This document shows positions 1 to 64,000 of a stretch of DNA of 64,000 bases, piece after piece. The DNA is taken from assembly GCF_040957575.1 (NCBI RefSeq), contig NZ_CP162601.1, positions 620,001 to 684,000 of the forward strand, written 5' to 3'. Origin of the DNA: Vibrio sp. HB236076 (GTDB lineage Bacteria; Pseudomonadota; Gammaproteobacteria; Enterobacterales; Vibrionaceae). The position numbers and the translations under genes were made by a program. Within the stretch, counting starts at the first letter, position 1, and every line of letters starts with the position of its first letter. The notes under the pieces are model-generated. The model made no database searches, had not been told where the DNA came from, and worked only from the letters and a program-made list of their open reading frames with translations.

Positions 1-519
1 GAAGGCGCTGCCGATGGTGCTGGCTTGGGTATTCGCTTCTTGAAGCACCTTGAGCGTTGTCGCGTGCTTTTACATATGATCGACATCATGCCGATCGATC
101 AAAGCGATCCGGCGCAAAATGCGTTGACCATTATTGATGAGCTTGAGCAGTACAGTGAAAAATTGGCCAATAAACCCCGCTGGTTGGTGTTTAACAAGGT
201 CGATTTGATGCCGGAAGACGAAGTGGACGCGAAGATCCAAGAGATCCTAGAAGCGTTGGCGTGGGAAGGCGATTACTACAAGATCTCGGCGGTTAACAAG
301 CAAGGTACGCAAGAGCTTTGCTACAAATTAGCCGACTTTATGGAGCAAATGCCGCGCGAGAGCGAGGAGCAGAGCGAAGAAGAGAAAGTCGACTTCATGT
401 GGGACGATTACCACAAAGACGCCATGTCTGGTAACAATGTCATCACCGAAGACGATGACGATTGGGATGATTGGGACGACGAAGAAGACGATGGTCACGT
501 TATATACGTTCGTGATTAA
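1..519 (+). CDS. obgE: GTPase ObgE/CgtA, C-terminal part (5' end outside window)
   Basis: This is the distal part of the essential ribosome-associated GTPase Obg, which acts in 50S subunit maturation and stress signalling. The gene enters from the left edge, so its start, the Gly-rich Obg fold and the first G motif are missing. The visible 172 codons begin inside the G domain ([13 protein letters not shown]), carry the NKVD guanine-specificity motif near base 193 and the SAVNKQG loop near base 289, and end in the Asp/Glu-rich tail ([14 protein letters not shown]) usual for gammaproteobacterial ObgE. A strong intrinsic terminator follows 41 bases after the stop, so the gene closes its transcription unit. 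Identification is secure. Confidence 0.96.
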
Positions 520-560
520 TCATCGGCTTGTGATCGCATCCGAGTAACCTTATATTGATT

Positions 561-591
561 AGCCGCAAGCTTAGGTTTGCGGCTTTTTTTT
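561..591 (+). terminator. Intrinsic terminator of obgE
   Basis: The arms AGCCGCAA and TTGCGGCT form a hairpin with a short loop, followed directly by a run of eight T. It lies between the obgE stop and yjjP. Confidence 0.9.
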
Positions 592-691
592 ATAGTTAAA
601 TCGCGACATCATGAGACAGGGAAAGGCCGTGTTGCTATGCTATTGTGTTTCCCTCTTTTGGCTTAGTTAAGATAATAAGGTAATCATCAAC

Positions 692-1459
692 ATGTTTAGC
701 AAGCAGCGAGCCATTTCTCGTTTGATTGCCCAAGCGGGGCAGAGGTTACTTGCTCATGGGGCAGAGAGTACCCTGGTCAGTGATATTATGCGTCGTATGG
801 GCGCGGCATGTGGCATTGAGGATGTTGAAATTGCTTTGTCTGCCAATGCCTTAGTCGTGACGACTCGCATTGATGATCACTGTGTGACCACGACGAGAAG
901 CTGTGCCGATCGCGGGATCAACATGCGTGTCGTGACTCAGATCCAACGCATCTGTATTATGATGGAAAAACAGCTTCTCGATCACGAGATGGCGCAGAAA
1001 AAGCTCAATGAGATCAGCCCTGAGCGTTACAATCGCTGGCTCGTTCTTGTCATGATCGGGGCATCTTGTGCTTGCTTTAGTCGTTTGGCAGGGGGAGATT
1101 GGCCAGTGTTTGCCATGACCTTTATCGCCTCGGCTGCCGGCATGTACGTCAGACAAGAAATTGCCCATCGTCACTTTAACCCCTTACTCAACTTTGCCAT
1201 CACGGCGTTTGTTACCACCTTGGTATCCGCGCAGGCGGTGATGCTGGACATTGGCAATCAACCGACCATAGTGATGGCCTCATCGGTGTTGATGCTGGTG
1301 CCGGGTTTTCCCTTAATTAACGCGGTGGCTGATATGCTAAAAGGTCACATTAATATGGGCATCGCTCGTTTCGTTATGGCCACTTTACTGACCTTAGCCA
1401 CCAGTTTGGGCATTGTTGGTGCGATGAGTTTAACCGGTGTGTGGAGTTGGATGGGGTAA
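692..1459 (+). CDS. yjjP: Threonine/serine exporter family, large subunit (YjjP, DUF1212)
   Basis: This 255-residue inner-membrane protein belongs to the ThrE/DUF1212 family. In E. coli the YjjP/YjjB pair has been linked to export of C4 compounds such as succinate; related ThrE proteins export threonine and serine. The first 110 residues are a soluble domain (AHGAESTLVSDIMRRMG), followed by about five hydrophobic segments from residue 115 on (WLVLVMIGASCACFSRLAGG and later). The ATG follows an AATAAGG stretch. The small subunit starts 7 bases after the stop, so the two are surely co-transcribed. The family call is firm; the substrate here is not known. Confidence 0.9.
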   Translation: MFSKQRAISRLIAQAGQRLLAHGAESTLVSDIMRRMGAACGIEDVEIALSANALVVTTRIDDHCVTTTRSCADRGINMRVVTQIQRICIMMEKQLLDHEMAQKKLNEISPERYNRWLVLVMIGASCACFSRLAGGDWPVFAMTFIASAAGMYVRQEIAHRHFNPLLNFAITAFVTTLVSAQAVMLDIGNQPTIVMASSVLMLVPGFPLINAVADMLKGHINMGIARFVMATLLTLATSLGIVGAMSLTGVWSWMG

Positions 1460-1466
1460 AAACACG

Positions 1467-1931
1467 ATGGAATTATTGTTAGGATTACTCAATGATATGG
1501 TGTTTGCCGCGGTGCCTGCGGTAGGCTTTGCCATGGTGTTTAACGTACCGCTGCAGGCGCTGAAGTTGTGCGCCATTGGCGGTGCACTTGGCCACGGTAC
1601 GCGTTATGTGTTAATGAATACCGGGATCCCGATCGAGTGGGCCACCTTTTTTGCCGCTACCTTGGTGAGCCTACTGGGCGTTTATTGGTCTCAACGACTT
1701 TTGGCCCACCCCAAGGTGGTGACGGTCGCGGCTTTGATACCGATGTTTCCCGGTGTGTTTGCTTTTAAAGCCATGATCGCTTTAGTGGAAATCAATCGCG
1801 CGGGCTATACGCCAGAGCTGATGGCGATAGGCATGGAGAACTTTATTAAGGCCATGTTTATTATCGCGGGCTTGGCGATAGGGTTGGCGGTGCCTGGGCT
1901 GCTGTTTTACCGCCGTAAACCGATTGTATAG
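1467..1931 (+). CDS. yjjB: Threonine/serine exporter family, small subunit (YjjB, DUF3815)
   Basis: A 154-residue protein made almost wholly of membrane segments, matching the short YjjB/ThrE_2 half that pairs with YjjP. It has the family's conserved core in ALGHGTRYVLMNTGIPIEWATF and the loop LIPMFPGVFAFKAM. I chose the ATG at 1467 because it opens on MELLLGLLNDMVFA, typical of the family; a longer frame back to 1437 would overlap the yjjP end. It sits 7 bases behind yjjP and 35 bases ahead of folA, so some folA transcription may come from this operon. Confidence 0.88.
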   Translation: MELLLGLLNDMVFAAVPAVGFAMVFNVPLQALKLCAIGGALGHGTRYVLMNTGIPIEWATFFAATLVSLLGVYWSQRLLAHPKVVTVAALIPMFPGVFAFKAMIALVEINRAGYTPELMAIGMENFIKAMFIIAGLAIGLAVPGLLFYRRKPIV

Positions 1932-1966
1932 TTCGACATCAACCCCTCGGAAGTTTAGGATAAATA

Positions 1967-2467
1967 ATGAAAATCAGTTTGATCGCCGCAATGGCAAACG
2001 ATCGCGTTATCGGTCTCGACAACCAGATGCCATGGCATTTACCGGCCGATTTTAAATGGTTTAAATCGCGCACATTAGACAAGCCGATTGTGATGGGGCG
2101 CAAAACCTTTGAATCGATTGGCCGGCCGTTACCTGGGCGACGCAACATAGTGATCAGCCGCGACCCACAAAAACAGATCCAAGGGGTAGAAGTCGTGGCT
2201 TCAACTCAACAAGCACTTGAGCTGGTTAAAGATGCTGAAGAAGTGATGATCATTGGAGGCGGCACAATTTATCAAGCCTTCTTACCGCTGGCGACCCATT
2301 TGTATTTGACGCATGTTGAGGCCAGTGTCGATGGCGATACTTATTTTCCCGATTGGGGCGAAGGTTGGCAGGTGATCGAACAAGATCAACACGACGCCGA
2401 TGAGCGCAATCAATATGCCATGCGCTTTGAGATCCTATCTCGTACAACGAGTGAGTCATCGCAATAG
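1967..2467 (+). CDS. folA: Dihydrofolate reductase
   Basis: This enzyme reduces 7,8-dihydrofolate to tetrahydrofolate with NADPH in the cytoplasm and is the target of trimethoprim. The 166-residue chain has the standard chromosomal layout: ISLIAAMANDRVIG at the N-terminus, the Met20-type loop with MPWHLPADFKWF where Asp28 is the catalytic acid, IVMGRKTFESIG for NADPH binding, and the IGGGTIY phosphate loop. It is slightly longer than the 159-residue E. coli enzyme because of a polar C-terminal tail. An AGGAT stretch lies before the ATG. Its terminator is built into the antisense of the apaH 3' end. Confidence 0.97.
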   Translation: MKISLIAAMANDRVIGLDNQMPWHLPADFKWFKSRTLDKPIVMGRKTFESIGRPLPGRRNIVISRDPQKQIQGVEVVASTQQALELVKDAEEVMIIGGGTIYQAFLPLATHLYLTHVEASVDGDTYFPDWGEGWQVIEQDQHDADERNQYAMRFEILSRTTSESSQ

Positions 2468-2524
2468 GGATTCACTCGTAAAGCGCATTAGTTGCCATGT
2501 TGAACACCACATGTTGACGGCTTT

Positions 2525-3334
2525 TTAACCCTCTATGGCGGGCTGCTGATAGAGGGTTTTTGTTTCCCAGTGTAGCAGGGTTAAGCAGTTACCCCACACA
2601 CAGCCGGTGTCGAGACCGATTTCTTGCTGGCCGTGATGACCTTCGAGCGCCGCCCAGTGGCCAAATAACACCGGTTTGCTTAGCGGTATGCGCTGCGGGT
2701 AATCAAACCAGGGCATTAAGGCTTGGTCTGTCAGTTGCTCGGGCGGCAGTTTACACGCCATATCCAAAGCGCCGTTTGTGGTGACAAAGCGCATACGGGT
2801 AAAGGCATTTATGATGTAACGATAGCGCTCAATGCCAGTTAATGAAGCCTGCCACTGATCCGGTTGGTCTTGGTACATATGCTCAATGAGCCAAGGCCAA
2901 TCGTCGCTGCACAGCACTTGTTCGACCTCACGGGCACAGCGCCTAGCGGTGTCTAAATCCCATGCAGGAGAAATGCCGGCGTGGGTCATGACAAACTCGG
3001 GGTGTTCTTGTAACAGAGGTTGTTGACGCAGCCAATTGAGTAAACCATCGCGATCATAGGCGTCGAGAATTGGGGCGGTTTTGTCTTTCTTTTTTGCTTT
3101 AAACAGGCCAAGGGCGGTGGCGAGCAAATGCAGATCGTGATTGCCCAGCACCGTACGCACACTGTCTTTGATGCTGTAGACGTAGCGCAGCGTTTCCAGC
3201 GATTGCGGGCCACGGGCGACGAGATCCCCGGCCAGCCAAAGGGTATCTTGTTGTGGATCAAAATTAACCTGTGCTAATAGGGCGCGAAATTCAGCATAAC
3301 AGCCTTGAATATCGCCGATAATGTAATTTGCCAT
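2525..3334 (-). CDS. apaH: Symmetrical bis(5'-nucleosyl)-tetraphosphatase
   Basis: ApaH cleaves diadenosine tetraphosphate to two ADP and also removes Np4 caps from RNA. The 269-residue chain shows the metallophosphatase signature: GDIQG at residues 7-11, GDLVARGP from 36, GNHD at 64-67 and THAGISP further on. It is the last gene of the leftward lptD-surA-pdxA-rsmA-apaG-apaH operon, 25 bases after apaG, as in E. coli. The C-terminal codons double as the folA terminator on the other strand. Identification is secure. Confidence 0.96.
   Translation of the reverse strand: MANYIIGDIQGCYAEFRALLAQVNFDPQQDTLWLAGDLVARGPQSLETLRYVYSIKDSVRTVLGNHDLHLLATALGLFKAKKKDKTAPILDAYDRDGLLNWLRQQPLLQEHPEFVMTHAGISPAWDLDTARRCAREVEQVLCSDDWPWLIEHMYQDQPDQWQASLTGIERYRYIINAFTRMRFVTTNGALDMACKLPPEQLTDQALMPWFDYPQRIPLSKPVLFGHWAALEGHHGQQEIGLDTGCVWGNCLTLLHWETKTLYQQPAIEG
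2527..2563 (+). terminator. Intrinsic terminator of folA, inside the apaH 3' end
   Basis: The arms AACCCTCTAT (2527-2536) and ATAGAGGGTT (2549-2558) form a perfect 10-bp stem with a 12-base loop followed by T residues on the + strand. On the - strand the same bases encode the last residues of ApaH, and there is no T-run in that direction. Confidence 0.85.
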
Positions 3335-3359
3335 AACGTGCTAATGCTTTGCCTTCGGA

Positions 3360-3740
3360 TTAATTTAAAATGTTGGGAATGGCGAGACGAAACGCCTCAA
3401 TCTCTGCCGTGAAAGGCCGATTGTGGTCGTCGTGCATGATGTAGTGTCCCTGCATGGCGCCGACCGGGGTTTCTATCGCGGTGCCGCTGCTGTAGGAGTA
3501 TTCATCACCGGGTAAAATCACCGGTTGTTTGCCGACCACCCCATTGCCCTCTACTGAGATTTGTTTGCCATTGGCATCGGTGATCAGCCAGCGACGACTG
3601 ATCAGCTGTACGCGCTGTTGGCTGAGGTTTTTGATGGTAATAAAGTAGGCAAACACATAGTGCTTACTGTCTGGGTTGGATTGTTCGGGGATGTATCTCG
3701 TTTGTACTTGTACCTTGATGCAAGGTTGTGGGCATTCCAT
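3360..3740 (-). CDS. apaG: ApaG protein
   Basis: A 126-residue protein with a single fibronectin-like beta domain, the size of the family. It belongs to the conserved rsmA-apaG-apaH cluster; its biochemical role is not settled. Typical features are [28 protein letters not shown] and [19 protein letters not shown] near the middle, and GAMQGHY towards the end. I chose the ATG at 3740, which has AGGAG just upstream; the frame is open further back into the rsmA 3' end, but those residues look random. A hairpin with T-runs on both strands lies between rsmA and this gene. Confidence 0.94.
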
Positions 3741-3791
3741 AACCGCTCCTTTGACATTGTGGTAAAGACTAAGAAAGTAGTAAAAACCAAG

Positions 3792-3817
3792 AAAAAGGCG
3801 CCCGTGGGCACCTTTTT
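3792..3817 (-). terminator. Hairpin between rsmA and apaG (terminator-like)
   Basis: An A/T-flanked inverted repeat (AAAAAGGCGCCC with GGGCACCTTTTT, one mismatch) sits in the 83-base rsmA-apaG gap. It has T-runs on both strands, so it may partly stop the operon or lower apaGH expression; full termination is unlikely given the conserved operon. Confidence 0.6.
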
Positions 3818-3823
3818 GAGTGA

Positions 3824-4627
3824 TTAATGTTGTTTGTCTAACCAGTTCGCCATGGCGACAAATTGCTCCAGTGTTAATGATTCCGGGCGCATGCTGGTGT
3901 CGATACCCAGGCCTTCGAGTGTCTCTTGCGACATCAAGCCTTTGTAGCAATTGCGCACGGTTTTGCGCCTTTGGTTGAAACCTTCGCGGCACACGCGCTC
4001 TAGCCAAGTGAGGCTCGTGGTTGGGTGTGGCAAGGTTTCATAAGGCACTAAACGCACTACAGCTGAGTCGACTTTTGGCGGTGGCACAAACGCGGTCGGT
4101 GGCACTTCTAGAACCGGTACCACTTTGCAAAAGTACTGCGCCATAACAGTCAGGCGACCATAGGCTTTGGAGCCCGGGCCGGCCGCCAAGCGATTGACGA
4201 CTTCTTTTTGCAGCATGAAGTGCATGTCTTCAATGTGCTGATGGTATTCAAACAAGTGAAACATCAAAGGCGTTGAAATGTTGTACGGCAAGTTGCCAAA
4301 TACACGCAGTTTGTTGCCTTCTTGCACCAACTGGGAAAAGTCGAACTTCATCGCATCCCCTTCGTGGATGGTCAGCTTGTCGGCCAATTCTGGATGGTGG
4401 CGTAAACGCTCGGCGAGGTCGCGATCCAATTCGATGACGGAAAATTTATCGACTTCGCGGCCAACAGGTTCAGTCAAGGCGCCAAGACCTGGGCCAATCT
4501 CCAACAGATTTTGCCCGGGCAGGGGGTTAATTGCCGATACGATGCCGTCGATAACGTACGGATCGTTTAAAAAGTTTTGACCAAAACGTTTACGCGCTTT
4601 GTGTCCGAGATGGACATCATTTCTCAT
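3824..4627 (-). CDS. rsmA: 16S rRNA (adenine1518-N6/adenine1519-N6)-dimethyltransferase
   Basis: RsmA (KsgA) dimethylates two adjacent adenines in the helix 45 loop of 16S rRNA late in 30S assembly; loss gives kasugamycin resistance. The 267-residue chain begins [19 protein letters not shown], has the SAM-binding loop [12 protein letters not shown] at 43-54 and the catalytic NLPYN motif at 112-116. The C-terminal helical domain holds [10 protein letters not shown]. Its ATG overlaps the pdxA stop by four bases (ATGA), so the two are translationally coupled. Identification is secure. Confidence 0.97.
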
Positions 4628-5634
4628 TGTTTATTCTCTACCAGTTCGATTGCGTGACGCAGTGCCGTATGGAAACTTCCTGTATCAGCTTGACCTGTTC
4701 CCGCTAAGTCCAGTGCGGTGCCATGGTCTACGGAGGTGCGAATAAAAGGCAATCCCAAGGTGATGTTCACCGAGCGACCAAAGCCTTTGTACTTGAGTAC
4801 CGGTAAGACTTGGTCGTGATACATGCCTAAAATCACATCAGCGTCTTGTAAATATTTGTGATTGAAAATGGTATCGGCCGGCAATGGACCGACGAGGTGA
4901 TAGCCTTTTTCATCACGAAGTTGTTGTAATGTTGGTGTGATGGTGTCGATTTCTTCGAAACCGAGGCAGCCATCTTCACCGGCGTGCGGATTGAGTCCAC
5001 ACACGTAAATCTTGGGCTCGCGCAAGGCGAACTTTTCCACCATATCTCGATGCAAAATATCGATGATGGCGGTGAGCCGCTCTTTGGTCACGGCTTTCGA
5101 TACGTACGCCAGAGGGATGTGCGTAGTGACTAACGCCACTCTTAATCCTTCGGTTGCCAGCATCATGACGACCAGCGGGGTATTGGACTGCTCGGCAAAA
5201 AACTCGGTATGGCCGCTAAAGGCAACGCCCGAACGATTGATCACCCCTTTGTGCACTGGACCGGTGACAATAGCATCAAATTCGCCATTCATACAGCCTT
5301 GGGCGGCGTATTCTAGCGTTTTTAACACGTATCCGCCATTGGCTTCATTCAATTGACCCGTGGTACAAGGCTCGGCCATCGCGATGTGCGCCACTTGTAG
5401 GGTGCCCGCTTGCTGTGGTTTGGCGGCTTGGTTGGGATCGTAATCCAGCAAAGAGACCGAAATACCGAGTTGGTCGGCGCGCTCGGCCAGCAATTGTTTG
5501 TCGGCACACACGACCACTTGGTGTGGCCAGTCTTGTTTTGACAGGTCGAGCACTAAGTCTGGGCCAATCCCCGCCGGTTCGCCTGCGGTGACGATAATGC
5601 GTTTGACTGAGGTTTGGGGGTTAGCTAATACCAT
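4624..5634 (-). CDS. pdxA: 4-hydroxythreonine-4-phosphate dehydrogenase
   Basis: PdxA oxidises 4-phosphohydroxy-L-threonine with NAD in the vitamin B6 (pyridoxal phosphate) pathway. The 336-residue length matches the family. It shows [13 protein letters not shown] at the N-terminus, the metal-binding SGHTEFFAE and GMYHDQVLP segments, and a C-terminal [16 protein letters not shown] start at the ATG at 5634, which overlaps the surA stop (TAATG); an upstream in-frame start would lie inside surA and adds arginine-rich nonsense. Its end overlaps the rsmA start. Confidence 0.96.
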
Positions 5635-6911
5635 TATTCTTCGTCCGATCCAATGTTCTCGATATAGGCGCCGGCTTTGAGCTCTTGTGTCCAAGCGGTC
5701 GCTTCTTCGTTAAATTTGCGTCTAAACAACAATTGATAAGCGCGGTTTTTCATCGCCGATTCGGTTTTGTCGACTTGGCGGCGCTCGATCACTTGCACGA
5801 TGTGCCAGCCGTGTACGGTTTTAAACGGTTCGCTGATCTCACCCACCGGGAGCGTTTCGACTTGGTGTTTAAATTCTGGCACGTAAAGATCTGGGGTTTG
5901 CCAGCCTAGGTTGCCTTGTTTGGCGGCAGAGCCTGGGTCTTGGCTGTATTTACTCGCCAGTTGACCAAAACTCGCTTCGCCACTTTCGATTTCGCTGCGC
6001 AAGGTCTTCAGCTCTTTTTGCGCCCCTTGATCACTTAAAATGATGGTGGGTTTAATCAAAATATGACGGGCATTGACCTCGGTCACGGAGACGGTTTGCA
6101 GGCCTTTTATATCGGCAATTTTCAAAATGTGGTAGCCAACACCGCTGCGAAAAGGACCGATGATGGCCCCTTTACTCGGCAAGCTGATTTGATCGGCAAA
6201 GATGGTGGGCATTTCTTCTTTGCGCATCCAACCCCAATCGCCCCCTTCTAACGCTTTGGGACCTTTGGAGTAAGTGTAGGCGAGTTCTTTGAAGTTAGCG
6301 CCTTGCTCGAGCTTAGCCACCAAGTCTTCGGCTTTGGCTTCGACTTCGCTTTTGTTGGTTTCGTCTGCGCGCAGTTGAATGTGTTCAATGCGGTATTGGA
6401 CGGTTTTATCGCTCTCTTCACTCATCACTTTGGCCAGGCTATCGACTTCGGCGGGAATGATATTGATGCGGCGGCGAACCAAGGCATTACGCGCTTCGTT
6501 GGCTTCGACTTCCCGGCGCACTTGTTGGCGAAACTCGCGGGTGCTGATCCCGGCGTCATTGAGCTCTTGTAACAATTGCGGCACGCTTTTGTCGTTGTTT
6601 TCAGCGATCGAGGCGATGGCTTTGTCGAGATCTTGATCGTCGATACTCACGCCAATGCGTTTGGCTTCTTGCGCTTGTAACGTGTCGAGAACCAGTTTGT
6701 CCTGAACTTGTTCGCGCAGCACCGAGAGGGCTGGCAAGGATTGATTTTGCTCTCTGGCATTGACTTGCAGCAATTTTAGCGAGGTGTCGATATCACTTTG
6801 GAGTACGACCCCATCATTGACGACGACCGCAACGCGATCGAGTTCTTGCGGGGCGGCGAAAGCGCCAAAAGAGCACGCAAGGGATAAAAGCAGCAATTTG
6901 GTTATTTTCAT
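5634..6911 (-). CDS. surA: Periplasmic chaperone / peptidyl-prolyl isomerase SurA
   Basis: SurA escorts unfolded outer-membrane proteins, including LptD, across the periplasm to the BAM complex. The 425-residue precursor has a signal peptide ([19 protein letters not shown], cut near residue 19), an N-terminal chaperone domain of about 150 residues, and two parvulin domains near residues 170-270 and 280-380, the second with HILIKPT and GWHIVQVIE. It lies 57 bases after lptD, and its stop overlaps the pdxA start. The order lptD-surA-pdxA-rsmA is the enterobacterial and Vibrio standard. Confidence 0.96.
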
Positions 6912-6968
6912 TGAGTCTTCCCATTACTTCTTGGGTGGCATTGGCCATCTTTGCCAATGGTTAAAAAA

Positions 6969-9275
6969 TTAGTTACTGAGATAAAACGGTCGGCCGTATT
7001 CGATAGACATGTCCGAATCGTCGAGCATTTTCTGAGCACTTTCGTTGCGTTTGTTGGTGGCAAAGCCTTGGATACCAAAGTTGATACCCACATTGTTGTC
7101 GTATTCCGCGTGGCTGGTTCCGCCGACGGTGTCGCCATCCCAACCGGTGAGCTGTTTCGAATAAGACACCGTCATGTACCAGCAGTCAGAGCTGTATTTG
7201 ACGCTGGCGAGCCATTCCATACTGACGTGCTCGGTCGTGTCGTAGTAGTACTGACCGGCGGTCGACCAGCGGTTGGTGATTTGGTAAGTGCCCACTAAGC
7301 CCGCTTGCGAAATACCGTCACTGGTGATGGTGGAGTAATCGTCATAGCTGAGGTTGTCTTCGATGTAATCGAGACTGACGTAGCGGTAGTTGGCCTGCAC
7401 AAACCCCTTGGGCATTTGGTATTCAATGGTGCTGTTGGCGAGCTGCATGGCTCGGCCGTCGACGTCGTATTGAACACCGCCGTGGTAGAACAAGTTATCG
7501 CTGAAGTTGAAATCCGCTTCGACCGCCCAAGAAGAGTAGCTTGATGCGTCATCATCGTCGGTGATCTTGGTGTCTTTGTCGATGTAGTAAATTTGACCAA
7601 AGGCGATATTCGCTCGCTCTTTGTAGTCGCTGTCGTAAAAACGGGTTGTGGCACCGTAGCTGACTTGATTTGCAGCGGCGATCTTGTCGATACTGCTGTA
7701 TTTGCGATCGCGAAACAGGCCGTAATAATCGGTTTGCAAAATGGTGGTATCGTAGTTGTAAATGTCGCTTTGGTCGGTGTTTTTGATATACAAATACTGC
7801 ACTTGCGGTTCGAAACTTTGCGTGTAGCCACCAAACCAATCCAGCGGTCGCTCAAAGTAAATACCGGCATGGCTGCGAAACTCAGGGATGTTGCGCGTCA
7901 CTTCGCTGCTAAGCTCGCCCTGGAGCGTACTATCAGTGATGTTATCGATGTCTTGGTGATAGTAAGTACTTAAGTAGCGCGCTTCTGTGGTCCAGGTTGC
8001 CCAAGTGCTGTTGAGCGGAATGGTAAACCCAGGCTCGATGTGCAAACGCGTGGCGTCGGGTTGACTGGCATCGTCGATGATAAAGCGCGTCGCTTGCGAT
8101 TTGACGTCGAAATTGAGATGGCGAGTCAGGGGAACATAGTAGTTGTACGCCAACTGCGGCGCCATTTGATACGGTTCGGTATCATCTTCTAGCACTTGAA
8201 AGTCTTTCACTTTTAGCGCCGCATCCCAATTCGCACTGCGATAAGCGATGGTGCCAGATTGGGTCAAGTAACCTTCGTCGCGGCTGCCGATATCGGTTGA
8301 GAAGTCTTGAAAGTAATCGTTGTCGCTGACTTTCGAATAATCAACATCGAGGAGCCAGTGCTTGTCGAGAAGTCCTGAATGCTCAAATTGCATTGCCCAG
8401 CGGCGCTCATCGTCGTAGTTGCTGTCGGCGTTGATGATCTCACCGCTGATCTGCCCTTCGCCAAACGAGGAACTCAAGTAACGAAAATCGGCGTTGTATT
8501 TGACCCCGCGCTCTTGAATGTATTGGGTGGTGAAGGTCAAATCTAAATTAGGGGCGATGTTCCAATAATAGGGAACTTCAGTTTCAAAGCCGTCGTCGGA
8601 GCCATAAGACACCGAAGGGAATAAAAATCCGGACTTGCGCGTTTCGCCAATCGGCAAGGTCAAATAAGGGAAATAGGCGACCGGGACATTTAAAATTTCA
8701 AAACGCGGGTTGATCAAGGTCGCCATTTCTTCGTCTTGATCCACTTTGATGTCGGAGGCGACCAAGCGCCATGAGTCATCGCCTTCTGGGCAAGAGGTGA
8801 TAGAGCCATCTTCCAGTTCGTACATGGCTTGGCCTGTCTTGGCGATGTAGGCGGCTTCCCCGCGGCCTTGCTGACAGGTGAATTGGTATTGGGTGTTCTC
8901 TAGTGAAAACGTGTCGTCGTTGAGATTATTGGTGACCTTGTCCGAGGTGGCTTCTACATTGCCATCGGTCATTTTTACGTTGCCTTCAGCCACTGCGACG
9001 TTGTCTTGTTGGTGCAAGGTCATGGTATCGGCGGCAATGGACTTTTTGCCCTGTGTCACTTTGACGTTACCTGAATAAACCGCTTTGTCGCCATTGACGG
9101 CTTCGAGTTTATCGGAGGTGATCACCACTTCTTGGTTGAGATCATCGCTACTACTCGAGGTCGACTGAGTGGATTTCATCGTGTTTGAGTCTTTAGAAGA
9201 CTCAGCGTGGGTTGCAGGCACGAACAAGGCGTAGCTTATTGAGGCCGCTAATACTGTGCGGGTAAATTGTCGCAT
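6969..9275 (-). CDS. lptD: LPS-assembly outer-membrane protein LptD
   Basis: LptD is the beta-barrel that, with LptE, inserts lipopolysaccharide in the outer leaflet. From the ATG at 9275 (AGGAAA upstream) it gives 768 residues: a signal peptide ending near ATHA, an OstA/LptA-like beta-jellyroll domain (residues about 45-150, [20 protein letters not shown]), then a large barrel rich in Tyr and Asp. I see only three cysteines in the mature chain: QFTC, ITSC and SSDC near the end. The N-terminal Cys and the adjacent Cys pair known from E. coli are not both present, so the disulfide pattern must differ. An in-frame start 60 bases upstream is possible but has no good ribosome site. Confidence 0.95.
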
Positions 9276-9390
9276 TGGATTGAACTTTCCTGTGTCACTA
9301 CTGCTAGATGGCGAGATCTGCCAGATGGTTGTCATAATTATCCATGATAAAGGATTTCATTGCTATCGGCACTATAAACCCCATTTAATC

Positions 9391-9419
9391 ATTATCATTT
9401 GTTGTCCATAAAATCACAA
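9391..9419 (-). promoter_or_regulatory. Candidate sigma-70 promoter for lptD operon
   Basis: On the - strand TTGTGA and GATAAT are spaced by exactly 17 bases, about 115-145 bases upstream of the lptD ATG. No sigma-E type GGAACTT motif was found. Confidence 0.5.
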
Positions 9420-9743
9420 AGCACAGAAGTTAGAGGCGCATCACAAGCGGTGTTCGTGCTATGCTTTCTGCCTTGTTCTTTTGCCGGCGTTGGTCTGTCT
9501 AACGCCAGCATTGATACGTTGTCGCCTTGTGTTGTTTCTCTGGCGTCCATGGCTTGGCCAGTCTAGAGGCCGAAAGTCAGGCAAAAAAGAAAGTGTAACA
9601 AACTCAGTGTCAAGATTGTCATCTCGCTCGCCATCGCGATCAAAAAGCGGTATTCACTTTTGAATGAGTCAGTACTGCAACGCATTTTGACACTTTTTAC
9701 GGGTGCTGTGGTCTCTATGATCGGAAGCCATTGCGATGGCTCG

Positions 9744-9773
9744 TTGAACCATGGTTTGACACACGGCTAAAAT
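9744..9773 (+). promoter_or_regulatory. Candidate promoter for djlA
   Basis: TTGAAC and TAAAAT are separated by 18 bases, about 45-75 bases ahead of the djlA ATG. A nearby TTGACA at 9756 has no good -10 partner. Confidence 0.4.
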
Positions 9774-9817
9774 AAGACCGCAATAGGCGGAAAAAATTCA
9801 TTGATAGAGTAGGTAAG

Positions 9818-10666
9818 ATGCAGATTTTTGGTAAATTGCTCGGGGCCTTTTTTGGCTTTTTATTCGGTGGCGTAATCGGTGCGGCATTGGGATGTTTTAT
9901 CGGTCATCAGTTCGACAAAGGCATGAGCCGCAGCGCGGGGTTTAATCCGGGCAGTTTTGCCGGCGGCCCTAATCAGGCAGAGCGACAAAGTGCTTTTTTT
10001 AACGCGGCATTTTCGGTCATGGGGCACGTGGCCAAATCAAAGGGTCAGGTCAAGGCCGAAGAGATCCAATTAGCCAGTGCGATGATGGAGCGCATGAACC
10101 TGCACGGTGAGCAGCGCAGTGCCGCTCAAGCCGCCTTTCGCGCCGGTAAAGAAAGTGATTTCCCGCTCGAAGAGACCTTAGCCAGCGTCAAACAAGCGAC
10201 CAACAGCCGTTATGATTTGTTGCAATTTTTCCTAGAGCTACAAATTTCAGCGGCGTTTGCCGACGGTGATTTACACCCGAGTGAGCGCGACGTGTTGCAA
10301 CGGGTGGCCAAGGGGCTCGGTTTTTCGGCTCGCGATCTCGAGGCGCGTTTGGCCCGTTATATGGCGGCGTTTCGCTTTCAACAGCAGCAGGGCTTTCATC
10401 AGCAAGGGGCGGGCGGTTCTTCTTCGCACGGTTTTGGTCAGCAACCCAACCAAGGACAGCTTGACAGTGCCTATCAAATCTTGGGCGTCAATAAAAGTGA
10501 TGATGATAAAACGATTAAGCGTGCCTATCGCAAATTGATGAACGAACATCACCCAGATAAGCTCATGGCCAAAGGTTTGCCACCAGAGATGATGAATGTG
10601 GCGAAAGAAAAATCGCAAGAGATCCAAAACGCCTACGATATGATCAAAAAACACCGCGCTAGCTAA
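9818..10666 (+). CDS. djlA: Membrane-anchored DnaJ-like co-chaperone DjlA
   Basis: DjlA is an inner-membrane J-domain protein that stimulates DnaK ATPase. The 282-residue chain has the family layout: one Gly-rich transmembrane segment at residues 6-29 (LLGAFFGFLFGGVIGAALG), a TerB-like helical domain at about 55-190, a Gln/Gly/Ser linker, and a C-terminal J domain from about 217 with the HPD triad at 245-247. A ribosome site (GTAGGTAAG) precedes the ATG. The gene is followed by three tandem 18-base units and then by a two-way terminator shared with the DUF547 gene. Confidence 0.95.
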   Translation: MQIFGKLLGAFFGFLFGGVIGAALGCFIGHQFDKGMSRSAGFNPGSFAGGPNQAERQSAFFNAAFSVMGHVAKSKGQVKAEEIQLASAMMERMNLHGEQRSAAQAAFRAGKESDFPLEETLASVKQATNSRYDLLQFFLELQISAAFADGDLHPSERDVLQRVAKGLGFSARDLEARLARYMAAFRFQQQQGFHQQGAGGSSSHGFGQQPNQGQLDSAYQILGVNKSDDDKTIKRAYRKLMNEHHPDKLMAKGLPPEMMNVAKEKSQEIQNAYDMIKKHRAS

Positions 10667-10673
10667 GTGAGCC

Positions 10674-10727
10674 ATGGCAACTAATTGATTTATGGAAACT
10701 AAGTGATCTATGACAACTAAGTACGCC
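10674..10727 (+). repeat. Three imperfect 18-bp tandem units after djlA
   Basis: Three adjacent 18-base units start at 10674, 10692 and 10710, each of the form ATGRMAACTAAKT plus five variable bases. They lie 7 bases past the djlA stop and show no coding sign. Confidence 0.7.
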
Positions 10728-10784
10728 GCGATAAATGAGCACGCCGCGTAACCTCGGCCAGTTTGCCAAGGTGGTCAATAAAAA

Positions 10785-10817
10785 TAAAAAACGCGCCAGA
10801 GTATGGCGCGTTTTTTT
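10785..10817. terminator. Bidirectional terminator, djlA and DUF547 gene
   Basis: A perfect 8-bp stem (ACGCGCCA at 10791-10798 with TGGCGCGT at 10804-10811) is flanked by an A-run on the left and a T-run on the right, so it can stop both convergent genes. Confidence 0.9.
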
Positions 10818-10838
10818 ATTTTCGGGCTGGTGATGCCT

Positions 10839-11654
10839 TTACTGCGCTTTTGGCCATACGTTTAAATCCCAGTCGTAGGCGTCATCCCAGTCGCCATTTT
10901 GCTTGGCGAGCTCGGGGCGTTTTTCACTTAAGTAGCGCTTGACCTGCTCGCGGCCACCCCAGTCTTCTTGATACCAAACGAAAATAGACGAAATCACTTT
11001 TTTGCCCTTTTGTATCGACATGGCTTTTTGACTGGCAACAAATTCGCTTTCTGCCGTCGTTAACCAGGCCTCGGTATTGTCGGCTGTGATGGCGGTGGCA
11101 GAGAGGTTAGGGCAACCGATACTTGCACAATTGACCGCGTAATGGATACGGTAATCTTGCCAAATTGGGCGTAGGATACGGTGTTCAATGTCGTTGAGCG
11201 TCAGAGTTTGGCCCGCCACTTGGGTGATGTCTTGATCCCAAGGGCCAAACGAGAATAGGCCGCCGAGTTTGGTGATCGACTTGAGTGGGTAGTTCTCGAC
11301 AATCAGATTGACGGTTAACGCGTTGTAAAGGTTGACCCAGTAGGCGAATTGCTCGGCGCGGTTTAAATCGCGAGGGTCGAGTGACGTGAGTTGGTTTAGG
11401 TACTGAGTTAAGACGTTTCGGTCTTGACTGCTGATGTCGCCGTAGCGAAAGTAGGTCTGTTCCCCCTCGGTTTTGACGTATTGAGTCAGTATTGCTTGCC
11501 ATTGGCTGTGATCGACTTTTTGCGTTGATTGAGCATTGTGATCAGACCAAAAATCCCAAAGATCAGATTTGGGCGCGGCATAGGCAGAAAGTGGGGTAAG
11601 CAGTAACAAGCAAAGCAGTAATTTGGGGAGTCTCAATAGTGTGGCTAGTCTCAT
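10839..11654 (-). CDS. Secreted DUF547-domain protein
   Basis: A 271-residue protein with a clear signal peptide (hydrophobic LLRLPKLLLCLLLLTPLSAYA, cut about residue 26), so it is periplasmic or exported. The rest matches the DUF547 family: LTSLDPRDLNRAEQFAYWVNLYNALTV in the middle, then GPWDQDITQVAGQTLTLNDIEHRILRP and the Cys-containing HYAVNCASIGCPNLS. The NLYNA and CASIGCP motifs resemble a transglutaminase-like fold, but no activity is established for the family. It is transcribed alone, converging on djlA; a large repeat locus lies upstream. Confidence 0.85.
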   Translation of the reverse strand: MRLATLLRLPKLLLCLLLLTPLSAYAAPKSDLWDFWSDHNAQSTQKVDHSQWQAILTQYVKTEGEQTYFRYGDISSQDRNVLTQYLNQLTSLDPRDLNRAEQFAYWVNLYNALTVNLIVENYPLKSITKLGGLFSFGPWDQDITQVAGQTLTLNDIEHRILRPIWQDYRIHYAVNCASIGCPNLSATAITADNTEAWLTTAESEFVASQKAMSIQKGKKVISSIFVWYQEDWGGREQVKRYLSEKRPELAKQNGDWDDAYDWDLNVWPKAQ

Positions 11655-11730
11655 AGGGGCTATCTCTATTCGGCGATGGTATTTGGGGTTGTCTTGTTAA
11701 AGATATAGAACGGCCGGCGAGGGGTTTTCT

Positions 11731-12052
11731 TTCGCTTGAGACAGGAAAAGATCGCTTCGCTCAAAGAAAAAGTGAAAGACAGTCAATAACAGTGAAACAC
11801 AGTTCGCTGCGCTTGAGACAGGAAACGATCTTAAAACGCAGTGATCTTGCTCCTGTCTTACACTGTGTTCCACTGTCTTATACTGTGTTTGACTGTCTTA
11901 CACTGTGTTCCACTGTCTTATACTGTGTTTGACTGTCTTACACTGTGTCCCACTATCTTTGTCTTTTTCTTGCCACTTGGAGCGAAGCGATCTTGAAACG
12001 CAGTGATCTTGCTTCTGTCTTACACTGTGTTTCACTGTCTTTGACTGTCCCA
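11731..12052. repeat. Dispersed 10-bp-phased ACTGT repeat locus, copy 1
   Basis: The left arm (11771-11810) has inverted units such as agtgaaagac agtcaataac in exact 10-base steps. The right arm (11861-11960) reads ACTGTGTTCC / ACTGTCTTAT / ACTGTGTTTG / ACTGTCTTAC in the same 10-base step; bases 11861-11900 and 11901-11940 are identical. A 92-base block (11961-12052) follows, containing two GATCTTG words and more ACTGT units, and recurs at 19207-19298. A GAGACAGGAAA segment occurs twice (near 11739 and 11815). I see no transposase and no credible coding frame. Confidence 0.9.
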
Positions 12053-12070
12053 TACTCTTCAGTTTTGATA

Positions 12071-12098
12071 AAAAAAGCGCCGCCAAGATTGGCAGCGC
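12071..12098 (-). terminator. Terminator of the leuABCD operon
   Basis: On the - strand GCGCTGCCAA pairs with TTGGCGGCGC (one mismatch) and is followed by six T, 30 bases past the leuD stop. Confidence 0.88.
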
Positions 12099-12128
12099 AT
12101 TGTCGGTCTTTGAACCGTCAAAAGACGA

Positions 12129-12731
12129 TTATTTAAGAAAGCTTGGGATCTTCGCTTCGTATTCGGCAATTTTATCCGCGTGTTGTAGCGTTAAACCGAT
12201 ATTATCGAGACCATTGAGCAAGCAGTGACGACGGAACTCATCGATTTCAAACGAATAAGTCTCCCCATTAGCGCGCACTTCTAATGCTTCGAGGTCGATG
12301 GTGATCTCGGCGCCTTCGTTGTTTTCAACGTAGTCAAATAACGCGTCGACTTCTTGCTCACTCAGGCGGACGGGCACCATTTGGTTGTTGATCGAGTTAC
12401 CGTAGAAAATATCGGCAAAGCTTGGGGCGATCATGGCTTTAATGCCGTAATCCGCTAGGGCCCAAGGCGCGTGCTCACGAGAAGAACCACAGCCAAAGTT
12501 TTCACGGGCTAACAAAATACTCGCGCCCTTGTACTGCGGGAAGTTAAGCACAAACTCGGGATTGGGCTGCTCGCCGGCATCGTCGAGGAAGCGCCAATCG
12601 TGAAAAAGGTGTTTGCCAAAGCCCAAGCGAGAGACTTTCTGCAAGAACTGCTTAGGAATGATCGCATCGGTATCGACGTTAGCGGCGTCAAGAGGCACGA
12701 CCAACCCAGTGTGTTGTTTAAAACCTGTCAT
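12129..12731 (-). CDS. leuD: 3-isopropylmalate dehydratase, small subunit
   Basis: LeuD forms the swivelling small subunit of isopropylmalate isomerase, which with LeuC converts 2-isopropylmalate to 3-isopropylmalate. The 200-residue length is normal. It begins [28 protein letters not shown] and carries the substrate-loop [18 protein letters not shown] at about residues 75-92. It lies 12 bases behind leuC and is the last gene of the leu operon, with a strong terminator directly after it. Identification is secure. Confidence 0.97.
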
Positions 12732-12743
12732 GATATGCTCTCC

Positions 12744-14144
12744 TTAGTCCAACTCTCTGATATCAACAAAACGGCCGGCAATCGCGGCGGCGGCAGCCAT
12801 GGCTGGGCTAACCAAATGGGTACGGCCATCGCGGCCTTGGCGACCTTCAAAGTTGCGGTTTGAAGTCGACGCACAGCGCTCGTGTGGGCCTAGGCGATCA
12901 TTGTTCATCGCTAAGCACATCGAGCAACCTGGCATACGCCACTCAAAACCCGCCTCAATAAAGATTTTGTCTAGGCCTTCGGCTTCGGCTTGCGCTTTGA
13001 CTTGCTCTGAGCCCGGTACGATGATGGCTTCGACGTGGTCGGCCACTTTGCGACCTTGAGCGATAGAAGCGGCGGCGCGCATGTCTTCGATACGTGAGTT
13101 GGTGCAAGAGCCAACAAAGACTTTGTCGACGGTGTAGTCACTTAGGCGTTTACCCGCTTCAAGGCCCATGTATTTTAACGCGCGCTCGGCAGACGATTGC
13201 TGAATTAAGTCAGTCATGTCCTTAGGGTCTGGGATGGTTGCATCCACGGCAATCACCTGACCTGGGTTGGTGCCCCAAGTGACCTGAGGTTTGATTTGGG
13301 TGGCATCGAGAGTCACCACAGCGTCGTATTCAGCATCGTCGTCGCTGCGCAAGCTGGTCCAGTAGTCGACGGCGTCTTGCCAATCTTGTTCACTTGGCGC
13401 AAATTTACGGCCTTTAATGTAGTTAAAGGTGGTCTCATCTGGCGCGATTAAGCCGGCTTTGGCCCCCAATTCAATCGCCATGTTACACACCGTCATACGG
13501 CCTTCCATGGTCAAGTCGCGGATCGCTTGGCCACAGAATTCGACCACGTAACCGGTGCCGCCAGCAGCGGTGGTTTTGCCGATGATCGCCAACACGATGT
13601 CTTTGGCGGTAATCCCCGGTGCGACCTTGCCTTGAACCTCGATCTTCATGGTTTTGGCTTTGGCTTGTTTTAGGGTTTGGGTTGCCAATACGTGCTCAAC
13701 TTCCGACGTACCGATACCAAAGGCCAGCGAGCCAAACGCGCCGTGGGTGGCGGTGTGTGAGTCACCACATACAATGGTCATGCCCGGAAGCGTGATGCCA
13801 AGCTCTGGGCCCATCACGTGGACAATGCCTTGGTATTCGTGGTTGATGTCGTACAAGGTGACCCCAAACTCTTCACAGTTTTTTGATAGGGTTTCCATTT
13901 GGATGCGCGCCATCTCACCAGAAGCGGTAATGTCTTTGGTGGTGGTTGAGACGTTGTGGTCCATGGTGGCAAAGGTTTTGCTCACTTGGCGAACTTTACG
14001 ACCTTTTTCACGCAGACCGTCGAACGCTTGTGGTGAGGTCACTTCGTGTACTAAATGACGATCGATGTACAAAATCGGGGTTTCCCCTGCGGCGGCCACT
14101 GCCACGTGAGCGTCATAAATTTTTTCGTATAATGTTTTGCCCAT
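12744..14144 (-). CDS. leuC: 3-isopropylmalate dehydratase, large subunit
   Basis: LeuC is the [4Fe-4S] catalytic subunit of isopropylmalate isomerase. The 466-residue protein begins [14 protein letters not shown] and has [21 protein letters not shown], a cluster ligand in [16 protein letters not shown] and the paired ligands in [21 protein letters not shown]. Length and motifs match the family. It follows leuB by 64 bases and precedes leuD by 12 bases, so all four leu genes are read together. Confidence 0.97.
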
Positions 14145-14208
14145 TGCTCTTCTCTCCAGTGGGTTTTTATAGGCAGCCCCAAGACTGCCACATTGCTGTC
14201 CGTGTGCC

Positions 14209-15405
<1,197 letters not shown>

Positions 15406-16947
15406 TTATGCGATTTTTTGTTTCTTAATTTGTTCGATTTGGTTGGCGCGATGAATGCTGTTGATCACGTGAAGCAGTGCTTCGCCTGAGGCTTCAACAA
15501 TATCGGTCGACATGCCAGTACCGTGGTATTTACGGCCTTTGTAGTTGGCAATAATATCCGCCTGACCCAAGCCGTCTTCTCCTTCACCTTTGGCGGTGAG
15601 ATCGAATTTGTCCAACACGATATCATAACCGGTGACGCGATAAATACACTGGTAAAGGGCATCGACCGGGCCATTGCCCACCGCCGCTTCACAGCGCTCA
15701 TCGTCACCGCATTGCAATTTGATGCTGGTGGTGGCCATCACGCTGCCTGATTGTACACTTAAATAGTTCAACTTGTAGAAGTCATCTTCTTCGCGCAAGT
15801 TAGAAAAGTACATCAAAGACTCAAGGTCGTAGTCGAATACCTGGCCTTTGCGGTCGGCCAATTTCAAAAAGTTTTCGTACAAGACATCAAGGTTGTACTC
15901 GTCTTGGTTGTAGCCCATGGTATCCATATGGCTTTTCACCGCCGCGCGACCTGAGCGACTGGTTAAGTTCAACGCTTGTTTTTGTAGGCCAATCGACTCT
16001 GGCGTTAGGATTTCGTAGGTGTTTTTGTTTTTCAACATGCCATCTTGGTGAATGCCTGATGAATGGCTAAAGGCATTGGCACCGACGATCGCTTTGTTGC
16101 TTTGGATTGGCATGTTGCAAAGCTGGCTGACCATTTTGCTGGTGCGGGAGATTTCGTTGTGTTTGATGCCAGTGGTGATCCCTAGGTAGTCTTCACGGGT
16201 TTTTAGTGCCATGATCACTTCTTCTAAGGCGGTGTTGCCCGCGCGCTCACCAATGCCGTTAATCGTGCCTTCTACTTGGCGCGCTCCGGCCTGAACCGCG
16301 GAAATCGAGTTGGCAACCGACATGCCCAAGTCGTCGTGGCAGTGCACAGAAATCACCGCTTTGTCGATGTTAGGGACGCGGTTAAACAAGTTAGTGATGA
16401 TGCCGCCAAATTCGCTGGGTACGGTGTAGCCCACGGTGTCGGGAATGTTCACCGTTGTCGCGCCCGCATTGATGGCGGCTTCAACCATGCGGCACAAGTT
16501 GTCGATAGGCGTGCGGCCGGCGTCTTCGCAAGAAAACTCGACATCGTCAGTGTAGCGGCGAGCGTGTTTCACGGCGTGAACGGCCATGTCAACTACGTCG
16601 TCGTAGCTGCGGCGCAACTTGTCTTGAACGTGGATGGTCGAGGTCGAGATAAAGGTGTGAATGCGAAACGCTTCAGCGACTTTAAGCGCTTCTGCGGCGG
16701 CATCAATGTCTTTTTCTACCGCACGTGACAAACCACAAATGCGGCTGTTTTTAATGTGGCGAGCAATGGTTTGCACCGATTCAAAATCGCCTGGCGACGA
16801 CACGGGAAAGCCCGCTTCAATCACATCAACCCCGAGGCGCTCGAGTGCGTAAGCGATTTGCAGTTTTTCTTTTACGGTCAAACTGGCTGACAACGCTTGC
16901 TCGCCATCGCGTAGGGTCGTGTCAAAAATAATCACTTGGTCACTCAT
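15406..16947 (-). CDS. leuA: 2-isopropylmalate synthase
   Basis: LeuA condenses acetyl-CoA with 2-oxoisovalerate, the first committed step to leucine. The 513-residue chain from the ATG at 16947 (AAGGAT upstream) has the DRE-TIM barrel signature TTLRDGEQA, the metal-binding [29 protein letters not shown], and a C-terminal regulatory domain (about residues 390-513) that binds leucine in the family. An earlier in-frame start at 16989 is less likely. It is the first structural gene behind the leucine attenuator. Confidence 0.97.
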
Positions 16948-17013
16948 GTTTGCATCCTTTGTTGTTGGTGAGTCGCTTTCTTCCGGCATTTAAGGTATAA
17001 AATCTTATAGGTA

Positions 17014-17040
17014 TAAAAAAACCCGCATAACGATGCGGGC
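17014..17040 (-). terminator. Leucine attenuator terminator
   Basis: On the - strand CCCGCAT and ATGCGGG pair around a 4-base loop and are followed by seven T, between the leader peptide and leuA. A preceding pairing (TGTGG with CCACA near 17047-17072) could be the competing pause hairpin. Confidence 0.88.
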
Positions 17041-17074
17041 TTTGTAATCTTGTCTGTGGTGTTTCTTCCACAAG

Positions 17075-17134
17075 CTACCCGCGCGATTGATTCACGATGA
17101 GGAGGCTCAGGAGGAGAGAAACGTTAAATGTCAT
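17075..17134 (-). CDS. leuL: leu operon leader peptide
   Basis: A 19-codon frame, MTFNVSLLLSLLIVNQSRG, opens ahead of leuA. It has five Leu codons (CTC CTC CTG, then CTC CTC) in positions 7-12, the hallmark of a leucine attenuation peptide. When charged Leu-tRNA is scarce, a ribosome stalled at these codons would allow an alternative pairing and prevent the terminator at 17014-17040. It begins 38 bases after the candidate -10 element and ends 35 bases before the terminator stem. The assignment rests on sequence and layout and is confident. Confidence 0.9.
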   Translation of the reverse strand: MTFNVSLLLSLLIVNQSRG

Positions 17135-17171
17135 AATGGTATTGTTGACCTTTCCACAAATTGATAACCAA

Positions 17172-17200
17172 TTAGTAACCTACTCATCGCTTGACGTCAA
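17172..17200 (-). promoter_or_regulatory. Candidate promoter of the leu operon
   Basis: On the - strand TTGACG is followed after 17 bases by TACTAA, about 40 bases before the leader peptide ATG. The -10 element is weak. Confidence 0.5.
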
Positions 17201-17436
17201 GTTTTTCTCGCTAAGAGTCGAGATGCGTCACGGCTTTTTTGAGTGGACTTTTTTCAAATAAGACATTAAGTGCTTATTGTCTTCAAAGTTTCATATTTAA
17301 TAACGCTTTGTATTTGTTAGTGAATTTAATATGTACTTGCCGCTGTCATCGAACTTCAAACGATCCGTCACGTACTTGTCACGCAAATTTTTTAATTTTC
17401 TAACGGTACAAAGTGTCATCACAGTAAGGGATAAAT

Positions 17437-17967
17437 ATGCGCACTATCGAGTCTATTGTCCGGTTCGATTTAGCCGTATCTACATTTTGTTTGCAGCATA
17501 AGTTTAATCGCCAAGTGGCGACCATTAGTAAAATGATCTCGCGCAGTGGCGACGGCGATCTGTATTTGCTACTCGGTTTGCTGTGTTGGTGGTTGCATCC
17601 ACAAGTTGGCGGGGTATTTCTCGCTGCCGGGTTGGTGGCGTTTGCCATTGAGTTGCCAATTTATTGGACACTCAAAAATGGTTTTAAACGACGTCGCCCA
17701 AGTGATTTGTGTGACTTGTTGTCGGCATTTATTACCCCTTCTGATCGCTATAGTTTGCCCTCTGGCCACACGGCTGCCGGGTTTGTTATGGCAACGCTCA
17801 TCAGCACCTTCTTCCCTCAATGGGCTTGGCTTGGTTGGTGCTGGGGAACCTTGATTGGCGCTTCACGAATTTTGTTAGGTGTTCACTTTCTAACGGATGT
17901 GGTGATAGGGGCTGGTTTGGGAATTTCCTGTGCTCACCTCGCATTACACATCCTAGGGATTTCTTAA
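17437..17967 (+). CDS. PAP2-family membrane phosphatase
   Basis: A 176-residue integral membrane protein of the type 2 phosphatidic acid phosphatase family, which removes phosphate from lipid pyrophosphates or phospholipids at the membrane surface. All three catalytic motifs are seen: KNGFKRRRP (about 78-86), PSGHT (about 108-112) and SRILLGVHFLTD (about 143-154). Several hydrophobic segments surround them. AAGGGA precedes the ATG. Its stop overlaps the start of the glycosyltransferase gene (TAATG), so the two are co-translated, suggesting a shared role in envelope lipid or glycan metabolism. The exact substrate is unknown. Confidence 0.88.
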   Translation: MRTIESIVRFDLAVSTFCLQHKFNRQVATISKMISRSGDGDLYLLLGLLCWWLHPQVGGVFLAAGLVAFAIELPIYWTLKNGFKRRRPSDLCDLLSAFITPSDRYSLPSGHTAAGFVMATLISTFFPQWAWLGWCWGTLIGASRILLGVHFLTDVVIGAGLGISCAHLALHILGIS

Positions 17968-19010
17968 TGCGTATTCTTTATGGTGTTCAGGGGACGGGCA
18001 ATGGTCATGTGGCCAGAGCACGTGCGATGGCTTCTGCGCTTCAACAGCACGATGTCGAGGTCGATTTTTTATTTTCTGGCCGCAAGCGTGAAAAGTTTTT
18101 TGATATGGCGGTGTTTGGTGACTTTGCGGTGCGCAAAGGGCTGTCATTTGTGACTGACAAAGGTCGAGTCGACTATTTTAAGACCGCGATTAACAACAAC
18201 ATCGCCCGCTTTTGGAATGAAGTGTTGGCGCTTGATTTATCGGGTTATGATTTGGTGATCAACGATTTTGAGCCCGTCACGGCATGGGCGGCCAAACGTC
18301 AAGGCGTACCTTGTATTGGCATCAGTCACCAAAATGCGTTTCGCCATTCGGTGCCACTTAAAGGCGCGAGTTGGTTAGACAAGCAGATGATCGAACACTT
18401 TGCGCCTGCCAATCATCATGTGGCGTTGCATTGGTATCACTTTGATCAGCCCATTTTGCCGCCGATCATTGATATCAAACCGACCGGGGTAAAAAAAGAA
18501 GACTTTATTTTGGTTTACCTTCCTTTTGAGTCTCTGGAGGAAGTGGAATCCTTGCTCTCACGTTTTGGCGAGCAAAAATTTGTGTGTTTCCATCCCGATA
18601 TTCACCAAGTGCACCAAGGCAGCGATATAGAATGGCACCCGCTGAGTACCCGTTTCCACGACTACTTATTGCGTTGTCGCGGCGTGATGGCCAATGGTGG
18701 CTTTGAACTGCCTTCTGAAGCTTTGTCTTTGGGGAAAAAGCTGTTGTTAAAGCCACTGGCTGGTCAGTTTGAGCAGCAAAGTAATGTCGCAACGCTCGAA
18801 ACGCTAGGCCTTGCCAGTGTGATGGAGAGCTTAGATGCGGCGGTGGTGCGCGAGTGGATTGCTTCTGACGATGCGGAGAGTATTCGCTATCCCGATGTTG
18901 CCGCAGCCTTAGCTCGCTGGGTGGTCAGTGGCCAGTGGCATGATCAGCAAAGTTTGCATCGCACCTTGTGGGAGCAAGTGGATTTCCCCGATTACGCGGC
19001 GGCGATGTAA
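17967..19010 (+). CDS. Glycosyltransferase, MJ1255/VC2487 family
   Basis: A 347-residue protein that begins RILYGVQGTGNGHVARARAMA, the Gly-rich N-terminus of the MJ1255/VC2487 family of predicted UDP-sugar glycosyltransferases. The C-terminal half has ANGGFELPSEALSLGKKLLLKPLAGQFEQQ, the nucleotide-sugar binding region of GT-B enzymes. I start at 17967, where the ATG overlaps the PAP2 stop; the frame is open further upstream only as an overlap of PAP2. The same pair precedes leuO in V. cholerae. Acceptor and product are unknown. The repeat locus begins directly after the stop. Confidence 0.85.
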   Translation: MRILYGVQGTGNGHVARARAMASALQQHDVEVDFLFSGRKREKFFDMAVFGDFAVRKGLSFVTDKGRVDYFKTAINNNIARFWNEVLALDLSGYDLVINDFEPVTAWAAKRQGVPCIGISHQNAFRHSVPLKGASWLDKQMIEHFAPANHHVALHWYHFDQPILPPIIDIKPTGVKKEDFILVYLPFESLEEVESLLSRFGEQKFVCFHPDIHQVHQGSDIEWHPLSTRFHDYLLRCRGVMANGGFELPSEALSLGKKLLLKPLAGQFEQQSNVATLETLGLASVMESLDAAVVREWIASDDAESIRYPDVAAALARWVVSGQWHDQQSLHRTLWEQVDFPDYAAAM

Positions 19011-19023
19011 GCACCGTTAGTCG

Positions 19024-19572
19024 AGTGAAACACAGTTAATAACAGTGAAACATAGTCAATAACAGTGAAAGACAGTCAATAACAGTGAAACACAGTTCGC
19101 TGCGCTTGATACAGGGAAAAGATCGCTTCGCTGCAAGATCGTTTCACTGCAAGGACGCTTCGCTAAAGTGGCAAGAAAGGTCAAAACCGAGCTGTTTGGG
19201 TTTTAAGTCTTTTTCTTGCTACTTGGAGCGAAGCGATCTTGAAACGCAGTGATCTTGCTCCTGCTTTTCACTGTGTTTCACTGTCTTTGACTGTCCCACA
19301 CCATTCTTAGGGGTCGGAGCCTCTAACGCATCGCCGTGTTGGTGACTGCGCACTTACCTCGGCTGCCGACCCCGGCCGTCGCGAGCTGTTGACTGTCTTT
19401 CACTGTCTTAAACTGTGTTTGACTGCCTTACACTGTGTCCCACTGTCTTTGTCTTTTCCTTGCTACTTGAAGCGCAGCGATCTTGAAACGCAGTGATCTT
19501 GCTTCTGTCTTACACTGTGTTTCACTGTCTTACACTGTGTTTGACTGTCTTACACTGTGTCCCACTGTCTTT
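19024..19572. repeat. Dispersed 10-bp-phased ACTGT repeat locus, copy 2
   Basis: Between convergent genes lie four 20-base units at 19024-19103 (agtgaaacac agttaataac and variants), then a TTCGCTGCGCTTGA segment, a 92-base block at 19207-19298 with about five differences from 11961-12052, a GC-rich middle (19299-19388), a decamer array at 19391-19450, another copy of the block from 19451 and a final decamer array to about 19570. The array ends 11 bases from the SDR stop. Arms on the two sides are inverted relative to each other, so long hairpins could form. Confidence 0.9.
19310..19373. other. GC-rich inverted repeat inside repeat locus 2
   Basis: GGGGTCGGAGCC (19310-19321) pairs with GGCTGCCGACCCC (19361-19373) with one bulged base, around a 39-base loop. 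There is no T-run. It separates the two repeat blocks and differs in composition from them. Confidence 0.6.
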
Positions 19573-19582
19573 CACTCAGTAA

Positions 19583-20260
19583 TCAGTAACTCGGCATAAT
19601 ATGCACTTCACGAACGTTGGCACGCGGATCCGCTGAAATGGCGTACAGCACGGCATCGGCAATATCTTGGGGCTGCAGTTTATCAAGCTTAGGCTGGTCA
19701 AAAAACGCGGTGTTGACCATGCCCGGAGTGATGGTTGTGCAGCGACCTTGCCATTGCGCCATTTCCAACGCCAAGTTTTGCCCAAAGCCATAAGCAAACC
19801 ATTTTGATGAGCTGTAAATGCTGCCAGCATGGGTATCTCGACCTGCCACAGAGCTGGTGAGAATAAAGTGACCTTGGCTAGCGCGCAAATGAGGCAAGGT
19901 GGTGTGCGCCGTCCAAAGTAGGGCATTGATATTGATATCGATGACTTTTTTCCACTCGTTGGGATCGCCGTTTTCTGTACCGGGTTGACTGATCCCCGTC
20001 CCGGCATTGGCAAACGCCACGTCGAGGCGACCAAAGCGCTCGATAGCAGCCTCAACCACTTGTTGCTGTGCTTGGTAATCGGTCGCATCGGCCGCGATGG
20101 CCAGCGCGTTGTGGTCACCAAATTCGGCAACCAGAGCATCAAGGCGCGCTTGGCGGCGGGCGGTGAGAACCACTTTGTGGCCTGCGTTGACTAAGGTTCG
20201 TGCGGTGGCTTCACCAATACCACTTGATGCGCCAGTAATTAAAATGACTTTTTCACTCAT
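19583..20260 (-). CDS. Short-chain dehydrogenase/reductase (YdfG-like)
   Basis: A 225-residue cytoplasmic oxidoreductase of the classical SDR family. It has the cofactor loop TGASSGIGEATA at residues 9-20, TARRQARLD, which favours NADP by its arginines, the structural AFANAGTG (family NAG), and the catalytic SSVAGRD ... YSSSKW triad residues Ser, Tyr and Lys. Close relatives include YdfG-type 3-hydroxy acid dehydrogenases, but the substrate cannot be read from the sequence. It lies 49 bases behind the DJ-1-type gene, probably in the same transcript, with a good ribosome site (AGAGGA). Confidence 0.85.
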   Translation of the reverse strand: MSEKVILITGASSGIGEATARTLVNAGHKVVLTARRQARLDALVAEFGDHNALAIAADATDYQAQQQVVEAAIERFGRLDVAFANAGTGISQPGTENGDPNEWKKVIDININALLWTAHTTLPHLRASQGHFILTSSVAGRDTHAGSIYSSSKWFAYGFGQNLALEMAQWQGRCTTITPGMVNTAFFDQPKLDKLQPQDIADAVLYAISADPRANVREVHIMPSY

Positions 20261-20309
20261 TGTTCTTGGTCCTCTTTTCGGGAAATTTGGGATTGGGCAG
20301 TGCGTTGAA

Positions 20310-21185
20310 TCACTGCTTGGTTTGCGCGTTGAGCGCCTTGAGCAATTGCTTGGCTAGCTCGTCGTCGGAAAACGGGTTTTGACCGGTGATCAGTTCGCGG
20401 TCAACCACTACATGAGGTTGCCACTTTTCGGCGTAGTCCATGGCACCGCCGGCTTTTTTCATCGCATCGGCTGGGTAATAAGTCAGCGACTTGCCTCCGA
20501 GGGATTGCTCAAACACTTGCTCTTCAGGGGTAGAGAAGATGGTCATTTTATAATCTTGATAAATCCACTGCTTGGCCGCTTGTGACTCGCCATTGACCAT
20601 GGCGGTTAAGTACTCTTGTGGCTGAGCTTGGGCACTGAGTAACGCAATCGGGCCGTGGCAAATGGCCGCCGTGGGTTTCTTCGCTTGGTGGAAATGGCGC
20701 AAGATCTCACCGACTTGTGGGTTGTTGGCCAGGTCGATCAACGGGGCGTGTCCACCGGGAATAAACACCGCTTGGTACGTTTGTAAACCGCCTTGCAGCA
20801 ATTGGTCAAAAGACAGCGGGTCGCGAAGGCCGTCGAGTTGATTGACCACCTTTTCGATGCGCTGCATTTCTTGTTTTGAGCCATCAAAGTACATGGGCAA
20901 TACCGAATTTTGGTCGACGCGTGGCGCGTTGCCTTTTGGCGTCGCGATGACCAATTGGTAACCGGCTTTTAGCAAGGCATCGGCCGGGACGCCAAATTCG
21001 TTGAGGTAATAACCCGTTTGATATTGACTGCCATCGGCTAATGTCATGGCGCTTTCACTTGAAAGCAATACCAACACTTGGCCTTTTTCTGCCGCCATCT
21101 CGGTATTTTCTGAAGCAAAAACACTGGTACTGTGACTGACAAAAAGGGCACTGATCAAAAGAGCGTTTACAGGAAGGCGATGCAT
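20310..21185 (-). CDS. Exported DJ-1/PfpI-family protein
   Basis: A 291-residue protein of the class I glutamine amidotransferase-like DJ-1/PfpI superfamily. It starts with a signal peptide (LPVNALLISALFVSHSTSVFAS), so it should be periplasmic, which is unusual for this mostly cytoplasmic family. The nucleophile elbow is AAICHGPIALL, with the reactive Cys followed by His; GHAPLIDLANNP supplies the family's second motif. The domain layout with TGYYLNEFGVPADALLKAGY resembles Hsp31-like glyoxalase III proteins. It is divergent from a LysR regulator and upstream of the SDR gene; a role in carbonyl stress is inference only. Confidence 0.8.
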   Translation of the reverse strand: MHRLPVNALLISALFVSHSTSVFASENTEMAAEKGQVLVLLSSESAMTLADGSQYQTGYYLNEFGVPADALLKAGYQLVIATPKGNAPRVDQNSVLPMYFDGSKQEMQRIEKVVNQLDGLRDPLSFDQLLQGGLQTYQAVFIPGGHAPLIDLANNPQVGEILRHFHQAKKPTAAICHGPIALLSAQAQPQEYLTAMVNGESQAAKQWIYQDYKMTIFSTPEEQVFEQSLGGKSLTYYPADAMKKAGGAMDYAEKWQPHVVVDRELITGQNPFSDDELAKQLLKALNAQTKQ

Positions 21186-21267
21186 GAATACTGTCCTATC
21201 AATAAAAGATGCCGCCAGCTTAAACGAGATTTACAATCAGTAGAATTCAATTAATATTGTAGTAACC

Positions 21268-21281
21268 ATCAGAAAACTGAT
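21268..21281. promoter_or_regulatory. Inverted repeat in DJ-1/LysR intergenic region
   Basis: ATCAG and CTGAT flank four A just ahead of the LysR ATG, in the 103-base divergent region. This is a plausible regulator binding site, not proven. Confidence 0.4.
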
Positions 21282-21288
21282 AGCAAAT

Positions 21289-22185
21289 ATGGCTTATTTT
21301 ATTCAACTGCGCACCTTTGTCGAAGTGTATCGCTGCGGCAATATTTCTAAAGCCGCCGAGCACCTCGGCTTATCTCAACCGGCGGCGACCGCTCACATTC
21401 AAACCATGGAATCAGTGGTAGGCAAGCCCTTGTTTACCCGTCGTCATCGCGGGGTCGACCCAACCGATGCCGCCCACGATTTGGCGCACCAAGTGGCTGG
21501 TCACATGGATGCGATTGAACAAAAGGTGGCGTCGATGCGGGCGCACTCGACGCAGATCAGTGGCGTGATCACCTTGGCAGGGCCGCCTGAGTACATCAGC
21601 TATGTGGCTTCAGCCCAATTGGCCAATTTGCTGCAGTCGGGCCAGCTTGATATTGCAATTTTGCCGGGCAACCGCGAACAAATATACCGCGCTTTATCGC
21701 AAGGCAGTGCCGATTTGGCGATCACCGCCTCTTTACCTGAGGCGAGCTTGTACGATTACGCTTTACTCGATAGTGAAGAGCTGATGTTGGTGGCGCACCC
21801 GTTACTGGCTCAACAAATGCCTCAAGAGGCGGTGACCGCTGCGGCGCTGAATGCGTTACCTTTGATCAGTTACGATGGTGAGTTGCCGCTCATCCGCGAG
21901 TACTTTGAGTTTGCCTTTGGCCAAAAGTGCACCTCACGGCTGATTGCTCGATGTCCGGATATTCGCGCCATTGCCGGTATGGTTCACACTGGAGTGGGGT
22001 ACTCGGTGCTGCCCGATTATTTGTGTCGTGAGGCCATTGAGTCTGGACGGCTAGTCAGCCTAGGGCCAACCGGTCCGAAGAATGCTTTGTATCTGGCGTG
22101 GCGAAAAGGAGCGTTGGCACAGCCGCGGATTAACTTTGCCAAAGAGGTTTTGTTGGCTTTTTCCAAGCTCAATCGCCAGGGTTAA
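21289..22185 (+). CDS. LysR-family transcriptional regulator
   Basis: A 298-residue LysR regulator. The N-terminal winged helix spans residues 1-60 (LRTFVEVYRCGNISKAAEHLGLSQPAATAHIQTME), followed by a ligand-binding domain from about residue 90 (GVITLAGPPEYISY). It is divergent from the DJ-1/SDR pair with only 103 bases between, so it most likely controls that pair and itself. The effector is unknown. The DNA-binding helix resembles regulators of oxidoreductase genes, but I would not name it more closely. Confidence 0.88.
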   Translation: MAYFIQLRTFVEVYRCGNISKAAEHLGLSQPAATAHIQTMESVVGKPLFTRRHRGVDPTDAAHDLAHQVAGHMDAIEQKVASMRAHSTQISGVITLAGPPEYISYVASAQLANLLQSGQLDIAILPGNREQIYRALSQGSADLAITASLPEASLYDYALLDSEELMLVAHPLLAQQMPQEAVTAAALNALPLISYDGELPLIREYFEFAFGQKCTSRLIARCPDIRAIAGMVHTGVGYSVLPDYLCREAIESGRLVSLGPTGPKNALYLAWRKGALAQPRINFAKEVLLAFSKLNRQG

Positions 22186-22577
22186 TCGACACGGTTAATG
22201 GCTTTAACATCGTCAAATCATGGGCTACCTCGTGTTATCAGAGTCGCTGACAGGGCCGGTATTGACTGGCTGAATGGTTGCTCTCTTTGTTTCATTTGTG
22301 TTTTAAAAAGACCCTAAAATGATAACCTCAATCAATAATTGTTCTAAAAAAGATAAATTACTTGGATTTATATTTTTTTATAAAAACCTCAAGTTGATGA
22401 TATTAAAGTGATTTTTGTGTTTTGGTCTAAAAAGAGCTGATTTAATATCAAGTTTGATACTAATCACCAGCTAAATGAATCATAGTGAGGTCAACATTAG
22501 TTAAGCGAACTATCTTTGGGCCTGGCATTGCGTATACAAATACAACACGGCCTACATCACGATGAGGAAAACGAGAC
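22186..22577. other. AT-rich leuO upstream region
   Basis: This 392-base gap becomes markedly AT-rich after 22290, with long A/T tracts. Such DNA upstream of leuO is the kind H-NS silences and LeuO opens in enteric bacteria. I see no gene or clear hairpin in it. Confidence 0.5.
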
Positions 22578-23537
22578 ATGTTAGATAAAAAAGAAGCGAT
22601 CAATTCTGTTGCTAGCTATCGCCACAATGAAAGCACATTGCGCGGTGTCGATTTAAACTTGCTGACCGTCTTTGACGCTGTTATGCAAGAGCAAAACATT
22701 ACCCGTGCCGCTCACAATTTGGGGATGTCTCAGCCGGCGGTGAGCAATGCCGTGGCGCGTCTCAAAGTCATGTTTAATGATGAATTGTTTATGCGTCAAG
22801 GGCGCGGCATTTCACCGACCCAACGCGCTCGTCAACTGTTTGGCCCTGTTCGTCAGGCGTTGCAGTTAATCCGCAACGAATTGCCGGCGATGTCTTTCCA
22901 ACCAGAAAGCTCTACTCGCATGTTTAAAGTGTCGATTTGCAGCCCAAGTGATATGCGTTTTGCGCCGACGGTGATGAATGATATTCACCAACAGGCACCG
23001 CATGTTCAGTTGCATCTCGATGCGGAATTCGATGACAACTTGTCTCAGCGTTTGCGTTTCCAAGACATCGATTTTGTTATCGACTACGCGCGCTTTGAAG
23101 AAAGTGGTTTTTGCAGCACCGAAGTGTTTCGCGATGAATTGGTGGTGGTGACGTCGAAAAACCATCCGCGTATCAAGGGTGAGATCACCCCAGAGCAACT
23201 GCTCAATGAAAGCTTGGCCAAGCTGTCTAAAGCGCACGGCCAGCGTTGTTTCTCTGAGCAAGCCTACCGAGACATACCCACCAGCGCTTCTTATGAAGGC
23301 AGCAGTTTGAGCAACTTATTGTACGTTGTTGCCCAGTCTGATCTCGTCACGGTTGCCCCGCGTTGGATGGCGGAAAATGCCTCTAACAGTGACCAATTGC
23401 AAATCTTGACCTTCCCGTTCGAACAAAAAGAAATTTGCGGTTACTTGAGCTGGCATCAATCGAGTGAAAAAGACAAAGGCCACGTGTGGCTTCGCGATCA
23501 GTTGATGGCTTCTTGCGGTAAAGTGGTCGCCAAATAA
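22578..23537 (+). CDS. leuO: LysR-family global regulator LeuO
   Basis: LeuO is a LysR regulator that counters H-NS silencing and, in Vibrio, controls stress, virulence and biofilm genes. The 319-residue chain has the LeuO-specific N-terminal extension and start of the helix-turn-helix (LRGVDLNLLTVFDAVMQEQNITRAAHNLGMSQPAVSNAVARLK), then a long effector domain with FKVSICSPSDMRFAPTVMNDI. An AGGA site precedes the ATG. Its place between the leu genes and ilvIH matches the enteric and Vibrio arrangement, although here four more genes separate it from leuA. Confidence 0.93.
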   Translation: MLDKKEAINSVASYRHNESTLRGVDLNLLTVFDAVMQEQNITRAAHNLGMSQPAVSNAVARLKVMFNDELFMRQGRGISPTQRARQLFGPVRQALQLIRNELPAMSFQPESSTRMFKVSICSPSDMRFAPTVMNDIHQQAPHVQLHLDAEFDDNLSQRLRFQDIDFVIDYARFEESGFCSTEVFRDELVVVTSKNHPRIKGEITPEQLLNESLAKLSKAHGQRCFSEQAYRDIPTSASYEGSSLSNLLYVVAQSDLVTVAPRWMAENASNSDQLQILTFPFEQKEICGYLSWHQSSEKDKGHVWLRDQLMASCGKVVAK

Positions 23538-23554
23538 CCTCGTGCCTCGATGGG

Positions 23555-23583
23555 AAAAGCGTTGCTGATCGGCAGCGCTTTTT
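23555..23583 (+). terminator. Terminator of leuO
   Basis: AAAGCGTTGC pairs with GCAGCGCTTT (one mismatch), followed by T residues, about 20 bases past the leuO stop. Confidence 0.75.
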
Positions 23584-23744
23584 GTCATTAATTTGAGTTT
23601 TAGCAATAAATAACCTCTTAATACCAATAAACTGCGCATTTTTGTCAACAAACGTTGACTAAGACTTGTCTTTTGCATGGCGATGGATAGAATTTCATCA
23701 TTTTAGATAGCTAACACTTGTAAGCTGAACTGACGAGCCCTTGT

Positions 23745-25529
23745 ATGACACAGCCTTCTTTCCATCTTGTTACTCATTTACGAACCCAATTTGATGCTCT
23801 TGCCGATCAGACGGCCATGCGTTTTGAGCAACAAGGGCAATGGCAATCTCTCACCTGGCGCCAGTTTGGCCAGCAGAGTGATGCGGTGGCCAAGGCCTTG
23901 CTGCATATGGGAATGGGGGTACAACAAACCGGGGCTATCTTTGCTGACAATAGCCCGCGTTGGACATTTGCCGATGTTGGTTTGCTGCAAATTCGCGCCA
24001 TCAGTACGCCGATTTACGCCACCAGTACGCTTGAGCAAGTGTGTCATATTTTAGGTGATATTAAAGCGCAGGTGGTGTTCGTTGGCTCGCAGCAACAGTT
24101 GGAGATCGCGCTGGCAGCACGTGCAGCCGTGGCGCATATTTGTCCTTGGATCATTACCTTAGACGATAGCATTGCGTTGCCCGACCAAGGCAAATTACTC
24201 GCTTGGCGAGACTTTATCGCCATGGCGGACAAAACGCCGGACTCAGAATTGATTCAGCGGGTCGAAAGCCTTGAGCAACAAGATCTCTTTACCTTGATAT
24301 ACACCTCTGGCACCACGGGCAATCCCAAAGGGGTAATGTTGGATCACGCGAACCTCGGCGCGCAATTGTTAGCACACGACCAAAGACTCGATGTCGGCCA
24401 AAAGGATGTCTCTTTGTGTTTTTTACCCTTGGCACATATTTTTGAGCGCGCTTGGAGCTACTACGTGTTGTACCGCGGTGCTTGTAATGCCTATCTTGCC
24501 AACCCTGCCGAGGTGCAAGCGGCGTTAGGACAAGTACGGCCCACCTTGATGTGTGCGGTGCCAAGATTTTATGAAAAAGTCTACCAAGGCATTCGCGAAA
24601 AAGCCGCCAAAGCGCCGTTTTACCGCCGAGCGCTGCTGACTTGGGCGGAGTCTTTAGGCAAAAAAGCACTAGAAAACCCACAATTAACCGATTCGCTGCG
24701 TTATCGCTTAGCCGATAAACTGGTGTATTCACGTGTGCGTGATGCGCTCGGTGGTCGCATTCGAATGATGCCTTGTGGCGGCGCTAAGTTGGACGCCAAC
24801 ATTGGCCGCTTTTTTCACGCCATGGGCATTAATGTCAAACTCGGTTACGGCATGACAGAAACCACGGCTACGGTGACCTGCTGGGCCGACACCGGTATCG
24901 AAATGGAGTCCGTTGGCGAGCCGATGCCCAATACGGAGATCAAGATTGGCGCCAATAATGAGATTTTAGTGCGCGGGCCTATGGTGATGCGAGGCTACTT
25001 TGGGTTAGAGCAAGCCACAACCGACAGCTTTGATGAACACGGGTTTCTCAAAACAGGTGACGCGGGCCATCTCGACGAGCGAGGTCGTTTACACATCACT
25101 GACCGCATCAAAGAGCTAATGAAAACCTCCGGCGGGAAATACATTGCGCCGCAGCGAGTCGAAGGAGTGGTTGGCCAAGATAAGTTCATTGAGCAAGTGG
25201 CGATTGTGGCGGACATGCGCCATTTTGTGTCGGCCTTGATCGTACCTTGTTTTGAGGCATTAGAGCAGTTTGCCAAAGAGCGCAGTATTGCCTTTAGCGA
25301 CCGTGACGCTTTGCTTAAGCACCGAGAGATACAAGCGCTGTTCGATGAGCGTTTGCAGTCTATCCAGCAGGAGTTGGCCAACTTTGAAAAAATTAAGCGC
25401 TTTACCTTGTTGCCGGTCGCGTTTTCGATTGAATCTGGTGAGATCACCCCAACGCTCAAACTGCGCCGCAAGGTGATCACCGAGAAATACGCTGGCCTTA
25501 TCGATCGCATGTATCAAACGGCCTCGTAA
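23745..25529 (+). CDS. AMP-dependent long-chain acyl-CoA synthetase
   Basis: A 594-residue ANL-superfamily adenylate-forming enzyme, of the long-chain fatty acid CoA ligase type. It has the P-loop YTSGTTGNPKG (about 186-196), the ATP motif GYGMTETTATV, and the C-terminal hinge and catalytic segment KTGDAGHLDERGRLHITDRIKELMKTSGGKYIAPQRVE. Length and the PRFYEKVYQGIREKA block resemble bacterial FadD15/AcsL-like proteins rather than E. coli FadD. V. cholerae has a similar gene beside leuO. A single-gene unit with its own start after a weak ribosome site. Chain-length preference is unknown. Confidence 0.88.
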   Translation: MTQPSFHLVTHLRTQFDALADQTAMRFEQQGQWQSLTWRQFGQQSDAVAKALLHMGMGVQQTGAIFADNSPRWTFADVGLLQIRAISTPIYATSTLEQVCHILGDIKAQVVFVGSQQQLEIALAARAAVAHICPWIITLDDSIALPDQGKLLAWRDFIAMADKTPDSELIQRVESLEQQDLFTLIYTSGTTGNPKGVMLDHANLGAQLLAHDQRLDVGQKDVSLCFLPLAHIFERAWSYYVLYRGACNAYLANPAEVQAALGQVRPTLMCAVPRFYEKVYQGIREKAAKAPFYRRALLTWAESLGKKALENPQLTDSLRYRLADKLVYSRVRDALGGRIRMMPCGGAKLDANIGRFFHAMGINVKLGYGMTETTATVTCWADTGIEMESVGEPMPNTEIKIGANNEILVRGPMVMRGYFGLEQATTDSFDEHGFLKTGDAGHLDERGRLHITDRIKELMKTSGGKYIAPQRVEGVVGQDKFIEQVAIVADMRHFVSALIVPCFEALEQFAKERSIAFSDRDALLKHREIQALFDERLQSIQQELANFEKIKRFTLLPVAFSIESGEITPTLKLRRKVITEKYAGLIDRMYQTAS

Positions 25530-26500
25530 TTAACGAAGTCCCCCAACCGTTATCCCCTTGGGTGTCGTGCGCGTTTATGTCATCGTTAAGAGATCACGAA
25601 GCGCACGTCACCAATAGCGTTATTAACGCAGTGTCACTCACAAAGCCTCACCGATCATAAAGCGCCGTCACATCATCATGGTCAGGCGCTATCACACCGA
25701 CGTCCCGCCCCTTTTAAACTTGCTGTCGTGACTGGGCCAAGTTTGTACAACAAGCGCAGCGGTTGGCCTTTTGGGCTGTCTAGGCTGGCCTGATGAGCAT
25801 CGCGCTGTGCGTTGTCCGTCGGGGTTAATGGGACAAATTTTGCTAAGCGGTTATTTTGCGCACAAGGTCAATGGCAAGCCTAAGTCTCGATACTGGCCTT
25901 GTGCCGCCGGGCTTATCAGGGGGAGAGGGGAATAAAGGGTGCGCGTTTTTTACACTGCGCGATAAGATTGTTTGCGCTTTGTTTTGAATTTGTGCCATTG
26001 GTTTGAAAAGCCATTCTTTTATGGATTATTTATTGGCTCAAGAACAAAGTTAATGTCTAATGTGCTGTTTTTTTCACCCTCTGTTTGGGGCTATCTTTTG
26101 CGTCTCATTTATTGATGATGACAATATATTATGCTGTAAAAGTGACGTAAGCGACGTTTTTGGATGGTTGATTACGGCATGACTCTCGATGTTTTCTTTT
26201 ATTTTATTTCATTTTTTTTATTACCTTGGTTTTTAATTTCATTGATCTGTCGATAGTTTGGGTTATAACCCTTAATTTTCTATCTTTGTTGGTGGATAAT
26301 TTTATATGTGCTCTAGCGCACATTGGCGTATTGGTCACGCGCAGAGTAAAGTAAGGGCGTCATCGGCTCAGATTATGATCTGAGTTGAGCATAGCCCGAA
26401 AAGCTGAGGTTTTTCGAGTTAGGCTACGAATAAGACCTAAACTATGTAAAATCAGACTTTTATTACTTACCTGTGATCCAAGCTCTGATAAGGAGAAAAT
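25530..26500. other. Long leader and intergenic region ahead of ilvI
   Basis: These 971 bases contain no convincing gene. An unpaired-tail hairpin (AGCGCC/GGCGCT near 25660-25690) lies downstream of the ligase gene. The stretch 25730-25930 is GC-rich and could be a decayed gene, while 26000-26300 is AT-rich with A/T tracts such as those bound by Lrp upstream of ilvIH in E. coli. The last 140 bases hold two hairpins, annotated separately. Confidence 0.5.
26367..26426 (+). promoter_or_regulatory. Structured leader of ilvIH
   Basis: Two hairpins lie 75-134 bases ahead of ilvI: CTCAGAT/ATCTGAG around TATG (26367-26384), and a composite stem TAGCC...GGCTA enclosing CGAAAA/TTTTCG (26392-26426). 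No leader peptide rich in Leu, Val or Ile is evident. Confidence 0.5.
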
Positions 26501-28222
26501 ATGGAAATGTTGTCCGGCGCAGAGATGATCGTCCAATCTCTGATCGAAGAAGGCGTAGAGCAAATCTTTGGCTACCCTGGGGGCTCAGTGCTCGATATTT
26601 ACGACGCATTGCACGCCAAAGACGATCAAATTAAACACGTTTTAGTTCGACACGAACAAGCCGCGACCCACATGGCCGATGGTTATGCTCGCTCAACCGG
26701 TAAACCCGGTGTGGTGTTGGTCTGTTCTGGACCGGGGGCAACCAATACGGTGACGGGGATTGCGACCGCCTACATGGACTCGATACCCATGGTGGTGATT
26801 GCCGGGAACGTACCGACCAACTTGATCGGTAATGACGCGTTCCAAGAGTGTGACATCATTGGTGTGTCACGCCCAATCGTCAAACACAGTTTTATGGCGC
26901 AAAAAGCCGAAGACATTCCAGAGATCATCAAAAAAGCCTTCTACATTGCTTCGACTGGCCGCCCTGGCCCGGTGGTGATTGATGTGCCAAAAGATGTGAT
27001 GAATCCGCAGTTAAAATTCCCTTATCAGTATCCAGAGTCGGTGTCGATGCGTTCATACAACCCGACCACCTCTGGCCATAAAGGTCAGATCAAAAAAGCG
27101 TTAAAAGCCTTGGTCGCAGCGAAAAAGCCGGTACTTTACGTCGGCGGTGGCGCGGTGATTTCAGAAGCCGATCGCCAAGTGACCATGTTGGCTGAAAAGC
27201 TCAATCTTCCGGTGGTCAGTACCTTGATGGGGCTCGGCGCCTTTGCCGGCAGCCATGCCAACTCGTTGGGGATGCTGGGGATGCACGGTACGTACGAAGC
27301 CAATATGGCCATGCACAATGCCGATTTGATCTTTGGTGTTGGCGTTCGTTTTGACGATCGCACCACCAACAATTTAGAAAAATACTGCCCTAATGCCAAA
27401 GTCATGCACATTGACATCGACCCGTCGTCGATTTCAAAAAATGTCAAAGTGGACTTGCCGATCGTCGGCTCGGCAGACAAGGTGCTCGACGCCATGCTCA
27501 AGTTGTTGGTTGAGCAAGAAGCCGGCACCGAGTTGCAAAACCTCGACCCTTGGTGGCAGTCGATTCAGTCTTGGCGTGAACGCCAGTGTCTTGCTTATGA
27601 GACCGATCCCGAGCGTATCAAGCCGCAACAAGTGATTGAAACCTTGCACCGTCTGACCAATGGCGATGCGTATGTGGCCTCTGATGTCGGTCAGCATCAG
27701 ATGTTTGCCGCCTTGTATTATCCGTTTAACAAGCCGCGTCGTTGGATTAACTCAGGCGGTTTGGGCACCATGGGCTTTGGTCTGCCCGCGGGGATGGGCG
27801 TGAAGTTTGCCCACCCTGATGAAGAGGTGTTAGTGGTGACTGGCGATGGCAGTATTCAGATGAATATTCAAGAGCTCTCGACCGCGTTGCAATATGATAT
27901 TCCAGTTAAAATCATTAACCTTAACAACCGTTTCTTGGGCATGGTCAAACAGTGGCAAGACATTATCTACCAAGGTCGTCACTCGAACTCTTACATGAGC
28001 TCTGTGCCTGATTTTGCTGCCATTGCCGAAGCTTATGGCCATGTTGGCATCCGCATTCAATCGCCTGCAGAGTTGGAATCGGGCTTGCAAAAAGCTTTAG
28101 ATATGAAAGATCGTCTGGTGTTTGTCGATATCAACGTCGATGAGACCGAGCACGTCTACCCGATGCAGATCAAAGGCGAGGGCATGGATAAAATGTGGTT
28201 AAGCAAGACGGAGAGAACCTAA
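26501..28222 (+). CDS. ilvI: Acetolactate synthase III, large subunit
   Basis: IlvI is the ThDP-dependent catalytic subunit that makes acetolactate or acetohydroxybutyrate for valine, leucine and isoleucine. The 573-residue chain has the catalytic Glu in [21 protein letters not shown], the FAD-associated middle domain, and the ThDP-metal motif [19 protein letters not shown] with [19 protein letters not shown] precedes the ATG closely. It overlaps in transcription with ilvH, which starts 2 bases after the stop. Identification as the IlvI isozyme rests on pairing with ilvH and proximity to leuO. Confidence 0.95.
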
Positions 28223-28224
28223 TT

Positions 28225-28719
28225 ATGAGACACATTATTTCAGTACTACTTGAAAACCAACCGGGTTCTTTATCGCGAGTGGTGGGCTTGTTTTCACAGC
28301 GTGGGTACAACATCGAATCTTTGACCGTATCGCCAACCGATGATGAAACCCTGTCGCGGCTAAATATCACTACAGAAACAGACCGCATGCAGTTTGAGCA
28401 AATTCTCAAGCAACTGCACAAGCTGATCGATGTGCTTAAGGTACAAGAAGTCTCCGAGACCGATCACCTAGAGCGCGAGTTGTTGTTAGTGAAGATCAAA
28501 GCCGATGGGTTTGCGCGCGAAGAAGTCAAACGCACCGCGGATATCTTTCGCGGCCAAATTGTCGATGTCACCCCATCTCAGTACACGGTGCAGTTGACCG
28601 GCCCTGGCGACAAACTCGACGCCTTTATTCGCGCCATTTCTGAAGTAACAGAAGTGATTGAAGTGGCTCGCTCTGGTGTCGTTGGTATGGCGCGCGGTGA
28701 GCGTTCACTGCGAGCCTAA
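28225..28719 (+). CDS. ilvH: Acetolactate synthase III, regulatory small subunit
   Basis: IlvH binds valine through its ACT domain and gives feedback control to IlvI. The 164-residue chain starts RHIISVLLENQPGSLSRVVGLFSQRGYNIESL, the ACT domain (residues 1-75), and has the C-terminal domain with ADIFRGQIVDVTPSQYTVQLTG. I start at the ATG at 28225, two bases after the ilvI stop; an alternative upstream start would overlap ilvI. A strong terminator lies 31 bases after the stop. Confidence 0.96.
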   Translation: MRHIISVLLENQPGSLSRVVGLFSQRGYNIESLTVSPTDDETLSRLNITTETDRMQFEQILKQLHKLIDVLKVQEVSETDHLERELLLVKIKADGFAREEVKRTADIFRGQIVDVTPSQYTVQLTGPGDKLDAFIRAISEVTEVIEVARSGVVGMARGERSLRA

Positions 28720-28750
28720 TCCCATTACTCGACAATTTTATCTCTCTATA

Positions 28751-28778
28751 AGCCATCGCCGTTGCGATGGCTTTTTTT
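28751..28778 (+). terminator. Terminator of ilvIH
   Basis: A perfect 9-bp stem (AGCCATCGC with GCGATGGCT) with a 4-base loop is followed by seven T. Confidence 0.92.
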
Positions 28779-28957
28779 ATCGATTTTTTTTGAAGCACGT
28801 CAAAATATGAAATTGAAGCTTTGCCAATAACTTGTGATCTTGCCTTCAGTTTTTACGCATTACGACTAAGGTCTAATAGCCAAAATGATATTGCACTGAA
28901 CTGGTTAAAATGTATACTGATGTCATCATTGATAGAAGTGTTATTGAGGAGGTCGGT

Positions 28958-29095
28958 GTGCTTTCACCATCGCGTTTATTAGTTCGTTTGACGATTGTCA
29001 GTTTGATTGTGCTCGGTTTTCAGTTCAGTGCGCTGTATTTTTTACCCATGATCTTGCTGCTCAATACCCATCATCGTGAGTTCTTTGGCTGGTAA
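28958..29095 (+). CDS. Possible small membrane protein, 45 residues
   Basis: A short frame starting with GTG at 28958, with GAGGAGG five bases upstream, would encode LSPSRLLVRLTIVSLIVLGFQ and a second hydrophobic stretch FSALYFLPMILLL, ending NTHHREFFGW. The strong ribosome site and the hydrophobic segments, which could make one long or two short membrane helices, favour a real gene; the frame is also open from an ATG at 28910. I do not recognise the product. The pykF terminator further on could serve it on this strand as well. Confidence 0.45.
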   Translation: MLSPSRLLVRLTIVSLIVLGFQFSALYFLPMILLLNTHHREFFGW

Positions 29096-29280
29096 GTCTA
29101 ACATACACTGATCCCTGTGGTGAGCGCCGCTTAGTTTGTTACTCGAGTTCGAGGTTATCGACGTCTTTTTTATATCCTTTTTCCGGCGATGATTTTTCTC
29201 TTAAAGAAACCAGCCCGCGTTCCAGCAATATCAGCCTTACAACAAGAGCAGCGTCCTAGTAATATCAAGGTTCTAACCAT

Positions 29281-29310
29281 AAAAAACGAGGCCACTTGGG
29301 CCTCGTTTTT
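29281..29310. terminator. Bidirectional terminator beside pykF
   Basis: AACGAGGCC pairs with GGCCTCGTT and is flanked by A-run and T-run, 20 bases beyond the pykF stop. It can stop pykF leftward and rightward readthrough. Confidence 0.9.
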
Positions 29311-29330
29311 GCGTCTCGATAACGATGTGA

Positions 29331-30743
29331 TTACAGTACGTGTACTGATGTGGTGTTGGTTGTACCTGATGACACAAGGGCACCAGAAACCATCACTACG
29401 ATATCGCCTTTTTTACCAAAGCCAGACTCAAGCGCCAACTCTTTACCTAAGTGGTAGAAAGCATCGGTGTTGGCAATCGAATCAACGATGATTGGCGTAA
29501 CCCCTTTGGTTAGCACAAGTTGCGCTGCAGTTTTGCTGTTAGTGGTGACAGCAAGAATGTTCGCCGTTGGGAAGTATTTACGTACAGAGCGTGCTGATTT
29601 ACCGGCTTCTGTTGCAACAACGATCACTGGCGCCGTCAGTTTTTCTGCCGTGTCTACCGCGCTCTTACAAACTGCTTCTGTAATGCGTAGGCGAGGGCTG
29701 TCAAGGCGAGAGCCTAGCTCTGCTTGTAGCGCTTTATCAGTACGTGCCGCAATTTGTGCCATGATGGTCACGGCTTCAACTGGGTATTTACCTTTCGCGG
29801 TTTCGCCTGAAAGCATAACGGCATCAGTACCGTCCATGATCGCGTTGGCTACGTCACCGGCTTCTGCACGGGTTGGACGTGGGTTTTTGATCATAGAATC
29901 AAGCATTTGTGTTGCTGTGATCACCACTTTACGTGCGCGGTTACACTTCTCGATCATCATTTTTTGCGCGAAGATTACTTCTTCCGCTGGGATTTCTACC
30001 CCAAGGTCACCACGAGCAACCATGATGCCGTCAGACAATTCTAGAATTTCGTCGAAGTTGTCTACGCCTTCTTGGTTTTCAATTTTTGAGATGATTTGGA
30101 TGTTGTCACCGCCGTGGGCTTTTAGGTGCTCGCGGATTTCACGAACGTCTTGGCCTTTACGGATGAAAGAAGCGGCAACAAAATCAACGCCTTGCTCACA
30201 ACCAAACTTAAGGTCGGCTTTGTCTTTTTCAGACAGCGCAGGCAAGCTGACAGAAACGCCAGGTAGGTTAACGCCTTTGTTTTCGCCAAGAGCACCGTTG
30301 TTGAGTACCGTACAGGTTACTTCGGTTGCGGTCACTTTGGTCACTTCCATTTCGATCAAGCCATCGTCAACCAAAATGGTGTTGCCGACGCTTAGGTCAG
30401 CGGCGAAGCCTGGGTAAGTCACCGCTACGATGTCTTTGTTACCGACAACGCTCGCATCGGTAGTGAAAGTGAAGGTTTGACCTGCTTCTAGGTCAACGTC
30501 TTGGCCACCTTCCAATTTAATGGTGCGGATTTCAGGGCCCTTGGTATCAAGAAGAATAGCCAGTGGTTGACCTGTGGCTTCCATCACTTGACGGAAGTTA
30601 GCAATACGGGTTCCATGCTCGTTGAAATCACCGTGAGAAAAGTTAAGACGCATAACGTTCATGCCAGCGTTTACGAGTTCAGTCAGTTTCTCAACAGATT
30701 CAGTCTTAGGGCCAATCGTACAAACGATTTTGGTCTTTTTCAT
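29331..30743 (-). CDS. pykF: Pyruvate kinase I
   Basis: Pyruvate kinase makes pyruvate and ATP from phosphoenolpyruvate and ADP, the last step of glycolysis. The 470 residues from the ATG at 30743 equal the E. coli PykF length. It shows [12 protein letters not shown], the substrate loop [11 protein letters not shown], the effector-region and the active-site signature [16 protein letters not shown] and [25 protein letters not shown] site precedes the start; the frame is open seven codons further but without a better start. It is divergent from a DeoR regulator next to glmS, as in V. cholerae. Confidence 0.95.
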
Positions 30744-31156
30744 GGAAAATAGTCTCCGATACATACAGTTGTAATTTTAGAAAACATCGACTCTAAAGTT
30801 GTCTTTGCTCTGTCTTCCTTGTATCAGAGCGCGATTGGTTATCAGTTTACTTCAGAGTTGTAAGTCTTTCACATCATTTAGTCATTTTATGACTATTGCA
30901 TTAGCAGATGACAGCTATATTACGACAAAAAACGCCATTAGGCGCTGTTTTTTTATACTGTCATCATAGATTCTGTAATTTTTTTACTTTCTTGGTGTGA
31001 TTCTACCACCGAATTTAGTCAATATCACGAAAATCACTTTGTCTTAGGACAAGGTTTTAACGTTATTTATTAATTTTTGGCAGTGAAATAAATGGATTTT
31101 TACCTTTCGTTGTCGATATAATGACTTTCAGTTCGTAACTTGTGTGCTAAATTTAT
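30744..31156. other. Divergent region pykF/DeoR gene
   Basis: This 413-base gap must hold both promoters. A hairpin CGCC-ATTA-GGCG with flanking A/T runs (30926-30953) resembles a weak terminator on the + strand, though no gene upstream of it on that strand is visible. I could not identify a convincing -35/-10 pair. Confidence 0.4.
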
Positions 31157-31924
31157 ATGTCGAAACGAAACACTGAATTGAGACGATTGGCCATTTCTAA
31201 GCGGGTTAATCAACTTGGCGAAGTCAGCGTAGATGCTTTATCTCGTTTGTTTGAAACTTCAGAAGTCACTATTCGCAAAGATTTAGCGTCATTAGAAAAA
31301 AATGGTCAGCTGCTTCGTCGTTATGGTGGCGCGGTGGCTTTGCCGAAAGAAGTATTGAATGATGCGTTAGATGATAATGTTTCGGTTCGTAAGGTTTCCT
31401 TGGCCAAAACGGCGGCGAGTTTAATTCGCGATCATCATCGAATTGTGATCGACAGTGGCAGCACGACTGCAGCGCTGATTAAACAACTCAATCAAAAACA
31501 AGGCTTAGTTGTGATGACTAACTCATTAAATGTCGCCAATGCGCTTAATGAGCTAGAAAGTGAGCCGACCTTGTTGATGACCGGTGGCACTTGGGACAAT
31601 CATTCAGAGTCTTTTCAGGGCCAAGTCGCAGAATCGGTATTGCGTTCGTACGATTTTGATCAGCTGTTTATCGGTGCAGACGGTATTGATTTAGCACGCG
31701 GGACGACAACCTTTAATGAATTAGTGGGCCTTAGCCAAGTGATGGCGGAAGTGTCTAGGCAGGTGGTGGTGATGATTGAAGCCGATAAAATTGGCCGCCG
31801 CATGCCAAATTTAGAGCTGGGCTGGGGAGACATTGACGTGCTCGTGACCGATGAGCGCATTCGCAGTGAGCAAAAAAGCGCGATTGAAGCCCAAGGGGTT
31901 CGCGTTTTGGTCAGCAGTTTATAG
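31157..31924 (+). CDS. DeoR-family transcriptional regulator (glmS-linked)
   Basis: A 255-residue DeoR/GlpR-type repressor. The N-terminal winged helix (residues 5-60) includes VSVDALSRLFETSEVTIRKDLASLEKNGQLLRRYGGA, and the C-terminal domain has the sugar-phosphate binding pattern IVIDSGSTTAALIKQL and TGGTWDNHSESFQGQVAE, ending LVTDERI. In Vibrio a DeoR gene next to glmS is conserved, which suggests control of amino-sugar synthesis, perhaps by glucosamine-6-phosphate; this is inference. glmS starts 160 bases downstream on the same strand. Confidence 0.88.
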   Translation: MSKRNTELRRLAISKRVNQLGEVSVDALSRLFETSEVTIRKDLASLEKNGQLLRRYGGAVALPKEVLNDALDDNVSVRKVSLAKTAASLIRDHHRIVIDSGSTTAALIKQLNQKQGLVVMTNSLNVANALNELESEPTLLMTGGTWDNHSESFQGQVAESVLRSYDFDQLFIGADGIDLARGTTTFNELVGLSQVMAEVSRQVVVMIEADKIGRRMPNLELGWGDIDVLVTDERIRSEQKSAIEAQGVRVLVSSL

Positions 31925-32084
31925 TGACCCAGCCTTTGCCGTTGAGTTGACAAAACCCGTTGGCGTTTTGTTGGCCACGGCTTAATAGAGGGACTATGCT
32001 CAATGCGAGTCCTTTACCATTAGATAGCAGTTGCCAGGGCCGTGAGATCGTGGCAAATCAGAGCCAAAAGTTAGGAGTCGATAT

Positions 32085-33917
32085 ATGTGTGGTATTGTTG
32101 GCGCGGTTGCGCAGCGTGATGTGGCAGAGATTTTAGTCGAGGGTTTACGCCGTTTGGAGTATCGCGGTTACGATTCTGCCGGTGTGGCGGTCGTCGATGG
32201 CGAGAAAAACCTCACTCGTGTACGCCGTTTGGGCAAGGTACAAGAGTTGGCGGATGCGGTAGAAGCGGCGCAAGTGACCGGTGGGACGGGGATCGCCCAT
32301 ACCCGTTGGGCAACGCACGGTGAGCCGTCTGAAATCAACGCTCACCCGCATATGTCTGGCGATATTGCCGTGGTGCATAATGGAATCATTGAAAACCACG
32401 AAAGCTTGCGTACTTTGCTGCAATCGCGCGGCTATGTGTTTGAATCTCAGACCGATACGGAAGTGATTGCTCATTTGGTGGAGTGGGAGCGACGCACGTC
32501 AGAAACCTTATTGGAAGCATTGCAAAAAACCGCCAAGCAGCTCGAAGGGGCTTACGGTACCGTGGTGGTGGATCGCAACGACCCATCGCGTATTGTGGTG
32601 GCGCGCTCTGGCAGCCCGATTGTGATTGGTTTTGGGGTCGGTGAGAACTTTTTGGCGTCGGATCAGTTGGCATTGTTAAACGTGACTCGCCGCTTTATGT
32701 ATTTAGAAGAAGGCGATGTGGCGGAGATCACCCGTCGCGATGTGACGGTATTTAATGCCCAAGGCGAGCGTGTTGAGCGCGAGGTGAGCGAGTCGAATGC
32801 CGAGCACGATGCCGGTGATAAAGGCCATTATCGTCACTTTATGCAAAAAGAAATTTTTGAGCAGCCAAAAGCGCTGATCAATACCATGGAAGGTCGCCTG
32901 TCTGAGGCATCAGTGATCACCAATGCGATTGGCGTTCACGCTGAAGATATTTTAAGCAAAGTGGAACACGTGCAGATCATTGCCTGTGGTACGTCTTACA
33001 ATTCGGGCATGGCCGCGCGTTACTGGTTTGAGTCGATCGCTGGTGTGAGCTGCGATGTCGAGATTGCTTCTGAGTTCCGTTATCGCGATTTTGTTGTGCG
33101 TCCTAACAGTTTGTTGGTCACTCTTTCTCAATCGGGGGAAACCGCGGATACCTTGGCGGCGCTACGCATTGCCAAAGCCAAAGGCTATATGGCGGCGATG
33201 ACCATTTGTAACGTGGCGGGCTCGTCTTTGGTGCGCGAATCGGATTTTGCCTTTATGACCCGTGCCGGCACCGAGATTGGCGTAGCCTCGACTAAGGCAT
33301 TCACTACTCAGTTGGCTGCGATGCTCATGATGGTGGTATCGATTGGTCGTTTGCAACACCGTTTGTCTGAGCAGCGCGAGGCAGAGATTGTCAATGCTTT
33401 GCACGAATTGCCAAAGGCGATAGAGCAAGCGCTTGAATTTGATAAAGACATCGAAGCTTTAGCGCCAGATTTTGCCGATAAGCATCATACTTTGTTCTTG
33501 GGGCGCGGTGAGTATTACCCGATCGCGATGGAAGCTTCACTCAAGCTAAAAGAAATTTCTTACATTCACGCCGAGGCCTACGCCGCCGGTGAACTTAAGC
33601 ACGGCCCGTTAGCACTGATCGACGCCGATATGCCGGTGGTGGTGATTGCGCCTAGTAATGATTTGCTTGAGAAGTTAAAGTCGAACGTGGAAGAAGTGCG
33701 TGCGCGCGGCGGTTTGTTGTACGTGTTTGCCGATCGCGATGCGGGCTTTGAAAGCGATGAGAATATGAAGATCATCAAGATGCCACACGTTAATGAAGTG
33801 ACGGCGCCTATCTTCTATACGGTGCCGATGCAGTTGCTGTCGTACCACATCGCGCTGATTAAGGGCACGGATGTTGACCAACCTCGTAACCTCGCCAAAG
33901 CGGTGACGGTTGAGTAA
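32085..33917 (+). CDS. glmS: Glutamine-fructose-6-phosphate aminotransferase
   Basis: GlmS makes glucosamine-6-phosphate from fructose-6-phosphate and glutamine, the entry step to UDP-GlcNAc, peptidoglycan and LPS. The 610-residue protein has the N-terminal amidotransferase domain with the nucleophile Cys2 ([13 protein letters not shown]), [11 protein letters not shown] and [18 protein letters not shown], then two SIS domains from about residue 285 ([11 protein letters not shown] and [13 protein letters not shown]) and ends LAKAVTVE. No glmS ribozyme is expected in this group. The end of glmS is the usual Tn7 attachment region. Confidence 0.97.
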
Positions 33918-34225
33918 GCCAAAGCGCTTTAGCGAATAACGTCTCATACTAAAAAGGCAGCGAAGATTCGCTGCCTTTTTTGTTTGCTCTAGTGAGGTTT
34001 TGCGCCATTTCAGTCAGAGTAGGAATTCATTCACACCCTGCTCATCTGGCTTTTCCATACAAATACTAATAGAAATCCTCGAACATGTTAGCACATGAAG
34101 ACAGTATGATTGACTCACATTTTCCGCACACAAATATCTCTATTGTGACATTTTCTCGGTTACACGAGAGTAGATATTAGTTATCTTACCAGTTTCATAT
34201 TTAATGAGACGGTAGGGGGCGGTAG
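33918..34225. other. glmS downstream region and left edge of the island
   Basis: After the glmS terminator the composition changes towards AT from about 34020. No Tn7-type terminal repeats or tns genes are visible. A 10-base word ATTTCAGTCA at 34007 recurs at 38566. Confidence 0.5.
33951..33981 (+). terminator. Terminator of glmS
   Basis: AAAAAGGCAGCGAA pairs with TTCGCTGCCTTTTT around a short AT loop, 33 bases after the stop. Confidence 0.92.
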
Positions 34226-35752
34226 ATGGAACAAATTTCACTAACTTATATGCTAATAGGCGCTATAGTAATTTTACTTGTTGTCGGGATTTTTTTGGTA
34301 AGAAAGTCTTCAAAGCTAAGTCAGAAACTGGCCGTTACAGAAACTCAATTATCTGAGGCAGCAACAACAATCGAAGAGTATAAAGAAAAATACTCTCACA
34401 TATTTGATATTGAAGCTGAGTGCGAGCAAATCAAGGATCAGCTGAAAATTGACAAGAAAGAGATAGAAGAAAAATCGAGTCAAGCCTTACGCGAAATCGA
34501 ATCCAAGAGAGACGAGGCAATTGCGAAACGTCAATCTGTTGAAGAGCAGATCAGTAAACTTCAGGTTGACTACAAAAGTAAGAAAAGTACTTATGACTCT
34601 TTAACTACACAAATCGCCATATTCAGCGAAGATATTGAGCTTATTGAACTCGGATTCTATGAACCAAAGTTTGATTTTGATGCATCTGAAACATTCAAAG
34701 AAGAGATCAAGAAATGTAAAGAGTGCCAGAAAACCTTGTTGAGAGAGAAGTCTTCTGGTGGAGCGATATACTGCTACCGTGAATGGTCTGTAGACGGTTC
34801 TCGAAGCGAAGGCAAGAAAATGACCAACAAGACTATTCGTCTCACCGCAAGAGCCTTCAATAACGAATGTGAGGCAGCTATTGCCAACTGTACGTGGAAA
34901 AACGTTACAAAAATGGAAGAACGTATAAAAAAAGCGTTCGTCGCAATCAATCAGCTAAATGAACCGAATGCCATATCTATTACAGAGCGTTATCTCAAAG
35001 AAAAGTTAAAAGAACTCCAATTGACTTACGAATATCGTGAAAAGAAACAACGCGAAAAAGAAGAACAGGCGGAAATCAAAGCACAAATGCGTGAAGAAGC
35101 AAAAATAGAGGCAGAGATAAAAAAAGCAGAAGCGGAAGCTATAAAGGAAGAAAAGCGTTATCACAAGGCTTTGGATGCTGCGAGAAAAGAGCTTGAAAAA
35201 GCTAGCGATGAAATGAAATCAGAACTAGAAAAACAGATTGCACAGTTACAGGCAAACTTAGAGGAAGCAGAGCGCAAGCACCAACGTGCTCAATCAATGG
35301 CTGAGCAAACTAAGCAAGGTCATGTTTATGTTATTTCTAACATTGGATCGTTTGGGGAAAATGTCTACAAGATAGGCATGACCCGTCGATTAGAACCAAT
35401 GGATCGAGTGAAAGAGCTTGGAGATGCATCAGTACCGTTTACCTTTGATGTACATGCAATGATTCATACTGATGATGCTCCAACTCTAGAGAAGAAGCTT
35501 CACGATAAGTTTGATACTCACCGATTGAATATGATTAATCGCCGTAAAGAGTTTTTCAGTGTCTCGCTGGAAGAGATCAAACATGCGGTAAATGACTTTA
35601 CCGATCAGTCGGTGGAGTTCATTGAAACAGCTATTGCACAGGACTATTACGAAACACAAGCGATGAACAAACAGCGTCTAGCAAGAGAAGGAAAGTTAGA
35701 AGAAGAGTTATCGTCTTCCAGTGCTCTCCCCAAATTTGCTGATATCTTGTAG
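34226..35752 (+). CDS. Membrane-anchored coiled-coil protein with DUF4041 and T5orf172 domains
   Basis: A 508-residue protein. It has one N-terminal transmembrane helix (residues about 8-25), a coiled coil (about 30-130), a DUF4041-like region (about 130-265, with LIELGFYEPKFDFDASETFK and AFNNECEAAIANCTW), a very charged second coiled coil (about 265-365) and a C-terminal T5orf172 domain (366-455). The last shows GIY-YIG-like residues: HVYVISN, YKIGMT, Arg394 and EKKLHDKF. Such proteins occur in phage, plasmid and mobile regions; the exact activity is undefined, with DNA nicking a possibility. It stands alone in the AT-rich island and has AT-rich codon use. Confidence 0.75.
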   Translation: MEQISLTYMLIGAIVILLVVGIFLVRKSSKLSQKLAVTETQLSEAATTIEEYKEKYSHIFDIEAECEQIKDQLKIDKKEIEEKSSQALREIESKRDEAIAKRQSVEEQISKLQVDYKSKKSTYDSLTTQIAIFSEDIELIELGFYEPKFDFDASETFKEEIKKCKECQKTLLREKSSGGAIYCYREWSVDGSRSEGKKMTNKTIRLTARAFNNECEAAIANCTWKNVTKMEERIKKAFVAINQLNEPNAISITERYLKEKLKELQLTYEYREKKQREKEEQAEIKAQMREEAKIEAEIKKAEAEAIKEEKRYHKALDAARKELEKASDEMKSELEKQIAQLQANLEEAERKHQRAQSMAEQTKQGHVYVISNIGSFGENVYKIGMTRRLEPMDRVKELGDASVPFTFDVHAMIHTDDAPTLEKKLHDKFDTHRLNMINRRKEFFSVSLEEIKHAVNDFTDQSVEFIETAIAQDYYETQAMNKQRLAREGKLEEELSSSSALPKFADIL

Positions 35753-36107
35753 AGCGCCTTATAGATTTGACTGAAAGGGGCATACAGTAATTTGAAATGT
35801 CCCATTCGTGACAGCTTTTTCAATCTGGCACGATTATGCCGCCATTGTTTGTTATGACAGAAGTTAATTAACTTCTTTTGGATGAAAGTTTCCCTTACCT
35901 GTAGTTATCCGAGGGAGCGTCGTCGTAAGCTTTTTAAAATTATGGCTTATTTTGCAATCTAATATCCATTTCCTTTCATTAACATATTGATTATAAATTG
36001 AACTGCAATTGGAAAGGTTGCATTATGGGAGTATGAAAAGCGGCTAAACGCCATATAGAACGAATTGTAAAAAATTAGAAGTATGGTACTAGAGGTTAGT
36101 TGATTAG
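35753..36107. other. AT-rich gap in the island
   Basis: This 355-base gap separates the T5orf172 and HEPN genes. Apart from a candidate promoter at 35998-36026 I see nothing definite in it. Confidence 0.5.
35998..36026 (+). promoter_or_regulatory. Candidate promoter of the HEPN gene
   Basis: TTGAAC and CATTAT are spaced by 17 bases, about 80-110 bases ahead of the ATG. Confidence 0.4.
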
Positions 36108-37490
36108 ATGAGTATTAGAGAGCACCTAACTGCATTAGTTGTCGAATTAACATATATTCATTCGAAAGAATTTTCTTGGGGGAGCGAACATGGTTTTCCT
36201 TGTTTTGTAACAGATGATACTCACGGATATCAAATTAGATTTACGCCAGATGCGAATGATCACTTAAGAAAGCTAACGACAGTTATATTTGAAAACCGAC
36301 AAAATGGGTTACCGAGGATTGAGCTGGGAAGTTACATGAAAGTAACGCAACAAATCGTTGCAAATATGTTCGTAGAAGGTTCTTTTGACAAAAAATATAT
36401 GGATGGTGATAAATCCGCGATTAAAGAACTTAAGTGTAAAATTGAACAAGTAATTTCTGATAACGTAACATCATTTACTCATTATTTTCCTGCTTGGACT
36501 TTAGGGGTAGAGTCTGAAGCCCCTTTTGAGTTAGGTCCTATTACATTTATAACTAGAGAAAATTGGATTGACACAGTTGATTTTCCACAATCTAGCAAGG
36601 ATAGTTATCTAGGAGAAAAAGAAGCTAACAATAATTGGAAAACATTAGTAAAAGAGGCTTTAAAAAAACCGAAACATCGAGAAAAAATACTAGGTTTGGG
36701 TTCGGATATTTATCTAGCCATAAAAGATTGTCCGTCTTTAATTAAGGTTACTATTACAGGTTTTGAAAGAGATTATTCTCGAAAGCTTGCTCAGATTGTC
36801 GCCAAAAGTGCTCTTGACTCGCTTTCGTTGCTCCTTGGAGTACGATCTTCCTTTTTGCAGCAAGCACTCCATGAAGAAAGGTTAGGTCCTATTAGTATCC
36901 ATCAGTTAATAGAAACCAATGGCAATCTTTGGCTCCCTGGAGCAGGATTAAGCGACCGATTTAATGGAGTATCTAAAGCTAGGCTGGAGGAAGCTATGTC
37001 GAGTATAGAATCATTTATTCCGTCAATCGCTTCAATTTTAGAGGGGTTACTACATCCAGGACCACATTCTCATCCTAAGTTAGTTGTTCGTTGGGCTACG
37101 GCTTTAGATTGGTTTGGCGAAGCATGTCGTGAATCGAGTGATGCAGTTGCTATTGCAAAGTTAGGGACAAGTTTAGATGTTCTTTCAAACGGAGGTAAGT
37201 CCGTTGGTATCTCAAACATGGTTTCAACTTTGCTTGGGGTTGATGGAGAAGAGGTCGTAACGAAAGGAGACAAACCTAAAACGTTAGATCAATTGATTAA
37301 GCAAATTTATGACGATGGACGTTCAAAGGTATTGCATGGCACTTACTATGACAGGTTGGAGCCTCTAGACGCTGAAAGGAAAATTGCTTATGAAGTTGCT
37401 AGAAATACGCTGATATCTGCTGCGGTGTGTTTGTATGAATATAAAGGTGATGATAACGAAAAAGCATTCAGAAGTATGCAGCCTAAATAA
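36108..37490 (+). CDS. HEPN (Apea-like) domain protein
   Basis: A 460-residue protein not recognised by name. The N-terminal 200 residues are mixed alpha/beta without known motif. The C-terminal part looks like an Apea-type HEPN domain: RWATALDWFGEACRESS, AIAKLGTSLDVLSNGG, then R405-SKVL-H410-G411, the R-x4-H motif that is catalytic in HEPN ribonucleases, and a closing helix ARNTLISAAVCLYEY. Many HEPN proteins are toxins or abortive-infection nucleases, so a defence role is inferred. AGAGG lies ahead of the ATG. A neutral alternative is a non-catalytic HEPN domain protein. Confidence 0.65.
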   Translation: MSIREHLTALVVELTYIHSKEFSWGSEHGFPCFVTDDTHGYQIRFTPDANDHLRKLTTVIFENRQNGLPRIELGSYMKVTQQIVANMFVEGSFDKKYMDGDKSAIKELKCKIEQVISDNVTSFTHYFPAWTLGVESEAPFELGPITFITRENWIDTVDFPQSSKDSYLGEKEANNNWKTLVKEALKKPKHREKILGLGSDIYLAIKDCPSLIKVTITGFERDYSRKLAQIVAKSALDSLSLLLGVRSSFLQQALHEERLGPISIHQLIETNGNLWLPGAGLSDRFNGVSKARLEEAMSSIESFIPSIASILEGLLHPGPHSHPKLVVRWATALDWFGEACRESSDAVAIAKLGTSLDVLSNGGKSVGISNMVSTLLGVDGEEVVTKGDKPKTLDQLIKQIYDDGRSKVLHGTYYDRLEPLDAERKIAYEVARNTLISAAVCLYEYKGDDNEKAFRSMQPK

Positions 37491-37628
37491 ACTAATTAGT
37501 ATCTTATATTTTTTGTATAAAAACTGTTTAAGCGTGATTCGGCACGTGTTGCATTTTTGATATGTAGTGGCTTAAGTGATTAAGGTATAATGCGGTAACT
37601 ATTTTCTTGAAATGCAGAGGTTGTAAAA

Positions 37629-37949
37629 TTGAACAAAGAAAAAAAGGCAAAACAAGAATCTTCTGTCGAGGAAATTAGAAAGAAGATACGGTTGGCATTA
37701 AACAACCGTAAATTTAGTATGAGAAGTATAGAGGGCATTGCGAAAGAGGCTCACGTACCTGAAAAGAAATTAAGACAACTTATCGCTTATGACAAAAAAT
37801 TAGCAAAAGAAATAAAATATATGCCTTTTCGTTCAAAGGATGGGAAAGTATTGCTCATGTCGAAAGAGCGTTTTATTAAAGAAGCGCCTTTGAAATGGAA
37901 GTTTATTGATTTCTTTGCTTCAAAACGTCAAGGGGTAGAAGATGCCTGA
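37629..37949 (+). CDS. Small basic protein with helix-turn-helix-like region
   Basis: A 106-residue, Lys/Arg-rich protein of unknown function starting with TTG at 37629 (AGAGG upstream). Residues about 30-60, SMRSIEGIAKEAHVPEKKLRQLIAYDKK, have the look of a winged-helix or helix-turn-helix domain; the remainder, RSKDGKVLLMSKERF, could be the wing. It overlaps the next gene by eight bases, so both are translated together. The pair may act as a sensor or regulator with a membrane effector, but I have no family name. Confidence 0.6.
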   Translation: MNKEKKAKQESSVEEIRKKIRLALNNRKFSMRSIEGIAKEAHVPEKKLRQLIAYDKKLAKEIKYMPFRSKDGKVLLMSKERFIKEAPLKWKFIDFFASKRQGVEDA

Positions 37950-38301
37950 GTCACTAAATTCAATAACCAGTACGTTAGGCCCTCACCTTGGACTAATAAT
38001 TATTGCAATCTTCGGTGGAGTCGTTTTGTTCGGTATGAAAATCTCTGAGCATTTCATGAAACCAGAGCAAGATAAACTACCATTAGGCAAGTACATTGGA
38101 TTTACAATATCACTATTTTTTACGCTTCCTATCTTAGGCGCGGGTGTTACTTGTATATATTTGTTAAACGGTGACAAAATCAGTACGATTTTAGCGTTTC
38201 AAATAGGATTAACTTCACCAGCTATTGTACAGAGCTTGATTATTGCAGCGGCCAATAATATGGCGAAAAATGCAGCTCCAAACCTCGAGGGGAAGCAATA
38301 G
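37942..38301 (+). CDS. Small multi-pass membrane protein
   Basis: A 119-residue protein of unknown family with three likely membrane helices: LGLIIIAIFGGVVLFGMKI (about 16-35), YIGFTISLFFTLPILGAG (about 51-68) with IYLL, and TILAFQIGLTSPAIVQSLIIAA (about 81-102). A GGGGTAG ribosome site lies inside the end of the previous gene, giving an eight-base overlap and translational coupling. The arrangement of a small DNA- or RNA-binding protein with a membrane protein recalls effector pairs in phage defence; that is only inference. Confidence 0.65.
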   Translation: MPESLNSITSTLGPHLGLIIIAIFGGVVLFGMKISEHFMKPEQDKLPLGKYIGFTISLFFTLPILGAGVTCIYLLNGDKISTILAFQIGLTSPAIVQSLIIAAANNMAKNAAPNLEGKQ

Positions 38302-38692
38302 CTAACAAACGACTATGGCCTCAACATATTTTTCCTAATCTGGCAGAAATGCTATAGCACATCAGTTCTAAAACGTTTCTGTCCAAAACTAAGTTTCAAA
38401 CTTTGTTATCCAACACAACAAGTACCCGGTGGACATTAAAGTCTGAAAACGTATTAACCGCTCACGGGCTATTTATCGCAAAATCAAAGTAGGTATTAAC
38501 TGAAAAACAAATCAATAAATGAATGTTGTCACCTCCCTTTGGGTATTGTTTCCTTTTAAGCCCAAATTTCAGTCACTTTCGTGCCGTTTTGGCATCACAC
38601 AAGCGCCAATTAAACGATAAACAACGCCAATGAATTCGGTACACTCTGTTGACTTAATTAATAGTTATTTTGGTTAAAGAGGAATGCGAGCA
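38302..38692. other. Right end of the island and LysR upstream region
   Basis: These 391 bases hold no gene. They are AT-rich to about 38560, then return to backbone-like composition. The word ATTTCAGTCA at 38566-38575 matches 34007-34016 on the other side of the island; a 10-base match can be chance. Confidence 0.5.
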
Positions 38693-39649
38693 ATGGATTT
38701 GGCAACCCAACTCGAATTACTATTGGATGTGGCAGAATATGGCACGTTTGCCAAAGCTGCGGATCGCAACCACATCGACCGTTCGGCCTTGTCGAAACAA
38801 ATTAAAAAATTAGAAGACAGCCTTGGCCTGCGTTTGCTCAATCGCTCCACGCGTTCTCTGTCGCTGACCCAAGCTGGGGTCGAAATGGTCGCGCAAGCGA
38901 AAAAAGTGCGCGATGTCCTCACCGAAACCCGCAATAAAGCCTCTCTTTTTCAAAGCGAACCCAAAGGGCATTTAAAAATCTCCTGCTCGGCTTTTTTTGG
39001 TCGCACTTACTTGGGCCAAGCCGTACAAACCTTCATGAGACATTACCCAGGGGTAACGGTAGAGCTGCGTCTCGATGACGAACGCGTCGATGTGATCCAC
39101 GAAGGGTACGACGTGGCATTTCGCATTGGCCCGATTCAAGAGTCGAATATGATCGTGCGCCGCTTGGCGACCAACCACATGGCGTTGGTGGCCTCACGCG
39201 AATTTATTGTGCAACACGGCATGCCGCAAAGCCCAGAGGCACTCAGTCAGTTGCCGGCCATAGTTTACGCCAATCATCACTTTAAAACCGATAAATTGCG
39301 CATTGCGCCCACGCCGCAATCAAGGGAAATCAAAACCTATCCCATTCAGGGCGCGTATTTTGTCAATGAAACCGACTTGATTTTAGAGGCGGTTAAATCA
39401 GGGCTTGGTTTTGCTTTGATCGGCGAGTTTTTCCTCACCTCATCACTCGAGTCTCAAGGGCTTGTTCGCTTGTTACCCGACCATCACCTGCCGCCATTTG
39501 GGGAGATCTACGCCATGTACAGCCATCGCAACCAGCAACCTCTGGTCAAGCTGTTTATTGACTCTGTGCAGCAAAGTATTGGCACGCCTCCGGTTTGGCA
39601 ACAATTTGTCTCATCAGCGCCGTTGACGGTGGTTCACCATGCTGGGTAA
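38693..39649 (+). CDS. LysR-family transcriptional regulator
   Basis: A 318-residue LysR regulator. The N-terminal winged helix reads LELLLDVAEYGTFAKAADRNHIDRSALSKQIKKLEDSLGLRLLNRSTRSL, then the effector domain begins near residue 90 (GHLKISCSAFFGRTYLGQAV), of the CrgA/DsdC-like subgroup that carries RxGPxxxS-like motifs (FRIGPIQESNMIVRRL). I choose the second ATG at 38693, because the GAGGA ribosome site abuts the first. It stands alone, upstream of a porin on the same strand. Target and effector are unknown. Confidence 0.85.
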   Translation: MDLATQLELLLDVAEYGTFAKAADRNHIDRSALSKQIKKLEDSLGLRLLNRSTRSLSLTQAGVEMVAQAKKVRDVLTETRNKASLFQSEPKGHLKISCSAFFGRTYLGQAVQTFMRHYPGVTVELRLDDERVDVIHEGYDVAFRIGPIQESNMIVRRLATNHMALVASREFIVQHGMPQSPEALSQLPAIVYANHHFKTDKLRIAPTPQSREIKTYPIQGAYFVNETDLILEAVKSGLGFALIGEFFLTSSLESQGLVRLLPDHHLPPFGEIYAMYSHRNQQPLVKLFIDSVQQSIGTPPVWQQFVSSAPLTVVHHAG

Positions 39650-39803
39650 CGGAACTTGAGCGCTAAGTCGTTGTCCATACTGTGTTATTCTGTCTTTGTT
39701 GCGGCTTTTTCACCATAGTTCATAGTCAATATTGCACTGTCGTTTTTCATTGATATCACCATAATTAACCGCGTTTATTAGGAAATCATGCAGTGGTGAT
39801 ATC

Positions 39804-40790
39804 ATGGAAATGAAAAAAATAACGCTGGCGATCAGCGCCCTTCTTTTGAGCAACTCAGCTTTAGCTGCCACCGTGTATTCAGACGATGAAAAAGAACTGA
39901 ATATCCACGGCCGTGCACAAGGCATGTACTACTTTTCAGGTGATGACGACAGCGATGGCGATCAAAGCTACATTCGCGTTGGCCTGTCTGGCAAATCACA
40001 AATCAATCAAGACTACTACGCCTTTGGTCTTTATGAGCTTGAATTCAAATCTAACCGCCGCGACGACAGCGATGAAGACGATGAGTTTGATGTACGTAAA
40101 GGGTACATTGGTGTGGGTGCGGATTATGGTACCATCAGTTACGGCCGCCAATACGGCGCGGTGACATTGGTCTCTGATTACACCGATATCTTCCCTGAGT
40201 TTGGCAATGAAGCCGCCGGGGTGAGCTCTGACTTGTTCGGCACGGGCCGTTCGGATTCAGTATTTAAACTGACCGGTCACTACCAAGACTTGACGGTACA
40301 CGCTAGCTATCAAGCAGAAAACGACGAAGTCGTGCAAACCAATGGCGAGACCGATGCCTCTTCTTTTGGCCTCGCGGCGAATTATAAATTGCCGTACGGC
40401 TTTAATGTGGCATTGGGCTACAACCAAGGTGAAGGCCTCGACGAAGCCGACGATCAAACGCTGATCACAACGGCGATTTCATATCAGTACGACAAACTCT
40501 ACCTGGCAGCGCTGTACAGCGACGGCGAAAACTGGGCAAAAGACGGCTCAGAAGACGGCGTTGATTACACCGGTATTGAAGCGGTGGCAACCTACCAAGT
40601 AACCGAAAAACTGTCTGCGCTTATCGGCTACAATGGCCTTGAGCGCGATGATGAAGATACTGTCGATTCTTACTCGATCGGCGGTGAATATCAGCTGACG
40701 GAGAACTTTAAAACGTTAGCCGAATATAAGATCAACGACATCGAGGGTGAAGACGATATCTTTGCTGTCGCTGCGCGTTACTCGTTCTAA
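39804..40790 (+). CDS. Outer-membrane porin (OmpU/OmpC-type trimeric family)
   Basis: A 328-residue general porin. It begins with a signal peptide (ITLAISALLLSNSALA, cut after residue 22 or so), then beta strands such as ELNIHGRAQGMYYFSG and YIRVGLSGKSQINQDYYAFGLYELEF, the constriction-loop motif with PEFGNEAAGVSSDLF and ends in aromatic RYSF, the C-terminal signature recognised by BAM. The extracellular loops are very acidic (GDDDSDGDQ, RRDDSDEDDEFD), as in halophilic species. A start at 39810 is equally possible. A terminator follows at 40816. Confidence 0.87.
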   Translation: MEMKKITLAISALLLSNSALAATVYSDDEKELNIHGRAQGMYYFSGDDDSDGDQSYIRVGLSGKSQINQDYYAFGLYELEFKSNRRDDSDEDDEFDVRKGYIGVGADYGTISYGRQYGAVTLVSDYTDIFPEFGNEAAGVSSDLFGTGRSDSVFKLTGHYQDLTVHASYQAENDEVVQTNGETDASSFGLAANYKLPYGFNVALGYNQGEGLDEADDQTLITTAISYQYDKLYLAALYSDGENWAKDGSEDGVDYTGIEAVATYQVTEKLSALIGYNGLERDDEDTVDSYSIGGEYQLTENFKTLAEYKINDIEGEDDIFAVAARYSF

Positions 40791-40815
40791 CTCTGACAGA
40801 GCCGATATGACATTG

Positions 40816-40846
40816 AGCCCGCTGCATGTCGCCGCGGGCTTTTTTG
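40816..40846 (+). terminator. Terminator of the porin gene
   Basis: AGCCCGC pairs with GCGGGCT around an 11-base loop, followed by six T, 25 bases past the stop. Confidence 0.88.
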
Positions 40847-40959
40847 CGTCAATGCGCAGTGATGCTGGTGAGTGGTTTAACCCTCTAGGGTGATCAGTTA
40901 TTGAGCTCGATGGGTATTTACCTGTGACATTCTGACCACAATGAATGGTGTTATTGTAA

Positions 40960-40975
40960 CGTGACCTAAATCACG
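40960..40975. promoter_or_regulatory. CRP-like box
   Basis: GTGA and TCAC are separated by six bases (CCTAAA), matching the CRP dyad. It lies in a gap between two convergent genes, 90-140 bases ahead of a terminator. Confidence 0.55.
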
Positions 40976-40989
40976 AAAAACCGTATTCT

Positions 40990-41098
40990 AGCCCGGTTAG
41001 CGAATCCACTGCCTTGAACGCTAATTACTTTTTTCATGATTTGTAACTCCTGTTATAATCCTTTTTTGCAGCAAATCCCCTTGCTGCATTTTTTTTTG
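40990..41098 (+). ncRNA. Candidate CRP-regulated small RNA
   Basis: A CRP-like dyad at 40960 is followed by a terminator with a 7-bp stem (GCAGCAA/TTGCTGC) and ten T at 41068-41098. A transcript starting near 41000 would be about 90 nt with an unstructured AU-rich body and an AACTCCTG segment that could pair with Shine-Dalgarno sites. The 5' end is uncertain, and no known RNA is recognised. Confidence 0.4.
41068..41098 (+). terminator. Intrinsic terminator on the + strand between convergent genes
   Basis: GCAGCAA and TTGCTGC pair around ATCCCC, followed by A and then nine T. It points rightward and cannot serve the leftward esterase gene, and the porin has its own terminator 250 bases before. 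Confidence 0.85.
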
Positions 41099-41148
41099 CC
41101 TATTGGTTACCTATCCCAAATGGTGGTCACTTTACTCTACATCCAATG

Positions 41149-42036
41149 CTACTTGGTGACGGAAAGAGGCAGATAGCGCTGCACAAAAGCAATGACTTGG
41201 TCGACATAAGCTGGACTATCGAAAATGGCCGCACTGTGTCCGACGCCATACTCGATTAACAGCGTATTATCGACACCGGCTTGATCGAGTTTCGCTTTTA
41301 ATCGTTCGCTTTGGGCTAGTGGAACCCGTTTATCTTGGTCGCCGTGCATTAAAAGATAAGGCGGGCTCTGCTTAGAAATGTAGTGTACTGGCGAAGCTTG
41401 ACGAGCTAACTCTGGATTATCCGTTGGAAGAGTACCGAGAAATCTCGCCACGGAAGAGCGCTCTGACACAATCTTATTGCCTTTTTTTCCTAACGCTAAT
41501 AAGTCTGTTGGTCCAAAGAAGCTAACGACGGCGAGTACGTTGTAATTAGCTTGACCATAAAACGTCACACTTTTATCGCGGTTAAGTGCACCGATTAAGC
41601 TGGCGAGGTGTCCACCGGCAGAGCGGCCCATCACAATGATATCTTGGCTGGCTAAGTGATATTGTGATGATAGCGTTTGCAGGTGATTTAACGCCGCATT
41701 GATATCGATGACTGGTGCGGGAAAAACCGCTTCACCACTAAGACGATAATTAACGGCAGCGAGTGCGTACCCTTGGTCAAGCACGCGTTTGAGCAGTAAT
41801 GGGTTTTTGGTCGGTAATTGATCTTTACTACCGCGCTTCCACGCACCGCCGTGGATCCAAATCAGTAACGGGCGCGCTGCGGCGAGTGGTTTTTTACTCG
41901 GGATATACAGGTCGAGCGAGAGAGGGGCCCCTTGAGGATGATCGATTGCGATGTCTTGGTGTAAAACATGTGGTGGCAATGTGGCAGCGGTGTTAAAGCT
42001 GAATAATAGGGTGAAAAGCGCAGTGATGAACTTCAT
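41149..42036 (-). CDS. Exported alpha/beta-hydrolase (esterase)
   Basis: A 295-residue serine hydrolase with signal peptide (FITALFTLLFSFNTAATL), so probably periplasmic. It has the esterase/lipase oxyanion motif HGGAWKRG (about 66-73), the nucleophile elbow GRSAGGHLASL, the acid in GDQDKRVPL and His in GVGHSAAIF. The pattern is that of BD-FAE-like carboxylesterases. It begins 63 bases after the TonB-dependent receptor gene, so the two are very likely co-transcribed under Fur control, and cleavage of an imported ferric siderophore ester is a fair inference. Confidence 0.8.
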   Translation of the reverse strand: MKFITALFTLLFSFNTAATLPPHVLHQDIAIDHPQGAPLSLDLYIPSKKPLAAARPLLIWIHGGAWKRGSKDQLPTKNPLLLKRVLDQGYALAAVNYRLSGEAVFPAPVIDINAALNHLQTLSSQYHLASQDIIVMGRSAGGHLASLIGALNRDKSVTFYGQANYNVLAVVSFFGPTDLLALGKKGNKIVSERSSVARFLGTLPTDNPELARQASPVHYISKQSPPYLLMHGDQDKRVPLAQSERLKAKLDQAGVDNTLLIEYGVGHSAAIFDSPAYVDQVIAFVQRYLPLSVTK

Positions 42037-42099
42037 TTTATTCCTTATTTATTCAAGGCCTTGAATAAGGCCTTGTGATCTTATCTCTCTGTGATGTCG

Positions 42100-43983
42100 T
42101 TAAAAATTCACGTGCATAGCAAGCCAATATCGACGGCCATAATCAACGTAACCGTATTCTTGGTAGGTGGTTTCTTTATCAAAGATGTTGTAAACGGCGG
42201 CCATTGCTTTGAGCGAAGGCGTCACTTGCCAGTGCGCGCCGCTGTCAAAAACCGTTATAGAAGGAGCAAGGTTATTACGCGAGTTGGTCGTGATGGTATT
42301 GTTATCTTTACCGCGATAATTTGCCGATAACCAATAGCCGACTTGGTCGCTCAATTGCCATTGTCCGTTAAGGCTGACTAAGTGTTCAGGCATTTGTGTG
42401 AGTGGTTGGCCGCGGTCCTCGCCCGATAACTGTTCGCTGTGTGTATAGGTGTAACTTAAATTGATCTTGATTTGTTGGCTAAGTTCACTCGATAGACTGG
42501 TTTCAACACCATATGCAAAGGCCTGATCAATATTGTTATAACGGCTGTCACAATAGGTCTCAGTACAATTTTCCTCAAGATCCTCGGTATCGATTTTATC
42601 GTTAAAATCATTGTAAAATACCGTGATATTAGCGTTTAGCGATGAATTGTCGTGATAATACAATCCCATCTCAGAGTTGATCGATTGCTCTGGCGTTAGA
42701 TCGCTATTTCCGTAAACGTCACATCGCCCGTTACAGCTTTCTTGAACCCAGTCTGCTTCCATTTCCGTTAACGATGGCGCTCGGTAACCCGTAGAGATTC
42801 CGCTTTTAAGCGTCCATTGCGGCGCTAAGTGATAAACACTGTAAAGGCGGGGGCTTAAATGGCCATCAAACTGTTGGTTATCGTCGTACCTCATCCCTAA
42901 GGTTAAAGTCCAATCATCGTTCAGTCGCCACTCATCTTCGATAAATACTGACCACTGCCCGTTGCTAAAAAGGTACTCATTGTTGTCTAGCGCTTGGTAC
43001 TCAAGTGTACTGCCAAGTGTCAGGTAGTGGTTAAGGCTTGCCACTGACCATTGAGAATGAGCCTGGTAGTTCTCAACTTTGAGCTCTCGTCCTCGATTCT
43101 CTATTTGTTCGTAAGTGAGGTAGGAATCCCCTTGCCAATCTAGGTAGCGGCCTTGGTGTGCAAGCCCAAATGAGACACGATCATTGTTGGTTTCAGAATC
43201 ACGAGTACGGGATTTATCCGCGCTATTTTTACGTGTTTGATCGTGAAACGTGGCATCAAAAGTCAGACGGTCAGCTTCGGTGGCTTGGTAATAGAGAGAC
43301 GTTCTGACATTGTCCAGCCTTTTACTGCCATTGGCGTATAAAATGTCATCTTCTTGTTGTTCTTGATATAAGCCGCTGATCGCGCCACTGAGTTTATCTT
43401 GGTACAGAGGCCCGGCGAGCGATAACTGGCCTTGATAAAAGTTGCCATAGTCAGCGTCTTCTTGGAGTACGGTTTCTACACGTAGTGAGCCTTGCCAGGT
43501 AGCAAACTCTTGACGTGTGATGATATTTATCACCCCACCAATGGCATCGGAGCCGTATAACGTTGACATGGGCCCGCGTATGACTTCAATGCGATCAATC
43601 ATCTCAATCGAGGGTAACCAATCTTGCTCAAAGCCACCACTGCTGCTGACTTGAGTTTCGCGCCCCGATTGTTTGCGGCCGTTCACTAAAATGGCGGTGT
43701 AGTCTGCTGGCATACCTCGAATGGAAATGTCCTGTCGGGAACCTCCACTTGTGACGGTAACCCCAGGAACATTTTTTAGGGCATCGGTGAGATCGCGATA
43801 AGCGCGCTGCTCAATGTCTTCTCGAGTGATCACACTGATCGATGAAGGGGCTTCAAGCTCGGTTTGTTGATACCCAGTTGCAGTCACTACCAGATGTTCT
43901 GTCTGATTATCTTGAGCAAAGAGGGATACAGGCAACAGGGCACTCAACAAGAAAGGCAGAGAGCACACAGCAAACGATTTCAT
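42100..43983 (-). CDS. TonB-dependent siderophore receptor
   Basis: A 627-residue outer-membrane receptor. From the ATG at 43983 it has a signal peptide (SFAVCSLPFLLSALLPVSLFAQ), a TonB box region (EHLVVTAT), a plug domain (residues about 40-160, with SISVITREDIEQRAYRDLTDALKNVPGV and EVIRGPMSTLYGSDAIGGVINIITR) and a C-terminal barrel ending in aromatic HVNF. Motifs resemble IrgA and other catecholate receptors. The Fur boxes just upstream make it iron-repressed. An earlier start at 44049 would fall within the Fur boxes and is unlikely. An esterase gene follows in the same direction. Confidence 0.88.
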   Translation of the reverse strand: MKSFAVCSLPFLLSALLPVSLFAQDNQTEHLVVTATGYQQTELEAPSSISVITREDIEQRAYRDLTDALKNVPGVTVTSGGSRQDISIRGMPADYTAILVNGRKQSGRETQVSSSGGFEQDWLPSIEMIDRIEVIRGPMSTLYGSDAIGGVINIITRQEFATWQGSLRVETVLQEDADYGNFYQGQLSLAGPLYQDKLSGAISGLYQEQQEDDILYANGSKRLDNVRTSLYYQATEADRLTFDATFHDQTRKNSADKSRTRDSETNNDRVSFGLAHQGRYLDWQGDSYLTYEQIENRGRELKVENYQAHSQWSVASLNHYLTLGSTLEYQALDNNEYLFSNGQWSVFIEDEWRLNDDWTLTLGMRYDDNQQFDGHLSPRLYSVYHLAPQWTLKSGISTGYRAPSLTEMEADWVQESCNGRCDVYGNSDLTPEQSINSEMGLYYHDNSSLNANITVFYNDFNDKIDTEDLEENCTETYCDSRYNNIDQAFAYGVETSLSSELSQQIKINLSYTYTHSEQLSGEDRGQPLTQMPEHLVSLNGQWQLSDQVGYWLSANYRGKDNNTITTNSRNNLAPSITVFDSGAHWQVTPSLKAMAAVYNIFDKETTYQEYGYVDYGRRYWLAMHVNF

Positions 43984-44002
43984 GAATAACAAAGTTCCAT
44001 TT

Positions 44003-44047
44003 AATTGATAATTGTTATCAATTAAATAGAGAATGACAATTATTCGC
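44003..44047 (-). promoter_or_regulatory. Fur boxes upstream of the TonB receptor
   Basis: The first site is a perfect inverted repeat of AATTGATAA and TTATCAATT around TTG (44003-44023). The second (44029-44047, GAGAATGACAATTATTCGC) matches the 19-base Fur consensus at about 14 positions. Both lie within 65 bases of the start. Confidence 0.8.
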
Positions 44048-44147
44048 AATCATATCATTATCGATTTTGTGCAAGACCACTATTCTCAATATGGATAGTG
44101 GGTCACGTGATCTCGGCCTTTTTTGTTATTCTTGTGGCGATCTGACG

Positions 44148-45086
44148 TTAGGCTTTTGAAGATTCTTCATCAAAGTGGGCCTTAAACAATCCTCGAACCC
44201 ATTCACACATCGGGTCATTGTGAAATCGTTTGTGCCAATACAAAAACACCGAAGAAAAGTGTAACTGCAACGCTTTGGGAACCTCGCGTGTGATGAGCCT
44301 AGGATCGCGGCACGCTTCTTCGGCGTATGGCGTTGGCAGGTGAAAAACGATATCAGAACACGCTGCGATATCAGGGGCTGAGCTAAAGTGCGACAGTTGT
44401 ACCGGGATCGATAAGCGATTTTTTTTGTTGCTCAAGCCAAGCTCAATAAATTTATGTTCAAAAGAAAGGGTTTGTTCACCTTGTAATGAAATTTGGCCAA
44501 AGTGACATTCAAGTAAGGCTTCTGGGGTCAGAGGGCGTGTTGCCAGAGGGTGATTTTTGTTCATTAATAGCCGAAAGTCGCGCTTGGCCACCGCCATACG
44601 GTATAGGTTTTGATCCGAGTGCTCGGGTTGATGAGAAGACAGGACAAAGTGAACATTACCGTCAATCAGCGCGTCAAAATGGCGCTGTGCATTGCTATTA
44701 ATATTGATTTTCATGTTTGGGGCTTGACGGCGAATCTCACCGACAATGGTGGGTAAAATACGATTAATTTGTGGCTGAAGGCCAAAAAATTTAATCGTGC
44801 TGGTACAAAGTTCGGGTTGAAAAGATTGTTTGTGTATTAGTACCTCAAGGCTGTTGATGACCTGAGTGATATCTTGCAGAATTTGTCGGGCTTTCGCGGT
44901 GGTGTCGTACCCCGAAGGAGAGCGAACCAGCAAGTCATCATCAAATAACCCACGCATCTTTTGTAAAGTACGGCTAACAGAAGATTGACTGATATTCATA
45001 CTATAAGCGGTGTTAGAAACGTGTTTTTCTTCCAACAGCGTTTTTAAAATCAGCAGCGATTGAATATCGACTTGAGAAAGCTCCAT
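44148..45086 (-). CDS. LysR-family transcriptional regulator
   Basis: A 312-residue LysR regulator with helix-turn-helix in ILKTLLEEKHVSNTAYSMNISQSSVSRTLQKMRGLFDDDLLVRSPSGYD, and an effector domain from about residue 95. The ATG at 45086 has a very good ribosome site (AAGGAAGGAG); the earlier frame to 45134 has none. It points the same way as the TonB receptor gene that follows. In V. cholerae, irgA is divergent from the LysR gene irgB; this gene could be a relocated counterpart, but a role in iron uptake is only inference. Confidence 0.85.
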   Translation of the reverse strand: MELSQVDIQSLLILKTLLEEKHVSNTAYSMNISQSSVSRTLQKMRGLFDDDLLVRSPSGYDTTAKARQILQDITQVINSLEVLIHKQSFQPELCTSTIKFFGLQPQINRILPTIVGEIRRQAPNMKININSNAQRHFDALIDGNVHFVLSSHQPEHSDQNLYRMAVAKRDFRLLMNKNHPLATRPLTPEALLECHFGQISLQGEQTLSFEHKFIELGLSNKKNRLSIPVQLSHFSSAPDIAACSDIVFHLPTPYAEEACRDPRLITREVPKALQLHFSSVFLYWHKRFHNDPMCEWVRGLFKAHFDEESSKA

Positions 45087-45270
45087 GGCTCCTTCCTTAC
45101 TTCGGTTAGTAAAATCAAGCCGATAGTATTTCACGCGGTTGTCCTAAAAACAACGTGACTGAAACCCCAATAACCTCATCACCTAACACCGCCTTGAGGA
45201 GGTTTTTACCTTAATTTGTCATTATATAAGCCCCGTCAATTAAACTGGCGTTATTTATTTGGAGAGTGTC

Positions 45271-45459
45271 ATGTCTCAATTTAGCCGCGCGACCCGCGCC
45301 TTGCTTTTAGTCAGTGTGATGGGATTAATGGCGTGCAGCCCAGAGGTGGGCAGCGAACAATGGTGCCAAGAAATGGACGACAAACCAAAAGGTGACTGGA
45401 CCGCCAATCAGGTTGGCGAGTATGCCGAGCACTGCATTTTTCGCAAGACACAAAAGTAA
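45271..45459 (+). CDS. Small lipoprotein, DUF3012 family
   Basis: A 62-residue precursor with a lipobox (LLVSVMGLMAC), which gives a mature protein of about 40 residues. CSPEVGSEQWCQEMDDKPKGDWTANQVGEYAEHCIF is the hallmark of the short DUF3012 family, found in Vibrio and relatives and of unknown function. The two Cys in the mature part beside the lipid Cys may form a disulfide. GGAGAG precedes the ATG. The next gene is another small lipoprotein on the same strand, 89 bases on. Confidence 0.8.
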   Translation: MSQFSRATRALLLVSVMGLMACSPEVGSEQWCQEMDDKPKGDWTANQVGEYAEHCIFRKTQK

Positions 45460-45548
45460 CCACCGCACCTTCAACAAGGTGACCCCATGTCGTTGCTCCG
45501 CTTGGTGATGTGGTTGTCGATTCACTTTTACGCATAGAGAATAACCCG

Positions 45549-45728
45549 ATGAAATTATCCCTTTTATTACTCAGTAGTGTGCTCTTGTTATCAGGATGCC
45601 AACTCACGCGCGTTGAAGGGCGCTTAGACAATGTCGACGTGAAAGTGGGCTCCGATGGTGGCCACGGCGGTCATCACAGCCACGGTAAATTTTGCCCGCC
45701 GGGCCAAGCGAAAAAAGGGGCCTGTTAA
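45549..45728 (+). CDS. Small lipoprotein with His-rich C-terminus
   Basis: A 59-residue precursor with lipobox LLSGC and a mature part with LTRVEGRLDNVDVKVGSDGG followed by a glycine/histidine-rich stretch (HGGHHSHGKF) and PPGQAKKGAC. The histidine cluster could bind a metal. I do not recognise a named family. The start at ATG 45549 gives a normal lipoprotein signal; an earlier in-frame start is without merit. The DUF3012 gene precedes it, possibly in one transcript. Confidence 0.65.
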   Translation: MKLSLLLLSSVLLLSGCQLTRVEGRLDNVDVKVGSDGGHGGHHSHGKFCPPGQAKKGAC

Positions 45729-45809
45729 CATTTTCGCGAGGTGGTTTGCGAAGCGCTTTTACCTAAGCTCACTTTACCTAAGTCTAATGCACCTAAGCCC
45801 ACGCAACCT

Positions 45810-46625
45810 CTAAGGCCAGGTGGGGTGTGTCACCACCTCAATGCCTCGTTGTGCTAACGCGCGCTTTAATGCGGCGACTTGGCTGGCATTACTGGCGGCT
45901 AATTGGCCGTGTTCGTCGAACAGGTTATTTTCAAACCCAACGCGCACATCCGCGCCGAGTGAGGCGGCGTAGCACAGACACGCCTGCTCTTGAGCGCCAA
46001 ACGCACAGACCGCCCAAGGCACCGCAATATCAGACAACAACGGCATGAAGGCGTCTAAATCTTGGGGGTGAGATTGTTGGTGTTGCTGATAACGACCAAG
46101 CACAATCAACAGGTGATGGGGCGAATCGAGGATCGTGCCGCGTTGGCGCAAGGCGCCATACTCACGCACTTGCTCAGGGGTATAGAGAATGTATTGCACT
46201 AGGGTGTTTTGCTTTGCGAGTCGCTGAAAAAACGCCGCCGCTAAGGGCTCACTCTCCGGGCTTGGGATCAGCTCAGCCAGTGCCAGTGAAGTGGCCTCGG
46301 GTTGAAGGGTGTCAACGAGTGCCATTTGTTGCTCTGGAGAGTAACGGCCGACCGCTTCGGTGGTTAACTGGACCAAGGCTTGGTCGCCAACTGCCTGCTT
46401 GACCATTTGATAGACTTCTCGATTCTCCTCCACCGCCAAGCTGTGTACGCCATTGGCATCGCGGGCGTGTAAGTGAATCATACTGGCGCCTGCCGCGACG
46501 CACTGCTGAGCTTCTATCGCCATCTCTTGTGCCGTGATGGGCAAATGTGGGTGATGGTCTTTGCTGTGCCTCGCGCCATTGGCGGCGACGATGATACGAG
46601 TGGCGTGAGGGGTTGGCGTACTCAT
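45810..46625 (-). CDS. BKACE (beta-keto acid cleavage enzyme, DUF849) family protein
   Basis: A 271-residue TIM-barrel protein of the DUF849 family. Members such as 3-keto-5-aminohexanoate cleavage enzyme swap an acetyl-CoA for a beta-keto acid fragment. Metal-binding residues are in MIHLHARD (two His), and VQLTTEAVGRY lies on the following strand. AAGGAAA precedes the ATG. It is 37 bases behind a class III aminotransferase gene, probably co-transcribed, which suggests that an amino acid is deaminated to the beta-keto substrate. The exact substrate is unknown; carnitine- or beta-amino-acid-like compounds are possible. Confidence 0.78.
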   Translation of the reverse strand: MSTPTPHATRIIVAANGARHSKDHHPHLPITAQEMAIEAQQCVAAGASMIHLHARDANGVHSLAVEENREVYQMVKQAVGDQALVQLTTEAVGRYSPEQQMALVDTLQPEATSLALAELIPSPESEPLAAAFFQRLAKQNTLVQYILYTPEQVREYGALRQRGTILDSPHHLLIVLGRYQQHQQSHPQDLDAFMPLLSDIAVPWAVCAFGAQEQACLCYAASLGADVRVGFENNLFDEHGQLAASNASQVAALKRALAQRGIEVVTHPTWP

Positions 46626-46662
46626 GGGGTTTCCTTATCAATGGGGTGTTTCTTCAATGTGG

Positions 46663-48012
46663 TTACATTTTGGTCAGTGATTGAGTGACATCATCGACAG
46701 CGCGATACAATTTATCGACCAGTTCATCGATTTGGTCATTAGTGATGATATAGGCCGGGGCTAGCAAAATGTGATGGCCGTGCTGACCGTCGGCGGTGCC
46801 GGGCATCGGATAGCACATTAACCCAAGTGCCATCGCTTTGGCTTTGATCTTGGTGTGCAACGCGCTCGACGAAGCAAAAGGGGTTTTCTTGGCTTTGTCT
46901 TCAACCAATTCAATGGCGCGAAACAGCCCGCGTCCGCGCACATCACCGACGAACGGGTGCTCGGCAAAGCGCTCGGTTAACGTGTGTTGCAGCAACTCAC
47001 CTTTGCTGACCACCTGAGGCAAAAGCTGTTCTTGCTCTAGCGTGTTTAACACGGCCAAGGCACCTGCGGTGGCGACGGCATGGCCCATATAGGTATGACC
47101 GTGTTGGAAAAAACCACTGCCATCGGCGATGGTCTGATGGATCGCTTGGCTGGCAATCATGGCCGCAATCGGCTGATACCCCGCGCCAAGCCCTTTGGCA
47201 ACGGTGACGATATCCGCCTCGATGTGCTCTTGTTGATGGGCAAACAAACTGCCGGTGCGGCCAATGCCACACATCACTTCATCTAAAATGAGTAACAGGC
47301 CATATTGGTCGCAAATTCGGCGAATGGTTTGAAAGTAGCCTTGTTCGGCGGCGACAGCCCCAAGAGTCGCTCCCACCACCGGCTCGGCGATAAAGCCAAT
47401 CAGGTTTTCGGCGCCCACCTCGAGAATTTTTTGTTCAAGCTCTAACGCGCAGCGCTGCCCATATTGGTAAGCACTTTCGTCGGCGCTTTGATATCGGTAG
47501 GCAAAACACGGCGCGATGTGGTGCACTTTCATTAACAAGGGATCAAAGGGGGCTCGGCGCAGTGCATTGCCTCCGGCGGCCAATGCGCCTAAGGTATTGC
47601 CGTGATAGCTTTGGCGGCGGGCGATGAACTGTTGTTTTTGCGGTTGGCCTTTTTCGACAAAGTATTGTCGAGCCAGTTTGAGCGCCGCTTCAATGGCTTC
47701 CGAGCCGCCAGATAAAAAGTAGACTTTGTCGAGCTTACCAGGGGCGTGCGCGATCAGCTTTTCTGCCAGAGCCTCACTGGCTTGAGTGTTAAAAAAACCG
47801 CTGTGGGCGTAGGCAACCGAATCGATTTGTTGATGCAACGCGTCGCGAATGGCCGGGTGACTGTGGCCTAAACAAGAGACCGCGGCACCGCCACTGCCAT
47901 CGAGGTAGGCGTTGCCATTCTGATCGAAAAGATAGACGCCTTCACCACGTGTGGCTATCGGCAGTTGGCTGTGGCAATGACGTTGAAAAATGTGGCTCAT
48001 CTCGATATCCAT
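46663..48012 (-). CDS. Class III aminotransferase (PLP-dependent)
   Basis: A 449-residue aminotransferase of the class III (omega/ornithine-type) family. It has the N-terminal GVYLFDQNGNAYLDGSGGAAV, the PLP phosphate-binding LSGGSEAIEAALKLARQYF, the Asp of DEVMCGIGRTG, and the Lys that forms the Schiff base in VTVAKGLGAGYQPIAAM. The start at 48012 follows AAAGGAAAAC. It is probably the first gene of a two-gene operon with the BKACE gene, divergent from a LysR regulator. Substrate could be a beta- or gamma-amino acid; not decided from sequence. Confidence 0.85.
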   Translation of the reverse strand: MDIEMSHIFQRHCHSQLPIATRGEGVYLFDQNGNAYLDGSGGAAVSCLGHSHPAIRDALHQQIDSVAYAHSGFFNTQASEALAEKLIAHAPGKLDKVYFLSGGSEAIEAALKLARQYFVEKGQPQKQQFIARRQSYHGNTLGALAAGGNALRRAPFDPLLMKVHHIAPCFAYRYQSADESAYQYGQRCALELEQKILEVGAENLIGFIAEPVVGATLGAVAAEQGYFQTIRRICDQYGLLLILDEVMCGIGRTGSLFAHQQEHIEADIVTVAKGLGAGYQPIAAMIASQAIHQTIADGSGFFQHGHTYMGHAVATAGALAVLNTLEQEQLLPQVVSKGELLQHTLTERFAEHPFVGDVRGRGLFRAIELVEDKAKKTPFASSSALHTKIKAKAMALGLMCYPMPGTADGQHGHHILLAPAYIITNDQIDELVDKLYRAVDDVTQSLTKM

Positions 48013-48110
48013 GTCTGTGTTTTCCTTTGCGTTGACTCTACGCCTGCTTTACCGAGTTCAACAAACGATCTATTCTCATAGCCAGTGAATAAAAGTCATA
48101 GGGTAGGTCT

Positions 48111-49028
48111 GTGAAAAATCGATTGCCGCCATTAAATGCATTGCAAGTCTTTGAAGTTGCAGCGAGAAAACTCAGCTTCTCACAAGCGGCCAAAGAGCTA
48201 TTCGTGACACAAGGGGCAGTCAGTAAGCAAATTAAACGCTTGGAAAGTCACTTGGACGTCGCCTTGTTTGATCGCCAAGGCAGCGGTTTGCGCCTCACTC
48301 AGGCGGGTAAACAATTTTTGCCCACGGTGATCGAGGCCTTGGATCAGATTCAGAGCGCTTCGTCTTACCTTTCGCAACAAACTCAGTCGGTTGAGCGCTT
48401 TACGGTTGATGTTACTCCGTCGTTCAGTTCACTGTGGTTGATCCCCAGGCTCGAGTCATTGCGATCGACAATCCCCTCTTTGCACCTTGATATCAGTGCC
48501 GGCGATGGCGGCTATCAATTTCATTCATCCAGTGCCGATATTGCGGTGCGTTGTTTGCCTTTGTCGGTCGGGGATGACAAGGCGGTGCTGCTGCGTGCGG
48601 AGCGTTTGTTATTGGTGGCGGGGGCCAAGCGTTTGGCAAGGTCGCCAATTGATTGCCCTGATGATCTGTTGTCGCATCCGTTGTTGATGCACACCACAAG
48701 GCCTCAGTTGTGGCGCCAATGCCTGGATAATTGGGGGGTGGCCAATTCCGATTTACTCCACACCAGCCATGGCGTTGAGCATTTTTACATGTCACTCGAA
48801 GCGGCCCGCCAACAACTGGGGTTAGCGTTGGTCCCTGATTTTTTAGCCGAGCACGCCATTGCATCGGGTGAGCTCGTCAACCCATTGGGGCTGGCGTATG
48901 ACAGCGGATTTGGCTTTTATTTCCTCGCGCCTTCTTATCGCAGCGACCACAAGTTAGTGTGCCAATTGCGCACTTGGTTTAAGACGCAATTGGCCATTAA
49001 TGGTGAGTGTGCTTTAGCGAAACAATGA
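48111..49028 (+). CDS. LysR-family transcriptional regulator (GcvA-like)
   Basis: A 305-residue LysR protein of the GcvA/AmpR-like subgroup. The N-terminal motif RLPPLNALQVFEVAARKLSFSQAAKELFVTQGAVSKQIKRLESHL is typical, followed by an effector-binding domain from about residue 95 (FTVDVTPSFSSLWLIPRL). It starts with GTG and is divergent from the aminotransferase/BKACE pair, with 98 bases between, so it is the probable regulator of that pair. The inducer is not known. Confidence 0.86.
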   Translation: MKNRLPPLNALQVFEVAARKLSFSQAAKELFVTQGAVSKQIKRLESHLDVALFDRQGSGLRLTQAGKQFLPTVIEALDQIQSASSYLSQQTQSVERFTVDVTPSFSSLWLIPRLESLRSTIPSLHLDISAGDGGYQFHSSSADIAVRCLPLSVGDDKAVLLRAERLLLVAGAKRLARSPIDCPDDLLSHPLLMHTTRPQLWRQCLDNWGVANSDLLHTSHGVEHFYMSLEAARQQLGLALVPDFLAEHAIASGELVNPLGLAYDSGFGFYFLAPSYRSDHKLVCQLRTWFKTQLAINGECALAKQ

Positions 49029-49032
49029 GCGT

Positions 49033-49530
49033 TTAGTGAAGGTTTTCCATGTCTTCTGGGCGATAAATTTTGCCGTGAAAGGCAATGTACACCCCTGGCT
49101 CTAAACACTGAGCGGCGGTGATGGCGCTGCCCAGGTTAAAGCTGGCATCGTTAGGAGAAAATCCGGCTAGCGGGATCATGGCACCGGTAAAGACGATCAC
49201 TTGTTGGTGCTCGGCTTGAAGGCGAGACTGTAAATAACGCGCACTGGTAAAGAGGGTAAACGAGCCATGCGTGATCACATGGCGGTTTAATGGACTTTGC
49301 TCAATCGCAGCAACCACTTGATCAATATCTTTATCTTCAATCTCGCGACTGTCTTTCATGCAGACGGTCGTCACATCAAATTGCTCCGCTTGCATACCGG
49401 CGACGTCTTTTAGGTGATCGGCAATCACGCTGTGCTGGTGTGGGATGGGGGTACAACGCTCCGTATCGTAGTAAGAGTCGATAGTACCGCCGGTCAAAAT
49501 GAGTTGAAACTTGTGATTCATGTGTTTCAT
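49033..49530 (-). CDS. Asparaginase-like protein, N-terminal domain only
   Basis: A 165-residue protein that resembles the first half of bacterial asparaginases: LILTGGTIDS at residues about 10-19, THGSFTLFTSARYL in place of the usual THGTDTM, and FTGAMIPLAGFSPNDASFNLG. The C-terminal domain of typical 330-residue asparaginases is absent. The second Thr motif lacks the canonical Asp, so normal asparaginase activity is doubtful. Single-domain homologues exist in marine bacteria. It converges on the LysR gene, with four bases between the stops. The start could be three codons later. Confidence 0.75.
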   Translation of the reverse strand: MKHMNHKFQLILTGGTIDSYYDTERCTPIPHQHSVIADHLKDVAGMQAEQFDVTTVCMKDSREIEDKDIDQVVAAIEQSPLNRHVITHGSFTLFTSARYLQSRLQAEHQQVIVFTGAMIPLAGFSPNDASFNLGSAITAAQCLEPGVYIAFHGKIYRPEDMENLH

Positions 49531-49641
49531 GCTTCCATGTCAGATTGAAATAAAGGGCAATGGGTAACACCGTGAGTGATGCGACGGTGTGATTAAGCCG
49601 TTATTGAAGGCGACTAATGTAACCAAAAACACCCTCTGAGA

Positions 49642-50544
49642 TCACGTTTTATTAAAGGATAATGACTCAAAGCGCTCACTGAGCCAGTCACCGAATACCC
49701 GTACGCGAGACGTTACGTGCTTATTTTGCGGGTAAAGCAGCGACACGGGAATAGGAGCGGGCTGGTAATCGCTGAGTACTTCGATCAGTTCGCCACGTTG
49801 CAGCGCGGTTTCTAGCCGATAGCGCGGCGCCTGAATGAGTCCCAATCCGCCCAGTGCCGCATCAGCATAAAGCCCGGTACTGCTGACGGTTAAACGGGAT
49901 TTGAGCGTGACGCTCACGGGCTCACCGGCTTGCATAAAATCGAGCCGACAGGGCTGGTGAGTAATATCATGGGCGTAGCCAATGGCAAAGTGCTCGGTCA
50001 GTTGGTCTAAGGTTGTCGGTGTGCCGTGTTGCGCCAAATAACGCGGGCTGGCGACGGTAATAATATCAAGCCGAGACAAAGGTTTGGCCACTAAGGTGTT
50101 GTCGTGCAGCGGGCCGACGCGCACCACACAATCGACCCCTTCTTTGATGAGATCGATGTAGTGATCGTCTTCTGACAAATGCAACTCAATGCCCTGATAG
50201 CGTTGGCAAAAGGTATCGAGGTAAGGCATCACAAAGTGGCTGGCCAGTGCCCCCACGATATTGACCCGCAATACGCCTTTTGGCTCACGGGGAGAAAATA
50301 AGTGTTCCGCTTCGTCTAGCTCGGCAAGGATCTTAGTCGCCCGTTGATAAAACAGCGCGCCCTCTTGCGTCAAGTGCACTTGGCGAGTACTGCGCTCTAA
50401 CAGCCGCACTTGTAAACGCGCTTCAAGTTGCTTGATTTGATTGGTTACGGTGGCGCGAGGCAGCAATAAGTCATCGGCGGCTTTGGTAAAGCTCTGGCGC
50501 TCGGCAATACGCACAAAAACCGCCATTTGTTTTAATCTGTCCAT
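49642..50544 (-). CDS. LysR-family transcriptional regulator
   Basis: A 300-residue LysR regulator of the CrgA-like subgroup: MAVFVRIAERQSFTKAADDLLLPRATVTNQIKQLEARLQVRLLERSTRQV at the N-terminus, then GVLRVNIVGALASHFVMPYLDTF and VRVGPLHDNTLVAKPL. It is divergent from the SDR/DUF1097 operon over 178 bases that hold a nested inverted repeat, so it is the probable controller of that operon. Confidence 0.88.
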   Translation of the reverse strand: MDRLKQMAVFVRIAERQSFTKAADDLLLPRATVTNQIKQLEARLQVRLLERSTRQVHLTQEGALFYQRATKILAELDEAEHLFSPREPKGVLRVNIVGALASHFVMPYLDTFCQRYQGIELHLSEDDHYIDLIKEGVDCVVRVGPLHDNTLVAKPLSRLDIITVASPRYLAQHGTPTTLDQLTEHFAIGYAHDITHQPCRLDFMQAGEPVSVTLKSRLTVSSTGLYADAALGGLGLIQAPRYRLETALQRGELIEVLSDYQPAPIPVSLLYPQNKHVTSRVRVFGDWLSERFESLSFNKT

Positions 50545-50633
50545 AACACTTTCCCTTGCTCGAGCGGTTCCATCTTTGACACCTTCTTTATAGCGCGAGC
50601 CGTTGTGTCTGTCATGGAGATTGTTGTTAATTT

Positions 50634-50669
50634 TCGAATAATGTAGGCCATTATTGCCTCATTATCGAA
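50634..50669. promoter_or_regulatory. Nested inverted repeats between LysR and SDR genes
   Basis: AATAATG-TAGGC-CATTATT (50637-50655) is a perfect 7-bp inverted repeat. It lies inside a second dyad, TTCGAATAATG and CATTATCGAA (outer limits 50633-50669). A TATACT at 50684 could be the -10 of the SDR gene. A LysR operator is likely. Confidence 0.55.
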
Positions 50670-50722
50670 TTAATTTCTCACTTTATACTGGTTTTTGTTA
50701 ACTAAGTAACTGTGAGGAAATC

Positions 50723-51460
50723 ATGATGAACACTTTACCTGTCGCCTTAATTACCGGCGCGTCGAGAGGCATCGGTGCCAGTATTGCCAAGCGCTTAGCC
50801 AGTGATGGTTATGCGGTGGTGATCAATTACGCCAACAGTGCCGCCAAGGCCGAGCAGCTGGTTGAAGAGATTGAACAACAAGGGGGCCAGGCGGTATCAA
50901 TACAAGCGGACGTGGCCAATTCGGAGTCGGTCAATCACCTGTTTGATGAAGTGAAACGCAGGTTTGGCCGCTTAGATGTGCTGGTCAATAACGCGGGGAT
51001 TATGGCCCTAGCACCGGTGTCACAAACCAGTGACCAGCATTATCAATCCCATATTGATACCAATTTAACCGGCACTTTTAACACCTTGCGCTGCGCCGCC
51101 AGTCACATGAACGAGGGCGGGCGCATTATCAATATGTCGACCAGTGTAGTGGGGTTAAAAATGGCCAACTATGGCGTCTACGCCGCGACGAAGGCCGCGG
51201 TCGAGACGCTGTCGGCGATCTTTGCCAAAGAGCTTGCCGGGCGCCAGATCACGGTAAATTGCGTCGCACCAGGTCCGACGGCGACCGAATTGTTCTTAGA
51301 CGGAAAACCACCGTCGGTCATTGAACACTTATCGTCACTCAACCCACTTGGCCGCCTTGGTCAGCCAGAAGACATTGCCAATGTAGTGGCTTTTCTGGCC
51401 GGCACTGATGGTCAATGGGTTAACGGGCAAGTACTGCGTGCCAATGGCGGCATGATTTAA
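50723..51460 (+). CDS. Short-chain dehydrogenase/reductase (FabG-like)
   Basis: A 245-residue classical SDR with the cofactor loop TGASRGIGASIA, the NNAG motif (VLVNNAGIM), catalytic Ser in MSTSVVG, Tyr and Lys in YAATKAA, and C-terminal WVNGQVLRANGGM typical of 3-oxoacyl-ACP reductase-like proteins. INYANSAAKAEQ after the second strand points to NADP. GAGGAAA precedes the ATG. It is divergent from a LysR regulator and 11 bases ahead of a DUF1097 gene. It is probably not the housekeeping fatty acid enzyme because of its setting. Substrate unknown. Confidence 0.85.
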   Translation: MMNTLPVALITGASRGIGASIAKRLASDGYAVVINYANSAAKAEQLVEEIEQQGGQAVSIQADVANSESVNHLFDEVKRRFGRLDVLVNNAGIMALAPVSQTSDQHYQSHIDTNLTGTFNTLRCAASHMNEGGRIINMSTSVVGLKMANYGVYAATKAAVETLSAIFAKELAGRQITVNCVAPGPTATELFLDGKPPSVIEHLSSLNPLGRLGQPEDIANVVAFLAGTDGQWVNGQVLRANGGMI

Positions 51461-51471
51461 GGAGTCTTGAT

Positions 51472-51966
51472 ATGTTGATTCAGATGCGTGCTTGGCGTGA
51501 GTGTACCTTTCATCGCGCGACCTTGGTTGCCGCCTGTGTCGCCAGTTTATCTGCCTTACTGACGGCATTAATCGGTTTAGCACCTTGGGTGATGTTTGTT
51601 GGCTGGGTGGCATTTTTCACCCGTCCACCCACTTGGCAAAATGCGCTCAGTGCCGGGCTTTGTTCTGGGTTGGGGTTTGTGTTGGCCATTGGCGCGGCGC
51701 ACTTGATCGGCGGTTTGATGCCGGTTATCGGAGTGTTGTCGTTTGCCTGCGCGGTGTTTGTGTGCGCTTTTGCAGTAGTCAGCCTGCGCGTCATCCCTTG
51801 GGTCAATAATTTAGCGGCTTGGTTTATTGGTATGATTGCTTTTTTTGCAGCCCATCCGCCACTGCATGCCGATAGCCTAGCTGTGTACCTTGCTATTATC
51901 TGGCTTGGTGTGTTCAGCGGTTGGCTCACGGTATTCATTCAACAGTGGTTTACTCGCCCCGCCTAG
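51472..51966 (+). CDS. DUF1097 membrane protein
   Basis: A 164-residue protein with about five hydrophobic helices and the DUF1097 features GWVAFFTRPPTWQNALSAGLCSGLGFVLA and the final segment LAIIWLGVFSGWLTVFIQQW. The family is of unknown function. It lies 11 bases after the SDR gene with a GGAG site, so it belongs to the same operon and may be linked to its control. The start at 51472 is TTG-free ATG. Confidence 0.72.
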   Translation: MLIQMRAWRECTFHRATLVAACVASLSALLTALIGLAPWVMFVGWVAFFTRPPTWQNALSAGLCSGLGFVLAIGAAHLIGGLMPVIGVLSFACAVFVCAFAVVSLRVIPWVNNLAAWFIGMIAFFAAHPPLHADSLAVYLAIIWLGVFSGWLTVFIQQWFTRPA

Positions 51967-52060
51967 TCGCGTTAAAGCCCACCAGTGCGTCGTTTGAGCG
52001 CTGGTGGGCTTATTCGATCACACAGATCACTCGGCCACAGGCATCATTTCACCACAGACA

Positions 52061-52828
52061 TTATTCGACCACGCACATCGGGGTATTGGCAATCGGATCA
52101 CGGTGAATTTGGGCATCGAGATCAAACACGGCTTTGAGCATAGATTGACTTAGGATGGCTTCAGGGCTGCCTTGTGCGCTGATCTGCCCGGCTTTCATCA
52201 CAATCAAATGATCGCAATATCGCGCAGCTTGGTTGATGTCGTGTAAGACAGTGACGATGGTCTTGCCTTGCTCATTGAGTTTGCGCAACAGCTTCATCAA
52301 CTCGACTTGGTGGTTGATGTCCATATAAGTGGTCGGCTCATCGAGCAGTAAATACGGGGTATCTTGAGCGAGTGTCATGGCAAGCCACACCCGCTGGCGT
52401 TGGCCGCCGGAAAGTTCACTGACCAATTGTTCTGCCAACGCATCGACACCAACGGTCTGCATTGCCTCGGCAACGATTTGGTGATCGCGCGGCTTCAGTC
52501 GCCCCCAAAACCCGGTGTGAGGACTGCGTCCGTACGCCACTAGATCTTTAACGATAATGCCTTCTGGGATGGGTTGCGTTTGTGGCAGCAAGGCCAATTG
52601 CGTGGCGAGGTAAGCGGGTGACAGGCCATGCAGGGACTGGTTTTGCCATCGCGCTTCACCCGTTAATGGCGTTAAAATATTGGCCAACGCCTTGAGCAAG
52701 GTCGATTTACCGCATCCGTTTGGGCCAATCAGTGCGATGACTTTGCCGTCGGGGATCTCAATAGTAACGTGTTGGACAATCGCTTTGTCGTGATAACCAA
52801 CACTGAGATTATGGGTGGTGAGTGCCAT
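52061..52828 (-). CDS. Iron-siderophore type ABC transporter ATP-binding protein
   Basis: A 255-residue ABC ATPase of the FecE/FhuC kind. It has Walker A GPNGCGKST, the signature LSGGQRQRVWLAMTLAQ, Walker B YLLLDEPTTYMD and the switch His in VTVLHDINQAARYC. The start is the ATG at 52828; the frame is open 11 codons upstream. No permease or binding protein gene is next to it, so it may serve distant partners, or be a remnant. Energising ferric-siderophore, heme or vitamin B12 uptake is inferred from family likeness only. Confidence 0.85.
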   Translation of the reverse strand: MALTTHNLSVGYHDKAIVQHVTIEIPDGKVIALIGPNGCGKSTLLKALANILTPLTGEARWQNQSLHGLSPAYLATQLALLPQTQPIPEGIIVKDLVAYGRSPHTGFWGRLKPRDHQIVAEAMQTVGVDALAEQLVSELSGGQRQRVWLAMTLAQDTPYLLLDEPTTYMDINHQVELMKLLRKLNEQGKTIVTVLHDINQAARYCDHLIVMKAGQISAQGSPEAILSQSMLKAVFDLDAQIHRDPIANTPMCVVE

Positions 52829-53037
52829 GGTGCTATGAGTCCTAAATCCTTTGATAACCATCGTGTTCGCAACGGTGTTCGCCGCTGTCGATAACGTGTT
52901 GAGCCGCGTTGTTTTCTTGATCTTTTGGCCGATTATAGAGACTTATCAAACGACTGTCATTGACTTGCCATGAGTCAGTCTTAGTGCTGAGCAGGTTGGA
53001 TGAGGCGATTGGACACTCATCACATCGAAACGAGAAG

Positions 53038-53062
53038 GCCCCACCGAGTGAGTGGGGCTGCG
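53038..53062 (-). terminator. Weak terminator of the ETF operon
   Basis: GCCCCAC pairs with GTGGGGC around a 7-base loop, followed on the - strand by CTTCTCGTTTC; the U-tract is broken. It lies 26 bases past the ETF:QO stop. Confidence 0.55.
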
Positions 53063-53083
53063 AAGGGCGGGGCAAGACAGTGC

Positions 53084-54727
53084 TCACATATTGGGATAAT
53101 TAGGGCCATCCCCCCCTTGTGGCGTACTCCAGACAATGTTTTGCATCGGGTCTTTAATGTCACAGGTTTTGCAGTGCAAGCAGTTTTGAAAGTTGATCTG
53201 AAACTTGTGCGCTTGTTGCTCTGTCACCACTTCATAAACGCCAGCCGGGCAATAGCGCTGCGCGGGTTCATCAAACTGGGGCAAGGTCACCTTGATCGGC
53301 AACTCACTGTCGTGCAGACGCAGGTGCGCCGGTTGGGATTCATCGTGATTGGTGGCAGAAAAGGCCACGTTGGTGAGTCGGTCGAAACTGAGTACGCCAT
53401 CGGGCTTGGGGTAATCGATGGGCGTGAACTTTTCCGCCGCTTGCGTCGATTCGGCGTCGCTTTTGCCATGGGGCATTGAACCCAATAACGGCTTGCCAAA
53501 CAAACTGGCCCACCACATATCTAGCCCCCCAAAGATCAGACCGCCCCACAGACCAAACTTCGACCACAATGGTTTGACGTTTTGCACCGGTTTTAAATCT
53601 TGACCAATGGCGCCATTGCGAAGCTCATCGTTGTAGTCAGTGAGCACATCGCTTTGACGGCCTTGATGGATCGCCTCGACGGCGGCGCTGGCGGCCAGTT
53701 GCCCAGATAACATCGCATTGTGGTTGCCTTTAATACGCGGCACATTGACCAGGCCGGCCGAGCAGCCAAGCAGCGCACCGCCGGCAAAGGCCACCTCTGG
53801 GATCGACTGGTAACCGCCTTCCGAGATAGCACGAGCGCCATACGCGACGCGCTCACCGCCTTCGAGTAATTGGGCGATCTCGGGGTGGTGCTTGAAGCGT
53901 TGAAACTCTTGATAGGGCGATAAATGGGGGTTGGCGTAATTCAGGTGCACAACAAAACCGATAAACACTTGATTGTCTTCGGCGTGATAGATGAATGAAC
54001 CGCCACCAGCGTGGTTGTTTAAAGGCCAGCCCATGGTGTGCACTACGGTGCCGAGCTGGTGTTTTTCTGGGTCGATTTTCCAGATCTCTTTCATGCCAAG
54101 ACCGTATTTTTGTACTTGATGCCCTTGGCTTAAATTGAGCTTTTTGATCACTTGTTGGCTAAGCGACCCGCGCACGCCTTCGGCTAAGAAAACGTATTTG
54201 CCTTTTAAGATCATGCCGGGTTCGTAAGCGGGGCCTTCGCTGCCATCGCTTTGGCGGCCAAATTCCCCAGCAACCACGCCGACTAAGGTATCGCCTTCCC
54301 AGACGAGTTCTGAGCACGCCATGCCAGGAAAAATCTCCACGCCCAGCGCTTCGGCTTGTTCGGCCAGCCAGCGGCACACATTGCCCATCGAGACGATGTA
54401 GTTACCGTGATTGTTCATCAATTTTGGCATTGCCATGTTAGGCAGTGTCAGTTTGCCTCGCTCAGTGAGCATGACAAACTTATCGCTGGTGACTGGGGTC
54501 TTGATTGGCGTGTCCATGTCTCGCCAATGGGGGAATAACGCATCAAGGCCGCTGGGGTCTAATACCGCACCAGACAAAATGTGCGCGCCAATTTCTGAGC
54601 CTTTCTCCAATAAAATCACCGACAATTCAGGATCGAGCTGTTTGGTGCGAATGGCGGCCGAAAGGCCAGCCGGACCGCCGCCGACAATGACGACGTCGTA
54701 TTCCATGAGTTCGCGTTCTGTGGTCAT
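53084..54727 (-). CDS. Electron transfer flavoprotein-ubiquinone oxidoreductase
   Basis: ETF:QO takes electrons from ETF to ubiquinone through FAD and a [4Fe-4S] cluster at the membrane. The 547-residue protein has the N-terminal FAD motif VVIVGGGPAGLSAAI, the GAHILSGAVLDP segment, and a C-terminal ferredoxin-like part with cluster cysteines in CPAGVYEVV and NCLHCKTCDIKDP. Length and motifs match the family. It is last in the etfBA-folD-purU operon, 137 bases behind purU, and probably shares its transcript. Identification is secure. Confidence 0.95.
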   Translation of the reverse strand: MTTERELMEYDVVIVGGGPAGLSAAIRTKQLDPELSVILLEKGSEIGAHILSGAVLDPSGLDALFPHWRDMDTPIKTPVTSDKFVMLTERGKLTLPNMAMPKLMNNHGNYIVSMGNVCRWLAEQAEALGVEIFPGMACSELVWEGDTLVGVVAGEFGRQSDGSEGPAYEPGMILKGKYVFLAEGVRGSLSQQVIKKLNLSQGHQVQKYGLGMKEIWKIDPEKHQLGTVVHTMGWPLNNHAGGGSFIYHAEDNQVFIGFVVHLNYANPHLSPYQEFQRFKHHPEIAQLLEGGERVAYGARAISEGGYQSIPEVAFAGGALLGCSAGLVNVPRIKGNHNAMLSGQLAASAAVEAIHQGRQSDVLTDYNDELRNGAIGQDLKPVQNVKPLWSKFGLWGGLIFGGLDMWWASLFGKPLLGSMPHGKSDAESTQAAEKFTPIDYPKPDGVLSFDRLTNVAFSATNHDESQPAHLRLHDSELPIKVTLPQFDEPAQRYCPAGVYEVVTEQQAHKFQINFQNCLHCKTCDIKDPMQNIVWSTPQGGDGPNYPNM

Positions 54728-54864
54728 ACACTACTCCTTGTTGAATAACCTAATGAAACCTAACCGCCCCCAGTCGGGTGACACGAGGGTGGGTAGCTCA
54801 TTTGATGGTGTCTAACCAGCCAAGGCAGACGAGAGACTAGGCTTTCGTCCGCCTAGCTTGTGAT

Positions 54865-55749
54865 TTAGCCAATTCGCTCTGACGAAAAGCTACCTGGTGA
54901 CGGCGGGAACACCACGGTTTTTTGACCGTTGAGAAACACCCGACGATTAACGTGGGCGTGAATCGCTCGCGCTAACACCGAGGATTCCACTTCGCGGCCA
55001 AGACTGACGTAATCATCAGCCGATTGCGCGTGAGTGACCCGGGTGGTGTCTTGCTCAATGATCGGTCCTTCGTCGAGGTCGGCGGTCACGTAATGCGACG
55101 TTGCCCCTATCCATTTCACGCCTTTTTGGAAGGCTTGGCGATAAGGGCTGGCCCCTTTGAATGACGGCAAGAAAGAGTGGTGAATATTGATGATTTTGCC
55201 GGACATTTTTTGACAAAGCGCGTCAGACAAGATCTGCATGTAGCGGGCGAGGACCACAAGCTCTGCACCGCTTTCGTCAACCAGCGACAGCAAGCGCGCT
55301 TCGGCCTCGGCTTTGTTGTCTTTGGTGACCTTGATGTAATGGAAAGGAATGTCGTTGTTGACCACCAGTTTTTGATAGTCCATGTGGTTAGACACCACCG
55401 CGACAATCTCAATCGGCAATGAGCCAATGCGACTGCGGTAGATCAAATCATTTAAGCAATGGCCATAGCGAGACACCATGATCAACACTTTCATTTTTTC
55501 GTCTTCGCCGCGAATATCCCAATCCATCTCGAAGTTTTCCGCCACATCGGCAAAACCAACGGCCAGATCATCGCGGGTGGCCCCCATTTCGCTGATGATG
55601 CTGATCCGAGTAAAAAAGCGCCCGGTGTCGGGATCATCAAACTGAGCACTATCTGAAATAAAGCAGCCTTTTTCAGCTAAATAACCTGAAATCGCGGCGA
55701 CAATACCGCGTTGTGAAGGGCAGGTAACGGTTAAACAATACTTGGGCAT
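54865..55749 (-). CDS. purU: Formyltetrahydrofolate deformylase
   Basis: PurU hydrolyses 10-formyl-THF to formate and THF, freeing folate when one-carbon units are in excess. The 294-residue chain has an N-terminal ACT domain (residues 1-80, LTVTCPSQRGIVAAISGYLAE) and the formyltransferase fold with INIHHSFLPSFKGASPYRQAF, catalytic HYVTADLDEGPIIEQD and VVSNHMD. In the E. coli gene ACT binding of methionine/glycine regulates it. It sits 43 bases behind folD. Together they convert CH2-THF to formate. Confidence 0.96.
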   Translation of the reverse strand: MPKYCLTVTCPSQRGIVAAISGYLAEKGCFISDSAQFDDPDTGRFFTRISIISEMGATRDDLAVGFADVAENFEMDWDIRGEDEKMKVLIMVSRYGHCLNDLIYRSRIGSLPIEIVAVVSNHMDYQKLVVNNDIPFHYIKVTKDNKAEAEARLLSLVDESGAELVVLARYMQILSDALCQKMSGKIINIHHSFLPSFKGASPYRQAFQKGVKWIGATSHYVTADLDEGPIIEQDTTRVTHAQSADDYVSLGREVESSVLARAIHAHVNRRVFLNGQKTVVFPPSPGSFSSERIG

Positions 55750-55792
55750 AACGACCTCGACAATCCTTTGAATGTAATTGATTCCATAACAC

Positions 55793-56656
55793 TTACTGCG
55801 TTTGTAAGCGGTAAGCGGTTAACGTGTTGGCCAGCAAGCAGGCGATGGTCATCGGACCCACGCCCCCTGGCACGGGAGTAATGGCGCTCGCCACCTCACT
55901 GACTTCATTAAACGCGACATCGCCCACCACTTGGGTTTTTTCGCCGTTTTGGATGCGGTTAATTCCCACGTCGATCACCACCGCACCCGGTTTGATCCAA
56001 CTGCCTTTGACCAACCCAGGGCTGCCCGCAGCGACAATGACAATATCGGCCATGCGTGTGAGCTCGGCGGTGTTGGTGGTGTGCTTGTGAGCCACCGTCA
56101 CCGTACAGTCGCGTTGTAATAACAGTTGGATCAGCGGCCTACCGACAACATTCGAGCAGCCGATCAGCGCGACTTGCTTACCGCGAAAGTCGTCTATCTG
56201 TTCTTCGAGCAGCAACAGGCAGCCCAGCGGCGTACAGGGGATCAAGCCGGGTAATTGGTTGACCAATCGGCCGACATTACCAAGGGTAAAACCATCGACG
56301 TCCTTGTGTGGCGCAATAAGTTCAATGATTTTTTTGCTGTCGAGATGCATAGGCAAAGGCAGCTGAACTAAGATCCCATGTATGTTGTCATCGCCATTGA
56401 GTGACTCAATCAGCGCAATGAGTTCGGCTTCTGGCGTTTGCTCATCGAGGTGATGAGCGAAGGTCGCCATGCCAACCTCAGTGGTGGTGCGGATTTTGTT
56501 ATTGACGTAAATCTCACTGGCCGGGTCTTGCCCAACCAGTATGACGGCGAGGCCGGGCTTTTGGGCACCGGCCACACACAGGGCTTTAACCTCTGCGGCC
56601 ACCTCGCGCTTTAGTCGCTCAGCACGCGCTCGGCCATCGATACGCCGAGCGCTCAT
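55793..56656 (-). CDS. folD: Methylenetetrahydrofolate dehydrogenase/cyclohydrolase FolD
   Basis: FolD oxidises 5,10-methylene-THF to methenyl-THF with NADP and hydrolyses it to 10-formyl-THF. The 287-residue chain shows SEIYVNNKIRTTTEVG with the catalytic Lys, GILVQLPLP, DVDGFTLGNVG, and the NADP loop IGCSNVVGRP with PVPGGVGPMT at the end. I start at the ATG at 56656, which overlaps the etfA stop (TGATG); a GTG one codon earlier is possible. Its place in an ETF operon suggests a specialised paralogue for methyl-group catabolism; the housekeeping copy would lie elsewhere. Confidence 0.95.
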   Translation of the reverse strand: MSARRIDGRARAERLKREVAAEVKALCVAGAQKPGLAVILVGQDPASEIYVNNKIRTTTEVGMATFAHHLDEQTPEAELIALIESLNGDDNIHGILVQLPLPMHLDSKKIIELIAPHKDVDGFTLGNVGRLVNQLPGLIPCTPLGCLLLLEEQIDDFRGKQVALIGCSNVVGRPLIQLLLQRDCTVTVAHKHTTNTAELTRMADIVIVAAGSPGLVKGSWIKPGAVVIDVGINRIQNGEKTQVVGDVAFNEVSEVASAITPVPGGVGPMTIACLLANTLTAYRLQTQ

Positions 56657-57579
56657 CACAAGGCCTCCGTCAGTTTGGGGACCAGGTCAAATAAATCACC
56701 GACTAAGCCGTAATCAGCAATTTGGAAAATAGGCGCATCGGGGTCGTTGTTGATGGCGACGATGACTTTTGAGTCTTTCATGCCAGCAAGGTGTTGGATG
56801 GCGCCGGAAATACCACAAGCGATATAAAGGTCTGGTGCGACGACTTTCCCGGTTTGGCCAACTTGCCAATCGTTGGGGGCATAACCTGCATCGACAGCGG
56901 CTCGCGAAGCGCCTACCGCGGCATTGAGTTTGTCTGCCAGGCTGCGAATTAGGCTGAAATTGTCTTCGGAGCCGACCGCGCGGCCACCAGAAACGATGGT
57001 TTTGGCCGATGACAGCTCAGGCCCTTTATTGGCTGAGACTTTGTTTTCGACCCAGGTCGATGGGCTCGGTAGATCAACTGCGGCGAGGTCTTGTACCGCG
57101 GCGGCGGGTCCGGTTGTCGCCGGTTCAAAGCTTGCCGCGCGCACGGTGAGTACTTTGACGGCGTCGCGGCTTTGCACGGTTTGAATGGCATTACCAGCAT
57201 AGATTGGACGCTGGAAAGTATCTGGGCTATCGATGGCAATCACATCACTGATGATCATGACATCGAGCAGTGCCGCCACTCTTGGCAAGAGGTTTTTGCC
57301 ATCACTGCTGGTTGCGGCAACGATGTATTGGTAGCCTTCTAATTGGCTGATGAGGGCCGCACATGGCTCGGCGAGGCGCTGACCCAATAGCGGGCTGTCA
57401 GCGGCCAGTACTTGGCTCACCCCGTCAATGGTCGCCGCGCTGGCAACGGCATCGGAGAGGTTTTCTCCCAAGCAAAGTAACGTGACCTCACCCAGTGCTT
57501 TGGCGGCATTGACCACGCGAGCGGTGGTGTCTAACACTAAATTGGATTGGTTGAGTTCGGCTAGGACTAAAACAGACAT
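56656..57579 (-). CDS. etfA: Electron transfer flavoprotein, alpha subunit
   Basis: EtfA carries FAD and passes electrons between dehydrogenases and ETF:QO. The 307-residue protein has the family domain 1 at the N-terminus and the FAD-binding C-terminal domain from about residue 180 with the conserved [52 protein letters not shown] and [21 protein letters not shown]. The start overlaps the etfB stop (TAATG) and the stop overlaps folD. This is one tightly coupled operon. Confidence 0.96.
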
Positions 57580-58340
57580 TAGAGCACCTCCGCTTCGTTT
57601 TTGAGTTTATCAATTAATTGTTCAATCGAGTCGACTTTGGTTCCCGCTGCGCGAGTCGGGGGGGGAGTGGTTGTGATGACATTCAGACGAGGCGCTAAAT
57701 CAATACCGAGTGAATCGGCGCTGATTTCTTCTAATGGCTTGCGCTTGGCTTTCATAATATTGGGCAGGGAAGCAAAGCGCGGCTCGTTGAGGCGCAAGTC
57801 CACGGTCACAATACTTGGCAATGCCACATCCAGGGTTTGCAAACCGCCATCGACTTCGCGAGTGGCGCGAGCCATGCCGCCTTCGACCTCAAGATGAGAG
57901 ATAAAACTCGCTTGGCTCCAACCGAGTAGGGCAGAGAGCATTTGCCCGGTGGCATTCATGTCGTTATCGATCGCCTGCTTGCCGGTGATCACCAGCTGAG
58001 GCTGCTCTTTGTCGACGATAGCTGCCAGCAGTTTGGCCACGGTTAAAGGTTCGATGTCTTGATTGACGTCATCGCCACTGAGGATGAGCACCGCGCGATC
58101 GGCGCCCATCGCCAGGGCAGTACGCAAGGTCTCTTGAGCTTGTTTGACGCCGATGGAGACGACGATCACTTCGTCGGCGATGCCTTTTTCTTTTAAGCGG
58201 ATCGCTTCTTCAACGGCGATCTCATCAAAGGGGTTCATGGACATTTTGACGTTGGAGAGATCGACACCCGTACCGTCTTCTTTCACTCTCACTTTGACGT
58301 TGTAGTCAATGACACGTTTTACCGGGACCAAAACTTTCAT
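57579..58340 (-). CDS. etfB: Electron transfer flavoprotein, beta subunit
   Basis: EtfB binds AMP and forms the heterodimer with EtfA. The 253-residue chain from the ATG at 58340 (GAGGT upstream) begins [19 protein letters not shown] and has [27 protein letters not shown] and the recognition-loop region [26 protein letters not shown] that docks dehydrogenases. It is the first gene of the operon. Upstream are two palindromic sequences that may bind regulators, one of LacI type. Confidence 0.96.
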
Positions 58341-58606
58341 ACTAAACCTCACTTAAATTCGCTGGCATAAGGGCCTAGTCGCCACTTATGCTTTCCTTTG
58401 CTGCTGTATTTCCATATCGAGAGAGTGATCCGTTTGACAAGACGCCTTGCCAAGCGCGAAACCCAATGCCTCATTGTTGGTGCAATGTGCGCCAGACCAC
58501 ACATCGGTGCGTTAGGGCTAATGCAATAGATTTGCCATCTCAGCCACAAAGAAGCGGCCAACCGGTTGCTTAAACATCGTCCGTATTGGCCGGTGAGCAA
58601 ACTTAT

Positions 58607-58622
58607 ATGGAAGCGGTTCCAT
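58607..58622. promoter_or_regulatory. LacI/GalR-type operator-like palindrome upstream of etfB
   Basis: ATGGAA and TTCCAT flank GCGG. Read on the other strand this fits the LacI-family pattern WTGNAANCGNTTNCAW at all fixed positions. It lies 267-282 bases ahead of etfB. Confidence 0.5.
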
Positions 58623-58655
58623 TTTGTCACTTTAGTTGAACGGGTTAATAACATC

Positions 58656-58670
58656 ACCAATCATATTGGT
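58656..58670. promoter_or_regulatory. ACCAAT-CAT-ATTGGT palindrome upstream of etfB
   Basis: A perfect 6-bp inverted repeat around three bases, 316-330 bases before etfB. The binding protein is unknown. Confidence 0.4.
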
Positions 58671-59161
58671 TATTCACTAATGAATCGCAATTTTATGATT
58701 TTTTATGCTACTGAATAGGCAATTATTAATGATTTGTCAGTTTGTGGAGCGTTAAAAATGACGGCAATAGCGGTCAATATCGGTGACTGAATCTAGAACA
58801 AAAAGTTATTTAAAAGGTACAAGTATGCCAAATTGATATAAAAATGGCCTAGTATGACAACGTTTTTATAAATTGATTACAACCTTTTCACTTTAATGAA
58901 ATTAATTAAAATAATTTCACGCACCAAATTGTAACGATTCAAGGCCTAACTTGGGGCAGAGTTTGGTTATCTTTGTCTGGTATACCGAAGGGAAAAAAGG
59001 GGCGAATCAATAACGAATACACAGGGAAAAGCGTTTTATCGCGTTGAGCGCCAGTGACGAGCGAGCGGTTGATTATCGACAAATGATCTTATCTTCGGCA
59101 AGTGAGTCTGTGTCTTTTCAGTATACCGGGTGGTATCAAGAGAGCGACACTAAAGCTAGGG

Positions 59162-59689
59162 TTACAGTGGGCTTTCAATATTGAGCTGCTGGTAGAGCTG
59201 CACTAAGGTCAACGACAAGGCTGAAATCAATACCTGGGTTTGTCGCTCTTTTTGCATCGCCTTGAGGTTGTCGTCCATATTGGGCAGGTTGAGCTGGTGT
59301 TGGGCTTGCTGCGCGACCATGGCCATCGATGGGATTTTTTCTAAGCGTTGTAGCAAAGCAAACGAGGTAAAATGGTATTCATCGACTTCGCGGTTGAGCT
59401 GCTGACTGAGCTTGAGAATGGCATCAATGTCTTGAAAGGTTTGGTTACTCAAAACGCCAAGGCCGAGTAACAATTTGAGTCGAACTTGGACATCCGCTAA
59501 GGGACCTTGCTCGCCAAGCAGTGGGCCTACCACAGATTGAACGGCGAAATCGTCTTTTAAAAATACCCGCTGAATTAACTGATCAATGCCTTGGGTGAGG
59601 ATATCGACGGCACTGACAAAAAAGCCGCGTAATGTGGGCGATTGTTCTAGGCGCTCTAGGATGTCGTTATCACTAAGTTGTTGTTGCAT
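59162..59689 (-). CDS. mtlR: Mannitol operon repressor
   Basis: MtlR represses mtlA and mtlD in enteric and Vibrio species. The 175-residue all-helical chain has the family features ERLEQSPTLRGFFVSAVDILTQGIDQLIQRVF, GPLADVQVRLKLLLGLGVLS and NREVDEYHFTS. There is no typical helix-turn-helix, as is normal for MtlR. It is third in the mtlADR order, 211 bases after mtlD; that gap holds a terminator which points the other way. Confidence 0.93.
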   Translation of the reverse strand: MQQQLSDNDILERLEQSPTLRGFFVSAVDILTQGIDQLIQRVFLKDDFAVQSVVGPLLGEQGPLADVQVRLKLLLGLGVLSNQTFQDIDAILKLSQQLNREVDEYHFTSFALLQRLEKIPSMAMVAQQAQHQLNLPNMDDNLKAMQKERQTQVLISALSLTLVQLYQQLNIESPL

Positions 59690-59807
59690 AAGACTGAAAA
59701 TCCAAAGCTATGCCATTTGCATAGATCAATCAGGGTAAAAGAGAAACGGTTCAATTTGGGGTGCGGATATTACAATGGGTTTTGGTATATCGCAATCCTT
59801 GTTGTCT

Positions 59808-59847
59808 GAGATAAACAGAGTGCGCTCACCCTGTTTATCTCTTTTTT
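59808..59847 (+). terminator. Strong + strand terminator in the mtlD-mtlR gap
   Basis: GAGATAAACAG and CTGTTTATCTC form a perfect 11-bp stem with a 12-base loop, followed by six T on the + strand. On the - strand no T-run follows, so it does not stop mtlD. Confidence 0.8.
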
Positions 59848-59900
59848 AACGTTTTATCTTCGCTCGTCCTTAAAAGGGCGACGGATAAATGGTTGCGAGC

Positions 59901-61046
59901 TTATAGTGCTTGGTATAGCTCGGCGACTTTTTTGACGATCTCGCCGTCTTGCTCTAGGCCGCTTACTTTTGCCAGTGCCGCTTCAACACCAAGGTCTTTG
60001 ATGTCTTGTTGTAGCTCAACAGATTGCGGGTCGTCGGCGTTGTTGTATTTCAGCGCTGCGGCGACGCCGTGTAAGATGGCATCGTTAGCGGTGTTGTATT
60101 CAATCGTGCCGAGTAGTGGCTTGATCAAACGGTCATTGGCACCCAGTTTGCGCAGCGGTTGACGGCCAACGCGATCCACTTCGTCAAGCAAGTATGGGTT
60201 GGCAAAGCGGCCAAGGATTTTTTCGATGTAAGCGCTGTGTGCTTCACGGTCGAACCCGTAGCGATTGATCAGTACTTCACCGCTTTCTTGCATCGCTTGC
60301 TTCACTACGCTGCGGATGTCTTCACGCTCGATGGCTTCGCGAATGGTGTTGACGCCGTTTAAGCAGCCAAGGTAAGCGGTAATGCAGTGACCGGTATTGA
60401 GAGTAAACAGCTTACGCTCAACAAACGCCATCAGGTTGTCAGTCTTTTCCATGCCAGGAATATTAGGGATATCGCCAACAAACTGAGTTTGGTCAACGAT
60501 CCACTCACTAAAGCTTTCTACGGTAACGTCGAGCGGGTTATCGCTCGCTTCTGCCGGTGGCACGATACGGTCAACCGCTGAATCGACAAAGCCAATGTAT
60601 TGGTCTGCAAAAGAGCGCGCGCTCTCAGACAGCTGTGCGTACACCTTTTCTTTGAGGAAGGTGGTGCCGCGAACCATGTTTTCACAGGCAATGATGTTCA
60701 ATGCTGTGGTGTTTTGCGCTTGGCAACGAAGCTCAATGGCTTTTGCAACACTGGATGAAATAATTTCAAGGACGGTTGGACCAACCGCGGTGGTGATCAA
60801 ATCGACTTTCGCCATCGCTTCAACAATTTCAGGCTTGTTTGAGTACATGGCCGTGACATTGTTGACGTCTTGGAAAACGCAGTCTTCGCCGACCACTTTA
60901 ACTTGGTATGCTTGGTCTTGGATCAAACGGTCAACGACAGTCTCGTTAACGTCGGCGAAGGTGACGTGAATACCCGCATCTGCCAACAGTTTACCGATGA
61001 AACCACGGCCGATGTTACCTGCGCCAAAGTGAATTGCTGTGTTCAT
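59901..61046 (-). CDS. mtlD: Mannitol-1-phosphate 5-dehydrogenase
   Basis: MtlD oxidises mannitol-1-phosphate to fructose-6-phosphate with NAD. The 381-residue chain starts [23 protein letters not shown], the cofactor loop, and shows [19 protein letters not shown], the catalytic-region [16 protein letters not shown] with Lys and His, and ends with a helical domain. It follows mtlA by 92 bases with an internal terminator between. Length equals that of E. coli (382). Identification is secure. Confidence 0.96.
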
Positions 61047-61073
61047 GATGGATACCTACTTAATGAGTATTGG

Positions 61074-61115
61074 AAAAAGAGGCCAACAGCGCGTTGGGGG
61101 TGGCTGTTGACCTCT
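61074..61115 (-). terminator. Internal terminator between mtlA and mtlD
   Basis: On the - strand AGAGGTCAACAGC pairs with GCTGTTGGCCTCT (one mismatch), followed by five T. It lies just after the mtlA stop and before the mtlD start, so it would lower mtlD relative to mtlA. Confidence 0.82.
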
Positions 61116-61138
61116 GCTTAGGAGCGAGTTTGTCCTAA

Positions 61139-63022
61139 TTAACCGAGAATTTTCAAGACTTCGTTGACGTCGTTGGTTTGCGTCAAGATGTCGATGGCAT
61201 CTGGGTCGTCAAGGGCATTCGTAATCGTTGTGATAACTTGAATGTGTTCGTCGTTTTTCGCTGCGATACCGATAACTAATTTAGCTACGTCATCTTCGTC
61301 GTCAGTAAATTGAACACCTTCGCGGTACTGACAAATCACAATACCAGTTTCACGAACTTTGTCTTTAGCTTCAACAGTACCGTGTGGGACGGCGATAGAT
61401 TCACCGAGGTAAGTCGGAACCAGTTTTTCACGTTCAAACATGGCGTCAACATACTCAGACTCCGCATAACCCATGGCAACAAGTTGCTCACCGGCAAAGC
61501 GAATCGCTTCGTCTTTCGTACTTGCTGTTAGGCCAAGGTGGATGTTTTTCGCTTGCAGTTTGAAAACACTACCTGACTCTTCAGCCGCTGGCGCTTCTGG
61601 AGCCGCTTCTGGTGCAGGTGCCGCCGCTGGCGCTGCTTCTTTTTGCAGTTCAGCAATCAGATTGTTGTACGTGTCACCGTCTAGGAAGTTAGTCAGTGAA
61701 ATGTGCTGAGCGTTTGGCGCGTGTTTGCGAGCACGGTCAGTCAGGTCTTTGTGAGTGATAACAATGTCAACGTCTTGTGGCAAGCTGTTGATCGCCATGT
61801 TCGTCACATCGATATCAAGACCGGCTGTTTGGACTTTCTTACGCAGCAGACCTGCACCCATTGCACTTGAACCCATACCTGCGTCACAAGCAACGATGAT
61901 GCGGTTAACTGGGCCGTTAGTTTTGATGGTTTGGCCTTTTGAAGACGCTTTCATGTCTTTCATTTGCGCAGTGGCTTTTTCGATGTCGTCTTCTGAATCC
62001 GTCGCTTTTTGCGTTTTCATTAGCAGCGCAGCAACGATGAAGGAAACCGCGGTTGCAGCAGCGATAGAAAGCAATACGCCAACGATAGACGCCTTAGGAG
62101 TCATCAAGAGTACCGCGAAGATAGAACCTGGAGACGCTGGAGACACAAGACCTGCGTTGAACATAGTCAGTGTGAATACGCCTGTCATACCACCAGCGAT
62201 CGCCGCTAGGATAAGACGTGGGTTCATCAGAATGTATGGGAAGTAGATCTCGTGGATACCGCCCAAGAAGTGGATGATCGATGCACCACCAGCCGTTTGA
62301 CGAGCAGTACCTTTACCAAACACCATGTAAGCCAACAAGATACCAAAACCAGGACCTGGGTTTGCTTCGATAAGGAAGAAGATCGATTGACCCATGTCAT
62401 CAGCTTGTTGGATACCAAGCGGAGTGAAGATGCCGTGGTTGATGGCGTTGTTCAAGAAGAGAACTTTCGCTGGTTCAACAAAGATTGAAGTCAGAGGAAG
62501 AAGACCAGCGCTGACTAGGACATCAACACCTGCAGCAAGGACGTTAGATAGGCCTTTGACAAATGGACCGATAACCATAAAGGCGATGATCGCACAGATC
62601 ATACCAATGATACCGGCAGAGAAGTTGTTTACCAACATCTCAAAACCACTTTTTACTTTACCGTCAACTTTTTGGTCAAACGTTTTAATTGCCCAGCCAC
62701 CAAGAGGACCGACAATCATTGCGCCCATGAACATTGGAATGTCAGTACCGACAATCACACCCATGGTCGTGATAGCACCGACAACGGCGCCGCGTTCGCC
62801 ACCGATTAATTTACCACCGGTGTAACCGATGAGTAATGGCAGCAAGTAAGTGATCATTGGACCAACGAGTTTTGACAAAGTCTCGTTAGGAATCCAACCT
62901 GTTGGAATAAATAGTGCGGTGATAAATCCCCATGCAATAAAGGCGCCGATATTCGGCATGACCATATTGGAGAGGAAGCGGCCAAAGTTTTGCACTTTGA
63001 TCTTAGCTTCTGGTGAAATCAT
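61139..63022 (-). CDS. mtlA: PTS mannitol transporter, EIICBA
   Basis: MtlA imports mannitol and delivers it as mannitol-1-phosphate. The 627-residue chain is the full fused form: the membrane EIIC domain (residues about 1-345, with GFITALFIPTGWIPN and LGGIHEIYFPYILMNPRL), EIIB (about 370-460) with the phospho-Cys in IIVACDAGMGSS, an Ala/Pro linker, and EIIA (about 485-627) with the phospho-His in VPHGTVEAKDKV. A long upstream region has two CRP-like boxes. MtlS-type antisense control is possible. Confidence 0.96.
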   Translation of the reverse strand: MISPEAKIKVQNFGRFLSNMVMPNIGAFIAWGFITALFIPTGWIPNETLSKLVGPMITYLLPLLIGYTGGKLIGGERGAVVGAITTMGVIVGTDIPMFMGAMIVGPLGGWAIKTFDQKVDGKVKSGFEMLVNNFSAGIIGMICAIIAFMVIGPFVKGLSNVLAAGVDVLVSAGLLPLTSIFVEPAKVLFLNNAINHGIFTPLGIQQADDMGQSIFFLIEANPGPGFGILLAYMVFGKGTARQTAGGASIIHFLGGIHEIYFPYILMNPRLILAAIAGGMTGVFTLTMFNAGLVSPASPGSIFAVLLMTPKASIVGVLLSIAAATAVSFIVAALLMKTQKATDSEDDIEKATAQMKDMKASSKGQTIKTNGPVNRIIVACDAGMGSSAMGAGLLRKKVQTAGLDIDVTNMAINSLPQDVDIVITHKDLTDRARKHAPNAQHISLTNFLDGDTYNNLIAELQKEAAPAAAPAPEAAPEAPAAEESGSVFKLQAKNIHLGLTASTKDEAIRFAGEQLVAMGYAESEYVDAMFEREKLVPTYLGESIAVPHGTVEAKDKVRETGIVICQYREGVQFTDDEDDVAKLVIGIAAKNDEHIQVITTITNALDDPDAIDILTQTNDVNEVLKILG

Positions 63023-63160
63023 GCTTGTTCCCCGTTTTGATGTTCAATGGTTTACGTTGGTTGACTCAGGTGAGTCTTTATTGGTTTGAGTGAAATTTAG
63101 CACAGTCGGCGCAAGTTTAAAGGGATGAGAAATTTTTGTGATCAATCGTCTAATAAAGAA

Positions 63161-63306
63161 GCACTATTTCGGCAGTTTAGTGATCTGTGTCTCAAAAATG
63201 GAGGTAATTATGATACAAAAAGGCGTCACTTTATAAGTCAAGGTGTACTTTATTGATTCGAATCACACAAATACCAATTTTTCTTTGTTTATTTGTGTGA
63301 TTTTGC
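63161..63306 (+). ncRNA. mtlS: Candidate MtlS-like antisense RNA
   Basis: In V. cholerae the sRNA MtlS is transcribed opposite to the mtlA 5' leader. Here the + strand has TCTAAT as a weak -10 (63149-63154) and a 13-bp stem (AATCACACAAATA with TATTTGTGTGATT, 63261-63302) with a modest T-run. A transcript of about 120-150 nt would overlap the mtlA leader. The ends are guesses; I cannot show similarity to MtlS itself. Confidence 0.35.
63261..63304 (+). terminator. 13-bp inverted repeat, possible + strand terminator
   Basis: AATCACACAAATA (63261-63273) and TATTTGTGTGATT (63290-63302) pair perfectly with a 16-base loop, followed by two more T and GC. Part of the right arm is also the left half of a CRP box. 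Confidence 0.45.
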
Positions 63307-63310
63307 TCAC
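63296..63310. promoter_or_regulatory. CRP box 1 upstream of mtlA
   Basis: TGTGA and TCAC are separated by TTTTGC, matching the CRP dyad. It lies about 280 bases ahead of the mtlA start. Confidence 0.65.
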
Positions 63311-63347
63311 TTAACAGGCGCTTTGGAGCTTGGTGAAATTCTAAAAA

Positions 63348-63362
63348 TGTGATCTATGTCAC
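63348..63362. promoter_or_regulatory. CRP box 2 upstream of mtlA
   Basis: TGTGA and TCAC are separated by TCTATG. A second close match to the CRP dyad, about 330 bases ahead of mtlA. It could also act on the sensor kinase side. Confidence 0.6.
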
Positions 63363-63430
63363 TTTTGGGGGGTGATTTCATCGCAGCCATTCGTCATTGT
63401 GTAATTTACGACCTCAATTTTGTAATTTTA

Positions 63431-64000
63431 CTACATTTGATCTCGATCTCTATTTGGTTGATTTATTGAGCGGTTAGGGGCGGTTTGTTGACTAAAATCC
63501 AACCAAATACTGCGGCCTTGAGGATGCTTTTGCACTTGATAAGACCATTGTTGTTGGCGAATAATCCGCTCGGCGAGCTCGAGTCCTAAGCCAAAGCCCA
63601 ATTCCGCTTCCTTGGAAAGTTCACTTTGATTGTGGTTGACGATTTCGAGCTCAGAGCCCTGCTGTTTGATGAGTACGTGACCGCAGTGCGTGTGTTGAAA
63701 AGCGTTGCGAATTAAGTTGCTGATCACGATGCGCGCTAAGGTCTTGACACACAGGCAAGTATAAGGCGTGGTGATGATGTCGACGTGAACCGGTTTGTCT
63801 TTACTCAGGTAATCGAGTTCATGAGCGATTTGCGATACCAGCTTATCCAACTCGAGGGATTGAATGGGCAGCTTTTCGTTGGTGCGGCGATTGAGCCACA
63901 GCAAGGTTTCGCACAAGTCGGTCATGGTTAGCCCAGCGCGTTGGATGCGGTTTAATGCACTCTCTTGTTTGTCTTGAGTGTTGGGCAGTGCAATCATTTT
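63431..64000 (-). CDS. Sensor histidine kinase, C-terminal part (5' end outside window)
   Basis: The visible 189 residues are the end of a two-component sensor kinase, continuing beyond the right edge. The ATP-binding domain shows an N-box (NLIRNAFQHT), a weak central part and a Gly-rich G2 motif (GFGLGLELAERI), while GLTMTDLCETLLWLNRR is the dimerisation helix following the phospho-His, which is outside the window. The typical DxGxG sequence is not obvious between the N-box and G2, as in several QseC/PmrB-like short ATP lids. Its input signal and partner regulator cannot be told. The last residues (NRSINQPNRDRDQM) are polar. Confidence 0.8.
   Translation of the reverse strand, partial: KMIALPNTQDKQESALNRIQRAGLTMTDLCETLLWLNRRTNEKLPIQSLELDKLVSQIAHELDYLSKDKPVHVDIITTPYTCLCVKTLARIVISNLIRNAFQHTHCGHVLIKQQGSELEIVNHNQSELSKEAELGFGLGLELAERIIRQQQWSYQVQKHPQGRSIWLDFSQQTAPNRSINQPNRDRDQM

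Follow-up and report, generated by a model that had tools for sequence, protein, structure and literature searches.

Between leuD and a neighboring DUF547 gene in Vibrio sp. HB236076, the motif ACTGT recurs every 10 bp over about 100 bp, and the question raised by this locus is what kind of element the array belongs to. The window analyzed here is the whole 64,000-bp stretch from positions 620,001 to 684,000 of contig NZ_CP162601.1. A first-pass annotation, made from the letters of this stretch, had described ACTGT units in exact 10-bp register with an inverted array to the left, and both are real: TRF and a pattern search place the cores at 11852-11956 and the inverted array at 11769-11803. 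The gene assignments were also correct, with one neighbor matching DUF547 (PF04784) and the other, leuD, matching Aconitase_C (PF00694) and adjoining the Aconitase-family gene leuC. The pattern ACTGT-N5-ACTGT-N5-ACTGT, with up to 2 mismatches, occurs 34 times in the window compared with 0.10 expected, and none of 100 shuffles reaches 34, which bears out the earlier statement that this is not random low complexity. Across the stretches examined, consecutive same-strand ACTGT cores no more than 60 bp apart are separated by 10 bp in 274 cases, by 11 bp in 6, and by 9 bp in none, with larger steps of 19 bp (25 cases) and 20 bp (18 cases).

The array at leuD is one arm of a larger foldback. At its left end lies a minus-strand remnant of a repeat that we call the B module (GATCGCTTCGCTCAAAG, 11750-11766, read from the letters), and the GTGG foot expected on the right of this remnant is absent; a 19-bp inverted repeat pairs the remnant with 11976-11994 at 95%. 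The left arm (11769-11803, minus strand; pattern search and letters) has three ACAGT cores, the reverse complement of ACTGT, at 10-bp pitch. It is followed by a centre (11804-11851, plus strand) with a degenerate apex/B block, GAAACGATCTTAAAACGCAGTGATCTTGCT, at 11822-11851, inside which lies a 2-mismatch B match (C1:631825-631849, equal to window 11825-11849). The right arm (11852-11956, plus strand; TRF, pattern search, and letters) has 11 units at 10-bp pitch, the first core being CCTGT and the last ACTAT. Beyond it, 22 bp past the last exact core, the foot search places CTTGCCAC (11969-11976, plus strand), which is complementary to a GTGG REP foot, so that by foot search and letters this copy has a right foot and no left one. 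A B module (TTGGAGCGAAGCGATCTTGAAACGCAGTGATCTTG, 11977-12011, plus strand; module search and letters) and, on the leuD side, a second short run of ACTGT decamers (12014-12058, plus strand; TRF, pattern search, and letters) complete the locus. Folding of window 11740-12060 gave z scores of -9.82 as RNA and -7.64 as DNA, and six other copies fold as RNA with z scores of -1.86 to -5.57. Two short tandem repeats elsewhere in the window, at 10663-10722 (18 bp x 3.3) and 52012-52072 (17 bp x 3.6; both TRF), are unrelated to this structure.

The arms grow by tandem duplication. TRF called 11853-11959 with periods of 10, 20, and 40, and the right arm contains an exact 40-bp tandem duplication at 11862-11941 (11862-11901 being identical to 11902-11941); other copies of the element differ from each other by whole units. 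The 10-bp pitch would thus come from duplication of units round a constrained ACTGT core, with the arms lengthening as units are added. Unselected slippage of a short repeat could yield such a duplication as well as the run of near-identical units found at C2:140396-140523, and a single scan of genome contigs of all kinds for five-unit ACTGT arrays returned 81 stretches, of which the 80 that were read are mostly uniform tandem repeats (none of these 80 has a Vibrio title, in a contig set that may omit this genome). Slippage, however, does not account for a unit order common to separate loci, inverted arms, feet, regional clustering, a conserved core amid variable spacers, or the same non-array modules on dispersed copies, and we give it next to no credence.

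The genome consists of two contigs (C1, which holds the window, and C2; 3.88 Mb), and in it the three-unit pattern with at most 1 mismatch has 163 matches compared with 0 for the reversed control. Together with the excess in the window and the clustering of copies, this count rules out chance or low complexity. Arrays were counted in stretches chosen for pattern matches (covering 162 of the 163) and in a 400-kb sample made up of twenty 20-kb stretches elsewhere. The chosen stretches yielded 34 array groups, 25 of them in C1:417-640 kb; the 34 include at least one chance intragenic match (C1:533940). Further copies are at C1:2947-2948 kb and C2:269 kb, and the genome thus has far more than two such loci. 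The stretches examined contain 78 array runs, 46 of them in C1:470-642 kb (172 kb), which also holds 33 B, 43 C, 24 D, and 9 E matches and 30 apex blocks; the rest are at rRNA flanks or elsewhere. The 400-kb sample contained no array of at least 3 units and no B, C, or E module; under the rules used for the cluster, it had one D-like match. Arrays follow six of the eight terminal rRNA flanks (C1 417, 892, 2649, 2907, and 2948 kb; C2 269 kb), a number derived from 12 5S genes and partly from their spacing, and gene conversion may carry the element between these flanks. The two flanks with no array are at C1 27 and 2834 kb, the region near C1:2.84 Mb having been seen in part. Several copies of the palindromic C repeat (e.g., C1:473515-473790) share a 91-aa open frame that is probably incidental.

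Among 227 genomes, the pattern is absent from 225 of the 226 others of the genus; besides this genome, only G136 has matches, namely, three overlapping ones forming one short tandem run. The B module, with 17 matches here, has one weak match among 225 other genomes. In 28 of 29 relatives' loci (the best leuD matches among the 223 other genomes with a match), leuD is followed by DUF547 across a gap of 29 to 208 bp with no array, compared with 474 bp here, and the remaining locus has no DUF547 match. Because the relatives' gap is short and free of arrays, the array at leuD is, judged by this comparison, an insertion into an old junction. The relatives are distant (best leuD DNA match, 79%), and so the boundary of the insertion and any target-site duplication are not definable. 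The suggestion that a lack of conserved spacing in relatives, along with a count of only two loci, would point to a chance local expansion thus gave a divided result, with many loci in the genome but no conservation in relatives. The restriction to this lineage, the absence of arrays from the 400-kb sample, and the insertion at leuD also speak against the nucleoid element that the annotation had proposed. We conclude that this is a lineage-specific element, neither a conserved nucleoid element nor ordinary low complexity. A plasmid or phage origin was considered and rejected, as blastn found no match for window 11740-12060 in databases that may omit records near this genome. No published description of the repeat was recognized in the literature searched, which was largely without subscription papers.

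Ten simple copies align with a shared unit order: ACAGT decamers, a block that reads TTAAGCG(C/A)AGCG on the other strand, a variable centre, and ACTGT decamers, in which the majority spacers are GTTTC, CTTAT, GTTTG, and TTTAC. Units are about 55 bp long without arrays and 110 to 330 bp with them, and the larger islands are mosaics of the decamer element with B, C, D, and E repeats. The complete plan would begin with a B module and a GT[AG]G foot, continue through ACAGT decamers with one such block to the variable centre, and leave it through ACTGT decamers to a C[TC]AC foot and another B module. The motif CTTGC[CT]AC, which is complementary to the GT[AG]G foot found in REP elements, lies within 60 bp outside 19 of the 78 runs, compared with a frequency of 0.0039 in random 60-bp windows; the other 59 runs have no foot in that range. 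A complete two-footed unit of 145 bp is found at C1:2906517-2906661, although its fold as DNA is only moderate (z = -2.15).

The second array island of the window (19022-19578) is one of the mosaics. It opens with a minus-strand left arm of seven units, one core of which is an ACATAG-type variant (19032-19096; TRF, pattern search, and letters), and B-type 16-bp repeats on the same strand (19119-19164; TRF period 16). All that follows is on the plus strand: an array-free, two-footed 55-bp hairpin, GTGGCAAG...CTTGCTAC (19168-19222; foot search), with a DNA fold that is moderate too (z = -2.27); a B module (19223-19258; module search and letters); three units of ACTGT decamers (19270-19294; pattern search and letters); a palindrome, GGGGTCGGAG...CTGCCGACCCC, like the C repeats of other islands (19310-19373; letters); six more units (19392-19446; TRF, pattern search, and letters); a CTTGCTAC foot complement with a B module (19459-19501; foot search and letters); and seven units whose first core is TCTGT (19504-19568; TRF, pattern search, and letters). 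This last run stops 14 bp short of the stop codon of a minus-strand gene at 19583.

These features bring to mind the REP and REPIN families and their RAYT transposases, for which REPtrons, two-footed REPs, REPINs, and use of the lagging strand are treated in the available parts of earlier reports (PMC2817692, PMC3116915, PMC6006769, PMC3733652). As in such systems, the element is a hairpin-capable palindrome or inverted pair (more weakly so in the 145-bp and 55-bp units), and it is multicopy and extragenic, with 39 apex blocks and with 72 of the 78 runs outside called ORFs of at least 150 aa. Inverted hairpin pairs, mosaics, and, at some copies, GT[AG]G and C[TC]AC feet are further likenesses, and the apex TAAGCG(C)AGCG also occurs in enterobacterial REPs, according to the available text of PMC2817692. 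No Rfam family matched window 10000-20500 at the gathering score, and only rRNA, tRNA, and a TPP riboswitch matched in the island-bearing stretches (L031, L042-L046, and L223), which rules out a known Rfam family.

RAYT-type genes are present in the genome and near the repeats. The D repeat could be traced into the relatives G136 and G169, where it adjoins genes of about 343 aa; two of these match REP_Tyr_transpos with E values of 4e-12 and 2e-12, at scores below the curated cut-off, and match Pfam Y1_Tnp with E values of only 0.004 and 0.002. Because even the relatives' genes score so poorly, a whole-genome Pfam search for Y1_Tnp (PF01797) at an E value of 0.001 did not pick up the RAYT-type genes here. 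Scans with these proteins covered about 22% of this genome: tblastn recovered four homologues, all within the main cluster (C1:489-565 kb), and the 400-kb sample had no RAYT homologue. RAYT1 (C1 489446-490465) is preceded by D repeats with a GTAG foot; RAYT2 (C1 514145-515119) is degenerate, being interrupted by in-frame stops, and has a decamer element about 45 bp away; and RAYT3 (C1 554523-555482) and RAYT4 (C1 563817-564779) adjoin GGACAGGC-type repeats. Two of the four match NCBIfam REP_Tyr_transpos with E values of 2e-9 and 7e-10, and a 185-aa piece of a third matches with 1.7e-4, all three at scores below the curated cut-off. In the sequence MSNHYHLVLH, we take HYH to be the HUH motif. 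In G136, several RAYT-type genes (336 to 346 aa) share one 40-kb stretch (C96:40001-80000); they are about 79 to 93% alike in DNA where aligned, and D-type repeats precede some of them.

We therefore favor, with a probability of about 0.62, the reading that the ACTGT arrays form both arms of a dispersed, noncoding foldback repeat of the REP/REPIN type that is copied locally by RAYT. RAYT enzymes would recognize the hairpin in single-stranded DNA and copy it close by. Membership of the decamer element in the REP family is provisional because many copies lack feet and no owner RAYT has been shown: it is found near the degenerate RAYT2, with D repeats at the intact RAYT1 and GGACAGGC at RAYT3 and RAYT4, and there are copies far from RAYT genes at rRNA flanks, on C2, and at C1:1737 kb. 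The lack of an identified owner RAYT sets the decamer element apart from REPIN/RAYT systems, as do a stem built of 10-bp tandem units and the crowding in one region and at rRNA flanks. The first-pass annotation was right in part about the arrays themselves and overlooked this larger structure of foldback, REP-type feet, and RAYT genes in the cluster.

These islands also resemble the Neisseria CGTC/dRS3 mosaics, in which several repeat families are interleaved over large intergenic regions (available part of PMC3733652); the Neisseria mosaics differ, as described, in repeat sequence and in having no decamer arms. The TAACTGA repeats of marine Beggiatoaceae are likewise abundant, intergenic, and direct, with a short conserved core; in contrast to the present element, they are 7-bp units, many of them just upstream of start codons, and the portion of their description available to us gives no two-armed foldback with feet (PMC4679880).

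Within arrays, agreement with the array's own consensus was 0.985 in the core and 0.724 in the spacer, for 50 of 54 TRF arrays (the four dropped had a consensus without ACTGT or ACAGT, so that the core is present by selection). In 21 arm pairs, spacers of the two arms at one locus are no more complementary than those of shuffled arms (0.589 versus 0.610, a value equaled or exceeded in 1745 of 2000 shuffles). Covariation between arms is almost absent: both sides have changed in one pair of 25, and the covariation term is unfavorable; compensatory changes, by contrast, are common in REPINs (available text of PMC3116915). For these reasons, the constraint on the core looks more like sequence recognition than pairing, although invariant cores also pair in every register.

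The gene positions of the copies raise another possibility, namely, that the element acts at the RNA level, a transcript foldback stabilizing or terminating 3' ends and being kept by selection. When we mapped copies against gene ends, as had been proposed, 8 of 43 edges facing gene 3' ends were at -1 to +5 bp from the stop codon and 16 were at -1 to +21 bp; in two further cases the edge overlaps the gene, by 19 and 29 bp, and the chance intragenic match accounts for another. Of 25 edges facing gene starts, to which distances are approximate since genes were called from our own ORF lists (greedy, longest start), four are within 30 bp or overlapping, three of these being overlaps with possibly over-long ORF starts. 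Of the six runs inside called ORFs, one is at a 3' end, and the other five are in minus-strand ORFs, at 5' ends that may have been called too long. The strong RNA foldback and the edges near stop codons fit an RNA-level role, but the spacers and the near absence of covariation count against it and rule out an RNA hairpin kept by covariation, and the copy in the window lies beyond a putative terminator-like hairpin of leuD, seen in the letters. Such a role is very improbable. In islands at C1:510-577 kb, right arms end 1 to 4 bp from the stops of several minus-strand genes (538783, 544627, 546362, 571749, and 577239), for which a preference in insertion or extension of the array as far as the gene might account. 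Genes beside islands encode ribosomal protein L9, alginate lyase, RmlD, an O-antigen ligase-type protein, glycosyltransferases, and LeuCD. The longest array seen, C2:140297-140706, has 14 windows of near-identical GTTTG units; the run next to it overlaps a called ORF of 292 aa at the 3' end of that ORF.

The higher conservation of the core than of the spacer is compatible with protein binding along the arms, so that this part of the earlier proposal of a protein-binding or bending array may hold. On this view, one may picture a host protein-binding array in which ACTGT is a half-site bound head to tail every 10 bp by an OmpR/PhoB-type or other cooperative binder, as a titration or architectural platform. 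The core conservation and the arms that do not covary would suit this picture, and there are precedents for tandem sites at about one helical turn in the tandem 10-bp half-sites of Escherichia coli OmpR (PMC7380067) and the decamer tor boxes (CTGTTCATAT), which have CTGT in common with the array core (PMC9239176), both as given in the available parts of the sources. Those sites, however, are few and at promoters, whereas here the arrays are long, two-armed, and mostly off promoters, with edges more often at gene 3' ends than at starts, and the element is lineage specific and regionally clustered. The same-face arrangement claimed for the cores fails in long arrays because a 10.0-bp pitch at 10.5 bp per turn drifts by about 17 degrees per unit, or about 154 degrees over 10 units. 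A search of 14,365 bp of array loci found no CTGT-N8-ACAG, which we take to be the LexA (SOS) box motif, and LexA boxes are thereby ruled out. We regard a host-binding array as an unlikely explanation.

Bending was also proposed in the first-pass annotation. In six arrays tested, AA/TT phasing at 10 bp is high, and AAA/TTT tracts range from the 45th to the 99.9th percentile; with values so scattered, consistent A-tract bending is ruled out.

Within the REP-type reading, the ACTGT core would most likely be a contact site of the mobilizing protein or of another protein. A more specific version, which we offer only tentatively and with clear doubt, is a REP-type mobile hairpin whose stem has turned into a multisite protein-binding array, with ACTGT contacts every 10 bp on both arms that may be read by the mobilizing RAYT or a host protein, and which may have spread largely near RAYT genes by local, strand-biased copying. 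The polarity of the copies is suggestive of such a bias: the 39 apex blocks are all on the minus strand at C1 below 894 kb and all on the plus strand at C1 above 2.6 Mb and on C2, following the sign of local GC skew where measured. Counter to skew, 8 of 9 runs at C2:800-835 kb point the opposite way, and a different cause may underlie the common polarity of the rRNA copies. REPs in the available parts of the cited papers have short, simple stems, whereas here the stem consists of tandemly arrayed units whose core is constrained. The element thus makes the relation between stem unit number and mobility a testable question, the crowding of copies in one 170-kb region with four RAYT genes does the same for local, strand-biased RAYT copying, and the unequal conservation of core and spacer provides a concrete binding hypothesis.

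Lastly, the arms may be repeated enzyme sites of a miniature element mobilized by some other transposase or recombinase family, with the RAYT genes being mere neighbors. The Foldback (FB) elements of Drosophila have arms that hold 10-bp units, and the arms seen here, which are inverted, repetitive within, and variable in their number of units, are reminiscent of such elements. In Foldback and Galileo, internal tandem repeats expand and contract and have been proposed as secondary transposase binding sites (available part of PMC3573991), but those elements are eukaryotic, have kilobase arms, and carry, or carried in the past, a transposase gene of their own. Looking at the neighbors of the islands examined, we saw no autonomous partner bearing such ends, and the GT[AG]G-type feet and RAYT clustering are better explained by the REP type, which leaves another enzyme family a quite improbable source. 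Some encouragement for it comes from viral contigs, 23 stretches of which contain ACTGT triplets at 10-bp pitch (13 of these stretches were examined); Pfam searches of seven ORFs beside such triplets identified one integrase, four wall-lysis proteins, one peptidase-type protein, and one thymidylate synthase. The viral triplets might possibly be arm-type sites of an integrase, a weak suggestion. They are found repeatedly, and with similar flanks, close to prophage-like contig ends (L179, L182, L187, L189, L195, L196, and L197), with an integrase gene as neighbor in L182 and cell wall lysis genes in L179, L187, L195, and L196.
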